DNA of 64,000 bases from Brevundimonas sp. A19_0 (GTDB taxonomy: Bacteria > Pseudomonadota > Alphaproteobacteria > Caulobacterales > Caulobacteraceae), in the NCBI RefSeq assembly GCF_017744255.1, contig NZ_JAGHQP010000001.1, positions 1 to 64,000 on the forward strand, in the 5' to 3' direction. The translations under genes and the position numbers were made by a program. Under the pieces are notes generated by a model, which saw nothing but the letters and a program-made list of their open reading frames with translations, was not told where the DNA came from and made no database searches. Positions 1-64,000 of this stretch are shown here, piece after piece (positions within the stretch are counted from its first letter, which is position 1; each line of letters opens with the position of its first letter).

Positions 1-563
1 AGCCTGAGCCTGAGCCGGTCGAAGAGTCCCAACCGGCGCCCGAGCCCGAGCCCGAGGCCCAGCCCGACCCGCAGGTCGAGGACAGCCCCGTCACCCTGCC
101 GGCCTTCGGCGAATCGGCCACCTTCCCGCCGGCCGCGCCCGCGCTGGAGCTGACCCCGCCGTCCCCGGTCGAGGAGCCCCCGCCGCTCCGTCCGGTCTGG
201 ACCGAGGCTGACCGCGGCGGCTTCCAGCTGGACCAGTCGCCCCTGTTCATCGACGACGGCGGCCAGACCGGTGTGCTGGTCCACGAAATGCCGGAAGAGC
301 CGGCCCGCCGCTTCGACTGGCGCGAAACGGGGGCCTTCCTGATCATGGGCGGCGTGGGCCTGGCGGCCTGCACGGCCTCGGCCGCCGCCTTCCGTCTGGC
401 CGTCGACCAGCCGTCCCCGATGGGCGAGACCACCCTGATCGCCTGGGTGCTGGCCGTGATCGGCGCGGCCTGCGTCGGTGTCTCGGCGCTCAATCTCTAT
501 CTGCGTTTCGGGCGTGGACGCTCGGGCGACGACGGGACAGCGGCCGAAGAAGGCGAAGCCTGA
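1..563 (+). CDS. C-terminal part of a membrane protein with a Pro/Glu-rich linker (partial)
   Basis: The frame is open from the left edge (first full codon at position 3) to a TGA at 561-563, so the start lies outside the window. The visible part opens with about 60 residues rich in Pro and Glu (PEPEPVEE-type), continues as a soluble stretch, and ends with two hydrophobic segments of about 20 residues each (roughly nt 330-400 and 430-500). A short Arg/Gly-rich and acidic tail follows. I do not recognise a catalytic domain in the visible part. The layout, a long disordered linker before a C-terminal membrane hairpin, would suit an enzyme or envelope protein anchored by its C-terminus. That the missing N-terminal part could be a lysozyme-like hydrolase is only a weak impression. 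The ATG at 273 is internal and is not the true start. Confidence 0.7.
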   Translation, partial: PEPEPVEESQPAPEPEPEAQPDPQVEDSPVTLPAFGESATFPPAAPALELTPPSPVEEPPPLRPVWTEADRGGFQLDQSPLFIDDGGQTGVLVHEMPEEPARRFDWRETGAFLIMGGVGLAACTASAAAFRLAVDQPSPMGETTLIAWVLAVIGAACVGVSALNLYLRFGRGRSGDDGTAAEEGEA

Positions 564-617
564 CGCTCGGGCGCCGGGGTCTTACCGGACCGCGGGATCG
601 GTGCTAACCCGCTCGGC

Positions 618-1781
618 ATGAGCATTCCCAACGCCCCCCAATCCATGGAATTCGGCCTCGGCGAGACCGCTGACGCCATCCGCGACACCACCGCCCGCTG
701 GGCCACCGACCGGCTGGCCCCCCGCGCCGCCGAGATCGACGAAAAGAACGAATTCGCCCGCGACCTCTGGCCCGAAATGGGCGAGCTGGGCCTGCACGGC
801 ATCACCGTCGAGGAAGAGTTCGGCGGCCTCGGCCTCGGCTATCTGGAACACTGCGTGGCCATGGAAGAGGTCTCGCGCGCCTCGGCCTCGATCGGCCTCT
901 CTTACGGCGCCCACTCCAACCTCTGCGTCAACCAGATCCGCCGCTGGGGCACCCCGGAGCAGAAGGCCAGATACCTGCCCAAGCTGATCTCGGGCGAACA
1001 CGTCGGCTCGCTGGCCATGTCCGAGGCCGGCTCCGGCTCCGACGTCATGTCGATGAAGACCCGCGCCGAGAAAAAGGGCGACCGCTACGTCCTGAACGGC
1101 ACCAAATTCTGGATCACCAACGCCCCGCACGCCGAGACCCTGGTGGTCTATGCCCGCACCGGCGACGGCAACGGCGGCGTCACCGCCTTCCTGATCGAAA
1201 AGGGCATGAAAGGCTTCTCGGTCTCGAAGAAGCTGGACAAGATGGGCATGCGTGGCTCCGACACCGCCGAACTGGTGTTCGAGGACTGCGAGGTCCCGGT
1301 CGAGAACATCATGGGCGGCGAAGGCCGTGGCGCGGCCGTCCTGATGAGCGGCCTCGACTATGAGCGCGCCGTGCTGGCCGCCGGCCCGCTGGGCATCATG
1401 CAGGCCGCCCTCGACGTCGTCCTGCCCTACGTCCGCGAGCGGAAACAGTTCGGCAAGCCGATCGGCAGCTTCCAGCTGATGCAGGCCAAGGTCGCCGACA
1501 TGTACGTCGCCCTGAACAGCGCCCGCGCCTATGTCTATGCCGTCGCCCGCGCCTGCGACCAGGGCCTGACCACCCGCTATGACGCCGCCGGCGCCATCCT
1601 GCTGGCCTCGGAAAACGCCGTGAAGGTCAGCCTCGAGGCCGTCCAGGCTCTCGGCGGCGCAGGCTATACCAAGGAATGGCCCGTCGAACGCCTCGTCCGC
1701 GACGCCAAACTCTACGACATCGGCGCCGGCACCAACGAGATCAGGCGATTCCTGATCGGGCGCGAGTTGCTGGGGGGCTAG
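618..1781 (+). CDS. ivd: Isovaleryl-CoA dehydrogenase
   Basis: FAD-dependent acyl-CoA dehydrogenase that oxidises isovaleryl-CoA to 3-methylcrotonyl-CoA in leucine breakdown, passing electrons to ETF. The 387-residue length is normal for the family. Visible hallmarks are the flavin-contact stretch SEAGSGSDV (residues 135-143), FWITNA (164-169), and the C-terminal [19 protein letters not shown] and GAGTNEIRR segments. Glu249 in [16 protein letters not shown] sits where isovaleryl-CoA dehydrogenases carry their catalytic base; most other acyl-CoA dehydrogenases use a Glu near the C-terminus. This placement supports the isovaleryl assignment over a general short-chain enzyme. The ATG at 618 has no clear Shine-Dalgarno sequence. 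The methylcrotonyl-CoA carboxylase genes often found nearby are absent within the window, whose downstream side appears disrupted by the 1787-3813 genes. Confidence 0.93.
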
Positions 1782-1786
1782 GGATC

Positions 1787-2089
1787 GTGCCAGACCAAAC
1801 AGCCCCCGATCCGCCTTCGCTGGAGTCGATCTTGCGTGATCTGGCGGCGTGGTCAGTGGCTCATGAGATGGATTATCGCTTCAATGTGAAGACTCATGAG
1901 AGAGGCGAGGCCGAGATCACTGCATCTCGCACCGCGCTCGTCCAATATGCTCAGGAAATCGTGGCGCTGGCCCGCGACGGCGTTGAGGGCTCGCATCTCC
2001 ATTTCGATGAAGCGGGCTGGGCAGAAGTTGGCAGCGTCCCCCTGATTATCGGCTTGGCGGTCGACACGCCTGAAGCCGACCCGCTGTAG
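1787..2089 (+). CDS. Small hypothetical protein, possibly Imm32-like
   Basis: A 100-residue ORF beginning at GTG 1787, six bases after the ivd stop; an internal ATG lies at 1868. It has no signal peptide or membrane segment. The C-terminal half reads GSHLHFDEAGWAEVGSVPL and then IIGL. This loosely recalls the pattern of the Imm32 immunity family (His-x-His, acidic pair, then GSxxLII), but no toxin gene is next to it, so the link is tentative. Base composition of the first half is clearly less GC-rich than ivd, for example around 1860-1940, which hints at recent arrival. It could also be an orphan conserved hypothetical. That it is a gene is fairly likely from its position and lack of a better-supported overlapping frame; its function is unknown. 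Confidence 0.55.
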   Translation: MPDQTAPDPPSLESILRDLAAWSVAHEMDYRFNVKTHERGEAEITASRTALVQYAQEIVALARDGVEGSHLHFDEAGWAEVGSVPLIIGLAVDTPEADPL

Positions 2090-2107
2090 GCAGTTCGAGC
2101 CGGCGCA

Positions 2108-2160
2108 ATGATCCCCGCCCCCCTCCTCGCCGATCTCCGGAGGCGCCACGCGGCGCCGCT
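2108..2160 (+). repeat. Direct repeat, copy A (relic of the start of the 62-aa gene)
   Basis: These 53 bases match 3625-3677 at roughly 85% with one single-base gap on each side. Both begin ATGATCCCCGCCCCC and end GCCGCT. The extra C in copy A puts it in a different frame after codon 5, so the resemblance is at DNA level and not a shared protein motif. Flanking sequences upstream of the two copies are unrelated. Confidence 0.7.
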
Positions 2161-3628
2161 ACAACATCAGCGTTGGACCGAACACAGTTCGCTGCTTCCT
2201 GATCGGCAGGGCAGTGCCGGGGCGCTTTCGACGTGGCCGATCGGGCTTGCTATCTCGGCGATACTCGTGCTGGGCGCGCCAGCGGCGCACGGGCAGGACC
2301 GGGCCGAGCTGGTAGGGATGGCGGAAAGGCTTGAGGCCTACGCCGATCAGCTGTCGCGCGTCTGGCCCGGGTACTGGCCCCCGGACCAGCCCTACATTCT
2401 CTACGCGCCGGACACCGGGGCCGTCTTTGGCGGGGCTGCATCTCCGCAAGGACCCTCCTTTCGCCCGGGCCCCCTCGCCGGGGTCACGTCCACCTTTGCG
2501 ACCGACTTTCCGACCGGTGCTCCAGATACCGTCCTGCTGACTTTGAGCGGCCGCGACGACGACGTCAGCACCCTGTTTCACGAACAATTCCACGACTTTC
2601 AGGAGGACCGCTTCCGCTGGCAGAGCGAGTCCGGCAGCGAATATGTCGACCTGTCCCTGATCGGGGACCTGGAAGCCTTCACCTTCGGCGTGGAACTGGA
2701 GCTTCGCCTGCTCGCCGACATACTGGTCGAAGATGACGCCGCGACACGACGCGAGCTTGCCCGCGCCTATCTCGCGCTCCGGCGTGAGCGGGAGCGGGGC
2801 ATGGACGCCTTGGTCGTCTCGACCGAGAGACATCGCGAATGGACCGAGGGCACGGCAGAGTACGCGGGACGACAGGCCAGTGCGTTGTTCACGGGGCGAT
2901 CAGACGAACAGCTCCGCGACGACCTTGTCTCGATGCTTCGGCGCGACCTGCTCTTTCGACCCGGCGACTACGCGGCCAATGTCTTCCGCTGGAGATTGTA
3001 TGCCACGGGCGCGGCCCTCGCTTGGCTTCTGGACGATCTGGAAGTCCCGGATTGGCGAACAGCGATAGAGGGCGGCACGCCTCTGGATCTGGCGCTTGAG
3101 CAGGCCATTGGTCTGGCGGACCCGGTGTCGGCAGCCGATGTCCGGGCATCGTACGATGCACGGGACATCCGAGCCGCCATCGCCCCTGCAGTCGATCTGG
3201 CCCGGTCAGCGGGTCTGGATGCATCGAGTTTTCTGGCGCGGGCTCCAGCCCGCCTCGTCATCGAACTGGAGGTCTATCTCGACGACCCGGAGCCCGGTGA
3301 GCTCTATTTCAATGCGCCCGCCATGACGCCTCTTTCCCGCGACACCTTGGCCCTCCCGGACGCCGAGTGGCTCTCGATAAATGCAGGATCTTCAAGCCTG
3401 CGCGTGGAACGGCGTTCAATCCTCATTGAGATGCCGCCCCCTGAGGGATCGGGACCAAGTATCCAGCGCGTCAGCATCCTGTTGCCGAGCCTGTCCGGCC
3501 TGGAAGGTCTCAGGCCCGGCCGGCTCGAGGCTGCAGTCGAGGTCGACATGGAAGGTCTCACCCTGCGCCTTGCCGCCGGTGCCATCGTTGAGGTGAACGA
3601 CACCACAATCACCGTCCGCGTCCGATGA
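2108..3628 (+). CDS. Putative secreted HExxH metallopeptidase-like protein
   Basis: The 506-residue frame contains HEQFH (nt about 2579-2593), the HExxH zinc-binding motif of zincins, and about 90 residues later WTEGTAEYAG, whose Glu residues could supply a third metal ligand. A hydrophobic segment ending in a signal-peptidase-like APAAHGQ (around nt 2245-2295) suggests export. It sits about 40 residues in, which is unusual: the first 18 codons are a frameshifted copy of the start of the next gene (see the direct repeat), so the authentic N-terminus may have been replaced. I see no in-frame ATG closer to the signal segment. The C-terminal third has a beta-rich look with no motif I recognise. 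The stop overlaps the next start as ATGA. Peptidase activity is inferred from the motif alone. Confidence 0.65.
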   Translation: MIPAPLLADLRRRHAAPLQHQRWTEHSSLLPDRQGSAGALSTWPIGLAISAILVLGAPAAHGQDRAELVGMAERLEAYADQLSRVWPGYWPPDQPYILYAPDTGAVFGGAASPQGPSFRPGPLAGVTSTFATDFPTGAPDTVLLTLSGRDDDVSTLFHEQFHDFQEDRFRWQSESGSEYVDLSLIGDLEAFTFGVELELRLLADILVEDDAATRRELARAYLALRRERERGMDALVVSTERHREWTEGTAEYAGRQASALFTGRSDEQLRDDLVSMLRRDLLFRPGDYAANVFRWRLYATGAALAWLLDDLEVPDWRTAIEGGTPLDLALEQAIGLADPVSAADVRASYDARDIRAAIAPAVDLARSAGLDASSFLARAPARLVIELEVYLDDPEPGELYFNAPAMTPLSRDTLALPDAEWLSINAGSSSLRVERRSILIEMPPPEGSGPSIQRVSILLPSLSGLEGLRPGRLEAAVEVDMEGLTLRLAAGAIVEVNDTTITVRVR

Positions 3629-3677
3629 TCCCCGCCCCCTCCTCGCCGACCTTCGGCAGCGCCATGCCGGAGCCGCT
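3625..3677 (+). repeat. Direct repeat, copy B (start of the 62-aa gene)
   Basis: Second copy of the repeat at 2108-2160, here forming the first codons of an apparently intact small gene. The 1.5 kb between the copies holds the HExxH gene. Confidence 0.7.
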
Positions 3678-3813
3678 CTACCGCGAGGCCCGGCGCGGCA
3701 TCCTGCAGCGGTTCCTTGAGCGCCCCTCGCTCTACTTCAGCGACTGGGGCCAGGCCACGTTTGAGGATCAGGCCCGCGAGAACCTGGCGGCCTCCATCAC
3801 CGCCCTCGGCTGA
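3625..3813 (+). CDS. Small hypothetical protein (62 aa)
   Basis: A 62-residue soluble protein, starting either at ATG 3625 or at the internal ATG 3664 (49 residues, beginning MPEPLYREARRG). It contains a basic, probably helical, central stretch and an acidic/aromatic segment SLYFSDWGQATFEDQARE. I do not recognise a family. Its first ATG overlaps the stop of the upstream HExxH gene as ATGA. A diverged copy of its 5' end also lies 1.5 kb upstream, so the gene may once have followed ivd more closely. It reads as a real gene by codon usage, but function is unknown. Confidence 0.55.
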   Translation: MIPAPSSPTFGSAMPEPLYREARRGILQRFLERPSLYFSDWGQATFEDQARENLAASITALG

Positions 3814-3822
3814 GCCGGCCCC

Positions 3823-3848
3823 GGAACCGCGCCTGTGCCGGTCCCGTT
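3823..3848 (+). promoter_or_regulatory. Candidate EcfG (general stress sigma factor) promoter
   Basis: GGAAC at 3823-3827 and CGTT at 3845-3848 are separated by 17 bases (equivalently GGAACC-N16-CGTT). This matches the published consensus for alphaproteobacterial EcfG/SigT promoters. It is correctly oriented and placed for the DUF3008 gene whose ATG is at 3875, leaving a leader of about 20 bases that contains the strong ribosome site. Confidence 0.6.
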
Positions 3849-3874
3849 TCCTCGCGGAAGGAAAGGAGGCCCCC

Positions 3875-4060
3875 ATGCCCGCCAAGTCCAAAGCCCAGCA
3901 AAAGGCCGCCGGCGCCGCCCTGTCGGCCAAGCGCGGCGACACGCCGAAGTCGGAGCTCAAGGGCGCGTCGAAGTCCATGGTCGAGTCCATGACCGAAAAG
4001 GAGCTGGAGGAGATGGCCAGCACCCCCCGCAAGGGCAAACCCGAACACAAGGGCGACTGA
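3875..4060 (+). CDS. DUF3008 family protein
   Basis: A 61-residue, highly hydrophilic protein rich in Lys, Ala, Ser and Glu. It opens MPAKSKAQQKAAGAALSAKRG and ends in a Pro/Lys/Gly tail (PRKGKPEHKGD). This is the pattern of the DUF3008 family, small proteins of unknown function common in Alphaproteobacteria. Start choice is firm: AAAGGAGG at 3862-3869 precedes ATG 3875 by five bases. The upstream EcfG-type promoter suggests induction by general stress and in stationary phase. No transmembrane segment or metal site is visible. The protein may be a disordered or nucleic-acid-binding stress protein, but that is inference. Confidence 0.82.
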   Translation: MPAKSKAQQKAAGAALSAKRGDTPKSELKGASKSMVESMTEKELEEMASTPRKGKPEHKGD

Positions 4061-4074
4061 GGGGCGGGCGGGCC

Positions 4075-4225
4075 GTCTCCTCCCCATCCCTGATGGGGAG
4101 GGGGACCCTGCGTAGCCTTGGCGAAGCAGGGTGGAGGGGTTCTTCACCGCGCACGCCGTCCAGAACCCCTCCGTCACGTCGGCTTCGCCGCCGCGCCACC
4201 TCCCCAACTTCGTTAGGGAGGAGAC
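4075..4225. repeat. 151-bp structured palindromic repeat, copy 1
   Basis: The element runs from GTCTCCTCCCC to GGGAGGAGAC, so its ends are inverted repeats. Inside are nested hairpins: CTCCCCATC/GATGGGGAG with loop CCT, CCCTGC/GCAGGG, GGAGGGGTTC/GAACCCCTCC, and a small AAC-TTC-GTT stem near the right end. Copy 2 at 4740-4890 has the same length and order. It encodes nothing convincing in any frame. Such elements are non-autonomous interspersed repeats (REP- or MITE-like) in high-GC Alphaproteobacteria. Confidence 0.8.
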
Positions 4226-4739
4226 GGCTGTTGCGATGGGAACGCGAAAATTCCCTCGCCCTTTCAAAGCCCCTCCCATTTCCCGACCCGACTTCCCCAC
4301 CTCACCTCAGGCCTGTGCCAACGTCCTCCCGTCCCGTCGCGCGGAGGGCTCGTAAGGCCTGCGACCTTGTGAGCGGCGGGAGCGATGGAGCGGGGTTGGA
4401 GGAAACCGTCGCACAGCTTTCGGGCCTCAAGCAGCGAGGCTCCGCGAGCCGAGCGTTAGGCCCACCTTCATGCACCCTCGATCTCCGCCTCCGGGTGCGT
4501 GATCGAGGCAAGGGTCGAGGGGGATACTCGGCCGTTCCGGGACTGAATGCAGGTTCAGCCCGCCCGCCGGGGGCGCTGCGGTAAGGCCCGAATACGGCCA
4601 CCCGACGCAAGCTTCCGGAAAACCACCGCGCGGAGCGTCAGCCTTCGTCGAAACGGTATTTATTCAATGTCTCCGGGCGAGGGCCCGGCGCTCCGCCTGC
4701 CCTCCACCTCTGCCCTGCGGGCGAGAGGCGAACATTCAC
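4226..4739. other. Gene-free stretch between two repeat copies
   Basis: No frame here has a believable start, ribosome site and composition. The short ORFs are Arg/Pro/Ser-rich readings of GC-rich DNA. I see one nested inverted repeat, TGCACCCTCGATC (4471-4483) against GATCGAGG (4501-4508) with GGGTGC between. A short A/T-rich patch (about 4650-4668) also lies just before copy 2. It may be degenerate repeat sequence. Confidence 0.5.
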
Positions 4740-4890
4740 GTCTCCTCCCCATCGTCGATGGGGAGGGGGACCGTCCGAAGCCCGAAGGGCGAAGGAGGGT
4801 GGAGGGGTTCTTGCCTCGTGCCCGCCTGAAGAGCCCCTCCGCCACGGCGCGAGCGCCGCGCCACCTCCCCGACTTCGTCAGGGAGGAGAG
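4740..4890. repeat. 151-bp structured palindromic repeat, copy 2
   Basis: Same length and hairpin order as copy 1, ending six bases before the dxs stop codon. Differences often preserve pairing. The right-hand stem is GAC-TTC-GTC here and AAC-TTC-GTT in copy 1, and the left-hand stem CTCCCCATC/GATGGGGAG is kept while its loop changes from CCT to GTC. The central part is more diverged and forms its own stem (TCC-GAA-GCCC-GAA-GGGC-GAA-GGA). It may also act as the 3' end of dxs transcripts. Confidence 0.8.
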
Positions 4891-4896
4891 GCTGCC

Positions 4897-6807
4897 CTAC
4901 GCCCGCACGGCCCCCGCCCGGCCCTCGACGCCCAGGGCGACCAGGGCGGTGGCGGCGATCTGGTCGGCATTGAGGCCGGCCTCGGCATACTGGACCTCGG
5001 GCTTGTCGTGGTCCTGGAAGCGGTCGGGCAGGTGCAGGGTGCGCACCTTCAGCCCCGCATCCAGCGCGCCCTTTTCGGCCAGCATCTGCAGCACAAAGCC
5101 GCCGAAGCCGCCGATCGCACCCTCCTCGACCGTGATCAGCACCTCGTGCTCGCGGGCCAGACGCAGGATCAGGTCCTCGTCCAGCGGCTTGGCGAACCGG
5201 GCATCGGCGACCGTGGTCGACACGCCCCTGGCGGCCAGGGACTCGGCGGCCTTCAGCGATTCCTGCAGGCGCGTCCCGAGGCTCAGGATCGCCACCGTCG
5301 TGCCCTCGCGCACGATCCGGCCCTTGCCGATCTCGAGCGGCGCGGCCAGTTCGGGGATCTCGACCCCCACCCCATCTCCGCGTGGATAGCGGAAGGCGCT
5401 GGGCCGGTCGTCGATCTCGAGGCTGGTGGCGATCATGGCCGCCAATTCGGCCTCGTCCGCTGCCGCCATCAGCACCATGCCCGGCAGGGCACCCATATAG
5501 CCGATGTCGAAACTGCCGGCGTGGGTCGAGCCGTCGGCTCCGACCAGCCCCGCCCGGTCCATGGCAAAGCGCACCGGCAGCGACTGGATGGCCACATCGT
5601 GGACCACCTGGTCATAGCCGCGCTGCAGGAAGGTCGAATAGATGGCGCAGACCGGCTTCATCCCGTCGGCCGCCAGACCGGCGCAGAAGGTCACCGCGTG
5701 CTGTTCGGCAATGCCCACGTCGAACGTCCGCTCGGGGAAGGCCTGTCCGAACAGGTCCAGCCCGGTGCCCGACGGCATGGCCGCCGTCACGGCCACGATC
5801 GATGGATCGCGTTCGGCCCGCTTGATCAACTCCGTGCCGAACACCTTGGTATAGCTGGGCGCGTTCGAGACCGGCTTGGCCTGCTTGCCCGAGATCACGT
5901 CGAACTTGGCCACCCCATGGTACTTGTCGGCGCTGCTTTCGGCCGGGGCATAGCCCTTGCCCTTCTGGGTCACCACATGAACCAGCACCGGCCGGTCATC
6001 GACCGCCGCGGCATTCTTCAGCACCGGAATGAGGGCGTCCATGTCATGGCCGTCGATCGGCCCGACGTAATAGAAGCCCAGTTCCTCGAAGAAGGTCCCG
6101 CCGACCACCATGCCCCGGGCATATTCCTCGGCCTTGCGCGCCGCATCGCGGAACGGGCGGGGGAAGTGCTGGGCGACCGACTTTCCGAAGCGGCGCAGGT
6201 TGCGATAGGTGCCGCCCGAGACCTGCTTGGCCAGATAGGCGCTCATGCCGCCCACCGGCGGGGCGATCGACATGTCGTTGTCGTTCAGCACCACGACCAG
6301 CTGCTTGGTGGTCTCGGCGGCATTGTTCATGGCCTCATACGCCATGCCCGCCGACATCGAGCCGTCGCCGATCACGGCCACCACCTTGTTGGTCTCGCCC
6401 TTCTGGTCGCGGGCTGCCGCAAAGCCCAGCCCGGCCGAGATCGAGGTCGAGGCGTGGGCGGCGCCGAACGGGTCGTACTCACTCTCCGACCGTTTGGTGA
6501 AGCCCGACAGGCCGCCGCCCTGACGCAGGGTGCGGATGCGGTCGCGCCGTCCGGTCAGGATCTTGTGCGGATAGCACTGGTGCCCGACGTCCCAGATCAG
6601 AATGTCCCGGGGGGTCTCGAACACATGGTGCAGCGCCACCGTCAGCTCGACCACGCCCAGCGCCGAGCCCAGGTGCCCGCCCGTCACCGATACGGCATCG
6701 ATCACCTCGGCGCGCAGCTCATCGGCCAGCTGGCGCAGCTGCGGCGTGCTCAGCCCACGGGTGTCCGCAGGCAGGGTGACGGTATCGAGAAGGGGCGTAT
6801 CAGGCAT
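4897..6807 (-). CDS. dxs: 1-deoxy-D-xylulose-5-phosphate synthase
   Basis: Thiamine-diphosphate enzyme that joins pyruvate and glyceraldehyde-3-phosphate to make DXP, the first step of the MEP isoprenoid pathway and also a precursor for thiamine and pyridoxal. The 636 residues fit the family. The N-terminal [10 protein letters not shown], the ThDP/metal motif [17 protein letters not shown] near residue 150, and the pyrimidine-domain stretches VGIAEQHAV and [16 protein letters not shown] are all present. It is the last gene of the xseB-csaA-ispA-dxs set. A 118-base gap separates it from ispA, so it may also have its own promoter. The ATG at 6807 is followed by a normal dxs N-terminus. Confidence 0.97.
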
Positions 6808-6925
6808 TCAGTCGGCTCGGTCCCGGACGCGGAGGTCGTCCTGCAGTCTCTCTACATGATTGATGGGCCCCCGGAACACCAGTGAGGGATTCCTGAGCAA
6901 TGGCTGATTGCCGCAGAGGATCCGT

Positions 6926-7837
6926 TCAGGACCGCCGTTTCAGCACGACATCCACGCTGGCCGACAGAATTTCGGCGGCCTCGCCGAAGACCTCCAGATG
7001 CGCCCGCGCCTGATCGCGCAACAGGCTGACGCGCTCGCGCGCGGCCTCCAGCCCCAGCAGGGTGACGAAATTGGTCTTGCCCAGCCGGGCGTCCTTGCCC
7101 CCGGCCGCCTTGCCCAGCAGGGCCTCGTCGCCCTCGGCGTCCAGCACATCGTCGACGATCTGATAGGCCAGCCCCAGGTCGTGGGCGAAGGCGATCAGGG
7201 CCGTGCGTCGCTCGTCCCGGATCTCGCCGATGATCAGCGGAATCTCGAAGGCATGGGTGATCAGGGCTCCGGTCTTCAGCCGCTGCATACGCGCCACCCC
7301 GCCCAGGTCGTCGCGCACCCCCATCAGGTCGATCATCTGACCGCCCGCCATCCCTCGCGCCCCCGAGGCATAGGACAGCCGCCGAGCCAGCTCGCAGCGG
7401 ATGGCCGGATCGTCGTGCGTATCCGGGTCCAGCAGGATGTCGAAGGCCGCCGTCTGCAGCGCATCTCCCGCCAGCACCGCCGTCGCCTCGTCATAGGCCC
7501 GGTGCAGGGTCGGACGGCCCCGCCGCATGTCGTCGTCGTCCATGCAGGGCAGGTCGTCGTGGATCAGCGAATAGGCGTGCACGCACTCCAGCGCACAGGC
7601 CGCGCGCAGCACCGCCCCTTCGTCCAGGTCGAACAGCCGCCCGGCCTCCAGCGCAAAGAAGGGCCGCAACCGCTTGCCGGGCCCCAGCGCCGCATAGCGC
7701 ATGGCCTCGGTCAGGCGGGACTCCGGGCCGTCCGCGCGGGGCAGCAGTTCATCAAGCGCCACCGTGATCAGGTCGGCGACCTCGGCGATCCGGTCGATCA
7801 CCGCCTGCTCCGGGGAATTGGCGGCCAGCGGGATCAA
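6926..7837 (-). CDS. ispA: Polyprenyl synthetase, probably farnesyl diphosphate synthase
   Basis: Trans-prenyltransferase that condenses isopentenyl diphosphate with allylic diphosphates. Both Mg-binding Asp clusters are visible: [10 protein letters not shown] (residues 94-103) and YQIVDDVLD near residue 230. GKRLRP near residue 55 binds diphosphate. The residues before the first cluster (CVHAYSLIH) match bacterial farnesyl diphosphate synthases, although product length cannot be fixed from sequence alone. The frame opens with TTG at 7837, overlapping the csaA stop as TTGA, which suggests translational coupling; there is no nearby ATG alternative before the conserved core. It lies with dxs and xseB, a grouping common in bacteria. 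Confidence 0.93.
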
Positions 7838-8187
7838 AACAGCCGCCCGCCGACCGGAACCTCGCGGTCCACCCCGACCAGCACGACCTCGCCGTCGGCA
7901 TCCGGAAAGCCGAGGGTCAGCACCTCGGACATCAGCGGCCCGATCTGGCGCGGCGGAAAGTTGACGACCGCCGCCACCTTGCGACCGACCAGCTGTTCGG
8001 GGGTGTAATGGCGGGTAATCTGGGCCGAGGACTTCCGGACCCCGATGTCGGGGCCGAAGTCGATCATCAGCTTGAAGGCCGGCTTGCGCGCCTCGGGAAA
8101 GGGCTCGGCGGTGACGATCTCGCCGACCCGCACATCCACCTTCAGGAAATCGTCGAAGGTGATCCGGTCGGCCGCGGGTCCGGACAT
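7834..8187 (-). CDS. CsaA-type tRNA-binding-domain protein
   Basis: A 117-residue OB-fold protein of the CsaA group. Family members bind tRNA-like RNA and were described as secretion-associated chaperones. The family signature is clear: [17 protein letters not shown] near the N-terminus, then [28 protein letters not shown] choose ATG 8187 because it overlaps the xseB stop as TGATG; a GTG at 8190 is one codon earlier. Its gene is wedged between xseB and ispA, which are usually adjacent, and overlaps both, so the three are probably co-translated. A direct link to isoprenoid synthesis is not known. Confidence 0.88.
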
Positions 8188-8438
8188 CACTCGAACCCGG
8201 CGGGCTCGGCGCGGGCGGCCTTGCCGTCAGGGCCGACCACGATCTGCTCGACCCGCAGCTGGGCAGCCTTCAGCCGCTCCTCGCACAGGGCCTTCAGGCG
8301 AGCGCCCTCCTCGTACAGGCTGATCGATTCCTCGAGCGGGGCCTGTCCGGATTCCAGCCGCGAGACGATGCCTTCCAGCCGCGCCAGCGCGTCTTCGAAG
8401 GACAGGTCCGGATCGGTCTTGGGGGCGTCGGCGGTCAT
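8187..8438 (-). CDS. xseB: Exodeoxyribonuclease VII small subunit
   Basis: Small subunit of the ExoVII single-strand nuclease, which degrades ssDNA together with XseA. The protein is about 83 residues. The family core [20 protein letters not shown], then [22 protein letters not shown], forms the expected helical hairpin. The frame continues upstream to a TTG at 8474, but the ATG at 8438 gives the normal length. It is the first gene of a tightly overlapping set with csaA and ispA. xseA is not in the window. Confidence 0.93.
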
Positions 8439-8487
8439 GGCAGCGGTTCTGACAGGCAAGGCCGGGACAGGCAAGCCGCCCGGGCTC

Positions 8488-9141
8488 TCAGCGCTTCACG
8501 TAGCGCCGCTGCGACCAGTATTTGAAGCCCTGGTTCTGGGCGAGGCGCCAGCCATTGGCCTTCAGCCGCCGGCCGACCATGTGGTTGAAGTAGCCGTGCG
8601 CCAGCACCAGCACATCGCCCCCCATGGCCGCCTTTTCGATCAGCAGGCGGGCGGCGCGATCGGCCCGGGCCTCGGCCTCGCGGCGGGTCTCCTGCCCCTG
8701 ATGGTGGTCAAAGGCGTGCCACCAGAAGCGCGACACCACCCCCCACCAGCGGGGCGACAGCTTGAACCAGTCGGGAAAGGGCGGCGGCGGCAGGGGGGCT
8801 TCGATGAACAGGGCATCGCTGATCACTTCGCGATCCCCGGAAATGGCGGCGGCCGTCTCGATGGCGCGCTGGCGGGTGGACGACAGGATGAGCGCCGCCC
8901 CCTCCGCCGTCAGAAGCAGTTCGGCCGGCGGCGTCTGGCCTTCCAGCAGACCGCCCAGCTCATACTTGCCCCACCAGTCGCGGTACTGGCGGGCCGTGAT
9001 CAGGCATTTGCGCGACAGGGCCGGTTCGCCGTGGCGGGCAAGCACGATGTCGCCCGTCGTGCCGGGACGACGCACGGCCGATTCGGCCTCCTTGCGCGTG
9101 CTGTCGGCAGCAAGATCGTTCAGGCGGTCGGGGTCGAGCAT
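8488..9141 (-). CDS. Histidine phosphatase family protein
   Basis: A 217-residue member of the phosphoglycerate-mutase-like superfamily. LARHGEPALSRK carries the RHG catalytic motif with the phospho-accepting His. SSTRQRAIETA supplies the second phosphate-binding Arg, and VLVLAHGYFNHMVG the second catalytic His. The insert between these (PPFPDWFKLSPRWWGVVSRFWWHAF) is rich in Trp/Phe and is shared with a group of alphaproteobacterial proteins of unknown substrate. I use ATG 9141 because the longer frame would run into the deacetylase gene. It probably follows the deacetylase gene in one transcript (46-base gap). Confidence 0.85.
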   Translation of the reverse strand: MLDPDRLNDLAADSTRKEAESAVRRPGTTGDIVLARHGEPALSRKCLITARQYRDWWGKYELGGLLEGQTPPAELLLTAEGAALILSSTRQRAIETAAAISGDREVISDALFIEAPLPPPPFPDWFKLSPRWWGVVSRFWWHAFDHHQGQETRREAEARADRAARLLIEKAAMGGDVLVLAHGYFNHMVGRRLKANGWRLAQNQGFKYWSQRRYVKR

Positions 9142-9187
9142 GGCATCGGGGTGGCTTGCGACAGTCGGCTGTCGGTCGGCGTGTCCC

Positions 9188-10108
9188 TCAATCCTCCCCA
9201 AGGGCCTGAACGTGCGCCACGGCAGATTGCCCCAGGCCGGCAAGGTCGTAGCCGCCCTCCAGCGAAGAGACAAGCTTGCCTGAACAGACCCGGCGCGCAA
9301 CCTCCGCCACCGCCCGTGTGGCCCAGGCGAAATCCTCGGCCTCCAGGCTCTGGTGCGCCAGCGGATCGCGGCGATGCGCATCGAACCCGGCCGAGATCAG
9401 GATCAGGTCCGGCGCGAAGGCCTCAAGCGCCGGCATCAGCCCTTCGGAAAAGCTCCGCCGCCAGGCTTCCCGCGCGGCATGGGGCTCGACCGGGGCATTC
9501 ACGATATTGCCGACCCCGGTCTCGGACCGTGCACCGGTGCCGGGGTACAGGGGCATCTGGTGGATGGAAGCCAGAAACAGGGTCGGGTCGGCCTCGAACG
9601 CCGCCTGGGTGCCATTACCGTGATGCACATCGAAATCCACCACCGCCACGCGCCCGGCGCCCTCGGCCTGTGCGACCCGCGCCGCGACGGCCACGTTCGA
9701 GAACAGGCAGAAACCCATCGACTGGTTCGGCTCCGCATGGTGGCCGGGTGGCCGGATCGCGCAGAAGGCCCGGGTCATCTGGCCCGCCATCACCGCCCGG
9801 GTCGCGTCGATCACGGCACCGGCCGCCAGACGCGCGGCCCGCACACTGCCGGGCGAAAGGTGGGTATCGGCATCCAGCGACACCCGCCCGCTCTCTGGCG
9901 AGGCCTTCAGGATGTTGGCCACATAGTCGGCCGGATGCAGGCGTTCGAGGTCAACGACCGAGGCCTCACTGGCTTCCCGGCGGTCACGCGCCAGTCCGGC
10001 GTCGTCCAGCGCCGCCAGCACCGCCGCCAGACGCTCCGGCCGCTCGGGATGGCCGACGCCCGGCTGGTGGCCCGACATGGCAGAATGGGTAAAGATCGGC
10101 AGACTCAT
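9188..10108 (-). CDS. Histone deacetylase / acetylpolyamine amidohydrolase family protein
   Basis: Zinc hydrolase of the arginase-deacetylase fold, 306 residues. Visible motifs are GHPERPERL, RPPGHHAE (His pair of the charge relay), DFDVHHGNGTQ (zinc Asp and His), SAGFDAH (second zinc Asp) and the C-terminal LEGGYDL. They resemble class II HDAC-like bacterial proteins. Substrates of bacterial members include acetylpolyamines and other small acetyl-amines, and I cannot choose among them. It is divergent from the GNAT gene at 10175 with only 66 bases between starts. That pairing of an acetyl remover with an acetyl adder may or may not be meaningful. Confidence 0.92.
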   Translation of the reverse strand: MSLPIFTHSAMSGHQPGVGHPERPERLAAVLAALDDAGLARDRREASEASVVDLERLHPADYVANILKASPESGRVSLDADTHLSPGSVRAARLAAGAVIDATRAVMAGQMTRAFCAIRPPGHHAEPNQSMGFCLFSNVAVAARVAQAEGAGRVAVVDFDVHHGNGTQAAFEADPTLFLASIHQMPLYPGTGARSETGVGNIVNAPVEPHAAREAWRRSFSEGLMPALEAFAPDLILISAGFDAHRRDPLAHQSLEAEDFAWATRAVAEVARRVCSGKLVSSLEGGYDLAGLGQSAVAHVQALGED

Positions 10109-10174
10109 GACCCCAGACTAGGGCTCGCCGGGGCGCTTGTCGCCTCCGTCGCGACGGCGTGATAAGCGCGCGCC

Positions 10175-10705
10175 ATGACCGAGATCCTGATCCGCCCCGC
10201 CCGCATGGACGACGCCCCGGCCCTGTCCGAAGCCGGGGCCCGCACCTTCGTCGAGACCTTCATGGACGGCTTCGGCATCCCCTATCCCGAAGACGATCTG
10301 GCGGTCTTCATGGAACAGGTGTTCAGCCTCGAGGCCACCCGCGCCCGCCTGTCCGATCCGGCCATGGGCTGGTGGGTGGGCGAGCGGGACGGAAAGCTCC
10401 TGGGCTTTGCCAATACAGGCCCGAACGCCCTGCCCCATTCGGACGCCCGCCCGGGCGAGACCGAACTGAAGCGTCTGTACATCCTCAAGGAGGCCCAGGG
10501 CCTCGGCCTCGGCACCCGTCTGCTCAGGGTGGCCATGGACTGGATGACCGAGCACGGCACCGGCGCCCAGTGGATCGGCGTCTGGAGCGGCAATCTGAAG
10601 GCTCAGAAGCTGTACGCGGCCTACGGCTTCGAAAAGGCCGGCGACTACCAGTTCGCCGTCGGGAGCTGGATGGATGACGAGTTCATCCTGCGAAAGCCCG
10701 CCTGA
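10175..10705 (+). CDS. GNAT family N-acetyltransferase
   Basis: A 176-residue acetyl-CoA-dependent acetyltransferase. The fold is recognised from the N-terminal IRPARMDDAPALSEAGARTF, the acetyl-CoA-binding loop after LKRLYILKEAQGLGLGTRLL (Q/R-x-x-G-x-G/A pattern), and the C-terminal GVWSGNLKAQKLYAAYGFEKAGDY that ends most GNATs. The sequence resembles the subgroup related to spermidine/spermine or small-amine acetyltransferases, but the substrate is not determined. The ribosome site is weak. It is divergent from the deacetylase-family gene. Confidence 0.9.
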   Translation: MTEILIRPARMDDAPALSEAGARTFVETFMDGFGIPYPEDDLAVFMEQVFSLEATRARLSDPAMGWWVGERDGKLLGFANTGPNALPHSDARPGETELKRLYILKEAQGLGLGTRLLRVAMDWMTEHGTGAQWIGVWSGNLKAQKLYAAYGFEKAGDYQFAVGSWMDDEFILRKPA

Positions 10706-10767
10706 TCCTGAATGGACGCGCGGCCGTTCGCGTGGTCATCTGACGATCCACACACGGGAGCCCTGCC

Positions 10768-11439
10768 ATGCTGCGTCGTTTGTCCGGTCTGTTCGCCTGC
10801 GGATTGATACTCGCCCTGTCGACCCCTGTCGTCGCGCAGGAAGGTCCGCCACCGGCGACCCCCGAGGAGATCGCAGAAGCCCGCCAGATCGCCGACATGC
10901 TGATCAAGGGCGATGAGGTCAGCTCCTACTTCACGAACATCACCGACAACGGCGTACCGACAGTCCGGCACTCGCGCAGCGGACTGGTGTGCATGTTCAG
11001 CGGACTGGATGGCTCTCGGGTGGTCATCTTTCCGGCCCAGGGGGGCGCTGCGCCCGGCGATGACGTGGGTTGCCTGAGCCGCGACGAGACTCTGGGTCTG
11101 GACCTTACGGTCTATGCCACCCGCTATGTCGATGAGATCCCGGCCGAAGAAGTCCTCGCTTCAGCGGCCTATGCGATCGAGCAGCGGTTCCAGGGGGCCA
11201 AGCCCTACGAGGGCGACCTCAGCGTCGTATCGGTCGAGGGAATGGAATCCCCGCTGGCGGCGGCCTATGTCTACGAATCCGTCGCCGGGCCGATGCTGAC
11301 GATGGCGCTTGTGTCCCACCGTGATGGATGGAGCTACAAGGTGCGGGCCACGGGCCCGGCGGAGGACGCGACTGTCGTCAGTCTTATGGCTGGAATGACT
11401 CTCATCATCGGGATGGGCGCGCTGGACTCTGAAGAATAG
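10768..11439 (+). CDS. Secreted protein of unknown function
   Basis: 223 residues with a clear signal peptide (MLRRLSGLFACGLILALSTPVVAQ) and no lipobox, so probably periplasmic. The mature part starts with a Pro/Glu-rich acidic stretch and then alternates beta-like segments. Two Cys (in SGLVCMFSG and DDVGCLSRD) could pair. I recognise no domain. GGGAG about eight bases before ATG 10768 supports the start. The gene ends ten bases before the VWA gene, so the two are likely co-transcribed, but what links them is unknown. Confidence 0.8.
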   Translation: MLRRLSGLFACGLILALSTPVVAQEGPPPATPEEIAEARQIADMLIKGDEVSSYFTNITDNGVPTVRHSRSGLVCMFSGLDGSRVVIFPAQGGAAPGDDVGCLSRDETLGLDLTVYATRYVDEIPAEEVLASAAYAIEQRFQGAKPYEGDLSVVSVEGMESPLAAAYVYESVAGPMLTMALVSHRDGWSYKVRATGPAEDATVVSLMAGMTLIIGMGALDSEE

Positions 11440-11448
11440 ACAGGCCGG

Positions 11449-12636
11449 ATGCTCCTCCCCTTCTTCACCGCCCTCAGGGATGCCCGGGTTCCGGTCTCGC
11501 TCAAGGAATGGCTGTTCCTGATGGAGGCCATGGACCGGCAGGTGCTGAGCAACGACACGCGTGTGGAGGACTTCTACCATCTGTCGCGCGCTGTCCTGAT
11601 AAAGGACGAGAAACACTATGACCGGTTCGATCAGGTGTTCGGCTCGGTGTTCAGGGGGCTGGAGACGCTCGGACCGGGCGACGAGCCCGGCGTCCATTCC
11701 GTGCCCGAGGACTGGCTGCGCCTTCTGAACGAGAAATACCTGACCGACGAGGAGAAGGCCCAGATCGAGGCCCTCGGCGGCTTCGACAAGTTGATGGAGA
11801 CGCTCCGCAAGCGGCTCGAGGAGCAGCACGACCGTCACCAGGGCGGCAACAAATGGATCGGCACCGGCGGCACGAGCCCGTTCGGCAATGGCGGCTACAA
11901 TCCCGAGGGCATCCGCATCGGCGGCCAGTCACGCCACGGCCGGGCGGTCAAGGTCTGGGAAAAGCGCGAATACCGAAATCTGGACGACTCGGTCGAGCTG
12001 GGCACCCGCAACATCAAGGTGGCCCTGCGCCGCCTCCGCCGCTTCGCCCGTCAGGGCACGCCGGACGAGCTGGACATGGACGCCACCATCGACGGCACCG
12101 CGCGTCAGGGCTGGCTGGACATCCAGATGCGGCCCGAGCGGCGAAACACGATCAAGGTGCTGCTGTTCCTCGATATCGGCGGGTCCATGGATGGCCACGT
12201 CAAGCTCTGCGAGGAGCTGTTCTCGGCCGCGAAATCCGAGTTCCGGCATCTGGAGTTCTTCTACTTCCACAACTGCCTCTACGAAGGGGTCTGGAAGGAC
12301 AACCGCCGCCGGCACGAGGCCCGCACCCCGACCTGGGAAGTGCTGAACCGCTATCCGGGCGACTGGCGTGCGGTGGTCGTGGGGGATGCCACGATGAGCC
12401 CCTATGAAGTCACCATGCCCGGCGGTTCGGTCGAGCACTGGAACGAGGAGGCGGGCGCCGTCTGGCTCAAACGCCTGCGCCAGCAATGGCCAAAGTCCGC
12501 CTGGCTGAACCCGGTACCCGAGCGCTACTGGTCATATACGCCTTCGGTGGGCCTTATCCGGGAGGTGATGGAGGAGCAGATGTTCCCCCTCACACTGGAC
12601 GGACTGGAGCGGGCCATGCGATCCTTGGCGCGCTAG
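11449..12636 (+). CDS. CoxE-like VWA domain protein
   Basis: 395 residues. The N-terminal half (LLPFFTALRDARVPVSLKEWL, then FYHLSRAVLIKDEKHYDRFDQVF) matches the CoxE family. The C-terminal half has a von Willebrand A fold with MIDAS motif DIGGSM at residue 242, the usual DxSxS relaxed to DxGxS. These proteins typically work with a MoxR-type AAA ATPase to remodel or insert metals into client enzymes. No MoxR gene is adjacent here, though one may lie elsewhere. Between the halves is a Gly-rich segment (GTGGTSPFGNGGYNPEG). There is no signal peptide or membrane segment, so it is cytoplasmic. Confidence 0.9.
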   Translation: MLLPFFTALRDARVPVSLKEWLFLMEAMDRQVLSNDTRVEDFYHLSRAVLIKDEKHYDRFDQVFGSVFRGLETLGPGDEPGVHSVPEDWLRLLNEKYLTDEEKAQIEALGGFDKLMETLRKRLEEQHDRHQGGNKWIGTGGTSPFGNGGYNPEGIRIGGQSRHGRAVKVWEKREYRNLDDSVELGTRNIKVALRRLRRFARQGTPDELDMDATIDGTARQGWLDIQMRPERRNTIKVLLFLDIGGSMDGHVKLCEELFSAAKSEFRHLEFFYFHNCLYEGVWKDNRRRHEARTPTWEVLNRYPGDWRAVVVGDATMSPYEVTMPGGSVEHWNEEAGAVWLKRLRQQWPKSAWLNPVPERYWSYTPSVGLIREVMEEQMFPLTLDGLERAMRSLAR

Positions 12637-12660
12637 GGAGGCGAACTCTCGGAGGCTGCC

Positions 12661-13095
12661 ATGCTCAGTGCCCTTGTTCTCAGCCTGATCCTTCAGGATC
12701 CCCTGCCCCAGTGGGCGAAGGACGATCCCTACGCCTGGGAGCGCGCCCGGTGCCATCCGCAGGTGCGGGGCGACACGCCGCTCGAGACCTGTCAGCTTTC
12801 CGTGCGCCGCCAGCTCGCCGCCGAACTCGGCGATAGCCTGCCGGCCGCCCTGCGTCCCACCAGCGAGCTGGAAAACTGCGCCCGGGCCCAGGCCGACGCC
12901 GGCTATGCCGTCCAGTGCGACCAGCCGCGCGAGGTGCGCGGGCCGAGCACGCCGCAGCTTGCCGACCGCGGCCGCTGCGAAACCCGTCCCCGGGCCCGCC
13001 CGGACGGCGGCGTCGTGTGGGAAGAAGTGTGTGAGCAGCCGACCGGTCGCGACACCGACGGCGGCCTCCGGGTCAACCTGTCGGGCCGCGACTGA
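12661..13095 (+). CDS. Small exported Cys-containing hypothetical protein
   Basis: 144 residues starting with a short hydrophobic segment (MLSALVLSLILQ) that could be a signal or N-terminal anchor. The rest is hydrophilic with six Cys spread evenly (RCHP, TCQL, NCAR, QCDQ, RCET, VCEQ), suggesting disulphide bonds outside the cytoplasm. No family recognised. GGAGG at 12651-12655 supports ATG 12661. It follows the VWA gene by 24 bases and ends at the hairpin terminator. Confidence 0.75.
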   Translation: MLSALVLSLILQDPLPQWAKDDPYAWERARCHPQVRGDTPLETCQLSVRRQLAAELGDSLPAALRPTSELENCARAQADAGYAVQCDQPREVRGPSTPQLADRGRCETRPRARPDGGVVWEEVCEQPTGRDTDGGLRVNLSGRD

Positions 13096-13099
13096 AAAA

Positions 13100-13128
13100 G
13101 GCCGCTGTCCTGCGACAGCGGCCCCTTT
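13100..13128. terminator. Bidirectional hairpin terminator
   Basis: Perfect 10-bp stem GGCCGCTGTC/GACAGCGGCC with a CTGC loop. On the minus strand it is followed by TTTTT, on the plus strand by CCTTT. It sits between the convergent genes at 12661-13095 and 13150-13320, and would end transcripts from both. Confidence 0.85.
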
Positions 13129-13149
13129 GATCAGCAAGAGATCAGGCGA

Positions 13150-13320
13150 TCAGTGCTTGATGTCTTCCTTCACGTCGCCGGCGGTCTTCTGGACCTTGCC
13201 TTCGACCTGGTCGGCCTTGCCTTCAGCCTGAAGTTTGCGGTTGTCGGTCGCGTCGCCCGCGGCGTCCTTGACGTTGCCCATGGCTTCCTTGGCGCGGCCT
13301 TCGACTTGATCCTTGTTCAT
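13150..13320 (-). CDS. CsbD family stress protein
   Basis: A 56-residue hydrophilic protein starting MNKDQVEGRAKEAMGNVKDAAGDATDNRKL in the CsbD pattern, made of short amphipathic repeats around K-(D/E)-x-x-G. Family members are abundant stress-induced proteins of unclear mechanism. The start at ATG 13320 is fixed by AGGAGA eight bases upstream and by the family N-terminus; the longer frame to 13374 is spurious. A candidate EcfG-type promoter lies at 13373-13397, so it is probably part of the general stress regulon. Confidence 0.92.
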   Translation of the reverse strand: MNKDQVEGRAKEAMGNVKDAAGDATDNRKLQAEGKADQVEGKVQKTAGDVKEDIKH

Positions 13321-13372
13321 TGTCGTCTCCTGGGAGGAAGGGCAGACCCGTTGTCCGCCCGTATGCAGACTC

Positions 13373-13397
13373 AACCGGTGGCTGCCCGATCCGTTCC
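13373..13397 (-). promoter_or_regulatory. Candidate EcfG-type promoter of the CsbD gene
   Basis: On the minus strand GGAAC (13397-13393) and GGTT (13376-13373) are 16 bases apart. This matches the alphaproteobacterial general-stress promoter GGAAC-N16/17-CGTT except for the first base of the -10 half. It lies 53-77 bases upstream of the CsbD ATG. CsbD genes are typical members of this regulon, which strengthens the call. Confidence 0.5.
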
Positions 13398-13402
13398 CGG
13401 GA

Positions 13403-13852
13403 TCACGTGGTCGTGCGAGTGCGCAGCCATACAGCGAACGCCCACGCGTGGGCGTCGTGCCTCAGCCCGGTCAGCGCTTCGACCGGGTCCATCCAGACCA
13501 GTTCATGGTCATCCTCGACCTTGCCGGACGGCACGGGGTCCAGCAGGCTCAGCGTCCAGAACCCGCCGGTGTTGTTGACGGTCCGACCGTCGCTCTTGTC
13601 GACGAACTGGGCCGCCTCGGTCAGGCGCTCCCCGGCGGCGACCCGCAGACCTGTCTCCTCCCGGTATTCGCGGACGACCGCCTCGGCCTCGGTCTCCTGC
13701 CCATCCCGGGCGCCACCAGGCAGGTCGAGATAGCTGTTCTCGCCCCGATCAATCCGCACACAGGCCAGCCGCCCCTCGTGCACCAGAAGGCCGAACGCGG
13801 TCGGACGCGGGGCATAGACGTGATCCGGGCGGGCCGTTCCGAACTGCAGCAT
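13403..13852 (-). CDS. Nudix hydrolase
   Basis: 149 residues. The complete Nudix box is visible as GGARDGQETEAEAVVREYREETGL (written here to show G-x5-E-x7-REx-x-EE-x-G), which coordinates Mg for cleavage of nucleoside-diphosphate-linked substrates. Substrate not predictable; the domain architecture is a single Nudix fold. It is the last gene after the kinase/regulator genes (nine bases from the receiver-kinase stop), so it is likely in that operon although a functional link is not obvious. Confidence 0.9.
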   Translation of the reverse strand: MLQFGTARPDHVYAPRPTAFGLLVHEGRLACVRIDRGENSYLDLPGGARDGQETEAEAVVREYREETGLRVAAGERLTEAAQFVDKSDGRTVNNTGGFWTLSLLDPVPSGKVEDDHELVWMDPVEALTGLRHDAHAWAFAVWLRTRTTT

Positions 13853-13861
13853 GCGTCAAGC

Positions 13862-14911
13862 CTAGAGGTCGAAGGCCAGCTGGGCGCGTACGCCCTTGTG
13901 CTTGTCATCGAACTGGACGGCCGAGCGCAGCCCTCCGGCCATGGCCGCAACGATCTTGGAGCCCAGTCCCGTTCCCTTGGGACCCTTGGTCTGGTCGCCC
14001 AGCCCCGGTCCGTCGTCCTCGACCGTCAGCAGGGCGCGCCCTTCGCCGTCGCCCTTCAGATGAATGCGGATTTCGCCGCCCTGCCCGGGCTCATAGGCGT
14101 ACTTGACCGCATTGGTGACCAGCTCGGTCACGATCACGCCCAGAGAGACCGCCTGGTCGGTGCCGACATTCATCGGATCGGCGTCCAGCTTGAGGTTGGG
14201 GGCATTGTCCTCGCGGCCCAGCGAAACGCCCAGCTCCTCGATCAGGCTTTGCAGATATTCGTGCATCGCCACCTGGGCCATGTCGCCCGAGGTATAGAGC
14301 CGGCGGTGGACATGGGCGACCGCCTCGATCCGGGCCTGGGCCTCGCGCAGGGCGTCGCGCGCGTCGCCGTCCTTCAGCTGGCGCATCTGGAGCGAGATGA
14401 AGCTGGACACCAGTTGCAGCGAATTGCCCACGCGGTGATTGACCTCGCGGAGCATGGCCTCGGCCCGATCTCGCGCGATGCGGACCTCGTCCTGGGCGAT
14501 CTCGTTCTCGCGCTGCAGGCGGCGGCGGTGATGCGCGTCCTCGATGGCCGAGCGCAGCAGGGCGGTGAAGTCTTCGGACACGTCCTTGATGACGTAGTCC
14601 GCCGCCCCTGCCCGCAGGGCGGCCACGGCGATGCGGCCCTCCTGGGCCCCGGTCACATAGACGACGGGGGGCGGGTCCTGCAGGGCCAGGATGTCAGGCA
14701 GGACGTCCAGCCCGTCGCGTTCGGGCATGTAGTGGTCGAGCGCGCAGACGTCGAAGGTCTTGCCGCTCCGCAGGATCTCGAGGCCCGCCTCGCCATCGGC
14801 CGCGCAGGTCACCACAAAGCCCTGCCGGCCGAGCTCCTTCTCGACCAGACGCGAGAGACCCCGGTCGTCATCAATGTAGAGCAGGTGCAGGGGGGCGGTC
14901 AGGGGCTGCAA
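13862..14911 (-). CDS. Receiver domain fused to a HisKA_2-type histidine kinase
   Basis: 349 residues. An N-terminal receiver domain (about 8-125) has phospho-acceptor Asp59 (CALDHYMP) and acidic pocket DDD near 14-16. A linker helix leads to a HisKA_2 dimerisation domain with His159 in LREVNHRVGNSLQL, then an HATPase domain with ELVTNAVKYAY and EDDGPGLG. Kinases of the HisKA_2/HWE type in Alphaproteobacteria often feed the PhyR-NepR-EcfG general stress pathway. With a receiver in front, it could accept phosphate from the upstream CHASE3 kinase. No membrane segment, so cytoplasmic. It follows the single-domain regulator by 14 bases. Confidence 0.92.
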   Translation of the reverse strand: MQPLTAPLHLLYIDDDRGLSRLVEKELGRQGFVVTCAADGEAGLEILRSGKTFDVCALDHYMPERDGLDVLPDILALQDPPPVVYVTGAQEGRIAVAALRAGAADYVIKDVSEDFTALLRSAIEDAHHRRRLQRENEIAQDEVRIARDRAEAMLREVNHRVGNSLQLVSSFISLQMRQLKDGDARDALREAQARIEAVAHVHRRLYTSGDMAQVAMHEYLQSLIEELGVSLGREDNAPNLKLDADPMNVGTDQAVSLGVIVTELVTNAVKYAYEPGQGGEIRIHLKGDGEGRALLTVEDDGPGLGDQTKGPKGTGLGSKIVAAMAGGLRSAVQFDDKHKGVRAQLAFDL

Positions 14912-14925
14912 TCGGATATCGGCTC

Positions 14926-15351
14926 TCAGCTGATCTCGGGCGCCTGGATCACGGAAAGGAACAGGCCCAGTTGCCGGATGGCGTCGGAGAAGGACTCATA
15001 CTCCACCGGCTTGGTGATGTAGACGTTACAGCCCAGATCATAGCACCGCTGGATTTCCACCTTGTCGTCGGTGGTCGTCAGAATGACCACCGGAGCCCGG
15101 CGCAGGCGCTCGTCCGACTTGATCTTCTCGAGGATGTCCGTGCCGGACATGTCGGGCAGGTTCAGGTCCAGCAGGATCAGCAGCGGGCCGTTGTTCAGTA
15201 CCTTTTCGCTGAACAGATGCTCGAGCGCTGAAGAGCCGTCGGCGAAATGCTCGATCTCGTTCGAGATGTTGGCCCGGCGAATGTTCTTCTCGATCAGGCG
15301 CGCATGGCCGTGATCGTCCTCGATCATCACGATCTTCACAGAGTGCGGCAT
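14926..15351 (-). CDS. Single-domain response regulator (Rcp1-like)
   Basis: 141 residues consisting of one receiver domain: acidic pocket EDD (11-13), phospho-acceptor Asp62 in LLDLNLPDMSG, Thr near TTTDD, and Lys in YITKPVEY. There is no output domain, so it probably passes phosphate on or acts by protein contact. The insert between the first two strands and the LLDLNLPD core resemble the Rcp1 group, which partners with CHASE3- or phytochrome-type kinases. It lies between the CHASE3 kinase gene and the receiver-HisKA_2 gene, 18 and 14 bases away. Confidence 0.93.
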   Translation of the reverse strand: MPHSVKIVMIEDDHGHARLIEKNIRRANISNEIEHFADGSSALEHLFSEKVLNNGPLLILLDLNLPDMSGTDILEKIKSDERLRRAPVVILTTTDDKVEIQRCYDLGCNVYITKPVEYESFSDAIRQLGLFLSVIQAPEIS

Positions 15352-15369
15352 ATCCGGGTCCCTTCTCGA

Positions 15370-16878
15370 CTAGCTCAGCCGTTTCGGAAATTTCAGGAGA
15401 AATGTCGAGCCTTCACCGAGCTTCGACTCCACGGTGATGTCCCCGCCCATGCGGCGGACGCTGTTCTTGACGAAGGCCAGGCCCAGGCCTTCGCCGGGCT
15501 GGTCCTGTTTGCCGGCCCGCCGGAACAGTTCGAAAATCCGCTCGTGGTCGCGGTCCGAAATGCCCCTGCCGTTGTCGATGATCCGGTACTCCACCATACC
15601 GTCGGCAAGGTCCACGCCCTCGACACGGATATGGCCAGGGCGGTCGGGCGACAGATATTTGACCGCATTGTCGATCAGATTGCCGAACACCTGCTCCAGC
15701 GACAGACGGTCTCCTGTCAGGCCCGGAAGGTCCGTGACCTCGACCTCGGCGCCCACGCTTTCCGTCTGGTGGTTCACGGCGTCGGCGATCTTCTGGACCA
15801 TCTTCGTCATGTCGATCGGTTCGGCGGTCAGCACCCGCCGGCCCTCGCGTGACAGTTTGAGGATGGCGTTGATCAGCCGGTCCATCTTCTCGGTCGAGGC
15901 ACGGATGAAGCCGATCGCCTCGGGTACATCCTCGCGCACGGCCAGCAGGGCGTCGTTCTCCATCAGGTCCGGAGCCTCGGTTTCCACCCTGGACATCTGG
16001 CGATCGATGATCTGGCCCGCTGTCTCGAGTTCCGAGGTGTAGCCCATCACATTGACCAGCGGCGCGCGCAGGTCGTGGCTGACGATATAGGCGAAGCGCT
16101 GGATTTCCTCGTTGGCCCGGATCAGGTCGCCCGTGCGGTCCCGGACCTCATTCTCCAGATTGGCATTGATGCGATCCAGCTCCATCTGCGCCGACTGCAT
16201 CTGGCGCAGATAGCGCATCACCATCCAGGCGACGATGCCGGCCAGCATCAGGATCAGTATGCCGGCCAGCGCATTGATGCCGACCGTTGCCCCGGCGGAC
16301 CACTCCGACTGCTGTCGCTGCGAGGCCCAGCGTTCTTCCTCGATCTGATCGATGGCGGCGATTTCGGCCCGCATCTGGTCCATCAGTTCCTTGCCGCGTC
16401 CCTCGCGGACGATGCCGATGGCATCCCCGGACCTCTGTGCACGACCGAGGGAGATGGTGGCTTCCATAATGCCGATACGCTCACGCGCCATCTCGCGCAG
16501 GCGATCCACCCGGTCGCGCACCTCGGCATCCTGTGCGGTCAGGTCGTCCAGCGCCTGCATCAGGCCGGGAAGGTCGCGGATGGCCTCGTCGTGGATGGTC
16601 AGGAATTCCTGACTTCCCGTCAGCAGATAGCCGCGCTGGCCGGTCTCGGCGTCGACCAGCCGGATCAGCAGGTCCCGCGCAGCGGTCTGCACCCGGTGGC
16701 TGCGGTCAACCGTTTCATGGAATTCGGTGGTGCGACCGATCATGAAGAAGGTCGCCAGGTTCACGATCAGCAGCAGCACAAAGGCCAGCGACAGCAGGCC
16801 CAGCAAGGACCGTCCCAGCCCGCCGGTCCGCAGGAACCGGCTGAAGGTGACCAGATTTTCGCGAATGTTCCATTCCAT
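15370..16878 (-). CDS. CHASE3-domain sensor histidine kinase
   Basis: 502 residues. TM1 (about 25-47), periplasmic CHASE3 domain with its diagnostic VDAETGQRGYLLTG (75-88), TM2 (about 198-222), coiled linker, HisKA domain with His268 (FAYIVSHDLRAPLVNVMGY), then HATPase with DNAVKY, DNGRGIS and GLGLAFVKNSV. It senses an unknown signal in the periplasm or membrane and probably phosphorylates the single-domain regulator encoded just downstream. First gene of a four-gene minus-strand operon. Its upstream region is shared with the divergent membrane protein gene at 16996. Confidence 0.93.
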   Translation of the reverse strand: MEWNIRENLVTFSRFLRTGGLGRSLLGLLSLAFVLLLIVNLATFFMIGRTTEFHETVDRSHRVQTAARDLLIRLVDAETGQRGYLLTGSQEFLTIHDEAIRDLPGLMQALDDLTAQDAEVRDRVDRLREMARERIGIMEATISLGRAQRSGDAIGIVREGRGKELMDQMRAEIAAIDQIEEERWASQRQQSEWSAGATVGINALAGILILMLAGIVAWMVMRYLRQMQSAQMELDRINANLENEVRDRTGDLIRANEEIQRFAYIVSHDLRAPLVNVMGYTSELETAGQIIDRQMSRVETEAPDLMENDALLAVREDVPEAIGFIRASTEKMDRLINAILKLSREGRRVLTAEPIDMTKMVQKIADAVNHQTESVGAEVEVTDLPGLTGDRLSLEQVFGNLIDNAVKYLSPDRPGHIRVEGVDLADGMVEYRIIDNGRGISDRDHERIFELFRRAGKQDQPGEGLGLAFVKNSVRRMGGDITVESKLGEGSTFLLKFPKRLS

Positions 16879-16995
16879 CGGCGCGCACGTTTAACCGGTG
16901 GCCGGTGCAAGTCCAGTCGCGTCTCCGGTGAAACCTTCCACGTACCGAGGATTTACGGTTACCATTGTTCTAACGCGCGGATTCAGGGGGAAGAC

Positions 16996-17703
16996 ATGGT
17001 CTGGTGGTGGTGGATAATCCCGGCAATCGTCGGTGTGGCGGGCGTGATCTTCCTGTTCAGCGGTCTGGGCGCCTTCTTCCGGGGCCGGTTCCTGTCTGGC
17101 GGGCTGGGCGCCATCGGGGGTGGCGGTCTGGCGGCCGCAGCCGTGATCGCGGCCCTGCTGGGGATGAACGTCCAGACCTATGCCCGCCTGACCTATGAGC
17201 GCCCGGTCGCCACGATCCGGGTCAAGCAACTGGGACCCCAGTATTTCGAGACGACCGTGACCCAGCCGGCTGCGAGCGAGACCGGCGAGCCTGTATCGGC
17301 GACCTATCCACTGCATGGAGACGAATGGCGCATCGAGGCGCAGGTCCTGCGCTGGAAGCCGTGGGCCAATATCCTGGGTCTGGACACCCAGTACCGGCTG
17401 GACCGCCTGTCGGGTCGCTACCAGTCGATCCAGCAGGAGCGCGAGGGCATTCGCAGCGTCCACGCCCTGAGCGGCGGCGACCAGCCCGATGCCCTGTCCT
17501 GGCGGATCAATGCCTGGGACATGGCGCGCAAGTACCGCCGCTATGTCGATGCCGTCGACACCCTGTATGGGGGCGGTGCCTATATGCTGATGGCCGACGG
17601 GGCCGAGTATGAGGTCTGGATCACCCAGTCCGGCCTGATCGCCCGCCCGACCAATGAAGCCGCCCGGCAGGCCTCGTCCGAAGGCTGGACCGAGGTCAAC
17701 TGA
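16996..17703 (+). CDS. Membrane protein of unknown function
   Basis: 235 residues. It starts MVWWWWIIPAIVGVAGVIFLF and has a second hydrophobic segment (about 36-58), then a soluble domain of about 175 residues, probably on the periplasmic side. The soluble part contains YRLDRLSGRYQSIQQEREGIRSVHAL and an acidic/aromatic C-terminal region. Similar proteins in Caulobacterales are sometimes labelled as efflux-related, but I see no transporter motif. AGGGGGAAGAC just before ATG 16996 supports the start; the longer open frame upstream is antisense to the kinase gene. It converges on flhA with eight bases between stops. Confidence 0.8.
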   Translation: MVWWWWIIPAIVGVAGVIFLFSGLGAFFRGRFLSGGLGAIGGGGLAAAAVIAALLGMNVQTYARLTYERPVATIRVKQLGPQYFETTVTQPAASETGEPVSATYPLHGDEWRIEAQVLRWKPWANILGLDTQYRLDRLSGRYQSIQQEREGIRSVHALSGGDQPDALSWRINAWDMARKYRRYVDAVDTLYGGGAYMLMADGAEYEVWITQSGLIARPTNEAARQASSEGWTEVN

Positions 17704-17710
17704 TCCGTCG

Positions 17711-19813
17711 TCAGACCTGGCCCAGCGTGCGCAGGCGGGCGCGGGGGTGGATCTCGTTCTGGCTCATCACGACCGTCTGGCCCCGGAAGCGCTCGATGAT
17801 CGAGCGCACATAGGGGCGCACCTGCGGGCCCGTCAGCAGGACGGCGGTCTCGCCCGCCATGGCCGCGCGCTCGAACACGTCGCGCGTCGCGCGGATAAAG
17901 TCCTGCAGGCGTGAGGGCGCCATGGCCAACTGCTTGTCCTCGCCCTGCCCCACCAGACTTTCGGCAAAGGCCTGCTCCCATTCGGGCGACAGGGTGACGA
18001 TCGGCAGGGCGCCATCCTCGCCCTTGTGCTGCCAGCACAGCTGGCGGGCCAGCCGCGAGCGCACATGCTCCACCAGGATCGTCACCGAGCTGGTGTGAGG
18101 TGCCGCCTCGGCCAGACCTTCCAGGATGGCGGGCAGGTCGCGGATCGAGACCTTCTCCTTCAGGAGCGACTGCAGCACCCGCTGCAGGGTGGTGACGGTG
18201 ACCGAGCCGGGGATCAGGTCCTCGACCAGCTTCTTCTCCTCGCCCTCCAGACCGTTCAGCAGCTTCTGCACCTCGGCATAGGACAACAGCTCGGCCATGT
18301 TCTCCTTGAGGATTTCGGTCAGGTGGGTGGTCAGCACGGTCGACGGGTCCACCACCGTATAGCCGCGGAAGGTCGCCTCCTCGCGCAGGGACTCGTCGAT
18401 CCAGGTCGCGGGCAGGCCAAAGGCCGGCTCCTTGGTGTGCTCGCCGGGCAGCTCGACCTGACGGCCTGCCGGATCCATGGCCAGCAGTTGCCCGAGGCGC
18501 ACCTCGCCGGTCCCGGCCTCCATCTCCTTGATGCGGATGGCATAGCCCTGGGTACCGAGCCGCATGTTGTCGAGGATGCGCACCGACGGCATGACGAAGC
18601 CGTACTCCTGCGCCAGCGAGCGGCGCAGCGCCCGGACCTGGTCCGTCAGACGGCGCCCCTCGAGATCATTGATCAGGGCCAGCAGCGAATAGCCCAGTTC
18701 GATCTTGACCTCGTCGATGTTGAGGGCGGTCTGGATGGGCTCCTCGACATCCTCGCGGGGCTTGGTGGATTCGGCCGCCTCGACCGGTTCGGGCTTCAGC
18801 CGGGCCCGGCCCAGCCGCCAGGCCATGAAGCCCGCGCCCGCCGCCAGGGCGAAGAAGGGCAGCAGCGGCATGCCCGGGATCAGGCCGATCAGGGCCGAGG
18901 CCCCGGCCACCATGCCGAGGCTGACAGGGTTGGTGGCCAGCTGGCTGACGAGCGCCTTGTCGGCCGAGCCCTCAACGCCGGCCTTCGACACCAGAAAGCC
19001 TGCGGCGATCGAGATAATGATGGCCGGCACCTGGGTGACAAGGCCGTCGCCGATGGTCAGCTGCACATAGGCCGTTGCGGCCTCGCCGATCGGCATGCCG
19101 TGCTGCAGCGTCCCGATCAGGATGCCGCCGATGATGTTGATGAAGACGATGATCAGGCCGGCCACGGCATCGCCGCGCACGAATTTCGAGGCACCGTCCA
19201 TGGCGCCGAAGAAGGTGGATTCCTGCTCCAGCTCCTTGCGGCGGATCTTCGCCTGCGCCTCGTCGATCAGGCCCGCCGACAGGTCGGCGTCGATGGCCAT
19301 CTGCTTGCCGGGCATCGAGTCGAGGGTGAAGCGGGCCGAGACTTCGGCGATCCGGGTAGAGCCCTTGGTGATGACAACGAAGTTCACCACCAGAATGATC
19401 GCAAAGACGATGATCCCGATGATGAAGCTGCCGCCCATCATCAGGGCGCCGAACGACTCGATCACCTTGCCGGCTGCATCGCCCCCCTCGTGACCGCTGG
19501 TCAGCACCAGCCGGGTCGAGGCCAGGTTCAGGCCCAGACGATAAAGGGTCGAGACCAGCAGCACGGTCGGAAAGATGGCGAAGTCCAGCGGCTTCTTCAT
19601 CATCAGCGCCGTCATCAGGATCAGCACGCTGGAGATCAGCGAGATCGCCAGCAGCATGTCCATCAGGAAGGACGGGATCGGCAGGATCAGCAGCAGGATG
19701 ACGCCGATCACGCCGACGGCCATGCCGACCTCGCCGCGCGCGATCCAGCCCAGCATGTCCTTGCCCGAAGGCCGGGCCATGCCGTCCTTCATCATGACGG
19801 GGGTATCAGTCAT
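17711..19813 (-). CDS. flhA: Flagellar export apparatus protein FlhA
   Basis: Inner-membrane export gate of the flagellar type III secretion system, 700 residues as expected. The N-terminal half carries about eight membrane segments and the conserved cytoplasmic loop with STRIAEVSARFTLDSMPGKQMAID. The C-terminal half is the ring-forming cytoplasmic domain. A short charged linker separates them near residue 340. Its ATG at 19813 overlaps the end of the beta-lactamase gene by eight bases, so its translation may be coupled to that gene rather than directly to flbD. Last gene of the fliF operon in this window. Confidence 0.97.
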   Translation of the reverse strand: MTDTPVMMKDGMARPSGKDMLGWIARGEVGMAVGVIGVILLLILPIPSFLMDMLLAISLISSVLILMTALMMKKPLDFAIFPTVLLVSTLYRLGLNLASTRLVLTSGHEGGDAAGKVIESFGALMMGGSFIIGIIVFAIILVVNFVVITKGSTRIAEVSARFTLDSMPGKQMAIDADLSAGLIDEAQAKIRRKELEQESTFFGAMDGASKFVRGDAVAGLIIVFINIIGGILIGTLQHGMPIGEAATAYVQLTIGDGLVTQVPAIIISIAAGFLVSKAGVEGSADKALVSQLATNPVSLGMVAGASALIGLIPGMPLLPFFALAAGAGFMAWRLGRARLKPEPVEAAESTKPREDVEEPIQTALNIDEVKIELGYSLLALINDLEGRRLTDQVRALRRSLAQEYGFVMPSVRILDNMRLGTQGYAIRIKEMEAGTGEVRLGQLLAMDPAGRQVELPGEHTKEPAFGLPATWIDESLREEATFRGYTVVDPSTVLTTHLTEILKENMAELLSYAEVQKLLNGLEGEEKKLVEDLIPGSVTVTTLQRVLQSLLKEKVSIRDLPAILEGLAEAAPHTSSVTILVEHVRSRLARQLCWQHKGEDGALPIVTLSPEWEQAFAESLVGQGEDKQLAMAPSRLQDFIRATRDVFERAAMAGETAVLLTGPQVRPYVRSIIERFRGQTVVMSQNEIHPRARLRTLGQV

Positions 19814-20675
19814 GTCCGGCCGCCATCAGAACGCGATGGACAGCCTCGGCCAGAATGACCTCGCCCTCGGCGAAGTCATCCGTCTCCGGCCCCTGATAGT
19901 AGGCCACGACATATACAGGCTGGTCGCGCGGCGGCAGCATCAGGCCGATGTCATTGACCGGGCCGGCGTTGCTGGTGCCGGTCTTGTGCGCAACGGTCCA
20001 GCCGAGCGGGGCGGCGGCCTTCAGCCGGTTCGGTCCTGTGGGGGTTTCGATCAGCCAGCTCATCAGCCGCTCGCGAGACGGCGGCGTCAGCAGGGTCGCA
20101 TCGGGGGACAGCACCCGGCCGAGGTTGGCGGCGGTTTGCTCGGGCGTCGTCGTGTCGAGCTCATCGCCCACGCCGTTCAGGGCCGGTTCCAGCCGGTCCA
20201 CACGCGTGACCGTATCGCCGATCCCGCGATACCAGGCCCGCCAGGCATCCAGACCGCCCATTTCGCGGATCAGGATATTGGCCGCCGGGTTGTCGCTCAG
20301 TTCGACCGTGGCCTTGCACAGCGCTTCAACCGACAGCGTCCTGCCCACCGCATCGCCGGTCACCGGCGCGTGGAAGACCATGTCGGCCTCGGTGATCGGG
20401 ATCTCCCGATACAGCGGCATCTCGCCCCGGTCAGCCTGTTGCAAGACGGCAGCCGCCAGAAACAGCTTGAAGGTGGAGCAATAGGTGAAGCGCTCGGACG
20501 TGCGCCAGCCGACGGTATCGGCGCCCGCGACCTGAATACCCAGCCGACCGCCCTGACGGGCTTCCAGATCGCTCAGGTCGATTCCCGTGCCCCCACCTTG
20601 CGGCGAGGTCCCGGCCCCGGTGCAGCCGGTCAGGGTGAGCAGGCCCAAGCCCGTCAGAACGCTTCTGCGATCCAC
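19806..20675 (-). CDS. bla: Class A beta-lactamase, probable lipoprotein
   Basis: 289 residues with all class A motifs: Ser67-x-x-Lys70 in TYCSTFK, Ser127-Asp-Asn, Glu163 in RLEPALN, and Lys231-Thr-Gly in HKTGTSNAG. Cys66 directly before the nucleophile recalls class A carbapenemases, but the partner Cys after the KTG motif is absent, so the disulphide of KPC-type enzymes cannot form. The N-terminus MDRRSVLTGLGLLTLTGC has a twin Arg and a lipobox (LTGC, Cys18), suggesting Tat export and a lipid anchor. Start is GTG 20675, preceded by GGGAGCGAG. It lies 11 bases after flbD and overlaps flhA, inside the flagellar operon, where no such gene is expected. Spectrum cannot be told from sequence. Confidence 0.93.
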   Translation of the reverse strand: MDRRSVLTGLGLLTLTGCTGAGTSPQGGGTGIDLSDLEARQGGRLGIQVAGADTVGWRTSERFTYCSTFKLFLAAAVLQQADRGEMPLYREIPITEADMVFHAPVTGDAVGRTLSVEALCKATVELSDNPAANILIREMGGLDAWRAWYRGIGDTVTRVDRLEPALNGVGDELDTTTPEQTAANLGRVLSPDATLLTPPSRERLMSWLIETPTGPNRLKAAAPLGWTVAHKTGTSNAGPVNDIGLMLPPRDQPVYVVAYYQGPETDDFAEGEVILAEAVHRVLMAAGHD

Positions 20676-20686
20676 GCTCTCGCTCC

Positions 20687-22060
<1,374 letters not shown>

Positions 22061-22096
22061 GGGTCTTCTCCTCTAAATCTCACTGTCGGTCGCCGA

Positions 22097-22429
22097 TCAG
22101 GCGCCCGCGTCCTCGGTCTTGATGATTTCCGTCATGGTCACGCCCAGCCGGTCCTCGACGACCACCACCTCGCCGCGCGCCACCAGTCGATTGTTGACGA
22201 AGATGTCGATCGCCTCGCCGACCTTGCGGTCCAGCTCCAGCACCGAGCCGCTGGTCAGCTTCAGCAGCTGGGCCACCGACATCTGGGACTTGCCCAGCAC
22301 GGCCGAGATGTTCACCGGCACATCGAAAACGGGCGCCAGGTCGCTGGCGGACTTGTCCACGCTGTCATCGGCCGAGACGGGCTGGACCCCGTGATCGAAT
22401 TCCTCGAGCGGCAGATTGTCGACGGTCAT
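22097..22429 (-). CDS. fliN: Flagellar motor switch protein FliN
   Basis: C-ring component (110 residues), SpoA-like fold. The core VNISAVLGKSQMSVAQLLKLTSGSVLELDRKVGEAIDIFVNNRLVARGEVVVVEDRLGVTMTEI region (about residues 38-102) carries the family pattern VxVxxxLGxxxxxxxxLLxLxxGSVxEL. The N-terminal 35 residues are acidic and variable, as usual. ATGA overlap with flbE (22426-22429) suggests translational coupling; 36 bases separate it from flbD. Confidence 0.95.
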   Translation of the reverse strand: MTVDNLPLEEFDHGVQPVSADDSVDKSASDLAPVFDVPVNISAVLGKSQMSVAQLLKLTSGSVLELDRKVGEAIDIFVNNRLVARGEVVVVEDRLGVTMTEIIKTEDAGA

Positions 22430-23085
22430 GAGTTCATCCCTTCGGACGAGGCTGAGGGTTCGGTTCGGTCGGCGGCCAGCGCCCGCGCAACGGCGGCTTC
22501 CAGCCGGGCATAGGCTTCGGCCGCATCAAAGGCGGCCCGGCCATCGGCCCATTCGAGTTCAAAGGCGGCGGTCGCCAGACCCGGTTCGTCGCGGAAGCGG
22601 ACGGCACCGGCATAGCCCGTGCTGGCGCACAGCGCTTCGATCTCGCTGCGGGCCGCCTCATCCAGACCGGCCATGGCGACGACCAGTCGCGGCGAGGCGT
22701 CGATCTCGCGGCCCAGTTCCTCCAGCGCTGCCTGCAAGGCCGCGTGGGGCATGCGCTCCAGCGCGGTCGAGGCCAGCGCCCGGCCGGTCGCCAGCGCCAG
22801 TTCGGCCGTCTGCTCGCGATAGGTCTCGATCACCCCTCCGAGGCGCGGCAGGCTGGCGGCCAGCGCGGCGCTCAGGTCGGCGATGGCCTGCGCCCGACGG
22901 CTGTCCAGTTCGGCCAGGGCCTGGGCCCGGCCCTCGCTGCGAGCATCGGCCACCAGGGCCTCGACTTCGGCCGGTGAATAGGCCCGCTTGACCGGCTGCC
23001 AGGCCGAGGCGCGCACGACATTGCCGGTCGCGTCGAACTCGGTGTCGAAGGAGAAGGGCTGGGCGGGGATGGGGGCTACGGTCAT
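22426..23085 (-). CDS. flbE: FliH-like flagellar assembly protein FlbE
   Basis: 219 residues, Ala- and Glu-rich, with a long helical middle (residues about 35-110, YSPAEVEALVADARSEGRAQALAEL onward) followed by a compact C-terminal domain. This is the layout of FliH/FlbE, the stator-like regulator of the FliI export ATPase. Sequence similarity in the family is low, so identification leans on position between fliG and fliN, the order known from the Caulobacter fliF operon, and on the helical pattern. Overlaps neighbours at both ends (TGATG with fliG, ATGA with fliN). Confidence 0.85.
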   Translation of the reverse strand: MTVAPIPAQPFSFDTEFDATGNVVRASAWQPVKRAYSPAEVEALVADARSEGRAQALAELDSRRAQAIADLSAALAASLPRLGGVIETYREQTAELALATGRALASTALERMPHAALQAALEELGREIDASPRLVVAMAGLDEAARSEIEALCASTGYAGAVRFRDEPGLATAAFELEWADGRAAFDAAEAYARLEAAVARALAADRTEPSASSEGMNS

Positions 23086-24119
23086 CAGTAGATCAACTCG
23101 TCATCGCCGCCCTGGCCGACCAGCATTATCTCGCCCTTGGCGGCCAGATCCTTGGCGACCTGGACCATGGCCATCTGGGCGGCATCGACGTCCTTGAGGC
23201 GCACCGGCCCCATCGACTCCATGTCCTCGCGCATGATCTTGGAGGCGCGCTCGGACATGTTGCCGAAGAACAGTTCGCGCAGGGACTCGGACGCCCCTTT
23301 CAGCGCGAGGGCCAGCTGGTCCTTTTCGACCGCGCGCAGCAGGGTCTGGATGCCGCCGGGGTCCAGCTTGGCGAGGTCCTCGAACACGAACATCAGGGCG
23401 CGGATGCGCTCGGCAGCCTCGCGGTTGCGTTCCTCCAGCGCGCCGATGAAGCGCGCCTCGGTCTGGCGGTCGAAGCTGTTGAAAATGTCGGCCATCATCT
23501 CGTGGCTGTCGCGCTTGGAGGTGCGCGCCAGGTTCGACATGAATTCGGTCCGCAGGGTCTGTTCGATCTTGTCGAGGATTTCACGCTGGACCGGCTCCAT
23601 GCGCAGCATGCGCTGGACGCACTCCATGGCGAAGTCCTCGGGCAGGGCCGTGAGAACGCGCGAGGCGTGGTCCGGCTTGATCTTCGACAGGACCACCGCG
23701 ACCGTCTGGGGGTATTCGTTCTTCAGATAGTTGGCGAGGACCGCTTCGTTCACATTGCCCAGCTTGTCCCACATGGTCCGGCCGGCCGGACCGCGGATTT
23801 CCTCCATCAGGCCTTCGACCCGATCGGGCGGCATGAAGGAGGACAGCAGTTTCTGGGTCTGCTCGAAGCTGCCCATGACGGCGCCAGAGCCGGTCATGCC
23901 CGACACGAACTCCAGCAGCAGCTCCTCGACGACGGTCGAGCTGACCGTGCCCAGCGAGGCCATCGCCTGCGAGATTTCCTTGATCTCGTCGTCGTCCAGA
24001 CCTTCCCACAGGCGGGTGTGGTCTTCGCCCAGCGACAGCAGCACCACGGCGGCCTTTTCCGGCCCGGTCAGCTTGCGGGCGTCGTCGACCGACGGCTTGC
24101 GGGCGACCATCCGTGCCAT
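23085..24119 (-). CDS. fliG: Flagellar motor switch protein FliG
   Basis: 344 residues, all three FliG domains. The N-terminal part begins [30 protein letters not shown]. The middle has the EHPQ-like site as [14 protein letters not shown]. The C-terminal domain has the torque helix with charged residues ([36 protein letters not shown]). It links the MS ring (FliF) to the C ring and contacts the stator. The start ATG overlaps the fliF stop as TGATG, and the stop overlaps flbE the same way. Confidence 0.97.
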
Positions 24120-25792
24120 CAGCCTTCTTGCACCCAGTTACGGAGGATCGAGGTCGACTCCTCCGGGTGCCGCTCCACGAACTCCGAGACCTTCTTGACC
24201 GACGACGCCTTCACCTGGCCCTCGATGCGGGCGATATCCAGGCGCTGCTCCATGTCGCTGGGACCGGTCAGCTGGCCGGCCGCAGCCTGACCCGACGCAC
24301 CGACCGGCATGGTCTGCACGGCGGTCACACCATTGCCGCCCGCTCCGGCGATCGCCGGCACACCGGCCGCGCCGCCGCCGGTCGTGGCCTTCAGCAGCGG
24401 CCGCAGCACGAACAGGATCAGCAGGATCCCGGTGATCAGCAGCACCAGCAACTCGATGCCGCGCATCATGTCGCTCCTGGTGAAGTCGAACAGGCCATTG
24501 CCTGCCTCGGTCCCGCCACCCGGCGCCGACTGACGGTTGAATTCGACATTGCTGACCCGGACCACATCGCCCCGCTCGGCGCTGAAGCCCACGGCCGCCT
24601 TCACCAGCTCCTCGATCTGGGCGATCTGTTCGGGCGAGCGCGGGGCATAGGTGGGCTCGGCGCCATCTTCACCGGGCGTCCAGACGCCATCGACCGCCAC
24701 GGCCACCGCCAGCTTCTTGACCTCGCCCGGTTCACGGACGGTGGTCGTGGTGGTGTTCGAGATTTCGTAGTTGGTCGTCTCCGTCAGGTCCTCACGGGTC
24801 GAGCCCTCGGCCACCATGCCCGCTTCTTCGCCCCCCGGAATGTTCTCGGTCGCGGTCGCGCCTGCCAGCGACTGGCCGGTGGTGTCCTGCGAGGTCGAGC
24901 CGTTGGTGGCCATGGAGCGCACCACCTGGCCATCGGGGTCGAAGCGTTGCTCCTGGGTGGTCGAGCGGCTGTGATCGATCTCGGCGGTGACCTGCACCCG
25001 CGCGGCACCCGGGCCGACGATGCCCTGCACCACGTCCATGACCCGGGCCTGCAGCTGGGCCTCGGTGGTCGCTTTCATCCGGTCGGCGCTGGCGCCCGAG
25101 AAGCCGTCCTCGTCGCCGCCGGCCGCCAGCGTCCGGTTGGTGTCGTCCATCACCGTGACGCGGGTCGGCTTCAGGTTCGGCACACTGGACGCCACCAGCG
25201 AGCGAATGCCGCGGATCTGGTCGGCGGTCAGGTCGCGCCCGCCCAGCCCCACCACGACCGACGCCGTGGGCTCGGCCGCCTCGGCCTGGAACAGGGCCCG
25301 CTCGGGCAGGGCGATCAGCACGCGCGCCATGGTGACCCCGCGCAGGGTCATGATGTTGCGCGCCAGTTCGCCTTCCAGCGCGCGTTTGGCGTTCAGGTTC
25401 TGCTGGAACTCGGTCTGGCCCAGCACCGACTGGTTGTCGAAGATCTCGTAGCCGACCGAGCCACTGGTCACGATGCCCTTGCCGGCGACCAGCATACGGG
25501 CCGTGCCCACCTCGTCGCGGCTGACGAAGATGGTCGAGCCGTCGCCGCGCGACGAATATTTGATGCCCGCCGTATCGAGGGCCGAGGTGATCTCGGCGGC
25601 CTCGCGCAGGTCCAGATTGGAATAGAGCAAGGCATCAGGGGCCTGGCCGATGCGCAGCATCAGCACTACGAGCACCGCAGCCACCCCGGCGGCAACCCCC
25701 GCCAGGGCAGCCAGCCGCCCGATCCCAAACCTTTGCACCGCCGCTGAAAAGCCGCCCACGCGCGCCTCTACACCCCTACTCACAGGCGACAC
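24119..25792 (-). CDS. fliF: Flagellar MS-ring protein FliF
   Basis: 557 residues with two membrane segments (about 26-46 and 435-455) flanking a large periplasmic part. Recognisable stretches include [24 protein letters not shown], the [10 protein letters not shown]-like segment, and the C-terminal FliG-binding region ending [10 protein letters not shown]. First gene of the operon. The annotated GTG at 25792 is only 31 bases from a CtrA-box-like site, which would put transcription start close to the start codon. Other in-frame GTGs at codons 4, 8 and 12 are possible true starts. Confidence 0.95.
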
Positions 25793-25822
25793 GCCCGCTA
25801 GGCAGAAAGTGCCGCCCCCATA

Positions 25823-25838
25823 GTAAACGGCGCGTTAA
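25823..25838 (-). promoter_or_regulatory. Candidate CtrA-binding site upstream of fliF
   Basis: Minus strand reads TTAACGCGCCGTTTAC, i.e. TTAA-N7-TTTAC against the CtrA consensus TTAA-N7-TTAAC (one mismatch). In Caulobacter the fliF operon is a class II flagellar operon activated by CtrA, so position and orientation fit. A second AT pair (TTAA 25859-25862 and TTAAC 25869-25873) has a six-base spacer and is less convincing. Confidence 0.6.
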
Positions 25839-25882
25839 GAGACGGGGCAGAAAGGTGCTTAAGCGGGTTTAACCCTGCCCGG

Positions 25883-26971
25883 TCATGCGGCCCGGGCGCG
25901 CGCCTTCTCGTCGGCCGCAGCCTGGATGCGGGCCTCGGCGATGGAGTCGGCGACCTCGTGCGTGGGGCGTTGCTCGCGCTCCGAACGCTCCAGCACCTCG
26001 CCCAGGGTCTCCATCAGGCGGGCCAGCTTGCCCTCGACCCAGGCCGGGTCATAGGCGCCGCCGCTGTTCCGCGCCGCCATTTCCGACGCCACATTGATGA
26101 TGCCGCCGCCGTTGACGACATAGTCGGGGGCATACAGCACGCCGCGCTCGAACAGGATGCGGCCGATCTCGGGCGTAGCCAGCTGGTTGTTCGCGGCGCC
26201 GACCACGGCCTTGGCCGACAACCGGTCCAGGGTTTGCGGGTTCAGCGTCGCGCCCAGCGCGCAGGGCGCATAGATGTCGGCCTTGACGTCATAGATGGCG
26301 TCCGGAGCCACGACCTCGGCGCCGGTGCGGGCCGCGACCTCTTCCAGCAGGCCGGTGTTGACGTCGGTCATCACCAGTTTGGCGCCAGCCTTGTGCAGCT
26401 TGTCCGCCAGATAGCCGCCCACGTGGCCGATGCCCTGCACCGCAACAGTCAGGCCGGTCAGGTCGTCCTGCTTCCACAGGCGGCGGGCAACCGTCAGGGT
26501 CGAGCGGAACACGCCCTCGGCGGTCACGGGGCTGGGATCGCCCGAGCCTTCCTTGCCGCCCGACAGGCCGACGACATATTCGGTTTCCTTGCGGGCCTCG
26601 GCGATATCCTCGACCGAGACGCCGACGTCCTCCGCGGCGTAATAGATGCCGCCCAGGGTGTTGATGGCGCGACCGAAAGCCTGGAACAGCTCCGGCGTCT
26701 TCTGGGTCCGGCTGTCGCCGATGATCACCGACTTGCCGCCACCCATCTCCAGATCGGCCACGGCATTCTTGTAGCTCATGCCGCGCGACAGACGCAGCAC
26801 GTCCTCCAGCGCCTCGGCGGCCGTGGAGTAATTCCACATGCGCGTGCCGCCCACGGCAGGACCGCGCGCGGTCGAGTGCACCGCAGCAATAGCTTTGAGG
26901 CCGGTCTTTTCGTCATAGAAGGCGTGCACGCCCTCATGGTTCGCGAACGACGGCGAATCGAACAGTGTCAT
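25883..26971 (-). CDS. Leucine/valine-type amino acid dehydrogenase
   Basis: 362-residue NAD-dependent oxidative deaminase of the Glu/Leu/Phe/Val family, converting branched-chain amino acids to 2-oxo acids. The catalytic-Lys segment MSYKNAVADLEMGGGKSVI and the Rossmann motif GIGHVGGYLADKL are visible, as is the C-terminal PDYVVNGGGIINVASE. I use ATG 26971 (MTLFDSPSF) with AAAGGG upstream; the longer frame to 27040 has no family match. It would act with the branched-chain aminotransferase (35511-36386) and isovaleryl-CoA dehydrogenase in branched-chain amino-acid use. Leu versus Val versus Phe preference is not decidable here. Confidence 0.9.
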   Translation of the reverse strand: MTLFDSPSFANHEGVHAFYDEKTGLKAIAAVHSTARGPAVGGTRMWNYSTAAEALEDVLRLSRGMSYKNAVADLEMGGGKSVIIGDSRTQKTPELFQAFGRAINTLGGIYYAAEDVGVSVEDIAEARKETEYVVGLSGGKEGSGDPSPVTAEGVFRSTLTVARRLWKQDDLTGLTVAVQGIGHVGGYLADKLHKAGAKLVMTDVNTGLLEEVAARTGAEVVAPDAIYDVKADIYAPCALGATLNPQTLDRLSAKAVVGAANNQLATPEIGRILFERGVLYAPDYVVNGGGIINVASEMAARNSGGAYDPAWVEGKLARLMETLGEVLERSEREQRPTHEVADSIAEARIQAAADEKARARAA

Positions 26972-27067
26972 GCCCTTTACGAGCCTTTCCCGGGTATTTT
27001 TGTTGCGGGCGCTGATACGCGGGTTACCCGGGCGGAGCAAGCTTGACCTTACGCTGCGTCACGCGGT

Positions 27068-28060
27068 TCAGGGAACGCGGATCGCCCCCGATCCCGAAGG
27101 CAGGGCCGCCCGGGTATCCCGCAGCCAGGCCTCGACGTCCTGAAACACCCGCACAGCCTGAAGATCGCGGTTCAGGATGTGGTATCCGTCCTCATAGAAG
27201 GCGGTGCGCAGGTTCGGCATCGGGCTGGCTCGCCCAAGGGCCTGATGGACCGCCCGGTCCGGCACCAGATCGTCGTGCGCCCCGTACAGGAACAGGGTGG
27301 GCACCCGCACCTGTCCCAAGCCCTGCCCGGCGTCCTCCATCAGGTCCACGAGGCCATACAGCACGTCGAAGCGCGTCGTCAGCGTCTGGTCTGGATCGCG
27401 GCCGCTCCGGATCAGCTCCATCAGATTGTCGCTGGCCAGCACCTGATCCGCCGCCCATTCCGGCGGCTCCAGCGCCACGTCGCCGAAGGTCCAGGCCGCA
27501 ACCGACAGGGACATGCGGTACAGCAGCGGCTGGCTGGACCAGCCCCAGACCGCCGGCGCCAGCAGGATCAGGCGGTCGGCGTCAGGGGGCCTCTCCGAGG
27601 CGAAGGCCGTGATGCCCACGGCGCCGCCCATGCTCTCCCCCGCAACCGCGATCAGCGCCCCAGGGTGCCGCGCCCGGACCAGGGCCACCACCTCACCCAG
27701 GTCCTGCGCCATCAGGTCCCCGGCCCACAGCCCGGGCCCTGGCGCGTCGCCAAAGCCGCGCTGGTCATAGGCATAGGTGGCAATGCCGCGCTCGGCCCAC
27801 CAGGGTCCGGCCAGACGGAAGGCCGCCCGTGAATCGTTGATGCCATGCAGGGCGACGATCACCGCCCAGGGCTCACCGTTCTCCGGTGCCCAGTGCAGAT
27901 AGGGCAAGGCGGCACCGTCCGGCATGAGGAACCGGTCTTCCGTCATGCTGGCGGACCCCAGGCGCTCGGGCGGGACCAGCGGCGACTGGACATAGGGCCC
28001 CGCGCACCCCGTCAGGGCCAGGGCGAGGATCAGCAGCAGGGATCGCCTCACGATCCGCAC
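27068..28060 (-). CDS. Alpha/beta hydrolase lipoprotein (monoacylglycerol-lipase-like)
   Basis: 330 residues with a lipoprotein signal (MRIVRRSLLLILALALTGC, Cys19). The hydrolase domain shows oxyanion segment VIVALHGINDS, YDQRGFGDAPG, nucleophile elbow AGESMGG, acid Asp in YGAHDDLVP and His in DGYHILNRD. This is the serine-aminopeptidase-S33/monoacylglycerol-lipase subgroup. Probably a membrane-anchored lipase or esterase acting on lipids in the periplasm or at the outer membrane. Located after the DUF3253 gene on the same strand, 15 bases downstream. Confidence 0.9.
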   Translation of the reverse strand: MRIVRRSLLLILALALTGCAGPYVQSPLVPPERLGSASMTEDRFLMPDGAALPYLHWAPENGEPWAVIVALHGINDSRAAFRLAGPWWAERGIATYAYDQRGFGDAPGPGLWAGDLMAQDLGEVVALVRARHPGALIAVAGESMGGAVGITAFASERPPDADRLILLAPAVWGWSSQPLLYRMSLSVAAWTFGDVALEPPEWAADQVLASDNLMELIRSGRDPDQTLTTRFDVLYGLVDLMEDAGQGLGQVRVPTLFLYGAHDDLVPDRAVHQALGRASPMPNLRTAFYEDGYHILNRDLQAVRVFQDVEAWLRDTRAALPSGSGAIRVP

Positions 28061-28075
28061 ACCGACTGCCCCGGA

Positions 28076-28375
28076 TCAGTCCGCATCGTCCGCGGCCGGC
28101 GGATTCGCCCGGGCATGGGCCTCGGCCTCTTCCGCCGTCGGCAGGCGCAGGCGCGTCACCCCCTTGAAGCTGGACGGGTCGACCGGCTTGCCCTTCTTGG
28201 TGATCACCAGCCGCCCCTGCCGCATCATCCCCAGCGCGGTCGTGCGAACGCGTGGCAGCATGCGCTGCCACTGCTCGGGCTGGAGGATCTTGGCCACGTC
28301 GGCCGGTTCGATGCTCTTGCCGGGGCCCAGCGCTTCGAGTTTTTCGAGAATGGTAGCTTCGATGGGGTCGCTCAT
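28076..28375 (-). CDS. DUF3253 domain protein
   Basis: 99 residues starting MSDPIEATILEKLEALGPGKSIEPADVAKIL. The small winged-helix-like DUF3253 pattern is clear: ADVAKILQPEQWQRMLPRVRTTALGMMRQGRLVITKKGKPVDP, then KGVTRLRL. Function unknown; the fold suggests nucleic-acid or protein binding. The ATG at 28375 is chosen from the family N-terminus; the longer frame to 28600 is antisense to the thioesterase gene. Divergent from the thioesterase gene, 48 bases apart. Confidence 0.88.
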   Translation of the reverse strand: MSDPIEATILEKLEALGPGKSIEPADVAKILQPEQWQRMLPRVRTTALGMMRQGRLVITKKGKPVDPSSFKGVTRLRLPTAEEAEAHARANPPAADDAD

Positions 28376-28423
28376 TGCCCCTATATGCGGCATTGCGGGA
28401 CGAAGAAGAAGCAGAGGATCACC

Positions 28424-28858
28424 ATGGTCGCCAAGATCACCGTTACCGAGGGCGAGTTCGCCGGCTGGAAGACCTATGACCTGCACGGCACCTTCGATCA
28501 GGTGGTGGGCCCCTTCTACTTCCGGCCGGACCCGGACGGGCGGATGCGCTGCGCCTTCCGGGCCGAGCCCAAGCACATGAATGCGGGTGGGCGGATGCAC
28601 GGCGGATGCCTCATGACCTTTGCCGACATCGCCCTGTTCCAGACGGCCTATCAGGAGATGGAGGGCGCCTCGGGCGTCACCGTCCAGCTGGACTCCACCT
28701 TCATTGACGGGGCCTATGTCGGCGAACTGGTCGAGGCGACCGGTGAGGTGATCCGCGCCGGCCGCAGCCTGATCTTCGTCCGCGGCCAGATCAATGCCGG
28801 CGAGCGGGTGCTGATGACCTTCTCGGGCGTCATCCGGAAATTCAAACCGCGAACTTGA
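28424..28858 (+). CDS. PaaI-type hotdog thioesterase
   Basis: 144 residues, single hotdog domain. The motif HMNAGGRMHGGCLMTFADIALF has the HGG(C/V) and the acidic helix residue (Asp in FADIA) of PaaI-like acyl-CoA thioesterases. The following strands TVQLDSTFIDGAYVGELVEATGEVIRAGRSLIFVRGQI complete the fold. Substrate unknown. AGAGGA precedes ATG 28424 by seven bases. A frame for the next gene opens with TTG overlapping this stop. Confidence 0.9.
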   Translation: MVAKITVTEGEFAGWKTYDLHGTFDQVVGPFYFRPDPDGRMRCAFRAEPKHMNAGGRMHGGCLMTFADIALFQTAYQEMEGASGVTVQLDSTFIDGAYVGELVEATGEVIRAGRSLIFVRGQINAGERVLMTFSGVIRKFKPRT

Positions 28859-28950
28859 CTGTCGGCAGGCAACTATCCCTCAGTCCTCAGGACGCAATGG
28901 CCTTGGGCATCGACAAGACCCGTGGCCCCGATGAGGTGAGGGTGGCCGCC

Positions 28951-30102
28951 ATGGAGACGACAGGACCAGCTTCGACCTCAGCCGGTCGGGGAACGGGGCC
29001 AGGCTGGCGGTACAGAAATGTTCTGGCCGGTGACCCCGCGCCCACCTTCCGTCAGAGATCCAGCGGCAACCCCGACTACGTGTTCGGCAGCGCCGCAGGC
29101 CGCTATCTGGTGCTTTGCTTCTTCCAGTCCAGCACGGACGAGCAGGGCCGTTGCGCCCTGTCGATCCTGGCGGACCATCGCGCCCTGTTCGACGACGCCA
29201 AGGCGTCCTTCTTCGGAGTGTCGGTCGACCCTGCCGATGAGCAGCGCCTGGAGCAGAGCCTGCCGGGGGTGCGGTGGTTTTTTGACCACGACCTGAAAAT
29301 CAGCCGCCTTTACGGGGCGGCATCGCTGGAGGACGGGGGGCCGCCTCGACGCCTCTGGGTCGTCGTCGATCCGACGCTCAGGGTGGCCGCCGTGATCCCG
29401 ATGAGGTCGGATGGCGCGGATCGGGACGAGCTGATCCGCCTCATCAAGGCGCTACCCCCGATCGGCATGCTGGGCGGGATGGAGACCACCGCGCCCATCC
29501 TTCACTTGCCGAACGTGTTTGAAGCCGCGCTCTGCGAGCAGTTGATTGGCGCGTACCGTGCCAAGGGGGGCGAGCCGTCCGGTTTCATGGTCGAGCGAGA
29601 CGGCAAGACGGTCGTGGCAACCGATCCGAACCACAAGCGCCGTCGAGACCTGCTTCTGGGCGACCCCGCGCTGATCCGCGCCGCGCGAGAGCGTATCCAC
29701 CGTAGGATCGTCCCGGAAATCAAGAAGGTTCATCAGTTCAACGTGACGCGCATGGAGCGCTATCTGGTGGCGCTGTACGATGAAGCGGAACGCGGGCATT
29801 TCAGGGCGCACCGCGACAACACGACCAAGGGAACGGCGCACCGTCGCTTCGCCGTGTCCATCAATCTGAACGACGACTTCGATGGCGGAGAGATCGGCTT
29901 CCCGGAATATGGACCTCGCACGTACAAGCCGCAGCGGGGGGCTGCGATCGTGTTTTCGTGCTCACTGCTGCACGCCGTGTCGCCGGTCACGCGCGGGGAG
30001 CGGTTCGCCTTCCTGCCGTTTCTCTACGACGACGCCGCCGCGAAAGTGCGGGAAGCGAATATGCCATTCCTGGAAAACGGAAATGCCAGCTATCGCGCCT
30101 AG
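28951..30102 (+). CDS. Redoxin-like domain fused to a prolyl-4-hydroxylase-type 2OG-Fe(II) dioxygenase
   Basis: About 383 residues. The N-terminal half (about 15-175) has a thioredoxin-fold peroxiredoxin look: GDPAPTF at the front, then YLVLCFFQSSTDEQGRCAL and a FGVSVDP strand. A Cys is near the peroxidatic position, but the usual T-x-x-C context is not kept. The C-terminal half is a P4H-like dioxygenase with iron ligands His287 and Asp289 (HRD) and His341 (LLHAV), and 2-oxoglutarate Arg351. No signal peptide. I prefer ATG 28951 (GAGGTGAGG upstream); the frame also opens at TTG 28855, overlapping the thioesterase stop, and ATG 28897. Possibly a redox-linked hydroxylase; substrate unknown. Confidence 0.85.
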   Translation: METTGPASTSAGRGTGPGWRYRNVLAGDPAPTFRQRSSGNPDYVFGSAAGRYLVLCFFQSSTDEQGRCALSILADHRALFDDAKASFFGVSVDPADEQRLEQSLPGVRWFFDHDLKISRLYGAASLEDGGPPRRLWVVVDPTLRVAAVIPMRSDGADRDELIRLIKALPPIGMLGGMETTAPILHLPNVFEAALCEQLIGAYRAKGGEPSGFMVERDGKTVVATDPNHKRRRDLLLGDPALIRAARERIHRRIVPEIKKVHQFNVTRMERYLVALYDEAERGHFRAHRDNTTKGTAHRRFAVSINLNDDFDGGEIGFPEYGPRTYKPQRGAAIVFSCSLLHAVSPVTRGERFAFLPFLYDDAAAKVREANMPFLENGNASYRA

Positions 30103-30132
30103 TCCGCGCGTGTGAAACGCCTCCCGGAATTC

Positions 30133-30753
30133 TCAGACGCCCGCCTTGGCAGCGGGGCGGGCCCGGCAGGCGTCCAGCCAGCGATTGAGGTTCTCGAGCT
30201 CGGCCGGCGGGCGGTATTTGATCAGGCGGGCGAAATCCAGTCCGACCACCGCGACAATGTCGGCGATGGTGAACCGGTCGAGCGCCATGAACTCGCGCCC
30301 CTCCAGATGGCGGTCGAGCGTCTTCATGAAGCGTTCGGCGGCCACGCGGTTGTAATCGGCGACCTGCGGCTGGGGCGTGGCCTCCAGTACGGCCAGCGCC
30401 GGGTGGGTGAAGCGCACCGTCAGCATCACGGGATTGGCCAGATAGAATTCGCAGCGCCGTGTCCACATCTCGACGATGGCCTGCTCGCGGGCGTCGTTTC
30501 CGAACAGGTTCGGCTCCGGATAGACCGACTCCAGATAGCGGCAGATGGCGACCGACTCCGAGATGCAGGTGCCGTCGTCCAGCTCGAGCGCAGGCACGTG
30601 TGGCACCCCGACCTTCGCCCGGTATTCCGGCGTGCGGTGCTCGCCGGCCAGCAGGTCGACCTGCACGACCTCGACATCCTCGATGCCCTTCTCGGCCATG
30701 ACCCAGCGCACCCGGCGCGGATTGGGGGCGCGATGGCTGTCGTAGAGCTTCAT
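30133..30753 (-). CDS. Glutathione S-transferase family protein
   Basis: 206 residues. Thioredoxin-like N-terminal domain with MKLYDSHRAPNPRRVRWVMAEKGI, the cis-Pro segment GVPHVPALELDDG and the glutathione-binding CISESVAICRYLE (Glu-Ser). The C-terminal helical domain contains FTIADIVAVVGLDFA (N-capping/Asp motif). A catalytic Ser near residue 6 is plausible. Role is likely detoxification, unknown substrate. ATG 30753 is the family start; the longer frame is not supported. Follows the nucleoside transporter gene (29-base gap) on the minus strand. Confidence 0.92.
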   Translation of the reverse strand: MKLYDSHRAPNPRRVRWVMAEKGIEDVEVVQVDLLAGEHRTPEYRAKVGVPHVPALELDDGTCISESVAICRYLESVYPEPNLFGNDAREQAIVEMWTRRCEFYLANPVMLTVRFTHPALAVLEATPQPQVADYNRVAAERFMKTLDRHLEGREFMALDRFTIADIVAVVGLDFARLIKYRPPAELENLNRWLDACRARPAAKAGV

Positions 30754-30782
30754 GGCGGATCTCTCGGTTGCGTTTCGAAACC

Positions 30783-32057
30783 CTAGCCGCCGAATACCCC
30801 GGCGGGCAAGGCGCCGACCACCGAGGCGGTCATCAGGGTCGCCATGAAGCCGGCCGCCAGCGCCTTCCAGACCATGCCCAGAACCTCGGTGCGCCGCTCG
30901 GGCATCAGGACGGACAGGCCGGTCACAGTAATGCCGACCGAGCCGATGTTGGCAAAGCCGCACAGGGCATAGGTCATCAGCATCCGGGTGCGCTCACTGA
31001 TCGCCTCGGGCGGGACCTTGCCCAATTCGATGAAGGCGACGAACTCCGTCAGGGTCAGCTTCACCCCCAGCAGCCGCCCGGCCTCACCCGCATCGGTCCA
31101 GGAGACGCCGGTCAGCCACGCCACCGGCATGAACAGCCACCCCAGCAGCCGCTCGACCGAGACCGGCTCTCCGAACAGCCAGAAGCCGCCAATCATGGTG
31201 TTCACAAGGGCGACCAGCGCAACGAACACAATCAGCACGGCCGAGATGTTCAGCACCACCATCAGACCGTCCGACGTGCCCTTCACGATGGCGTCGATCG
31301 ACGAGTCGTATTTCAGCGAGGCGGAATAGTCGGCGACTTCCCCGCCCTGCCCCGGGGTCTCGGGGATCATGATGCGGGCCAGCAGCACGCCCGCGGGCGC
31401 CGAGACGATCGAGGCCACCAGAACGTGCCCTGCCGCATTGGGCAGCACGGGTGCGAGGATGGCGGCATAGGCCACCATGGTCGAGCCGGCGACGGTCGCC
31501 AGCCCGACCACCATCATGAGAAACAGTTCGGAGCGGGTCAGCTTGTCCAGATAGGCCCGGATGACGATCGGGCTCTCGATCATGCCAAGGAAGATGTTGG
31601 CCGCGACCGCCAGCGCCGACGCCCCGCCCAGCCCCATGGTCCGCTGGAACAGCAGGCCGAAGCCATAGGTGATCGCCTTCAGGATCTTCCAGTGCCACAG
31701 CAGGGCCGACAAGGCCGAGATCACCAGAATGAGGGGCAGAACCTGGAAGGCGAAGGTGAACAGGGCCCCCTGATTGCTGACCGCATAAGGCTGATCGCCG
31801 CCCGCCAGATAACCGAACACGAACTGCGCACCCTGATTGGTGGCGGCGCCCACGGCATCGACCGAGCCGGTTATGGCCGCCAGCACATTCTGCGAGCCCG
31901 GAATGGCGAACAGGGCCAGCACCAGCCCCGCCTGCACCGCCACGGCGCCCAGGGTCAGCCGCCATGGGAAGCGCTTGCGGTTCTCGGACAGCAGCCAGCA
32001 GATCGCGACGACGACGCATAGGCCCAGCATGCTTTGGGCATTCAGTGTGGTGAACAT
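30783..32057 (-). CDS. Concentrative nucleoside transporter (NupC family)
   Basis: 424 residues with about ten membrane segments. CNT family stretches are visible: PLILVISALSALLWHWKILKAI, the conserved MGLGGASALAVAANIFLGMIESPIVIRAYL (re-entrant loop with the GxxES-type signature), and CGFANIGSVGI near the C-terminus. It imports nucleosides with cations, mostly Na or H. Start at ATG 32057 with GGGGAG upstream; the longer frame is out of family. It would supply salvage, but no nucleoside-metabolism genes are next to it. Confidence 0.93.
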   Translation of the reverse strand: MFTTLNAQSMLGLCVVVAICWLLSENRKRFPWRLTLGAVAVQAGLVLALFAIPGSQNVLAAITGSVDAVGAATNQGAQFVFGYLAGGDQPYAVSNQGALFTFAFQVLPLILVISALSALLWHWKILKAITYGFGLLFQRTMGLGGASALAVAANIFLGMIESPIVIRAYLDKLTRSELFLMMVVGLATVAGSTMVAYAAILAPVLPNAAGHVLVASIVSAPAGVLLARIMIPETPGQGGEVADYSASLKYDSSIDAIVKGTSDGLMVVLNISAVLIVFVALVALVNTMIGGFWLFGEPVSVERLLGWLFMPVAWLTGVSWTDAGEAGRLLGVKLTLTEFVAFIELGKVPPEAISERTRMLMTYALCGFANIGSVGITVTGLSVLMPERRTEVLGMVWKALAAGFMATLMTASVVGALPAGVFGG

Positions 32058-32223
32058 CGGCACTCCCCCGTCGCCCGCGCGCGGCCCTGTCCGGCTTGAA
32101 CGCCACCCCGCGCCCGCTGGCAAGAGCAAGTTGCGCGCGCACCTGTTTCGTCAGGTTCGGACAGTCTTGCAGGCCCGCATACCGTTGATAGTCTGGCGCC
32201 CTCTATTGGGGGAGAGACGCGCC

Positions 32224-34509
32224 ATGACCGGTTCGAAACGGGGCCTCGGACATTTCCGCTCGCTTGCGGGTGCGGCCTTCGCAGCGGTGGCAGGCCTGAT
32301 GGCGCTGGCAGGGCCGGCGCAGGCCCAGGACCCGATCCGTCTGGGCGGTGAGGTGCAGGGGCGGTTGCAGGACGGCGATGCCCAGCTGACCTCAGGCGAA
32401 TATGTCGACGTCTATGTGTTCGAGGGCCGGGCCGGACAGCAGGTCACGATCCAGATGTCCTCGGGCGACCTCGACTCCTACGTCATGATCCGGGGGCCGT
32501 CCGGCTTCGCCGAGTTCAACGATGACCGCGATGAGGGCGACGTCGATTCCCAGCTCACGGTGCGCCTGCCCGCCACCGGCCAGTACCGGATTCAGGCCAC
32601 GACCTTCTCTCCGGGGGAAAGCGGCCGCTATTCGCTGTCCCTCGTGGAAGGGACCGGTCCGCAGATAGCGGCGCGCGGTGGAGGCCAGGCCGAAACCGGC
32701 ACCAGCGTCGGCCAGCTGTCGAGTTTAGACAGCGCGATCTCCAGCGGGGAATATGCCGACAGCTGGTCCTTCTCCGGGACGCCCGGACAGACCTATGTCG
32801 TTCGGCTGAATTCGGCGGAATTCGACCCCTATCTGATGGTCCGCGGGGAAGGCGTCAGCGAGGACAATGATGACGACCAGACCGGCCGGGGGACCCGCAA
32901 CAGCCGCATCGAGTTCGTCATGCCCGACACGGGCGAGGTCTCGATCATCACCACCAGCTATGAGGTGGGCGAGACCGGGGCCTATACCCTGGTCCTCGAG
33001 GAGGCCGGAGGCGTAACGAGCGTCGCCTCCGCCAGCGGCAGCACCTCGGCCCTGCGCCTCGGCCAGACGATCACGGGGCGGCTGCAGGACGGCAACGACA
33101 CCCTGCGCTCCGGCGAATACATCGACATCTACACCTTCTCGGGACAGGCGGGCGACCACATCGAGGTCACCCTGCGCTCGGACCAGTTCGACCCCTATCT
33201 GTTCGTGCAGGGCCCGGGAGAGTTCGCGGTCGCCAACGACGACGACGAGAGCGGCGAGGACGGCGTCAACAGCCGTCTGGTCCTGACCCTGCCGGCCAGC
33301 GGCGAGTATCATGTGGTCGCCACCAGCTTCGCACCGGGTGAGACCGGCACCTATCGCCTGGCCCTCAGCAGCACCGATGCAGGCAGCGTCCAGACGGCGG
33401 CCTCGCCCCGGGCGGGCAACAGCTTCGTGGACGGCGTGGCCCTGAGCGGCAGTCTGTCGGCCAGTGACGAGCAGTTGACCACCGGCGAATACACCGACCG
33501 CTATGTGATCTCGGGCCGGCGCGGGGACCGGGTGGCCCTCGACCTGCAATCCAGCGCCTTCGACACCTATCTGTTCATGCGCGGTCCCGACGACATGTCG
33601 GCCGACAACGATGACGGGCCCAACGGCACCAACAGCCGGATCGACGTCACCCTGCCCGCCGACGGCGACTACACCGTCTCGGTCACCAGCTTCGCACCGG
33701 GCGAGGTCGGGGCCTACAGCCTGACGGCGGGCCTCAGCATGGGCACCCCGCGTCAGGCGGGCGTCCAGGGCGGGCCGCGCGTCTTCGCCATCATGGTCGG
33801 CATCTCGGACTATGGCGGCTTTGCCGGGGACCTCGCCTATACGGCCGATGATGCGATCAAACTGGCCGAGGACCTGCGCCGCGAGGGCGTGCTGAACCCC
33901 GCCAGCATCGTGCTCACGGATGCCGAGGCGACGGTCGACGGCGTGCGCCGGGCCTTCGCCGAGGTCGCGGCCCAGGCGGGGCCCGACGACATCTTCCTGT
34001 TCTTCTATTCGGGCCACGGCTCGCAGGAAGCCGGCAGCTACAGCGCGCTGGAGCCGGACGGCCGGACGGAAAGCATCGTCATGCGCGATGGTCTGATCAC
34101 CGATGCCGAGATGGCCGAGTTGTTCGATACGCTCGACACCCGCCTGTCCCTGATCGTGCTGGACAGCTGTTTCTCGGGCGGGTTCGCCCGCAATGTGGTG
34201 GACCGCCCCGGCGTGATCGGCCTGTTCAGTTCTGAAGAGGATCTGACCAGCCAGGTGGCCGTGAAGTTCCAGGCCGGTGGCTATCTCTCGCACTTCCTGC
34301 GCACCGGACTGACGGGCGAGGCCAACATGGACGGGGACGACCTGATCACCGCCGGTGAGCTGACCACCTATCTGCGGCGCAAATTCGCGGCCGAGGTCAT
34401 GGACGTCCAGACCCAGACCATGGATGGCCAGCGCAGCTACCAGCACCTCGTGGTGGAACGCGGCGGTGTGCAGGTCGACGATGTGGTGATCCGGATCGAT
34501 CGCGGCTGA
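32224..34509 (+). CDS. Secreted caspase-like protease with four PPC repeats
   Basis: 761 residues. Signal peptide ending PAQAQ (about 35). Four beta-sandwich repeats of about 105 residues follow (roughly 38-145, 155-260, 275-385, 395-505), each with (T/S)SGEY-x-D near its front and (T)-SF-x-PGE-x-G-x-Y at its end. These are the bacterial pre-peptidase C-terminal type. A caspase-hemoglobinase domain starts at 519 (VFAIMVGISDYG). His598 (YSGHGSQ) and Cys649 (LDSCFSGG) form the catalytic dyad. GGGGGAGAG precedes ATG 32224. It is probably exported and cleaves after Arg/Lys or Asp-type sites; specificity is not known. The repeat-first order is unusual, as PPC domains more often follow a catalytic domain. 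Confidence 0.9.
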   Translation: MTGSKRGLGHFRSLAGAAFAAVAGLMALAGPAQAQDPIRLGGEVQGRLQDGDAQLTSGEYVDVYVFEGRAGQQVTIQMSSGDLDSYVMIRGPSGFAEFNDDRDEGDVDSQLTVRLPATGQYRIQATTFSPGESGRYSLSLVEGTGPQIAARGGGQAETGTSVGQLSSLDSAISSGEYADSWSFSGTPGQTYVVRLNSAEFDPYLMVRGEGVSEDNDDDQTGRGTRNSRIEFVMPDTGEVSIITTSYEVGETGAYTLVLEEAGGVTSVASASGSTSALRLGQTITGRLQDGNDTLRSGEYIDIYTFSGQAGDHIEVTLRSDQFDPYLFVQGPGEFAVANDDDESGEDGVNSRLVLTLPASGEYHVVATSFAPGETGTYRLALSSTDAGSVQTAASPRAGNSFVDGVALSGSLSASDEQLTTGEYTDRYVISGRRGDRVALDLQSSAFDTYLFMRGPDDMSADNDDGPNGTNSRIDVTLPADGDYTVSVTSFAPGEVGAYSLTAGLSMGTPRQAGVQGGPRVFAIMVGISDYGGFAGDLAYTADDAIKLAEDLRREGVLNPASIVLTDAEATVDGVRRAFAEVAAQAGPDDIFLFFYSGHGSQEAGSYSALEPDGRTESIVMRDGLITDAEMAELFDTLDTRLSLIVLDSCFSGGFARNVVDRPGVIGLFSSEEDLTSQVAVKFQAGGYLSHFLRTGLTGEANMDGDDLITAGELTTYLRRKFAAEVMDVQTQTMDGQRSYQHLVVERGGVQVDDVVIRIDRG

Positions 34510-34538
34510 CGGTCATCCTTTCGCCCTGATCCGGGCTC

Positions 34539-34560
34539 CTGATCACGGAACCGTGATCAG
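34539..34560. promoter_or_regulatory. Perfect 22-bp palindrome, candidate operator
   Basis: Arms CTGATCACGG and CCGTGATCAG pair perfectly around AA. There is no T-run, so it is not a usual terminator, and the 2-base centre makes a tight RNA hairpin unlikely. It lies 15 bases before the DUF4349 ATG and just upstream of its GAGGAGG ribosome site, a good place for a dimeric repressor or activator. Confidence 0.5.
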
Positions 34561-34575
34561 ACCGAGGAGGGTGAG

Positions 34576-35514
34576 ATGCGACGGACCATGATGTTGGGGG
34601 CGCTGGCGATCGCACTGGGGCTTTCTGCCTGCGATGGGAGCGGCAGCGAGGGCGCTGCCGAGTACGCCGATACCGACATGGCGATGGCCGAGCCGGTGAT
34701 CGTCATGCCGCAGGGCCCCACAGAGGCGACCGATGCCGCCGCCACATCTGCCGAGGCCGGGGGAGCGTCATCGGGCGCGCCCGCGCCAGAGGTTCAGCCG
34801 GTCAGCACCATTGCCTACAGCTATCGCTATGCGCTGGACCTGCCCGCGGATGAGGTCAACCCGATGCGCAGCCGCCACGAGGCCGCCTGTGTCGAGGCCG
34901 GGCCGCGCGTCTGCCAGATCCTGGGCTCCGAGAGCCAGGCGTACGGCGACGACCGCGTCTCTGCGACCCTCAGGGTGAGGGCGACACCCGCCTGGCTCAC
35001 CACCTTCCGGGCGAGGCTGGAGGGACAGGCGGACGACGCCGGGGGACGGATCGCGTCCAGCCAGACCGATGCCGAGGATCTCAGCCGGTCCCTGACCGAC
35101 ACCGAGGCCCGGCTCCGCGCGCTCGAGACCCTGCGGGACCGGCTGCAGCAGCTGCTGGCCACCCGCAGTGGCCCGCTGGAACAGCTCCTGCAGACCGAAC
35201 GGGAACTGGCCCGGGTGCAGGGCGAACTGGATGCGACCCGCTCGGCCCTCGCCGTGCTTCGGGATCGGGTCGCGATGTCGCAGCTGACGATCACCTATCA
35301 GTCCGAGACGCAGTTTGCCTCGAACAGCGCCTTCAGCCCTGTCGGCAATGCGTTCGCAAACTCGCTGCGCGTCTTCATGGCGACCCTTGGCGGGTTGATC
35401 TATCTGGTCGCCGGTCTGCTGCCCCTTGCGCTGATCCTGTTGCCGGTGGGCTGGCTGGTGCGCCGCTGGGTCCGCGTCCGGCGCGAGCGACGGCCTCCGC
35501 CGCCCCTCGACTAG
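34576..35514 (+). CDS. DUF4349 lipoprotein
   Basis: 312 residues. Lipoprotein signal MRRTMMLGALAIALGLSAC (Cys19), acidic/Ala-rich spacer, then the DUF4349 domain: YSYRYALDLPADEVNPMRSRHEAAC, a long coiled coil (about 150-240) and a SQLTITY strand. A C-terminal membrane segment (about 265-290) and a basic tail RRWVRVRRERRPP follow. It thus seems held at both ends in the inner membrane region. Function unknown. GAGGAGGGTGAG precedes the ATG. It follows the caspase-like gene and a palindrome, and shares its stop region (CTAG) with ilvE. Confidence 0.88.
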   Translation: MRRTMMLGALAIALGLSACDGSGSEGAAEYADTDMAMAEPVIVMPQGPTEATDAAATSAEAGGASSGAPAPEVQPVSTIAYSYRYALDLPADEVNPMRSRHEAACVEAGPRVCQILGSESQAYGDDRVSATLRVRATPAWLTTFRARLEGQADDAGGRIASSQTDAEDLSRSLTDTEARLRALETLRDRLQQLLATRSGPLEQLLQTERELARVQGELDATRSALAVLRDRVAMSQLTITYQSETQFASNSAFSPVGNAFANSLRVFMATLGGLIYLVAGLLPLALILLPVGWLVRRWVRVRRERRPPPPLD

Positions 35515-36386
35515 GCGCGCCGCACCAGCCGCGAATAGGTTTCCATCAGATCCAGGGTCAGCGCGCCCGGCGTGAAGCGGTACTCGCCGATCTCGCTGAC
35601 CGGGGTCACCTCCACGGCCGTGCCGGTCAGGAAGCACTCCGAAAAGGTCGACAGTTCTTCGGGCCGGATGTGGCGTACGACCACCTCAATGCCCTTCGAC
35701 TCGGCCAGGGCGATCACCGTCTGGCGGGTGATGCCGTCCAGGATCGCATCGACCGGCGGGGTGTGGATCACGCCGTCCTGCACGAAGAAGACGTTCGCGC
35801 CGGTGGCCTCGGCCACATAGCCGCGCCAGTCCAGCATCATGGCGTCGGCATAGCCGCGCTTTTCCGCCGCCGTCTTGGACAGGGTGCAGATCATGTAGAG
35901 GCCCGCGGCCTTGGCCGCCGTCGGGGCGGTCATCGGGTCGGGGCGGCGCCATTTGGCCCACTCAAGACGAATGCCCCGGGCCTTGGTTTCGGGATCGAAA
36001 TAGCTGGGCCAGTCCCACACCGCGATGGCGACATGCACCCTGGTCTTGCCGGCCGAGACGCTGACCTGCTCCGGGCCGCGATAGGCGACGGGCCGCACAT
36101 AGCAGTCGCTCAGGCCCATCCGCTCGCACGTCGCCTTGCAGGCTGCGTCGATCTCGGCCACGCTGTAGGGAAGTTCGAAATCCAGGAGTTCGGCAGACCG
36201 GCGCAGGCGTTCGCTGTGCTCTGTCAGCTTGAAGATTTCGCCATCGTACATACGCTCACCCTCGAACACCGACGAGCCATAGTGCAGGGCATGGGTCAGA
36301 ACGTGCGTTTTCGCGTCACGCCAGGGCACGAAATCGCCGTCCATCCAGATCCAGCCGTCACGGTCGTCGAAAGGAACGAAGGCCAT
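35511..36386 (-). CDS. ilvE: Branched-chain amino acid aminotransferase
   Basis: PLP-dependent class IV aminotransferase, 291 residues, interconverting Leu/Ile/Val and their 2-oxo acids. Conserved stretches are HALHYGSSVFEGERMYDG, RMGLSDCYVRPVAYRG, the PLP-Lys segment TAAKAAGLYM and EATGANVFFVQDG, followed by ECFLTGTAVEVTPV. It acts with the amino-acid dehydrogenase at 25883 and isovaleryl-CoA dehydrogenase at 618 in branched-chain metabolism. Its stop codon and that of the convergent DUF4349 gene are the two strands of the same CTAG. Divergent from the response-regulator gene, 82 bases apart. Confidence 0.96.
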   Translation of the reverse strand: MAFVPFDDRDGWIWMDGDFVPWRDAKTHVLTHALHYGSSVFEGERMYDGEIFKLTEHSERLRRSAELLDFELPYSVAEIDAACKATCERMGLSDCYVRPVAYRGPEQVSVSAGKTRVHVAIAVWDWPSYFDPETKARGIRLEWAKWRRPDPMTAPTAAKAAGLYMICTLSKTAAEKRGYADAMMLDWRGYVAEATGANVFFVQDGVIHTPPVDAILDGITRQTVIALAESKGIEVVVRHIRPEELSTFSECFLTGTAVEVTPVSEIGEYRFTPGALTLDLMETYSRLVRRA

Positions 36387-36468
36387 TGAACAAAGTCTCC
36401 CTTAGCTGTGCTCGGGTTAGAGCCCCCGGTTTCGCTCACGTCAACGTCACCCGGTGCGAGGGGATGCA

Positions 36469-37206
36469 ATGAGCGCCTCCGACACGCGGTCGCATGGACG
36501 TTCGGGCCCGGTGGCGGGCGCCGGCTCGGGCCGGCATCTGCTGATCGTCGACGACGACGACCGCATCCGGGAATTGCTCAAGGAATACCTGGCCCGCGAA
36601 GGCTATCGCGTGACCGGCGCCGCCCACGCGGCCGCGGCACGGCGCCTGATGGAGCTGATCGAGTTCGATCTGGTGGTGCTGGACATCATGATGCCCGGCG
36701 AAAGCGGCCTCGACCTGACGACCTGGGTCCGCAACAAGGCCGAAACCTCGCAGACGCCCGTACTGCTGCTGACCGCGCGTGGCGAGGCCGGCGACCGCAT
36801 CGAGGGCCTGTCGCGCGGGGCGGACGACTATATGTCCAAGCCCTTCGATCCCCGCGAACTGGCGCTGCGCATCGACGCCATCCTGCGCCGGACCGGCGGC
36901 AAGCCCCTGACCCCGCGGGAGATCAAGCTGGGCGACGCCATCTTTGACATGGAGCGGCTAGAGCTGATGCGGGGCGGTCGCCCGCAGCGCCTGACCGAGG
37001 CCGAGGCCCAACTGCTCAAGACCCTCGCCATCCACGCCCACGCCCCGGTCGAGCGGATGGCCCTGTCGCCCGACACCGCCGACATCACCGGGCGGGCCGT
37101 CGACGTGCAGGTCACCCGTCTGCGCCGCAAGCTCGAGGCTGACCCCAAGAACCCCCGCTATCTCCAGACCGTGCGCGGCGTCGGCTATATGCTGGCGCCG
37201 GACTGA
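36469..37206 (+). CDS. OmpR-family response regulator
   Basis: 245 residues. Receiver domain with VDDDD (28-32), phospho-acceptor Asp72 (VLDIMMPGESG) and Lys in SKPFDP; then a winged-helix DNA-binding domain ending DPKNPRYLQTVRGVGYMLAPD. I choose ATG 36469 (MSASDTRS) with GAGGGG five bases upstream over the GTG at 36454. A flexible Gly/Arg-rich 20-residue head precedes the receiver. Encoded 24 bases before its partner kinase. Target genes unknown. Confidence 0.93.
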   Translation: MSASDTRSHGRSGPVAGAGSGRHLLIVDDDDRIRELLKEYLAREGYRVTGAAHAAAARRLMELIEFDLVVLDIMMPGESGLDLTTWVRNKAETSQTPVLLLTARGEAGDRIEGLSRGADDYMSKPFDPRELALRIDAILRRTGGKPLTPREIKLGDAIFDMERLELMRGGRPQRLTEAEAQLLKTLAIHAHAPVERMALSPDTADITGRAVDVQVTRLRRKLEADPKNPRYLQTVRGVGYMLAPD

Positions 37207-37230
37207 CGCACAGCGGACCGGGCCGGGCCC

Positions 37231-38574
37231 ATGAAACTTCTTCCGTCCACCGTCTGGACGCGCTTCCTCAAGCGACGGTTGCCGACCTCGCTCTGGGGCC
37301 GGTCCCTGCTGATCATCGTCCTGCCGGTCCTGCTGATGCAAGTGTTCGTCACCTGGGCCTTCTTCGACGCCCACTGGCAGACCGTGAATGCCCGCCTGTC
37401 CGACGGTCTTGCCGGTGACATCGCATGGGCGGTCGAGACCTATGCCGAGGATCCGACGCCCGGGACCCTTGAGACGCTTGCGGGACGAGCCGAGCGGACC
37501 CTGTCGCTGTCCATCGCCTGGCAGGAGGCCAAGGCCCTGCCCGACGACGTGCGCCGGGGCCCGATCGGCGTCGTCGACCAGGCGCTCGAAAAGGCGCTGG
37601 CTGCCCGCCTCGACCGGGACTTCTGGTTCGATACGACGCGCTACCCCAACTATGTCGATATCCAGGTTCAGATCGGCGACGGCGTAATGCGCATCATCGC
37701 CCCGCGCGAACGGGCCGTGGCGACCCAGGCCCATATCTTCGTTGTCTGGCTGCTGGCCGCGACCGTCTTGCTGATGTCCGTCGCCATCCTGTTCATCCGC
37801 AATCAGGTGCGGGCTATCGAGCGGCTGGCGGAGGCGGCCGAGGCCTTTGGCCGGGGCGAAATGCAGCAGCGGTTCAAGCCGCATGGCGCGCGCGAGGTCC
37901 GGGCCGCGGCACGCGCCTTCATGGACATGCGTGACCGTATCCAGCGTCACATCGACCAGCGCACCGCCCTGCTGGCTTCCGTCAGTCACGACCTGCGCAC
38001 ACCCCTGACCCGCCTGCGGCTCGAACTGGCGCTCGCCCCGCCCTTCAAGCGCGCCGCAGCCATGGAAGGTGATCTCGACCAGATGGAGCACATGATCGAC
38101 GAATACCTCGCCTTCGCGCAGGGCGAGGCCGGCGAGGCGGCGGAAACCCTGTCGGTCCATGAGCTTCTGGCCCAGGCGGCCGAGGATGCCCGCCGTATCG
38201 GCGCGGCTGTCGAGGTCGAGGCACCCGAGGAGCTGACGACGACTGTGCGCCCCCTCGCCTTTCGCCGGGCTCTGGGCAATCTGGTGGGCAATGCGGCCGC
38301 CCATGGCGATACCGTGCGCCTGTCGGCCCGGCGCCTCCCCTCCGGCAGCCTGGAGATCGCGATCGAGGACGATGGCCCGGGCATCCCCGAGGACATGCAC
38401 GAAGAGGCCTTCCGACCCTTCTCGAGGCTCGATGCGTCCCGCAACCAGAACCGCAAGGGTGTCGGCCTCGGACTGGCCATTGCCCGCGACGTCGCCCGCA
38501 GTCACGGGGGTGACATCACTCTTGATCGCAGCCCGCTGGGGGGACTGATGGCGCGAATTCGCCTTCCGGGTTAG
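37231..38574 (+). CDS. EnvZ-like sensor histidine kinase
   Basis: 447 residues. TM1 (about 23-45), periplasmic domain of about 120 residues, TM2 (about 168-190), HAMP linker, HisKA with His253 in LLASVSHDLRTPLTRLRLEL, then HATPase with NLVGNAAAHGD, EDDGPGIP and GVGLGLAIARDV. The HisKA helix is closest in feel to EnvZ/osmosensor types. Pairs with the regulator just upstream. The stimulus is not evident. Confidence 0.93.
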   Translation: MKLLPSTVWTRFLKRRLPTSLWGRSLLIIVLPVLLMQVFVTWAFFDAHWQTVNARLSDGLAGDIAWAVETYAEDPTPGTLETLAGRAERTLSLSIAWQEAKALPDDVRRGPIGVVDQALEKALAARLDRDFWFDTTRYPNYVDIQVQIGDGVMRIIAPRERAVATQAHIFVVWLLAATVLLMSVAILFIRNQVRAIERLAEAAEAFGRGEMQQRFKPHGAREVRAAARAFMDMRDRIQRHIDQRTALLASVSHDLRTPLTRLRLELALAPPFKRAAAMEGDLDQMEHMIDEYLAFAQGEAGEAAETLSVHELLAQAAEDARRIGAAVEVEAPEELTTTVRPLAFRRALGNLVGNAAAHGDTVRLSARRLPSGSLEIAIEDDGPGIPEDMHEEAFRPFSRLDASRNQNRKGVGLGLAIARDVARSHGGDITLDRSPLGGLMARIRLPG

Positions 38575-38599
38575 AATGGGGGCCTGACAGGAGATCGCC

Positions 38600-39088
38600 A
38601 TGCGCCCCTTTGCCTTCTTTGCCCCCCTCGCTGCCGTCACCGTCGTCGCCGGCGTCGCTATCGCCCAATCCCCGGAAGTGACCGTCACGCTCGGACCTGA
38701 GCTTGTCAGGAAGACCCAGGACCTGGGTGAACGTGAACTCGCTCAACAAGCCGACCAGTTGGTGCGAACCGTCGAGCGCGCCCTTGAACGCGAACAGGCC
38801 CTCTCCGGCGCCACGGTCAGCCTGACCCTCGTGGATATCCGCCCCAACCGGCCCACGATCGCGCAGATCGCAGCGGAACCCGGCCTCGACGCGATGCGCA
38901 GCCGCAGCATCGGCGGCGCCAGCATTGAGGGCGAAGTCGTCCTCGCGGATGGCACGCGCTATCCGGTCCGGTACAGCTGGTACTCGAACAGTATCGCCGA
39001 AGTCCGAGGCTTCTCGACCTGGCACGATGCCGACCATGCCTTTGACCGGTTCGCCCGGCGGCTGGCGACCGGTCGGCTAGCGGGATAG
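38600..39088 (+). CDS. Secreted protein of unknown function
   Basis: 162 residues with signal peptide (MRPFAFFAPLAAVTVVAGVAIAQ). The mature part has an alpha-helical start (residues about 40-65), then a beta-rich domain with EVVLADGTRYPVRYSWYSN. No Cys, no domain recognised. AGGAGA seven bases before ATG 38600 supports the start. It follows the kinase gene by 25 bases and may be in that operon, so it could be involved in the same response; this is only positional. Its end overlaps the convergent proC end by 12 bases. Confidence 0.75.
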   Translation: MRPFAFFAPLAAVTVVAGVAIAQSPEVTVTLGPELVRKTQDLGERELAQQADQLVRTVERALEREQALSGATVSLTLVDIRPNRPTIAQIAAEPGLDAMRSRSIGGASIEGEVVLADGTRYPVRYSWYSNSIAEVRGFSTWHDADHAFDRFARRLATGRLAG

Positions 39089-39889
39089 TTCGCGGGCCTT
39101 GTCGACCGCCGCGCGCACTGCCGCCTTGGCGGCGCGCTCGGCCCCGCCGTCGGCTTCCAGCGCATCCAGACCGGCGCGGGTCGTCCCGCCCTTCGACGCG
39201 ATGCGACCGATGGCGTCTTCGAGACTCTGACCGCCAGAGACGCCGGCGGCGGCCGAACGCAGGGCGCCTCGGGCCAGACGCACGGCAGCATCTGCTGTCA
39301 GTCCTTCGGCCTCGCCTGCCTTCGCCAGTGCCTGGATGAAGGCATAGACAAAGGCCGGGGCCGATCCCGCTACGCCCGTGGCCGGATCCAGCAGATCCTC
39401 GGACTCCAGCGGCACCACATCGGCCATGCCCTCGAACAGGGCAGTGGCCACGTCCTGCGCCTTCTGATGCGGTGAATAGAGGCCGGCCACGCCCTGGCGC
39501 TGGGCCACGGCCGTCGTCGGCATCAGGCGCGCCACGCCCCGACCACCTGCAGCCTCGCAGACGTCATCCAGACGCACCCCGGCCATGACCGAGGCGAGCA
39601 CGGCATCCTTGCCCATCACATCGACATGGGGGGCCAGCGCGTCCCGCCACACCGCCGGTTTGATGGCCAGCACCCAGACGCCCACGTCCTTCAGCTGGTC
39701 GGGAGACGGGTTGATGGTCGCGCCCGCGGCCTTCGCGTGGTCGGTCGCCGGCGTCTCAAACTGTTCGATGATCTTGAGCCGTTCCGCCCTGAAGCCCGGG
39801 GTCGCCAGCCAGCCCTCGACGAGGGCCGAGCCCAGTCGTCCGCATCCGATAAGGGCGATGTCGCAGTCCAGGGTAAAGGCGTCGGTCAT
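39077..39889 (-). CDS. proC: Pyrroline-5-carboxylate reductase
   Basis: 270 residues, last step of proline synthesis. Rossmann start IALIGCGRLGSALVEGWL, substrate-domain VAGSAPAFVYAFIQALAKAGEAEGL, and GALRSAAAG and ASKGGTTRAGLDALE typical of ProC. It is the last of a YbjN-ProC pair on the minus strand, 104 bases after the YbjN gene. Confidence 0.95.
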   Translation of the reverse strand: MTDAFTLDCDIALIGCGRLGSALVEGWLATPGFRAERLKIIEQFETPATDHAKAAGATINPSPDQLKDVGVWVLAIKPAVWRDALAPHVDVMGKDAVLASVMAGVRLDDVCEAAGGRGVARLMPTTAVAQRQGVAGLYSPHQKAQDVATALFEGMADVVPLESEDLLDPATGVAGSAPAFVYAFIQALAKAGEAEGLTADAAVRLARGALRSAAAGVSGGQSLEDAIGRIASKGGTTRAGLDALEADGGAERAAKAAVRAAVDKARELSR

Positions 39890-39993
39890 GCAGTCTCCAC
39901 GGGTGGCAAAGGCCCTGGCGGGCCGTCAGAACCGGGGAGTGCCTAACATGGGCAGGCGCGCGCCATCAAACCGGCGCGGGCCGGTGGGGCGCC

Positions 39994-40497
39994 TCAGGCC
40001 GTGCCGACAGTCTGGAACATACAGGCGTCGATCGCGTCCTGGGGCTTGCGCCCTCCCCGCACGAGGAAGTCAAACGCGGGAAAGTAGCGATCGGCTGCAT
40101 CAATGGCGGCATCGATCATGGAGGCCGCCTGCGCGAGCGTCGGGCGTTCGCCGTGCGGCAGGGCCAGGGCGTGGCGGAACACGATTTCCTGATCCTCGCT
40201 CCACAGCTCGAAATGCCCCAGCCAGGTGCGCTGGTTGATCAGGCCGATCAGCTCGTGCAGGGCCGGACGGCGGGTCTTCTTCACACGCAGGTCCAGCGCG
40301 CAACACAGCTGCAGGCAGTCACCCTCCGGGCGCCAGGCGAACCACAGCTCATAGTCTTTCCAGTCGCCCGCCAGGGCGAAGGCCAGATCGCCGTCCGCCG
40401 TGCGGTCGAACGGCAGGTTCTCCGCTGTCAGAACGTGCTCGACCACATCGAGGGGATCGAAGGGTGTGTCCACCTCGTCCGGTCTGACCATGTCCAT
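39994..40497 (-). CDS. YbjN domain protein
   Basis: 167 residues. Early acidic stretch then FDPLDVVEHVLTAENLPFDRTADGDLAFALAGDWKDYELWFAWRPEGDCLQLCCALDLRV, the YbjN fold (related to type III secretion chaperones), with HELIGLINQRTWLGHFELWSEDQEIVFRHAL after it. Members are thought to act as chaperone-like or stress-related regulators; the role here is unknown. Probably co-transcribed with the UbiK-like gene upstream (89-base gap) and proC downstream. Confidence 0.9.
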   Translation of the reverse strand: MDMVRPDEVDTPFDPLDVVEHVLTAENLPFDRTADGDLAFALAGDWKDYELWFAWRPEGDCLQLCCALDLRVKKTRRPALHELIGLINQRTWLGHFELWSEDQEIVFRHALALPHGERPTLAQAASMIDAAIDAADRYFPAFDFLVRGGRKPQDAIDACMFQTVGTA

Positions 40498-40586
40498 TCA
40501 GAGAGTCCTGTCCTTCAGAGGGTTAGCGGGAAGACCCCGGGAATCGCCCTCAGCACGCAGACGGTAGGCCTGTTCGCGGATTCGGC

Positions 40587-40889
40587 TCAACCGGCTGCGT
40601 CCCGGGGGGGAAGATCGCCTGTGGACGTTCCCTTTTGAGGCTTGTTGCGGGTGCGTTTCGCCGGTTCCGCGTCCGCGCCCTTCAGGGACGCCAGCTCGGC
40701 GCGCAGAGCGGCCACTTCGGCCTTCAGCGCGTCGAACTCGTCCCGGCGCACGAGGTCCAGCTCGGCAACCAGACGATCCGTCTGCGCGCGCATGGCCGAT
40801 TTCGCTTCCTCACCGGCCGCCTGCGCCAGTCCCATGGCGCCAGTCGACAGACGGGCCAGTTCATCGAGAAGCGGATTACGGGTCTGCAT
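40587..40889 (-). CDS. UbiK/BMFP-type accessory factor
   Basis: 100 residues: MQTRNPLLDELARLSTGAMGLAQAAGEEAKSAMRAQTDRLVAELDLVRRDEFDALKAEVAALRAELASL, a helical, membrane-interacting BMFP protein with a C-terminal coiled coil that forms trimers in homologues. UbiK assists ubiquinone biosynthesis in proteobacteria, and Brucella BMFP is fusogenic in vitro. The Lys/Arg-rich tail is variable. I use ATG 40889; the long frame upstream is antisense to lgt. Divergent from lgt, 204 bases apart. Confidence 0.85.
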   Translation of the reverse strand: MQTRNPLLDELARLSTGAMGLAQAAGEEAKSAMRAQTDRLVAELDLVRRDEFDALKAEVAALRAELASLKGADAEPAKRTRNKPQKGTSTGDLPPRDAAG

Positions 40890-41093
40890 GGTCTTCTGCC
40901 TTGATCGATTAGGGCGACGCTGGGCTGCGCCGGTTTCCAGAGGGTTAATGAAATCTTGCGGCCTACGGGTCCATGTGGCGCATCGCCCTGCCCCGCGCCA
41001 GTCACGCACCGCGCCCCGGGGGCTAATTCGTGCAAGACGCCCCGCACCTGACTTGCTAAAGCGAAGCCCATCCCGATCACCCAAGGATACTCC

Positions 41094-41969
41094 GTGACGT
41101 TCCCTGAATTCGATCCGGTCTGGTTCAGCATCGGCCCCTTCCCGGTGCGCTGGTACGCCCTGGCCTATATCGCGGGCCTCGGCCTCGGCTGGTGGTATGC
41201 TTCTCGGCTGGCCAGGAACACCTCGCTCTGGCTTCCCGGGCGCCCCCCGGTCACCCAGACGCAGCTTGACGACCTTGTGCTGTGGGTCGCGCTCGGCGTC
41301 ATCGGAGGCGGCCGACTGGGCTATGCCCTGTTCTACAAGCCGTCGCTGTATGCCCAGCTGTTCACCGGTGAAGGGTGGTCGAAACTGGAGCTGTTCCGCA
41401 TGTGGGACGGCGGCATGTCGTTCCACGGCGGCCTGATCGGAGTGACGCTGGCGATCCTCTGGTTCGCGCACCATCAGAAGATCCGGCTGCTCAGCGTGGG
41501 CGATCTGGTGGCCCCCGTGGTGCCTATCGGCCTGTTCTTCGGGCGTATGGCCAACTTCATCAACGGCGAGCTGTGGGGCCGTACGACCGATGTGCCCTGG
41601 GCCATCCGCTTCTGCAACGAGCGCATCTTCAACACCTATGGCTTCTGCCCGGCCGGTGATCTGCCCCGCCACCCCAGCCAGCTCTATGAAGCGGGGCTGG
41701 AGGGTGTTCTGCTGTTCCTGATCCTCGCCTTCGCCGTGTGGAAGGTGCGTCTGCTGGCCAAGCCCGGCTATGTCACCGGCCTGTTCCTGCTGGGCTATGG
41801 CCTCAGCCGGGCCGTGCTGGAAACGGTGCGGGAGCCCGATGCCCACATGCCCGATGCCCTGCAGGGTGTGGTCACCATGGGCATGTTGCTGTCGATTCCG
41901 ATGATGCTGCTGGGCGCATGGTTGATCTGGCGCGCATGGAGCCGTCCGCCGGTCGGCCCGGCCTCCTGA
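41094..41969 (+). CDS. lgt: Prolipoprotein diacylglyceryl transferase
   Basis: 291-residue inner-membrane enzyme that adds diacylglycerol to the lipobox Cys. Seven hydrophobic segments and the Lgt signature GLFFGRMANFINGELWGR are present, as are GGMSFHGGLIG and RHPSQLYEA. Start is GTG 41094 with AAGGA upstream. It processes the many lipoproteins encoded around it (e.g. 27068, 34576, 43851, 57855). The end overlaps the MidA-like gene start by about 34 bases. Confidence 0.96.
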   Translation: MTFPEFDPVWFSIGPFPVRWYALAYIAGLGLGWWYASRLARNTSLWLPGRPPVTQTQLDDLVLWVALGVIGGGRLGYALFYKPSLYAQLFTGEGWSKLELFRMWDGGMSFHGGLIGVTLAILWFAHHQKIRLLSVGDLVAPVVPIGLFFGRMANFINGELWGRTTDVPWAIRFCNERIFNTYGFCPAGDLPRHPSQLYEAGLEGVLLFLILAFAVWKVRLLAKPGYVTGLFLLGYGLSRAVLETVREPDAHMPDALQGVVTMGMLLSIPMMLLGAWLIWRAWSRPPVGPAS

Positions 41970-43066
41970 GCGGCCACGCGCCCGCGACGGACCTGAAGGC
42001 GCGGCTCAAGCGAGAGATCGCCCTGACCGGGCCCCTGTCCGTCGCGGACTATGTCACGCGCTGCCTGCACGATCCGCGGGCCGGCTATTACGCCACCCGT
42101 CCGGCGATCGGGCCGGACGGCGACTTCCTGACGGCGCCGCTGGTCAGTCAGATGTTCGGCGAGCTGATCGGCCTGTGGCTGGTCGAGACCTGGAGCCGCA
42201 TGGGCGCTCCCGCCGCCTTCCGCCTCGTCGAGGTGGGGCCCGGCGACGGCACCCTGATGGCCGACATCCTGCGCGCCGCCCGGGTGGTGCCTGCCTTCCT
42301 CGAGGCCTGCCGCCTGACCCTGGTCGAGCCGAGTGCCCCCCTGCGCGCCGTTCAGGCCCGGCGGCTGGCCGATCCGCCCGTCGCCCCGCTCTGGGCTGAC
42401 AGTCTGGCGGCAATCGACGGCGAGGGCCCCGTGCTTCTGGTCGCCAATGAGGTGCTGGATTGTCTGCCCGCGCGCCAGTTCGAACGCACACCGGACGGCT
42501 GGGCCGAGCGCATGGTCGGGCTGGATGCCGAGGGCCATCTGGCATTCCGTCTGGGACCGGTCGCGCCCGGCTTTGTGCCGCCGCCCTATGGGGTGCAGCC
42601 CGGACAGGTGGCCGAGCAGTCCGAAATCCAGACCGCCTTTGCCCGCGCGGTGGCTGGCCTGATCCGCGCCGAGGGTGGCGCCGCCCTGCTCATCGACTAC
42701 GGCCGCGACACACACGGGCCGGGCGATACCCTTCAGGCCCTGTCCCGGCACCGGAAGGTCGATCCCTTGGCGACACCCGGGCAGGCCGATCTGACGCAAT
42801 GGGCGGACTTTCCCGCCGTGCTGGAGGAGGCCCGTCTGGCAGGTGTCGCAACCGCTCCCCTGCTGACGCAAGCTGAGTTCTTGACGCGGCTTGGCCTGAC
42901 CGTCCGCGCGGACCGGTTGAAGACGGCCCAGCCGGACTCCGCCGACATCCTCGGCCGGCAGGTGGCGCGCCTGATTTCTCCCGACCAGATGGGTACCCTG
43001 TTCAAGGTCGCGGCCCTCCACGCGCCCGAAACCCTCACCCTGCCCGCCTTCGAGGTAGCCGCATGA
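41936..43066 (+). CDS. MidA/NDUFAF7-like SAM-dependent methyltransferase
   Basis: About 376 residues. DUF185 family: TGPLSVADYVTRCLHDPRAGYYATRPAIGPDGDFLTAPLVSQMFGELIGLWLVETW, SAM motif LVEVGPGDGTLMADIL, and VANEVLDCLPARQF. The mitochondrial relative NDUFAF7 methylates an Arg in complex I; in bacteria the target is less sure. Start uncertain between ATG 41936 and 41918. It overlaps lgt at the front and pgeF at the end (ATGA at 43063-43066), so all three are likely translated from one mRNA. Confidence 0.9.
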   Translation: MEPSAGRPGLLSGHAPATDLKARLKREIALTGPLSVADYVTRCLHDPRAGYYATRPAIGPDGDFLTAPLVSQMFGELIGLWLVETWSRMGAPAAFRLVEVGPGDGTLMADILRAARVVPAFLEACRLTLVEPSAPLRAVQARRLADPPVAPLWADSLAAIDGEGPVLLVANEVLDCLPARQFERTPDGWAERMVGLDAEGHLAFRLGPVAPGFVPPPYGVQPGQVAEQSEIQTAFARAVAGLIRAEGGAALLIDYGRDTHGPGDTLQALSRHRKVDPLATPGQADLTQWADFPAVLEEARLAGVATAPLLTQAEFLTRLGLTVRADRLKTAQPDSADILGRQVARLISPDQMGTLFKVAALHAPETLTLPAFEVAA

Positions 43067-43839
43067 CCGACCTGCCCACGCCGATCACCCATCCGCTGCT
43101 GGCTATCCCGGGCATCCGCCATGGCTTCTTCACGCGAGAAGGCGGCGTCTCGACGGGGATCTACAAGGGTCTGAACACCGGCGTCGGGTCGAAGGATGAT
43201 CCCGAGGCTGTGCGGGAGAACCGGGCCCGTGTGGCCGCCGCCATGGGAGGCACGGCCGGGGATTTCGCCGCCTGCTATCAGATCCACTCCGACATCGTGC
43301 ACATGGCCAACGCGCCCTTCGGCGATGACCGTCCCGAGGGAGATGCCGTCGTCAGCGACCGGTCCGGGGTGCTGTGCGGCGTGCTGACGGCCGACTGTGC
43401 GCCGGTGCTGATCGCCAACCCGCGCGCCGGTCTGACCGCGGCGGTCCACGCCGGCTGGAAAGGCGCAATCGGCGGCGTTCTGGAAAGCACGCTCGCCCTG
43501 ATGAAGACCCAAGGGGCGAGGCACGAGAACACGATCGCCATCGTCGGCCCCACCATCGCCCAGGCCTCCTATGAGGTCGACGCGGCGTTCGAGCAACGCT
43601 TCCTGCGCCAGTCCTCCGACGCGGGCCAGTACTTCGTCGTGGGCAAACAGCCGGACAAACGTCAGTTCGACCTGCCGGGCTTCGTCATGGGAAGGCTCGA
43701 GCGCGCGGGCGTCGGCCAGATCGCCTGGACCGGCCACGACACCCGCGTCGACGCCGACCGCTTCTATTCGAACCGCCGTGCCTACCTGAACGGCGAGCCC
43801 GACTTCGGCCGGATGATGAGCGTGATTACGCTGGAGTAG
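43063..43839 (+). CDS. pgeF: Peptidoglycan editing factor PgeF (laccase-domain)
   Basis: 258 residues. YfiH/PgeF zinc triad visible: His75 (YQIHSD), Cys112 (TADCAPVL) and His129 (AVHAGWKG). HGFFTREGGVSTG at the front and GHDTRVDADRFYSNRR near the end are family stretches. PgeF removes wrongly incorporated L-Ser from UDP-MurNAc peptides, which fits a location close to murB/murC/ddl. Also known to have purine-nucleoside or polyphenol activity in some members. Convergent to the lipoprotein gene at 43851. Confidence 0.94.
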   Translation: MTDLPTPITHPLLAIPGIRHGFFTREGGVSTGIYKGLNTGVGSKDDPEAVRENRARVAAAMGGTAGDFAACYQIHSDIVHMANAPFGDDRPEGDAVVSDRSGVLCGVLTADCAPVLIANPRAGLTAAVHAGWKGAIGGVLESTLALMKTQGARHENTIAIVGPTIAQASYEVDAAFEQRFLRQSSDAGQYFVVGKQPDKRQFDLPGFVMGRLERAGVGQIAWTGHDTRVDADRFYSNRRAYLNGEPDFGRMMSVITLE

Positions 43840-43850
43840 ACGCCAGGAGA

Positions 43851-44582
43851 TCAGTCCTCATACGGTACAACCTCCGGCCATGAGCCGCCGGCTAGCTCTG
43901 CGCCCAGGGTTCGGCAGGTGCCCCACTCTATCGTATACTCCGCGATCGTGCCGTCCACGATCTCAGCCTTTTCGATGTGCTCGACCACGGCCTCAGGGTC
44001 GGCAGTTTCCATACAGATGACGTTGCTCATGAACCCGAGATGCGTGATCGCCAACGCGTCGCGAGCCGCCAAACCAATCAGATCATTGTAGAAGACGAAA
44101 TAGTCGTGAGCCCCCTTGGCCAATTCAGCCTCGCTTGGGGTTATCAGGATAACGCCTGTATTCTTATGGGAGCTTGGCTTTGAAATTGGGAGGCAATCGA
44201 CGAACGACCGGTAGACGTTGCGCGCAACGACCGAGCGGGTGCTAATGGCGCCGGGACGGTCGATGTGACACTGGCCGTCCTTGCTACGATAGAACACTTC
44301 AATATGCGTCCCGGCGTGACAGGTCGCGCCTCCGCGATCCATGAGGTTGTCGAAGATCACCAGCGGCGGGGTATCAACCGAAACTTCTGACTGGCAGATG
44401 GTTTCGTTCAGGTGGGATATTCCCAGCGCCTCCAGGAACCACCGAGCAGCGTCGTCAGGCTCACTCGCCTTCGACGCCGATACCTCGGGCGTGACTGACG
44501 ACTCTGGCGCGGGACCGCACCCCAACAGAGCCACTGCGCATATCAGCACTGCTCGCATATCGACCAAACTCATCACCTCCAT
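43851..44582 (-). CDS. Hypothetical lipoprotein
   Basis: Up to 243 residues. MRAVLICAVALLGCGPAPE is a lipoprotein signal (lipobox LLGC), so the true start may be the ATG at 44558 or 44573 rather than 44582. The mature protein has several Cys and an acidic C-terminal end; no domain recognised. Codon third positions and overall composition are visibly less GC-rich than the neighbours (e.g. 44040-44180), suggesting later acquisition. It lies alone between pgeF (convergent) and lpxC (same strand, 45-base gap). Confidence 0.7.
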   Translation of the reverse strand: MEVMSLVDMRAVLICAVALLGCGPAPESSVTPEVSASKASEPDDAARWFLEALGISHLNETICQSEVSVDTPPLVIFDNLMDRGGATCHAGTHIEVFYRSKDGQCHIDRPGAISTRSVVARNVYRSFVDCLPISKPSSHKNTGVILITPSEAELAKGAHDYFVFYNDLIGLAARDALAITHLGFMSNVICMETADPEAVVEHIEKAEIVDGTIAEYTIEWGTCRTLGAELAGGSWPEVVPYED

Positions 44583-44627
44583 GAGAGGGCTGAAGTTTAA
44601 GTCCGATCAAAAGCAAAGTAACCCGCT

Positions 44628-45542
44628 TCAGCCCGCCATCGCCATGTCGGGGGTGCGGACAACCTCACGCCAGGCGTCGCGGCGGGCCAGCAGTTCGCGA
44701 ACCAGCATGTTGTTGACCGCGTGGCCGGCCTTGTAGCCTTCGTAGCGGCCCAGCAGCGGGCCCCCCAGCACATAGAGGTCGCCGATGGCATCCAGCGCCT
44801 TGTGCTTGACGAACTCGCGCTCCATCCGCAGGCCGCCGGTGTTCAGGATCTGGTCCCCGTCGATCACCACGGCGTTCTCGAGGCTGCCGCCGCGGGCCAG
44901 ACCGGCGCGGCGCAGGGCGTCGACCTCATGGGCGAAGCCAAAGGTTCGCGCGGCCATAATGTCGCTGCGGAAGGTCGCTTCATCGACGACGAAATCGACC
45001 ACCTGATTGCCGATCACCGGCGTGTCGAAGTCGATCTCGAAGCGCATCTCATAGTGGTCACAGGGCAGCAGGCGGGCGTGCTTGTCGCCCTCCGTCACCT
45101 CGATCGGCTTCAGGATTTCGATGTAGCGCAGCGGGGCGGCCTGATTGCGGAAGCCGGCCCGGTCCAGCAGCTGGACGAACGGCAGGGCAGAGCCGTCGAG
45201 GATCGGCAGTTCGGGACCATCCACCTCGACCACGGCGTTCGAAATGCCGAGCGCGCAGAAGGCGGCCATCAGGTGCTCGATGGTCGACAGGCGCACACCG
45301 GCGCCATTCTCGATCATGGTGTTGAGGCGCGCCTCGACCACGGCCTGCCCCGACACCGGGATGCGGTTGTCACGGTCGGTGACGTCGGTGCGGACGAAGA
45401 CGATGCCCGTGCCCGTGGGGGCCGGGCGCACGGCCAGGCGCACGCGCTGGCCCGTATGCACGCCGACGCCGGCGATGATCGCCGGGGCGCGCAGGGTCTG
45501 TTCGAGATGATCGGCAGAAACCGGGATCACGAAACCGTCCAC
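44628..45542 (-). CDS. lpxC: UDP-3-O-acyl-N-acetylglucosamine deacetylase
   Basis: 304 residues, committed step of lipid A synthesis. Zinc ligands His90 (STIEHLMAA), His247 and Asp251 (FVKHKALDAIGDL); the catalytic His is in YKAGHAVNN. The start is GTG 45542, a few residues before QTLRAPAIIAGVGVHTG. Downstream of ftsZ on the same strand with a 129-base gap, the usual Caulobacterales order ftsZ-lpxC. Confidence 0.96.
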   Translation of the reverse strand: MDGFVIPVSADHLEQTLRAPAIIAGVGVHTGQRVRLAVRPAPTGTGIVFVRTDVTDRDNRIPVSGQAVVEARLNTMIENGAGVRLSTIEHLMAAFCALGISNAVVEVDGPELPILDGSALPFVQLLDRAGFRNQAAPLRYIEILKPIEVTEGDKHARLLPCDHYEMRFEIDFDTPVIGNQVVDFVVDEATFRSDIMAARTFGFAHEVDALRRAGLARGGSLENAVVIDGDQILNTGGLRMEREFVKHKALDAIGDLYVLGGPLLGRYEGYKAGHAVNNMLVRELLARRDAWREVVRTPDMAMAG

Positions 45543-45671
45543 ACAGAGGCCGGGCGGAATTGCCCGACCGAACCTCTATGCCGTGGTTGACGAGACGAAA
45601 ACCAAAGTCAGGTTTCGGATTGTTTCGCCCCGGTTACGAACGTCCGCAGCACGGACGGTCGCCGGCTATGC

Positions 45672-47255
45672 TCAGTTGGCCAGACGCCTCAGAAACGAAG
45701 GGATTTCCAACTCATCCTCCTCGGAGGGTTCAGGCTCCGGGGTCTTGAGGGCCGAGTTTCCCGACAGACGCATCGAGCGGGGCTCATTGTGCGTCTCCGA
45801 ACGGGCTTCCGGCGCATAGGGGGCCGGTTCCGGCTGGGCGCGCTTTCGACCGAACAGGCTCCAGCCCGACTTGCGGTGATGATCGCGATCGTCCCACTCG
45901 GGCTCGGGGGCAGGCTCCGGCTGGCGCTCGGCGCGCTGCGGCGTCGGCTCCATATAGAGGTCGCCCTGGACCGGACGGGTGGTGGCCCGCGGGTTCAGAT
46001 CGGCTTCGTACTCCTCGACCCAGGGATCGACGATCGGGTCGAGCGTGCGCGGCTCGGCGGCCTTGATCACCGGCTCGGCGGGGGCAGCAGCCGGCGCGGG
46101 GCGCGGCTCAATGCGCGGCTCGGGGGCGCGGGCCTGTTCGAAGGTCGGGGTAACCGGCGCCGGTTCGGCCGAACGGATCACGGGCTCGGCGGCGCGGCGC
46201 GGCTCGCGGTCGGCCATGGTTGGCGCAGGCGCCGGGCGGGTGGCCGGCGTGGGGCGCGACAGGGTGGACGGCGGGGTCTGGGCGACCACGCCCTCGTCCA
46301 TGCCGGTGGCCACGACCGACACGCGGATCTTGCCGTCCAGAGCCGGATCGAAGGCCGCACCGAAGATGATGTTGGCGTCGGGGTCGACCTCGGCCGAGAT
46401 GGCGTTGGCGGCCTCGTCGACTTCCAGCAGGGTCATGTCCATGCCGCCGGTGATGTTCACCAGCACGGCCTTGGCTCCCTTCAGGCTGGTCTCGTCCAGC
46501 AGCGGGTTGGCGATGGCGTTCTGGGCGGCCATCAGGGCGCGGTCGTCACCCTCGGCCTCGCCCGTGCCCATCATGGCCTTGCCCATTTCGCTCATCACGG
46601 CGCGGACGTCGGCAAAGTCGAGGTTAATCAGGCCCGGCAGGATCATCAGATCAGTGATCGAGCGCACGCCCGAGTGCAGGACCTGGTCGGCCATGCCGAA
46701 GGCGTCCGAGAAGGTCGTCCGCTCATTGGCGACCCGGAACAGGTTCTGGTTCGGGATGACGATCAGGGTGTCGACATAACGCTGCAGCTCGGCAATGCCG
46801 GCCTCGGCCAGGCGCATGCGGTGACGGCCTTCGAAAGTGAAGGGCTTGGTCACGACGCCGACAGTCAGGATATTGCGGTCCCGCGCGCATTTCGCGATCA
46901 CGGGCGCGGCGCCGGTCCCCGTGCCACCGCCCATACCGGCGGTGATGAAGACCATATGGGCGCCTTCCAGATGGGTGGCGATCTCGTCAGCTGATTCCTC
47001 GGCGGCGTTCATGCCGACCTCGGGGTGGGCGCCCGCACCCAGGCCTTGGGTAATCGTTTCGCCCAGCTGGATACGCCGGTCGGTCTTGGCGAAGCTGAGG
47101 TGCTGGGCGTCGGTGTTGGCGACGACAAAGTCGACCCCCTCGAGGCCCGCGTCGATCATATTGTTGACGGCATTGCCGCCCGCACCGCCGACGCCGAACA
47201 CGACGATCCGCGGCTTCAATTCCGTAGCTTCAGGACGCACCAGCGACAGCGACAT
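45672..47255 (-). CDS. ftsZ: Cell division GTPase FtsZ
   Basis: 527 residues. Tubulin-like core with the GTP signature GGGTGTG (109-115), synergy-loop stretch and NxxDFADV; the core ends near residue 320. A linker of about 190 residues rich in Pro, Ala, Glu and Arg follows, then the C-terminal peptide [12 protein letters not shown] that binds FtsA and other partners. The long linker is typical of Caulobacterales. Start ATG 47255 with GAGGTCGG upstream; the longer frame has no support. Unlike the standard order ftsQ-ftsA-ftsZ, a TonB receptor gene lies between ftsA and ftsZ, so ftsZ must rely on its own promoter in 47256-47470. Confidence 0.98.
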
Positions 47256-47312
47256 GTGATTTCCGACCTCTAATCCGAGCCCGCTCCGTCCAACCGAACG
47301 CCAATCCCCCCC

Positions 47313-47339
47313 GAATCGCATTGGTTATGAGCGGGTTAA
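47313..47339 (-). promoter_or_regulatory. Candidate CtrA and CcrM sites in the ftsZ promoter region
   Basis: Minus strand 47339-47324 reads TTAA-CCCGCTC-ATAAC, one mismatch from the CtrA consensus TTAA-N7-TTAAC. GAATC at 47313-47317 is a GANTC site for CcrM. In Caulobacter ftsZ transcription is repressed by CtrA and needs GANTC methylation, so both are plausible 60-85 bases upstream of the start codon. The CtrA match is moderate and half-sites occur by chance. Confidence 0.4.
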
Positions 47340-47470
47340 TAGAACACCCGTAAGCCTTAACAGGTGGTTACCGCATAGACTGAGTCGGGGAACGGGCCAG
47401 AGGGGGCAAACGCTCCCGGTGCCCATATATTTCGACAGGGTCCCGAGGGTTCGATCGGCCATGCCTGCAA

Positions 47471-47503
47471 AGAAAAAGGGCGGCTCTTGCGAGCCGCCCT
47501 TTT
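47471..47503 (-). terminator. Rho-independent terminator of the TonB receptor gene
   Basis: Nine-bp stem GGGCGGCTC/GAGCCGCCC with a 4-base loop; on the minus strand it is followed by TTTTTCTTT. It lies just after the receptor stop and insulates ftsZ from readthrough. Confidence 0.9.
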
Positions 47504-47524
47504 CCGTTCCGGTAGGGAAGAACC

Positions 47525-50500
47525 TTACCAGGGACGGAAGTTCAGACCGATGAAGAAGCGACGGCCCCAGGCATCGAAGTTGTTGTAGAGCGAGCCGCCC
47601 AGGTAGGGGTTCTGCTCGTTGTCGAAGGCGTTGACCACACCGGCGCGCAGCGACAGGTCGTCACGCACGTTCCACCGGAAGGTGAAGTCGTGGCGGGTGA
47701 ACGCGCCGGTCTTGTAGCTGTCGACCGGGCGACCATCCAGGTTGCTGATACCGGCGAACACGTCGGCGATATCCTGCGAGGTCTGCCAGTCGGCAGTCCA
47801 GCTGACGCTCCAGATGTCGTTCGGCGCATAGGTCAGCGTCGAGTTGAAGCGGACGCGCGGGTAGTACACGCCGCCCACCAGACCGGTGGCATCGGTGGGA
47901 TCGTCGGTGTTCAGGTACTGCTCCTGCGAGATCAGCCACAGGCCGCTCAGGCTGTAGGAGAAGCGACCCATGTCGCGACCGATCACGTCGTAGGTGTCCA
48001 GACCGTAGTTCAGGGTGAAGTCCAGACCTTCGGTTTCCAGACCCGCGTAGTTGATCGAGCCCTGGATGAAGCCACCGATCGGGTCGTTGTTCGGCCCGCC
48101 GATGTAGAACTCACGGCCCGGGGTCGGATCGTTGCGGAAGATGGTCGCGCAGGCCGCCGTGTTCAGCGAGTCGCCGTTCACGCAGTTGGCCGCCGCAGTC
48201 GCCGCCGACACCGAGGCGATAACCTTGTCGACCCGGATGTCATAGTAGTCGAGGACCAGCGACAGGTTCGGGAAGAACCGCGGCTTCAGGATCACCGAGA
48301 AGGTGAACGATTCCGACTCTTCCGGCTCCAGGAACGGGTTACCCGCGTTCACACCGGCCACGCCCGAGGTGTAGACCGGACGATAGTCATCTGCCGTCGT
48401 GGCCGTATCACCGTTGAAGTCGTAGCTCAGCGAGGTGCCGTTGGCGGCATTATACTGGGCCAGCAGGGCGTTACAGTTGGCCACGCGGTTGGAGCGGGTT
48501 TCCGGGTTCTGGGCGATGATGTTCGGCGTGGCACAGGGGTCCACGACACCGTTCCAGAAGGTCTGGGTCGCCGGGCTGAAGTTTTCAGCCAGGTTCGGCA
48601 CACGCACCGAGGTGTTCAGGCTGGTCCGGAAGGCGATGTCCGGGATCGGACGGTAGACCAGGTTCAGACCATAGACGTCGCCCTTGCCGGCGGTGGTGTA
48701 GTCGAACTCGCGGTAGGAGGCGCTGAACTCGGCGTAGTCACCCAGGAAGCTGTCACGGAACAGCGGGATAGCGATTTCGCCGTAGAACTCGTCGCTTTCG
48801 TATTCCGCACCCGGGAAGTCAGGGCCGGTGTTCAGGAACAGCCAGCGATCGCCGGTGTCCGCGCTGCGACCCACAGCCTCCGTGTACTCACGACGGTGCT
48901 CGAAGCCGAGCGCCACGCCCAGCGGGCCGGCACCCCAGAAGTCCCACAGCTGACCCGAGACGTTGACCAGGGTCTGCTCCGAGATGTTCTGCTGACGAAC
49001 GCGGATCGTGGCGTCGATATAGTTCAGGGCCGCTTCCGACTGGTTGTCGGCGCCGAAGATGTTCAGCGGCTGACATTCGGCAAGCGCGGCAGCGCCCGTC
49101 GCATAGTCACGCAGGTCGGCGTAACCCCAGTTGTAGTCGAAAGGCGTGCCACCTTCGGCAGCGATCCGCTGCGCCCGGCAGACGATCTCGCCGGGGTTAC
49201 CATTGACCACACCGGCCGCGTCGACCACGGCATCGGCCGCCAGGGCGAAGCGCAGGACATCCACGCCGCGCTCGGCGTTGACGTTGTTCATTTCACCGCG
49301 GGTGTAGCCGACATCCCAGCCCACGTTGCGGAAGAACAGCAGGTTGTCCAGATCACCTTCAAGGGCGATCACATAGCGTTCGACCTCACGGCTGTTGTCC
49401 TGCATCCGGTCCGGACCGAACATGACGTGACGGGCGAACGGCGCGGAGAACGCAGCACCCGGGGCGCCCGGCTGGGTCGCCGTCGGCGGTCCATAGGGAA
49501 CGGCGGTGTTCGCCGCAATCGCGTCCTTGACGATCTGCGGCAGGAAGGCGTTGTCGCTCCAGCGCAGGTCGAACGCGGCGGTGCTGCGGATCGGGTTGGT
49601 CTGGTCGTCGCCATAGGTAACGTCCAGCAGGTTGACGTCGAAGAACGTCGGCTGGGCGATATCGAACGCCTCTTCCTTGACGTACTTGTACTCGCCGCTC
49701 AGCGTCACATTGTCCAGCACGTTGAAGGTGAAGCCGGCCTGATAACGCTGCGACTCGATTTCCGGGAAGCGCGAAGCGGTCGAGAAGTCGGCCGCGCTGA
49801 CGCCGTCGCCACCGTAGTTGTACGGACGCGACAGACCGACAGTGCCGATGCGCTGACCGAAGTCGGCCAGACGAGCCGTGCCCGTGCCCGGATCATACCA
49901 GAAGGTCTTGCCCGGGTTCGGGGCGAAACACTGCGAGTTCGTCACGCGCGAGACCGAGGTCGGAACGCAGAGGAAGGTACCGCTCAGCGTCGGGTACGGA
50001 ATCAGCGGGTTGTCCAGCGGGCTCGGCTGCTGGGTGTTGAACAGGGTGGTCTGACCCCATTGCGGACGGTCGATGCGGTTCAGGTTGTAGAACAGCATGT
50101 TGTCCAGGACGCCATCCGAGCGCGCGTAGTTCGGATCAGCATCGATGCCGATCAGACGCGGATCCTCGGCCAGCCAGTCGACGTCGAACGAGGTGACCAT
50201 GTCGGCCTTCTCGTACTCACCGAAGGCGTAGACGTTCAGGCGGTCGTCCAGCAGGTTGGTACCGACCAGCAGCGAGGCGCGGCGGGTGGCTTCACCGTTC
50301 TGGTTGATCATGCCGTAGTTGGCGTCGAACTCGATGCCTTCGAAGTCGTCGCGCAGGATGAAGTTCAGCACCCCGGCCACGGCGTCGGCGCCGTAGATCG
50401 ACGAGGCACCGCCGGTGATGATCTCGATGTTCTCGATCAGCAGGCGGGGAATGGTGGAGACGTCAACCGACAGCGTGCCGGCGCTCGAGCCGACGTGACG

Positions 50501-50875
50501 GCGACCGTCCACCAGGGTCAGGGTACGGCCGGTACCCAGCGAACGCAGGTTGGCAAAGTCCAGACCGCCGTCGTTCAGGCCCGAGCCCGTCGTGTCCGAC
50601 GGAACCAGCGAGTTCGACAGGGCCGGGATGGTGGCCAGATAGTCGATGACCGTCGACTGACCGGTGGTCAGCAGCGCTTCACGCTCGACCTGGATCAGCG
50701 GGGTGGGGGCGTTGGTCGGGTCGCGGCGGATACGCGAACCGGTAACGACGATTTCCTCGACCTGAACCTCGCCCTGCGGGTCCTGGCTGGCATCCTGGGC
50801 CAGGGCCGGAGCCGAGGCGGCGATGACGCCCGCCAGGATGGTCGTTCCAAAGAGATACTTGCGCTTCAACAGCAT
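47525..50875 (-). CDS. TonB-dependent outer-membrane receptor
   Basis: 1116 residues. Signal peptide MLLKRKYLFGTTILAGVIAASAPALAQ, then EVQVEEIVVTGSRIRRD (TonB-box-like), plug domain (about 60-170) with the NxRxLGxxRTLxLVDGRRHV pattern, and a long barrel ending in RRFFIGLNFRPW with the terminal aromatic needed for insertion. The large size and the plug LVDGRR motif are typical of the receptors that are numerous in Caulobacterales; substrate (sugar, peptide, siderophore) not predictable. ATG 50875 chosen by the signal peptide. Located between ftsA and ftsZ on the same strand, with its own terminator. Confidence 0.95.
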   Translation of the reverse strand: MLLKRKYLFGTTILAGVIAASAPALAQDASQDPQGEVQVEEIVVTGSRIRRDPTNAPTPLIQVEREALLTTGQSTVIDYLATIPALSNSLVPSDTTGSGLNDGGLDFANLRSLGTGRTLTLVDGRRHVGSSAGTLSVDVSTIPRLLIENIEIITGGASSIYGADAVAGVLNFILRDDFEGIEFDANYGMINQNGEATRRASLLVGTNLLDDRLNVYAFGEYEKADMVTSFDVDWLAEDPRLIGIDADPNYARSDGVLDNMLFYNLNRIDRPQWGQTTLFNTQQPSPLDNPLIPYPTLSGTFLCVPTSVSRVTNSQCFAPNPGKTFWYDPGTGTARLADFGQRIGTVGLSRPYNYGGDGVSAADFSTASRFPEIESQRYQAGFTFNVLDNVTLSGEYKYVKEEAFDIAQPTFFDVNLLDVTYGDDQTNPIRSTAAFDLRWSDNAFLPQIVKDAIAANTAVPYGPPTATQPGAPGAAFSAPFARHVMFGPDRMQDNSREVERYVIALEGDLDNLLFFRNVGWDVGYTRGEMNNVNAERGVDVLRFALAADAVVDAAGVVNGNPGEIVCRAQRIAAEGGTPFDYNWGYADLRDYATGAAALAECQPLNIFGADNQSEAALNYIDATIRVRQQNISEQTLVNVSGQLWDFWGAGPLGVALGFEHRREYTEAVGRSADTGDRWLFLNTGPDFPGAEYESDEFYGEIAIPLFRDSFLGDYAEFSASYREFDYTTAGKGDVYGLNLVYRPIPDIAFRTSLNTSVRVPNLAENFSPATQTFWNGVVDPCATPNIIAQNPETRSNRVANCNALLAQYNAANGTSLSYDFNGDTATTADDYRPVYTSGVAGVNAGNPFLEPEESESFTFSVILKPRFFPNLSLVLDYYDIRVDKVIASVSAATAAANCVNGDSLNTAACATIFRNDPTPGREFYIGGPNNDPIGGFIQGSINYAGLETEGLDFTLNYGLDTYDVIGRDMGRFSYSLSGLWLISQEQYLNTDDPTDATGLVGGVYYPRVRFNSTLTYAPNDIWSVSWTADWQTSQDIADVFAGISNLDGRPVDSYKTGAFTRHDFTFRWNVRDDLSLRAGVVNAFDNEQNPYLGGSLYNNFDAWGRRFFIGLNFRPW

Positions 50876-51083
50876 GTTTTGTTGCCCCAACCGTGAGATT
50901 TGAGAGTACGTGACGCAGCCCACAGATCGCAGCCTACGCTTCCGGATTGCACGCTAGCAGCAAAGTGGCGCGCCACAAGGCATTGTGGCCCGACTGTGAC
51001 CAATGAAGGTGCCACATGTTACAATCCGGACACACTCTCGCCACGCACGCGAAATGTTTCGGATCGCCCGAACGGACGGCATT

Positions 51084-52409
51084 TCAGAGGTTACGGCGAA
51101 GCCAGTCCGCCGCGCGGGCGATCACACCGCCCTCCCCCAGCCCCGGCGCATCGGCGGCGGAAATCTGGCGGGTCATGAGCCGGCGAGCCGAAACTGATTC
51201 CCGCGGGCCATAGGCCGCCTTGAGCAGGCTGCCGGCGGCCGCACAGAACGCGGGACCTGACGCCGCATCGGCCAGATGGGGCGCCCGCTGGGGCCGCCCA
51301 AGACGAACCGGTCGATCAAAAACGCGGACCGCCAGCTCCCGCACGCCGTTCAGCTGGCTGGCCCCGCCGGTCAGCACGACACTGGTACCGGGATCGAGCG
51401 CGATGCCGCCGCTGCGAATCCGGTCCCGCAGGATTTCCAGCGTCTCCTCGACCCGGGGCGCGATCACACTTTTCAGCATGGCACGCGGGACCACCACGGC
51501 GCCCGCCGAAGGATCCTCGCCCCGCGGCGGGGCTTCGAGCAACTCCCGATCCTCATTGGCCGAGGCCATGGCCGAGCCATGCAGCGTCTTCAGACGCTCG
51601 GCCCCCGCCCGCGAGGTCGACAGGCCGCGGGCGATATCGCTGGTCACGTGATCGCCGCCGACATTCAGGCTCTCGACATGCAGCAGGCTGCGGCCGGACC
51701 ACACGGTCGCCGTCGTCGTACCGCCCCCCATGTCGATGCACAGGGCGCCCAGATCCATCTCGTCGTCTTCAAGGGCGGCCAGGGCGGATGTCACCGGCGC
51801 CGCGACCACACCCTGCAGATCAAGATGGGCCAGCTCCAGACAGTGGCTGAGCGACAGGAACGCCGTCTCGGCCATCGACACGACCAGCAGGTCGAGTTCG
51901 AGGCTGTTGCCCCGCATGGCGCGCGGATCGCGCACGCCCCTGGCATCGTCGACCGACCAGGCGACAGGCAGCACGTGGATGGGGCGACGGTCCGGCAACC
52001 GGATTTTGTCCAGCGCCAGGCCGATGGCCCGCGCGAGATCAGCATCGCTGACCGGATTGGCGCCGAGGGAGACGCGTGCGCGCACGCGGTGGCTCTGCAT
52101 CCGGCCAGCGGAGGTGCTGACCATCACGCCGGTCACGGGGACGCCGGCAGCCCGCTCGGCGCGCTCGACCACATGACCGATGGCCTGGGCCGCGCCTTCC
52201 ATGTCGACGATCATACCCTGCTGCACACCACGCGACTGCACATGGCCCACGCCGGCGACACGCACGGTGCGGTCGGCATGGCGCACACCGTCAGCCTTCA
52301 TGATGAAACAGGCCATCTTGGAGTGGCCGATATCCAGCGCGGCGACCAGCGGCGCGCGGCTGCTGCCCACCGCGCCATCAAGGCTGAGTTCCGGACGACG
52401 CCCCGCCAT
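51084..52409 (-). CDS. ftsA: Cell division protein FtsA
   Basis: 441 residues, actin-like ATPase that tethers FtsZ to the membrane. Phosphate-1 LVAALDIGHSKMACF, phosphate-2 LCIDMGGGTTTATVW and adenosine motif VVLTGGASQLNGV are visible. The C-terminal amphipathic targeting helix is IARAADWLRRNL. Start ATG 52409 overlaps the ftsQ stop (TGATG). Confidence 0.96.
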   Translation of the reverse strand: MAGRRPELSLDGAVGSSRAPLVAALDIGHSKMACFIMKADGVRHADRTVRVAGVGHVQSRGVQQGMIVDMEGAAQAIGHVVERAERAAGVPVTGVMVSTSAGRMQSHRVRARVSLGANPVSDADLARAIGLALDKIRLPDRRPIHVLPVAWSVDDARGVRDPRAMRGNSLELDLLVVSMAETAFLSLSHCLELAHLDLQGVVAAPVTSALAALEDDEMDLGALCIDMGGGTTTATVWSGRSLLHVESLNVGGDHVTSDIARGLSTSRAGAERLKTLHGSAMASANEDRELLEAPPRGEDPSAGAVVVPRAMLKSVIAPRVEETLEILRDRIRSGGIALDPGTSVVLTGGASQLNGVRELAVRVFDRPVRLGRPQRAPHLADAASGPAFCAAAGSLLKAAYGPRESVSARRLMTRQISAADAPGLGEGGVIARAADWLRRNL

Positions 52410-53335
52410 CACAGACCCCCTGCTGCATAGGCGGCATTGGCCAGGTCGCCCGCGAGCGTCTCGGGCCGCAGACCGAGGGTGCCCGGCACCTTCAGGTCCA
52501 CCAGCTCGAACCCGCGCTCGAACAGATGATGGCGCTGGTCCAGCGCATCCAGCTGGATCAGGGCGCCCTCGACGTCTTCGGCCGGCAGGCGGATCAGGCC
52601 CCCGTCCTTGAGACGCACGTCCCAACGCCGCTCATCGACCCTGACCAGGGCCTCGGTGCGGTCGCGCAGGCGCGGGCGCGCCTCAATCAGCGGCAGGATG
52701 TCGGCGGCAGCCGCTTCGGCCCCCGCCCCCACCACCAGCGGCAGATGCAGATACTGACGCGGATCGGCGCCCCGGATCACCTGACCCTCCCCGTCGATCA
52801 CTGAGATCTGTCCGTTCGCCTGCCAGATGGCCATACGGTCGTGCTCGACCACCTCGACCAGCAGGGTCCCGGGGAGCAGACGCACCACACGCGCGTCCTT
52901 GACCCAGCTGACGGCCCGGACCTGTTCCAGCAGGGCCTCCAGGTCGAGCGAGTTCATCGACTGGCCGCGTTGAACGTCCAGGGCGGCCTGGATCGCGGGC
53001 GTGGCCTCGGCCGACGCCCCGGTCACATGCACGCGCGACAGGCGAAAGCCCATCCCGGCGACCATGCCGTCAATGCCATGGGACATCGACTGGCCCACGC
53101 GCTCGGCCCGCGCCCCGGTCGCCATCAGACCGCCAATGAACAGCACGCCGACCAGCAGCGAAATCCCGACCGCGCGCGCCGACAGGTCCAGCCGACCGAT
53201 GGCCGCCATCTTGGCCGGCAGGCCGTTGGGCTGCGCCTTGCCGCGCCCTCCGCGACCGCGTGACGACGGAGCCTGACGCCCCCGGGACGTGCCTCCGCCT
53301 TGCTGGCGCCGGCCGCCGCGAACTACCGCGGGCAT
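52409..53335 (-). CDS. ftsQ: Cell division protein FtsQ
   Basis: 308 residues. Basic cytoplasmic head rich in Gly/Arg/Gln, one membrane segment (around [20 protein letters not shown]), POTRA domain ([22 protein letters not shown]), then the FtsQ beta domain with [46 protein letters not shown]. Bitopic divisome scaffold that contacts FtsB/L. I use ATG 53335, which overlaps the ddl end by 13 bases; an upstream in-frame ATG at 53356 is also possible. Confidence 0.95.
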
Positions 53336-54264
53336 GACGCGTCCTCCACCATCCACCTGACCAGTTCCGGATACCCGATGCCGACATGGGCGGCCTGCTC
53401 CGGAACGAGCGAGGTCGAGGTCATGCCCGGCTGGGTGTTGACCTCCAGAAGAACGAGAACGTCCTTAATATCGTCATAACGAAAATCGGATCGTGACACG
53501 CCGCGACAGCCCAGCGCCGCATGGGCCCGCTCCGAAAGCCGCAGGGCCATCTCGAACACATCGGATTTCAGTCGCGCCGGCAGCTCGTGGACCGAGCCGC
53601 CCGGAGCATATTTGGCTTCATAGTCATAGAAGCCCTTGGTCGGGGTGATGTCGGTCACCGTCAGCGCCCGCGGGCCGTCCGCCTCACCCAGCACGGCGAC
53701 CGCCAGTTCGCGACCGGCGATGAAGGGCTCCACCATCACCTGCTCGCCATAGGTCCAGTCGTCGGCACCGATCTCCTGGGGCGGGCGGTTCGATCCTTCG
53801 GTGACCAGAAAGACGCCGACCGATGACCCCTCGGCATTCGGCTTGATCACATAGGGCGGTGCGATCACGTGGTCGCGCGCGACCTCATGCCGGTCGAACA
53901 GGCCCCCGCCCGGCACCGGTATGCCGGCCGCCGCCAGCACCGCCTTCGATTTCGCCTTGTCCATGGCCAGCGCCGAGGCCAGCACGCCGGAATGCGTATA
54001 GGGAATGCCCAGCGTCTCCAGCACGCCCTGGACGCAACCGTCCTCGCCCCAGGCGCCGTGCAGACAGTTCAGCACCACATCGGGGCGCACCAGACCGCCC
54101 AGCACATTGGCCAGATCCCGCCCGGCATCGATACGGCTGACGCGGCCGACCTGTCCCTCCAGCGCATCCGCACAGCCCTTGCCCGAGTTCAGCGACACCT
54201 CGCGCTCCGCCGACAGCCCTCCCATCAGGACGGCGACATGCAGGTCTTTCAGGGAGCGCTTCAT
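53323..54264 (-). CDS. ddl: D-alanine--D-alanine ligase
   Basis: 313 residues, ATP-grasp enzyme making D-Ala-D-Ala. [34 protein letters not shown], the ATP-binding [16 protein letters not shown] and [19 protein letters not shown] are all diagnostic. Located between murB and ftsQ, the standard dcw order. Confidence 0.97.
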
Positions 54265-54279
54265 GGTGCGGAACGAAAC

Positions 54280-55191
54280 TCAGAGGGGGCGGCCGATCCT
54301 CCTGATCTCCCAATCGAGGTTTACGCCGAGTTTACTTTGAACGTCGGCGCGCACCGCCTCGCCCAGACCCTCGATGTCGGCAGCCGTCGCCTCGCCCGGG
54401 TTGATCATGAAATTGCTGTGCAATTCGCTGAACTTGGCCCCGCCACCCGTCACCGAGAAAAGTTTTCCACGCCAGCCCGCTTCATCCACAAGTTTCCAGC
54501 TGGAGTGGCCGGGCGGATTCTTGAAGGTCGAGCCGCCGGTCTTCTCGCGGATCGGCTGGGTCTGTTCCCGGCGGCTGGTGATCTCGTCGATCCGGGCCTG
54601 CACGGCCTCGGGGTCGTCGGGGGTGCCGCGATAGGTGGCCTCCAGCCAGAGGATGTCGGCGGGCGCCTCCGAGTGCCGATAGGTGTAGCCGAAGTCGGCC
54701 AGCGCATACTCGACGCGCTCGCCCGTCCGGGTCACGCCCCGCGCCGAGACCAGCACATCCCTGGTCTCCGAGCCGTAGCACCCGGCGTTCATGGTCAGGG
54801 CGCCGCCGATCGTGCCCGGAATGCCGGCATAGAATTCCAGCCCGCCGATCCCGGCCTTTGCTGAAGCGCGCGCCACCATGGAGTCCAGTGCGCCCGCGCC
54901 CGCAGTGATCGTGTCGCCCTCGGTCGTGATCTGTGCCCAGGGGCGCCCGGCCAGGCGGATCACCACCCCCTCGACCCCGCCGTCGCGCACGATGACGTTC
55001 GACCCCACACCCAACACCGTGACCGGCACCGAGGCGTCGAGAGCCTTCAGAAAGTCGGCCAGATCATCTGCATCCGCCGGAATGAACAGCACATCCGCTG
55101 CCCCGCCCACCCGAAACCAGGTGTACGGCCCCAGCGGCTCGTCCCGCAGCAGCTTGCCGCGGACTTCGGGGAGTGTATCACGCCAGCTCAT
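54280..55191 (-). CDS. murB: UDP-N-acetylenolpyruvoylglucosamine reductase
   Basis: 303 residues, FAD-dependent. [55 protein letters not shown] and the catalytic Ser region [14 protein letters not shown] match type IIb-like short MurB. ATG at 55191 overlaps the murC stop by four bases (ATGA). Confidence 0.97.
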
Positions 55192-56633
55192 CCCAGCGCC
55201 TCAAGCTGCCCCGGCAGGGCATAGGCCCAGGCCGTGATGTCCCCTGCTCCCAGCAGCACCACCAGATCGCCGGGCTTCGCCTCGTCGCGGATCAGGCGCG
55301 GCAGGGCGGCGGCGCTCTCCAGCGGACGCACCGAGCGATGTCCGAACCGGCGGATGCCCTCGACCAGGGCGTCCTTGTCGACCCCCTCGATCGGTTGCTC
55401 CCCGGCCGCATAGACATCGGCGACCAGCACCGAGTCCGCATCAGCGAAACAGGTCGAGAAGTCGTTCATCAGGTCGCGCAGGCGGGTGTAGCGGTGCGGC
55501 TGGACCACAGCGATCACCCGGCCCGAGCCCTCGGTCTTGTGCACCACCTGACGGGCGGCCCGGAGCACGGCGGCGATTTCCACCGGGTGATGGCCATAGT
55601 CGTCGACGATCCGGACACCCTCGACCACGCCCGTGGTGGTGAAGCGTCGCTTGACCCCGCCGAAGCCGGCCAGCCCCTCGCGGATGGCGGCGTCCGACAC
55701 GCCCAGCTCCCGCGCCACGGCGATGGCCGCCAGGGCGTTCGACACATTGTGCGATCCCGCCATCGGCAGATGCAGCCCCTCCAGCATCTCGGGTTCGTCC
55801 AGGGCATCCAGCCCCTGCTTCTGGAAGGCCACGTCGAAGCGCGTGCCGTCCGGTCCCATGTCGCAGTTCACGGCCCGAACCATGGCCTGCGGATTGGTGC
55901 CATAGGTGACCAGCCGCCGGTTATCGATGGTGGCCACCAGCCGCTGCACCTCGGGGTGGTCCAGACAGACGGCGGCAAAGCCGTAGAAGGGTATGTTCTC
56001 GACGAAATCGACGAACGCCTTACGCACCCCGTCGAAGTCGCCGTAATGGTCCAGATGCTCGGGATCGATATTGGTCACCACGGCGACCGTGGATTTCAGC
56101 CTCAGGAAACTGCCGTCGCTCTCGTCGGCCTCGACGACGATCCAGTCACCGTCGCCGACCTTGGCATTGGTGCCATAGGCATTGATGATCCCGCCGTTGA
56201 CGATCGTCGGATCGGTGCCGCCCGCATCCAGCAGGGCCGCGATCATGGACGTCGTCGTGGTCTTCCCGTGGGTACCCCCCACCGCCACCGAGAACTGAAG
56301 CCGCATCAGCTCGGCCAGCATCTCGGCCCGCCGGACCAGCGGAATGCGGCGGCTGCGCGCCACCATCATTTCGGGATTGTCGGCCTTGACCGCCGTCGAA
56401 TAGACGACCGCCGCGACCTCCTCGCCCACATGGTCGGCGTCGTGACCGATGAAAATCTTCGCGCCCAGTTGCTCCAGCCGCTCGGTATTGGCCCCGGCCT
56501 TCGCGTCCGAGCCCTGCACCTGATAGCCGATCTTGAGCATGATCTCGGCGATGCCGCTCATGCCGATACCGCCGATGCCGACGAAGTGGACGGGCCCGAT
56601 CGGGAAGGGAACTGGACGAAGACGTGCGATCAT
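55188..56633 (-). CDS. murC: UDP-N-acetylmuramate--L-alanine ligase
   Basis: 481 residues. [18 protein letters not shown] at the front (UDP-binding), ATP loop [26 protein letters not shown] and [14 protein letters not shown] near the C-terminal domain. First ligase of the pentapeptide stem. ATG 56633 is used; upstream in-frame codons to 56699 lack support. The start is divergent from ccrM, with the CtrA-box region between. Confidence 0.97.
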
Positions 56634-56701
56634 CGGGGCGTCATAGCGGACTTTGTCGGGATTGCACCAGACGCGCCCCCTGTCCGATTTCGCCGACATG
56701 G

Positions 56702-57838
<1,137 letters not shown>

Positions 57839-57854
57839 ACCTGCTGCGCCTGCC

Positions 57855-58349
57855 CTACTGATCCCTGCGGCCGGGAGTCCCCCTGGCCCAGGCGTCGAGG
57901 GGAATAGTCATTCTGTCCAGGCCCTCCACGACACCCCTGGAGTCGTAACGCAGCAAGAAAACCATCGCTGGTGCATCCAGGGGGCACACGCCTGGTGTTC
58001 TTGCATTGCTCGTGACCCCCAGGCCCGCAACCTCTAGGAGCGTCGTCAGCATATCATTGCCGAGGCTCTGGGGTTCCTGATTGAAGGTCGTCACCATCCC
58101 GTTGGAAAAGCTCACCGACAGCTTGCCGCCGACGATGCCACTTTGCGGTCGCACAGACCGGACCCTTCCTGGAATGGAGGTAACGTTCACCTGGACAGCC
58201 TTGTCCTTGTCACAGGTGAGCACCAGCGCAGGGACGGGATCGTAGAAGGTGACCCCGTCGGCCCTGTAGCCATCAGAGAACACAAGGCTTGAGCATCCCG
58301 CCATCGACGCGCTCACAGCCACACTCAATGCCACTTTCCACCACAGCAT
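57855..58349 (-). CDS. Hypothetical lipoprotein
   Basis: 164 residues with lipoprotein signal MLWWKVALSVAVSASMAGC (Cys19) followed by SSLVF. The mature part is beta-rich, with VPALVLTCDKDKAVQVNV and SNGMVTTFNQEPQSLGNDMLTTLLEVAGLGV, and two further Cys. No family recognised. GGAGGTGACAG lies just before ATG 58349. Convergent with ccrM (16 bases between stops) and 28 bases after mutY on the same strand. Confidence 0.75.
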   Translation of the reverse strand: MLWWKVALSVAVSASMAGCSSLVFSDGYRADGVTFYDPVPALVLTCDKDKAVQVNVTSIPGRVRSVRPQSGIVGGKLSVSFSNGMVTTFNQEPQSLGNDMLTTLLEVAGLGVTSNARTPGVCPLDAPAMVFLLRYDSRGVVEGLDRMTIPLDAWARGTPGRRDQ

Positions 58350-58377
58350 CTGTCACCTCCACGGTTCAGGGTTGAAC

Positions 58378-59457
58378 TCAACCAATCCGCGAAGTCTGAT
58401 CATCAAATCGAGCGCGTAACAATGATTTTTTAAAGACCGTGGGCAAGGCGTGTATGGCTTGCTCATCGTCGTGCCAGATCAGCGTGTCACTGGCGCCGAT
58501 TGCCCGCATCACCGTCAGCTCCAGCTCGAAATGGGTGAAGACGTGGCGGACCGTGCCCACGTTCCGCCAGTCGGCCGCGATGGGAGGCCCGCTACCCTCC
58601 CCGGCATCCCAGCCAGAGGTCGGCAGGCCCAGCATCCCGCCGAGCAGGCCCCTGTCCGGCCGCTTGACCAGACCGACCCGACCCTCGCCGTCGAACAGAG
58701 CCCAGACCACGCCTTCGCGTCGCGGCTTCTTCGCCTTCGCCAGTTTCCTCGGCCAGGCTTCGGGGTCGCCGCTGGCGCGAGCCTGACACTCGTCCGCCAG
58801 TGGGCAGTCTCCGCACAGCGGAGACCGGGGCCGACAGATGCGCGACCCCAGATCCATCAGGGCTTGGGCCCAATCGCCGGGATCGCATTCCGCCGGCTCC
58901 GGCGTAAGGGCGTCGGCCAGCGCCCGCAGTTCCGCGCGCGCCTTCGGTAGCGGCGTCTCTACGGTGAACAGCCGCGCTATCACGCGCTCGACATTGCCGT
59001 CGACCACGACCGCCCGGCGGCCAAAGGCGATCGCCGCGATCGCCGCCGCCGTATAGGCGCCGAGGCCCGGCAGGGCGCGCAGGCCCTCTTCCGTGTCCGG
59101 GAACACCCCGCCGTGACGCTCCGCCACAGCCCGCGCGCAGGCCAGCAGGTTGCGGGCGCGGGCGTAGTATCCCAGCCCCGCCCAGGCTGCCATCACCGCC
59201 TCGTCGGCCTCTCCCGCCAGCGCCTCGACCGTCGGCCAGCGTCGCGTGAAGGCCTCGAAATAGGGGGTGGCGTGGGGGACGGTGGTCTGCTGCAACATCA
59301 CTTCCGACAGCCAGACCCGATAGGGATCCGCCCGCGTGGCAGAGCCCGGCGGCATCCGCCACGGCAGGCGCCGCGCATCGGACGCATACCAGTCTGCCAG
59401 CGCGTTGCGGATCGAGGCCAGTCGTCTGGAATCGGCGGGGGTCATGCTCTCCAGCAT
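58378..59457 (-). CDS. mutY: A/G-specific adenine glycosylase
   Basis: 359 residues. HhH-GPD core: catalytic Glu in WLSEVMLQQTTVPHATPYFEAF, LPGLGAYTAAAIAAIAFG and Asp in VVDGNVERVIARL; the 4Fe-4S ligands are CRPRSPLCGDCPLADEC; then a NUDIX-like C-terminal OG-recognition domain. Removes A mispaired with 8-oxoG. Divergent from the DUF721 gene by 35 bases. Confidence 0.95.
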   Translation of the reverse strand: MLESMTPADSRRLASIRNALADWYASDARRLPWRMPPGSATRADPYRVWLSEVMLQQTTVPHATPYFEAFTRRWPTVEALAGEADEAVMAAWAGLGYYARARNLLACARAVAERHGGVFPDTEEGLRALPGLGAYTAAAIAAIAFGRRAVVVDGNVERVIARLFTVETPLPKARAELRALADALTPEPAECDPGDWAQALMDLGSRICRPRSPLCGDCPLADECQARASGDPEAWPRKLAKAKKPRREGVVWALFDGEGRVGLVKRPDRGLLGGMLGLPTSGWDAGEGSGPPIAADWRNVGTVRHVFTHFELELTVMRAIGASDTLIWHDDEQAIHALPTVFKKSLLRARFDDQTSRIG

Positions 59458-59492
59458 AGGAGCCCCGGTCGTAGAGGAGTATAGAGGGTCAT

Positions 59493-60056
59493 ATGAGACG
59501 ACCTCTACCGACGGAAGACGAGACTCGCGCCATTCTGGCCCGGCGAAAGACGCGTCCCCTGCCCCGCTCCGCGCCGCGCGTCGGGCGGGCGCTGGAAAAG
59601 CTGATCCGCTCGCTCGACGACCGCTATGGCCGCGGGGCCGAGGCCCTGGAGGCCCGCTGGACCGAGATCGTCGGCGACCGGCTCGCCGCCGTCACCCGCC
59701 CCCAGAAACTGACCCGCCCGCGCAAGGGCCCGGACGGCCAGTCCGCCGGGGCGACGCTGGAGCTGCGCGTCGCCGGTCCGGCAGCCCTGCTGGTCCAGCA
59801 CCAGTCGGAAGACATTCTGGAGCGCGTCAACCTGTTCCTGGGCCAGGGCGCGGTCGCCCGGCTTCGGATCGCCCAGGGCCCGATCGGACCGCGCGCCTCC
59901 CGCACGCCTGCACCGAAGGCCGCGCCCCCTCCGGTGCTCGGAGCCGCCGACGAGGCCGCGCTCCGGAACTCGGTCGCCAAGGCCCCGCCGCCCCTTGCGG
60001 CTGCGCTTGAACGTCTGGGACGCAGTGTCCTCACCCGCCGCGACGGCCGGCCCTAG
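59493..60056 (+). CDS. DUF721/DciA-like protein
   Basis: 187 residues. RVGRALEKLIRSLDDRYGRGAEALEARWTEIVGDRLAAVTRPQKL, then LELRVAGPAALLVQHQSEDILERVNLFLGQGAVARLRI is the DUF721 fold, found in DciA, the loader for the replicative helicase in bacteria lacking DnaC. The Pro/Ala-rich C-terminal tail is variable. The position beside dsbA-like and smc genes is common in Alphaproteobacteria. Confidence 0.85.
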   Translation: MRRPLPTEDETRAILARRKTRPLPRSAPRVGRALEKLIRSLDDRYGRGAEALEARWTEIVGDRLAAVTRPQKLTRPRKGPDGQSAGATLELRVAGPAALLVQHQSEDILERVNLFLGQGAVARLRIAQGPIGPRASRTPAPKAAPPPVLGAADEAALRNSVAKAPPPLAAALERLGRSVLTRRDGRP

Positions 60057-60164
60057 GACAAAACTTTGCCGCAAGGCGTCTCGACAAAGACTGGGCGGGG
60101 TCCTAGCCAAGGACTCACCGTATCTGACGCGCCCCGTGCGCCCTGACCGTCAAGAGGATCGATC

Positions 60165-60815
60165 ATGTCCACCGGCCGCAACACCGCCCGTTTCCGCTTC
60201 GGCGCCATGAGCCGCCGCGCCGCCCTGACGGGTGCGGCCCTTGCTGCCATGGGCGCACTCGCGGCGTGCGGCAACGAAGGCGGAGGCCAGGCGGCCCAGG
60301 GCGACATGGCCAAGGGCGCTCCCGAAGGCGCCAAGGTCACCGTCGTGGAATACGCCTCGGTCACCTGCGGACACTGCGCCCTGTGGCAGGAAACCACCTG
60401 GCCCGAGTTCAAGGCCAAATACGTCGACACCAACAAGGTGCGTTTCATCTTCCGTGAATTCCCGACCCCGCCGGCCGACGTGGCCGCGGCCGGCTTCCTG
60501 CTGGCGCGCTGCGCGGGCGAGGATCGCTATTTCCAGGTCGTGGAAGAAATCATGGCCAGCCAGCGCGAGTGGCAGCAGGGCGTCTCGCCTGCGACGACCC
60601 TCAGTCGCATCGCCACGTCGGTCGGCCTGAGCGAGGATGAATACCGCGCCTGCGTTACCGACCAGGACGCCCTCGCCGCGCTCGAAGGGCGCATCCAGGC
60701 GGGTCGGGCCGAAGGCGTGACCGGCACCCCGACCTTCTTCGTCAATGGCAACCGCGTGCCCGACAGTTCGATGGAAGGCCTCTCGGCCGCCGTCGACGCC
60801 GAACTGGCCAAATAG
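60165..60815 (+). CDS. DsbA-like thioredoxin-fold protein, probably lipid-anchored
   Basis: 216 residues. N-terminus MSTGRNTARFRFGAMSRRAALTGAALAAMGALAAC combines a twin-Arg-like SRRAAL with a lipobox (LAAC, Cys35). The DsbA-family fold has redox site CGHC (68-71, in EYASVTCGHCALW) and cis-Pro GTPTFFVNG. AGAGGA precedes ATG 60165 by seven bases. Two bases separate it from a related gene. Likely oxidises or isomerises envelope proteins. Confidence 0.9.
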   Translation: MSTGRNTARFRFGAMSRRAALTGAALAAMGALAACGNEGGGQAAQGDMAKGAPEGAKVTVVEYASVTCGHCALWQETTWPEFKAKYVDTNKVRFIFREFPTPPADVAAAGFLLARCAGEDRYFQVVEEIMASQREWQQGVSPATTLSRIATSVGLSEDEYRACVTDQDALAALEGRIQAGRAEGVTGTPTFFVNGNRVPDSSMEGLSAAVDAELAK

Positions 60816-60817
60816 CC

Positions 60818-61423
60818 ATGCGCCTCGTTGCCCTGATCGGCGCAGCCCTTGTTGCGATGGCCACGCCGGCGGTCGCCCAGGTGGCATCCGTCCCCCCTGT
60901 CGTGGCGGGCGAGCGGGTGCTGGGTCGGGCTGATGCGCCGGTGACCGTAATCGAATACGCCTCCTTCACCTGCCCGCACTGCGCCCACTGGGCCGTTGAC
61001 GTCCTGCCGGCGTTCAAGGCGGCCTATGTCGATACCGGCAAGGTGCGGCTGGTCTATCGGGATCTGCCCACGCCGCCGGCCGAGCCGTCGTTCGTTGCGG
61101 CCAAGGTGTCGCGCTGCGTCGCTTCGGAGCAGGCTTTTCCGGTCATCGAAACCCTGTTCGCACAGCAGGGCGCGGCCCGCCTGATGCGCTGGCCAGCCGG
61201 CTGGTTCCTGAACGCCATCGACCAGGGTGGGCGCTCTCCTCAGGAGGTCATTGCCTGCGTCGAGGACCCGGCCACCGAAGCGGCCCTGAAGGCGGACCTC
61301 GACGCTGCAGAGGCGGCTGGCGTGACCGGCACGCCGACCTTCTTCGTCAACGGGGTTCGCGTCGAGAATCCCACACTGGAAGGTCTGGCCGCCGTCATCG
61401 ACCCGCTGCTGGCGGGGCACTGA
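60818..61423 (+). CDS. DsbA-like periplasmic thiol oxidoreductase
   Basis: 201 residues with signal peptide (MRLVALIGAALVAMATPAVAQ) and no lipobox. Redox site CPHC (52-55 in EYASFTCPHCAHW) matches classical DsbA; cis-Pro in TGTPTFFVNG. Shares layout with the preceding gene, so the pair probably arose by duplication. The active-site dipeptide differs (PH here, GH upstream), which would shift redox potential. Ends ten bases before smc. Confidence 0.92.
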   Translation: MRLVALIGAALVAMATPAVAQVASVPPVVAGERVLGRADAPVTVIEYASFTCPHCAHWAVDVLPAFKAAYVDTGKVRLVYRDLPTPPAEPSFVAAKVSRCVASEQAFPVIETLFAQQGAARLMRWPAGWFLNAIDQGGRSPQEVIACVEDPATEAALKADLDAAEAAGVTGTPTFFVNGVRVENPTLEGLAAVIDPLLAGH

Positions 61424-61433
61424 TCCCGGACCC

Positions 61434-64000
61434 ATGCATTTCCAGCGGCTCAGACTGGTCGGCTTCAAATCCTTCGTCGATCCGACGGAAGTCCACATTG
61501 CGCCGGGCCTGACCGGCATCGTCGGCCCGAACGGCTGCGGCAAGTCGAATGTGCTGGAGTCCCTGCGCTGGGTGATGGGCGCCAATTCGGCCAAGGCCAT
61601 GCGCGGCCAGGGCATGGATGACGTCATCTTTGCCGGCGCCGCCGACCGGCCCCCGCGCAGCCATGCCGAGGTTTCGCTCAGCATCGACAACACCCAGCGG
61701 CGCGCGCCCCAGCCCTTCACGGACTCGGCGGTTCTTGAGGTCTCTCGCCGCATCGACCGGGGCCAGGGGTCGACCTATCGCATCAACGGCAAGGAGGTGC
61801 GGGCCCGCGACGTCCAGCTGCTGTTCGCCGATGCCTCGACCGGCGCCAACTCGCCCGCCCTGGTCCGTCAGGGTCAGATCAGCGAACTGATCGCCGCCAA
61901 GCCCCAGAACCGCCGCCGTATTCTGGAAGAGGCCGGGGGCGTGTCGGGCCTGCACACCCGCCGGCACGAGGCCGAGCTGCGCCTCAAGGCCGCCGAGACC
62001 AACCTCGACCGGCTGGACGATATCGGCAAGGAGCTGGAGACCGCCCTCACCCGTCTGAAGCGCGAAGCCCGTCAGGCCGAAAAGTACCGCAAGATCTCCG
62101 CCGAAATCCGGGCCCTGCAGTCCGCCGTGCTGCTGGCACGCTGGAAAGAAGCGGTCACGGCCCGGGACGAGGCGGTGACGGCCCTGCGTGAGGCCGAGGC
62201 CGAGGTCGGCCGCACCGAACTGGCAGCCACTCAGGCCCGCACCGAGTCGCTAAAGGCCCAGGAAGGGCTCAAGCCGGCGCGCGAGGAAGATGCCGTCGCC
62301 GGCGCCGTCCTGCACCGGGCGACCCTCGAACGCGACCGTCTCGACATGGCCGAGCAGGCCGCCCGCGCCGAGGTCGACCGCCTGACCCGCGAAGCCGAGC
62401 GTATCGCCGCTGATCTGGCCCGCGAGACCGAAATGGCGGGCGATGCGGACGCCGAGCTGGCGCGCCTGTCTGACGCCGTGGCGACGCTCGCGGCGGAGAT
62501 TGAGGCCGCCCCCACGCGCGGACCCGAGCTCGACAAGGCCTTCGAGGACGCCGACGCCGCCCGCCGGACGGCCGAGGCCGAGGTCGAGCGACTCACGTCG
62601 GAACTGGCCGCCGTTCAGGCCCGCGCCCGCGCCGAGGCCGCCCGGCGGCAGGACGCGCAGTCCCGGCTCGACCGGCTGGAGGCCTCACGCCGCCAGACGG
62701 CCGCTGAACGCGAGGCCCTCCGCTCCGTCGATGCAGACGCCCGTGCCGAGGCCGACGCCGCCCTCACGAGAGCCCAGGCTGATCTGGAAGCCGCCCGCGA
62801 CGCCGTGGAGCAGGCCGAGGCCGAACGGGGCGATCTGGCCCGCGCGGAACAGGAAGCCCGCACGACCGCCCGCACGCTCGAGGACCGTTTGGGCCGCCTG
62901 CAGACCGAGGCGCGGGGTCTGGCCCAGTTGCTGGCCCGCGCCCGCCGGGACCACGCCCCGGCCCTCGATTCCGTTCAGGCGGACCGCGGCTACGAAGCGG
63001 CGCTGGCGGCGGCGCTGGGCGAGGATCTGGATGCTGCCCTTGACCCGGCCGCCACCGCCCACTGGGCCGGGGCCGACGTCCCGGCGCCGACGTGGCCGGA
63101 CGGCGTCATTCCCCTGTCGGAGCACGTCACGGCCCCTGACCTTCTGGCCGCCCGCCTCGCCTGGTGCGGCGTGGTGTCGGACGAGGATGCCGGCCGCCTG
63201 CCGCGCAAGCTGCCGGTCGGCGCCCGTCTGGTGACGGCGAGGGGCGACCTCTATCGCTGGGACGGTCTGGTTGTGCGCGCCGAGGCGCCTCGTCCCGCCG
63301 CCGTCCGGCTGGAGCAACGCACCCGCCTGTCGGAGGTCGAGACCGAGATCGATCAGGGCCGCCCGGCGCTCGACGCGGCCCAGGTCGAACTCAAGGATCT
63401 GACCGATCGCCTCCGCGCTGCCGACGAGGCTGTCAAATCCGCCCGACAGGCCCCCATCACCCTCGACCGCACCGTCACCACCGCTCGGGACCGGGTTGAG
63501 GCCCTGGCCCGCGAGGCGGCGCGTCAGGAAGCCCGCGCCCAGTCGCTCGATGAAACCCTCGCCCGGCTGGACGAAGACCTTGCCGCCGCCCGGACGGCAC
63601 TCGACGCCCTGGCCGAAACCGAGGCGCCCGCGTCCGTCGCCGAGCTGGAGCAGGGCGTGACCATAGCCCGCGAGGCAGCCGAGGCCGCACGCGCCGCTGC
63701 CGCCCAGGCCCGTCTGGATCGCGATGCCGAGGCCCGTGCCGTCGAGGGCCGGGCCCGCCAGCTCGACACCCTGACCCGCGAGCGGAACGCCTGGTCCACC
63801 CGGGGCAAGGAAGCCCGCGCTCGCGTGTCCGCTCTTGAGGCCGCACAGGCCACCACCGCCGATCAGCTCCAGTCCGCCGCCCAGGCCCCGGACCAGTTCG
63901 TCGACAAGCGCAACACCCTGTTCGATGCCCTGACCGCCGCCGAAACCCGCAAGAAGGCGGCCTCAGACGCCCTCGCCGAGGCCGAGACCCGCGCGGGCGA
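61434..64000 (+). CDS. smc: Chromosome partition protein Smc (N-terminal part, runs off the window)
   Basis: Open without a stop from ATG 61434 to the right edge (about 855 residues visible). The front has MHFQRLRLVGFKSFVDPTEV with Walker A GPNGCGKSN (31-39) and VRQGQISELIAAKPQNRRRILEEAGGVSGL. A coiled coil of Ala/Arg/Glu-rich heptads follows, then a hinge (about nt 62960-63280) that looks short, then returning coil. The ATPase C-terminal half lies outside. Smc compacts and segregates chromosomes. Genes for its ScpA/ScpB partners are not in the window. Confidence 0.95.
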   Translation, partial: MHFQRLRLVGFKSFVDPTEVHIAPGLTGIVGPNGCGKSNVLESLRWVMGANSAKAMRGQGMDDVIFAGAADRPPRSHAEVSLSIDNTQRRAPQPFTDSAVLEVSRRIDRGQGSTYRINGKEVRARDVQLLFADASTGANSPALVRQGQISELIAAKPQNRRRILEEAGGVSGLHTRRHEAELRLKAAETNLDRLDDIGKELETALTRLKREARQAEKYRKISAEIRALQSAVLLARWKEAVTARDEAVTALREAEAEVGRTELAATQARTESLKAQEGLKPAREEDAVAGAVLHRATLERDRLDMAEQAARAEVDRLTREAERIAADLARETEMAGDADAELARLSDAVATLAAEIEAAPTRGPELDKAFEDADAARRTAEAEVERLTSELAAVQARARAEAARRQDAQSRLDRLEASRRQTAAEREALRSVDADARAEADAALTRAQADLEAARDAVEQAEAERGDLARAEQEARTTARTLEDRLGRLQTEARGLAQLLARARRDHAPALDSVQADRGYEAALAAALGEDLDAALDPAATAHWAGADVPAPTWPDGVIPLSEHVTAPDLLAARLAWCGVVSDEDAGRLPRKLPVGARLVTARGDLYRWDGLVVRAEAPRPAAVRLEQRTRLSEVETEIDQGRPALDAAQVELKDLTDRLRAADEAVKSARQAPITLDRTVTTARDRVEALAREAARQEARAQSLDETLARLDEDLAAARTALDALAETEAPASVAELEQGVTIAREAAEAARAAAAQARLDRDAEARAVEGRARQLDTLTRERNAWSTRGKEARARVSALEAAQATTADQLQSAAQAPDQFVDKRNTLFDALTAAETRKKAASDALAEAETRAG

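Follow-up and report, generated by a model that had tools for sequence, protein, structure and literature searches.

The window analysed here is a stretch of 64,000 nucleotides from Brevundimonas sp. A19_0, whose genome is 2.92 Mb in 47 contigs. Its minus strand carries, in the order of reading, fliF (24119–25792; Pfam YscJ_FliF), fliG (23085–24119; Pfam FliG domains), an open reading frame assigned to the fliH (flbE) position by its place only and with no Pfam match (22426–23085), fliN (22097–22429; Pfam FliMN_C), flbD (20687–22060; Pfam Sigma54_activat and HTH_8, with the name taken from its context), a class A beta-lactamase gene, bla (19806–20675), and flhA (17711–19813; Pfam FHIPEP). A motif scan places a CtrA-type site, TTAA-N7-TTTA with one mismatch, on the same strand before fliF (25824–25838). 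Between flbD and bla there is a spacer of 11 bases (20676–20686, minus strand), and bla and flhA overlap by eight bases (19806–19813, minus strand); an earlier, sequence-only reading of this DNA had given the same two distances, and the coordinates agree with it.

The bla gene begins with GTG and encodes 289 amino acids, which match the NCBIfam model NF033103 (bla_class_A) with 239.5 bits, against a cut-off of 200, and Pfam PF13354 with 136.4 bits, against a cut-off of 22. The class A motifs are all present, namely SxxK as STFK (Ser70 and Lys73 in class A numbering; 20466–20477), SDN (130–132; 20289–20297) and KTG (234–236; 19977–19985), as are the deacylation residues Glu166 and Asn170 within EPALN (20175–20189), all on the minus strand. 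With both models above their cut-offs and the catalytic motifs intact, the class A assignment made in the earlier reading holds, and Bla is, judging from these matches, a member of a known enzyme family; the D,D-carboxypeptidase domain Peptidase_S11 is not among its two Pfam matches. The second PF13354 match in this genome (L002) was considered as a class A enzyme and rejected, since its Peptidase_S11 and SPOR domains point to a D,D-carboxypeptidase. A class B beta-lactamase candidate is found elsewhere in the genome (123 bits; cut-off 100).

By the Tat and lipobox motif rules, codons 1–18 (20622–20675, minus strand) are predicted to form a Tat lipoprotein signal, with the twin arginines at residues 3–4 and a lipobox, LTGC, ending at Cys18, and Bla is predicted to be a Tat-exported envelope lipoprotein. 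The lipobox is found by pattern in 115 of the 118 full-length Bla copies from the genus, in 114 of them together with the arginine pair, and it is missing from all 10 of the copies checked in other genera.

The flbD-bla-flhA junction in Brevundimonas and its family

We located PF13354 and FlhA in 131 Brevundimonas genomes. In 123 of these the bla domain precedes flhA on its strand at a distance of 84–756 bp; each of the 123 junctions was read, and flbD is upstream of bla in every one of the 121 genomes that could be checked, the loci of G001 and G062 being cut by a contig end. Synteny in relatives, which had been proposed as a check, thus confirms that a bla gene inside the flagellar operon is a genus-wide trait of Brevundimonas. 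The denominator of 131 includes G064, G068 and G117, three genomes (77, 75 and 83% complete, respectively) that did not show the junction. The bla frame is broken in G088 and short in G328, and in G013 a run of N covers the end of flbD.

Of the 121 automatically chosen bla starts, 113 fall within −40 to +20 bases relative to the flbD stop. bla overlaps flhA in 94 of the 123 loci (by 4 bases in 50, by 8 in 39); in 27 it stands at least five bases before flhA, with a maximum of 662, so tight coupling is not universal. The 662-base gap, in G106 (locus L121), holds an antisense HicA/HicB-type toxin-antitoxin pair (Pfam).

Five genomes of the genus (G063, G090, G094, G109 and G114) have an flbD-flhA junction without bla, and as they have the flagellar genes all the same, bla is dispensable for the operon. 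A search of these five genomes with the class A model gave no match in four and only 28 bits in G090, while a second full-length class A match outside the junction was found in only 2 of the 131 genomes (G018, above the cut-off, and G058, below it), from which we conclude that the gene lives in one place. A second FlhA-family gene, 49–53% identical to the query stretch, is present in five of the 131 genomes (G013, G014, G023, G032 and G057) and may point to a second export system, flagellar or related.

The catalytic residues are invariant wherever the copies span them. S130, D131, N132, E166, N170, K234, T235 and G236 are kept in 123/123 genus copies, and S70 and K73 in 120/120, the copies of G001, G062 and G088 not covering these two positions; all ten residues, E166 and N170 included, are likewise kept in 10/10 bla copies from other genera.

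Outside Brevundimonas, the FlhA locus was read in 106 genomes of the family, from 226 drawn. flhA lies within 400 bp of flbD without bla in 83 of them, bla is beside flhA in 14 (genera g5, g6, g10, g12, g13, g19 and g22), with flbD upstream in 13 of the 14, and the junction is of another kind or undetermined in the remaining 9. In L087 (G143) and L110 (G169), both of genus g14, the flbD-flhA junction contains genes for a 6-O-methylguanine DNA methyltransferase and a diacylglycerol kinase instead. Genus g21 gave no FlhA match in 14 of the 16 genomes drawn, so that this member of the family would seem to be largely non-flagellated.

Among the best 80 of 568 named Bla matches, 17 have flhA in their flank (14 labelled Brevundimonas and three MAGs with other labels), and the other 63, two of which are labelled Algimonas and Henriciella, have no flhA within the flank of up to 4 kb. 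The MAG L220, labelled Bordetella sp., contains a Brevundimonas flbD-bla-flhA locus (FlbD and FlhA identity about 84%), and to judge from this similarity its label is probably wrong. L222, labelled Xanthobacteraceae bacterium, carries a Bla relative (55% identity) with a LysR-type gene lying divergently upstream, unlike the flagellar-site copies.

Our first Bla tree, built with 32 genus copies and omitting six family loci that lacked a usable bla match, suggested that bla had been captured independently in different genera. This did not stand, as constraining all flagellar-site copies together with L217 and L222 to be monophyletic gave a likelihood higher by 15.46 (p-AU 0.659). A common origin of the tested flagellar-site copies is thus not rejected by the AU test, and we claim neither one origin nor several. 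L217 and L222, the nearest copies outside the flagellar site, fall with genus copies into one starred clade of the Bla tree, and an enlarged tree with four more copies, from which two distant rows were also dropped, gave no firm grouping of the flagellar-site copies. Mapped on the FlhA tree (26 genus and 102 other rows), the presence of bla requires at least 16 changes, 3 of them forced by starred branches, with gain and loss being indistinguishable.

Replacement of bla alleles at a constant place

For comparisons of identity we used 118 of the 123 genus Bla copies (at least 270 aa), the C-terminal part of FlbD and up to 460 FlhA residues. When FlbD and FlhA are 99–100% identical, Bla identity is 93.2–97.0% (33 pairs); when they are 98–99% identical, the Bla median is 93.6% and the minimum 46.9% (25 pairs). 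Overall, Bla falls below 65% in 83 of the 275 pairs with a flank identity of at least 94%, these pairs not being independent of one another. In the extreme pair, G021 and G084, FlhA is 98.3%, FlbD 98.8%, FliN 100% and FliH 91.8% identical, with Bla at 46.9%, and both genomes have an 11-base spacer and a GTG start. At the DNA level, in 60-base windows, identity between these two is 92–100% across the final four of flbD, 80% where the window spans the spacer and signal peptide, 38–77% in the rest of bla and again 92–100% in flhA; the drop in identity is confined to the bla ORF.

One could ask whether this is merely fast evolution of bla, which outpaces flbD and flhA in vertical pairs as well, but we regard that as very improbable. 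In the replaced pairs the dS of bla is 1.0–1.5 against 0.14–0.57 in the flanks (1.14 vs about 0.15 for G104-G107; 1.21 vs 0.27–0.36 for G024-G018), whereas in vertical pairs it is close to that of the flanks. Moreover FliH, whose divergence across the genus is similar (median identity 58%, compared with 61% for Bla), tracks the identity of FlbD and FlhA better, with a rho of 0.65 vs 0.37 over 433 pairs from the 30 loci that reach fliH, after one identical pair and one pair with insufficient overlap were dropped. This difference in rho stays between 0.24 and 0.32 in leave-one-out analysis, and 405 pairs give 0.62 and 0.25, in the same direction. Finally, the FlhA tree unites G000, G035, G084, G021 and G073, whereas the Bla tree sets G021 and G073 apart from the other three.

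The pairs with low Bla identity involve several groups, namely G021 with G073, G104, G106, and two sets opposed to each other (G011, G024, G047, G051, G054 and G112 against G016, G018, G022, G039, G061, G070 and G125–G128), so the replacement of bla happened more than once. Alleles of bla have been replaced in situ while the flagellar genes stay, that is, the place of the gene is stable and its allele variable. The likely agent is homologous recombination within the conserved flanks.

dN/dS was computed for 19 pairs. It is 0.07–0.21 for bla in seven close pairs without replacement (G000-G035, G000-G084, G024-G112, G016-G018, G061-G022, G125-G126 and G009-G055) and 0.13–0.50 in the remaining pairs. 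By these ratios bla is under purifying selection and kept as an enzyme, the work of which would be ordinary beta-lactam hydrolysis.

Probable transcription from the flagellar promoter, and alternatives

A CtrA-type site with at most one mismatch starts 47–69 bases before the projected fliF start in all 20 genus genomes whose DNA upstream of fliF was examined. Over the whole window, five CtrA-type sites were observed vs 0.51 expected by shuffling. Two of the five, with one mismatch each, lie at 47325–47371, just upstream of ftsZ (45672–47321, minus strand; Pfam Tubulin and FtsZ_C); ftsZ is a CtrA target in Caulobacter, and these sites serve to check the scan.

We scanned the 300 nt that precede bla in 118 genomes. 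Neither a CtrA-type site nor any sigma-73 or sigma-54 signal exceeding codon-order shuffles was found there, the scans relying on consensus motifs that a promoter inside flbD could escape. Likewise, a scan of 19600–26050, limited to a consensus of the E. coli type, revealed neither a sigma-70-type promoter nor a terminator-like site on the minus strand. The sequence-only reading had named a separate promoter and terminator around bla as what would speak against it, and the consensus scans turned up neither. A LysR query (one sequence, E 1e-10) matched in 0 of the 180 junction loci searched (133 carry bla), and at this junction bla appears to be without a neighbouring LysR-type regulator; matches to the same query are few beside non-flagellar bla copies too (19 of 63 named, 2 of 24 from the family). 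As neither a promoter nor a neighbouring regulator of bla is detectable, its transcription most likely starts at the CtrA-type promoter of fliF, along with that of the early flagellar genes.

Taken together, these observations lead us to an explanation that we think reasonably probable. In this view bla, the resident class A beta-lactamase gene of the genus, would occupy a fixed place as one cistron of a fliF-fliG-fliH-fliN-flbD-bla-flhA operon, being likely co-transcribed with the flagellar genes and translated next to flhA. Its product would hydrolyse beta-lactams and have no part in flagellum insertion. Through recombination anchored in its conserved neighbours flbD and flhA, the bla coding sequence would, more than once, have been swapped for a divergent homologue. 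The idea that bla is bound to flagellar transcription and translation finds indirect support: the overlaps with flhA, the CtrA-type site before fliF and the silence of the promoter and terminator scans speak for it, and the loci with bla at least five bases from flhA speak against tight coupling throughout the genus. That resistance may vary with the cell cycle is a good hypothesis; the enzyme may outlast its mRNA, and the genome has the class B candidate besides.

The main alternative for expression is that a promoter within flbD drives bla constitutively, so that the gene rides in the operon as a passenger, free of flagellar control. Promoters within coding sequence are hard to spot by consensus, and BlaA of C. 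crescentus is reported, in the available text of PMC13046382, to be constitutive within a methionine operon, possibly through an internal promoter. We nevertheless find this unlikely for bla, given the absence of sigma-73, sigma-54 and CtrA-type signals above shuffles in the 118 genomes. A promoter hidden at the 3' end of flbD was looked for and rejected, as this end shows no clear excess of synonymous conservation and no consensus matches above shuffles; its synonymous value dips slightly only between codons −40 and −20, a stretch in which the protein, too, is at its most conserved.

As for function, the earlier reading had raised the possibility that Bla acts on cell wall fragments, and one might propose from its conserved place in a flagellar operon and its predicted nature as an envelope lipoprotein that it works on peptidoglycan, whole or in fragments, and in this way helps to assemble the flagellum. 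Production of a class C enzyme in E. coli altered flagellar gene expression, according to the part of PMC13170162 available to us, a link of another kind. This role seems quite improbable: all the class A catalytic residues, those for deacylation among them, are invariant, the junction exists without bla in the five Brevundimonas genomes and in most of the other-genus genomes (83 of 106), and divergent alleles swap while the flagellar genes stay constant. That the junction is an assembly error, a concern raised by the earlier reading and conceivable in an assembly of 47 contigs, can be set aside with near certainty, since matching junctions in 123 of 131 genomes include those of one-contig assemblies.

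Returning to bla as a resident hydrolytic enzyme of the operon, a more speculative extension, which we offer tentatively and would not bet on, is that flbD-flhA serves as a standing exchange site. The flanking genes would be landing pads, an incoming allele would inherit CtrA-driven expression, and protection would be supplied along with the flagellum to dispersing swarmers and renewed by swapping between species. What is observed is that nearly the whole genus keeps a class A beta-lactamase as one cistron in a core flagellar operon, without an adjoining regulator, and swaps alleles there. If co-expression is true, beta-lactam protection would be tied to motility and the cell cycle, making differences between swarmer and stalked cells directly testable, and the locus would illustrate how exchange between conserved neighbours can maintain and diversify a resistance gene on the chromosome.

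Comparison with known systems

Bla shares its domain, catalytic motifs and export signal with the chromosomal class A beta-lactamases (NF033103), among which the best-scoring subfamilies are L2, HBL, BOR and PEN-Bcc. Its scores stay well short of the curated cut-offs for those named subfamilies (198.7 of 540 bits for L2, for example), and it differs from these enzymes in being encoded in a flagellar operon with no LysR match alongside. In LysR/AmpR-controlled bla loci, by contrast, a divergent LysR-type gene adjoins bla, and no LysR match was found at the flagellar junction in 180 loci. Among solved class A enzymes, the best match, by sequence only, is 4c6y_A (BETA-LACTAMASE; E 2.9e-59), which covers residues 33–278 with the catalytic motifs, and several GNCA lactamases come next.

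Within the genus, a class A 'penP' of B. brasiliensis, listed with 299 aa and 60% identity in a table of PMC10269605, is similar in class and length and, going by that table, probably represents the same locus; the available text mentions no flagellar setting for it. C. crescentus, of the same bacterial family, offers a parallel in BlaA, which the accessible portion of PMC13046382 describes as an intrinsic beta-lactamase in an operon of unrelated genes; it differs from Bla in being an unrelated metallo-beta-lactamase, encoded in a methionine operon. None of the open-licence papers searched by title and start of abstract links bla with flhA, flbD or a flagellar operon.

The closest likeness in regulation is to the CtrA-controlled early flagellar operon of C. 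crescentus, where, as stated in the available text of PMC3930126, CtrA acts as activator of the early flagellar genes and FlbD as repressor of fliF. The Brevundimonas operon likewise combines early genes and FlbD with a CtrA-type site before fliF, and differs in the extra beta-lactamase cistron between flbD and flhA. Two features, neither of them found in the open-licence literature searched, make this locus unusual: a beta-lactamase gene is fixed in a flagellar setting with no regulator beside it, and its alleles are swapped at that site.
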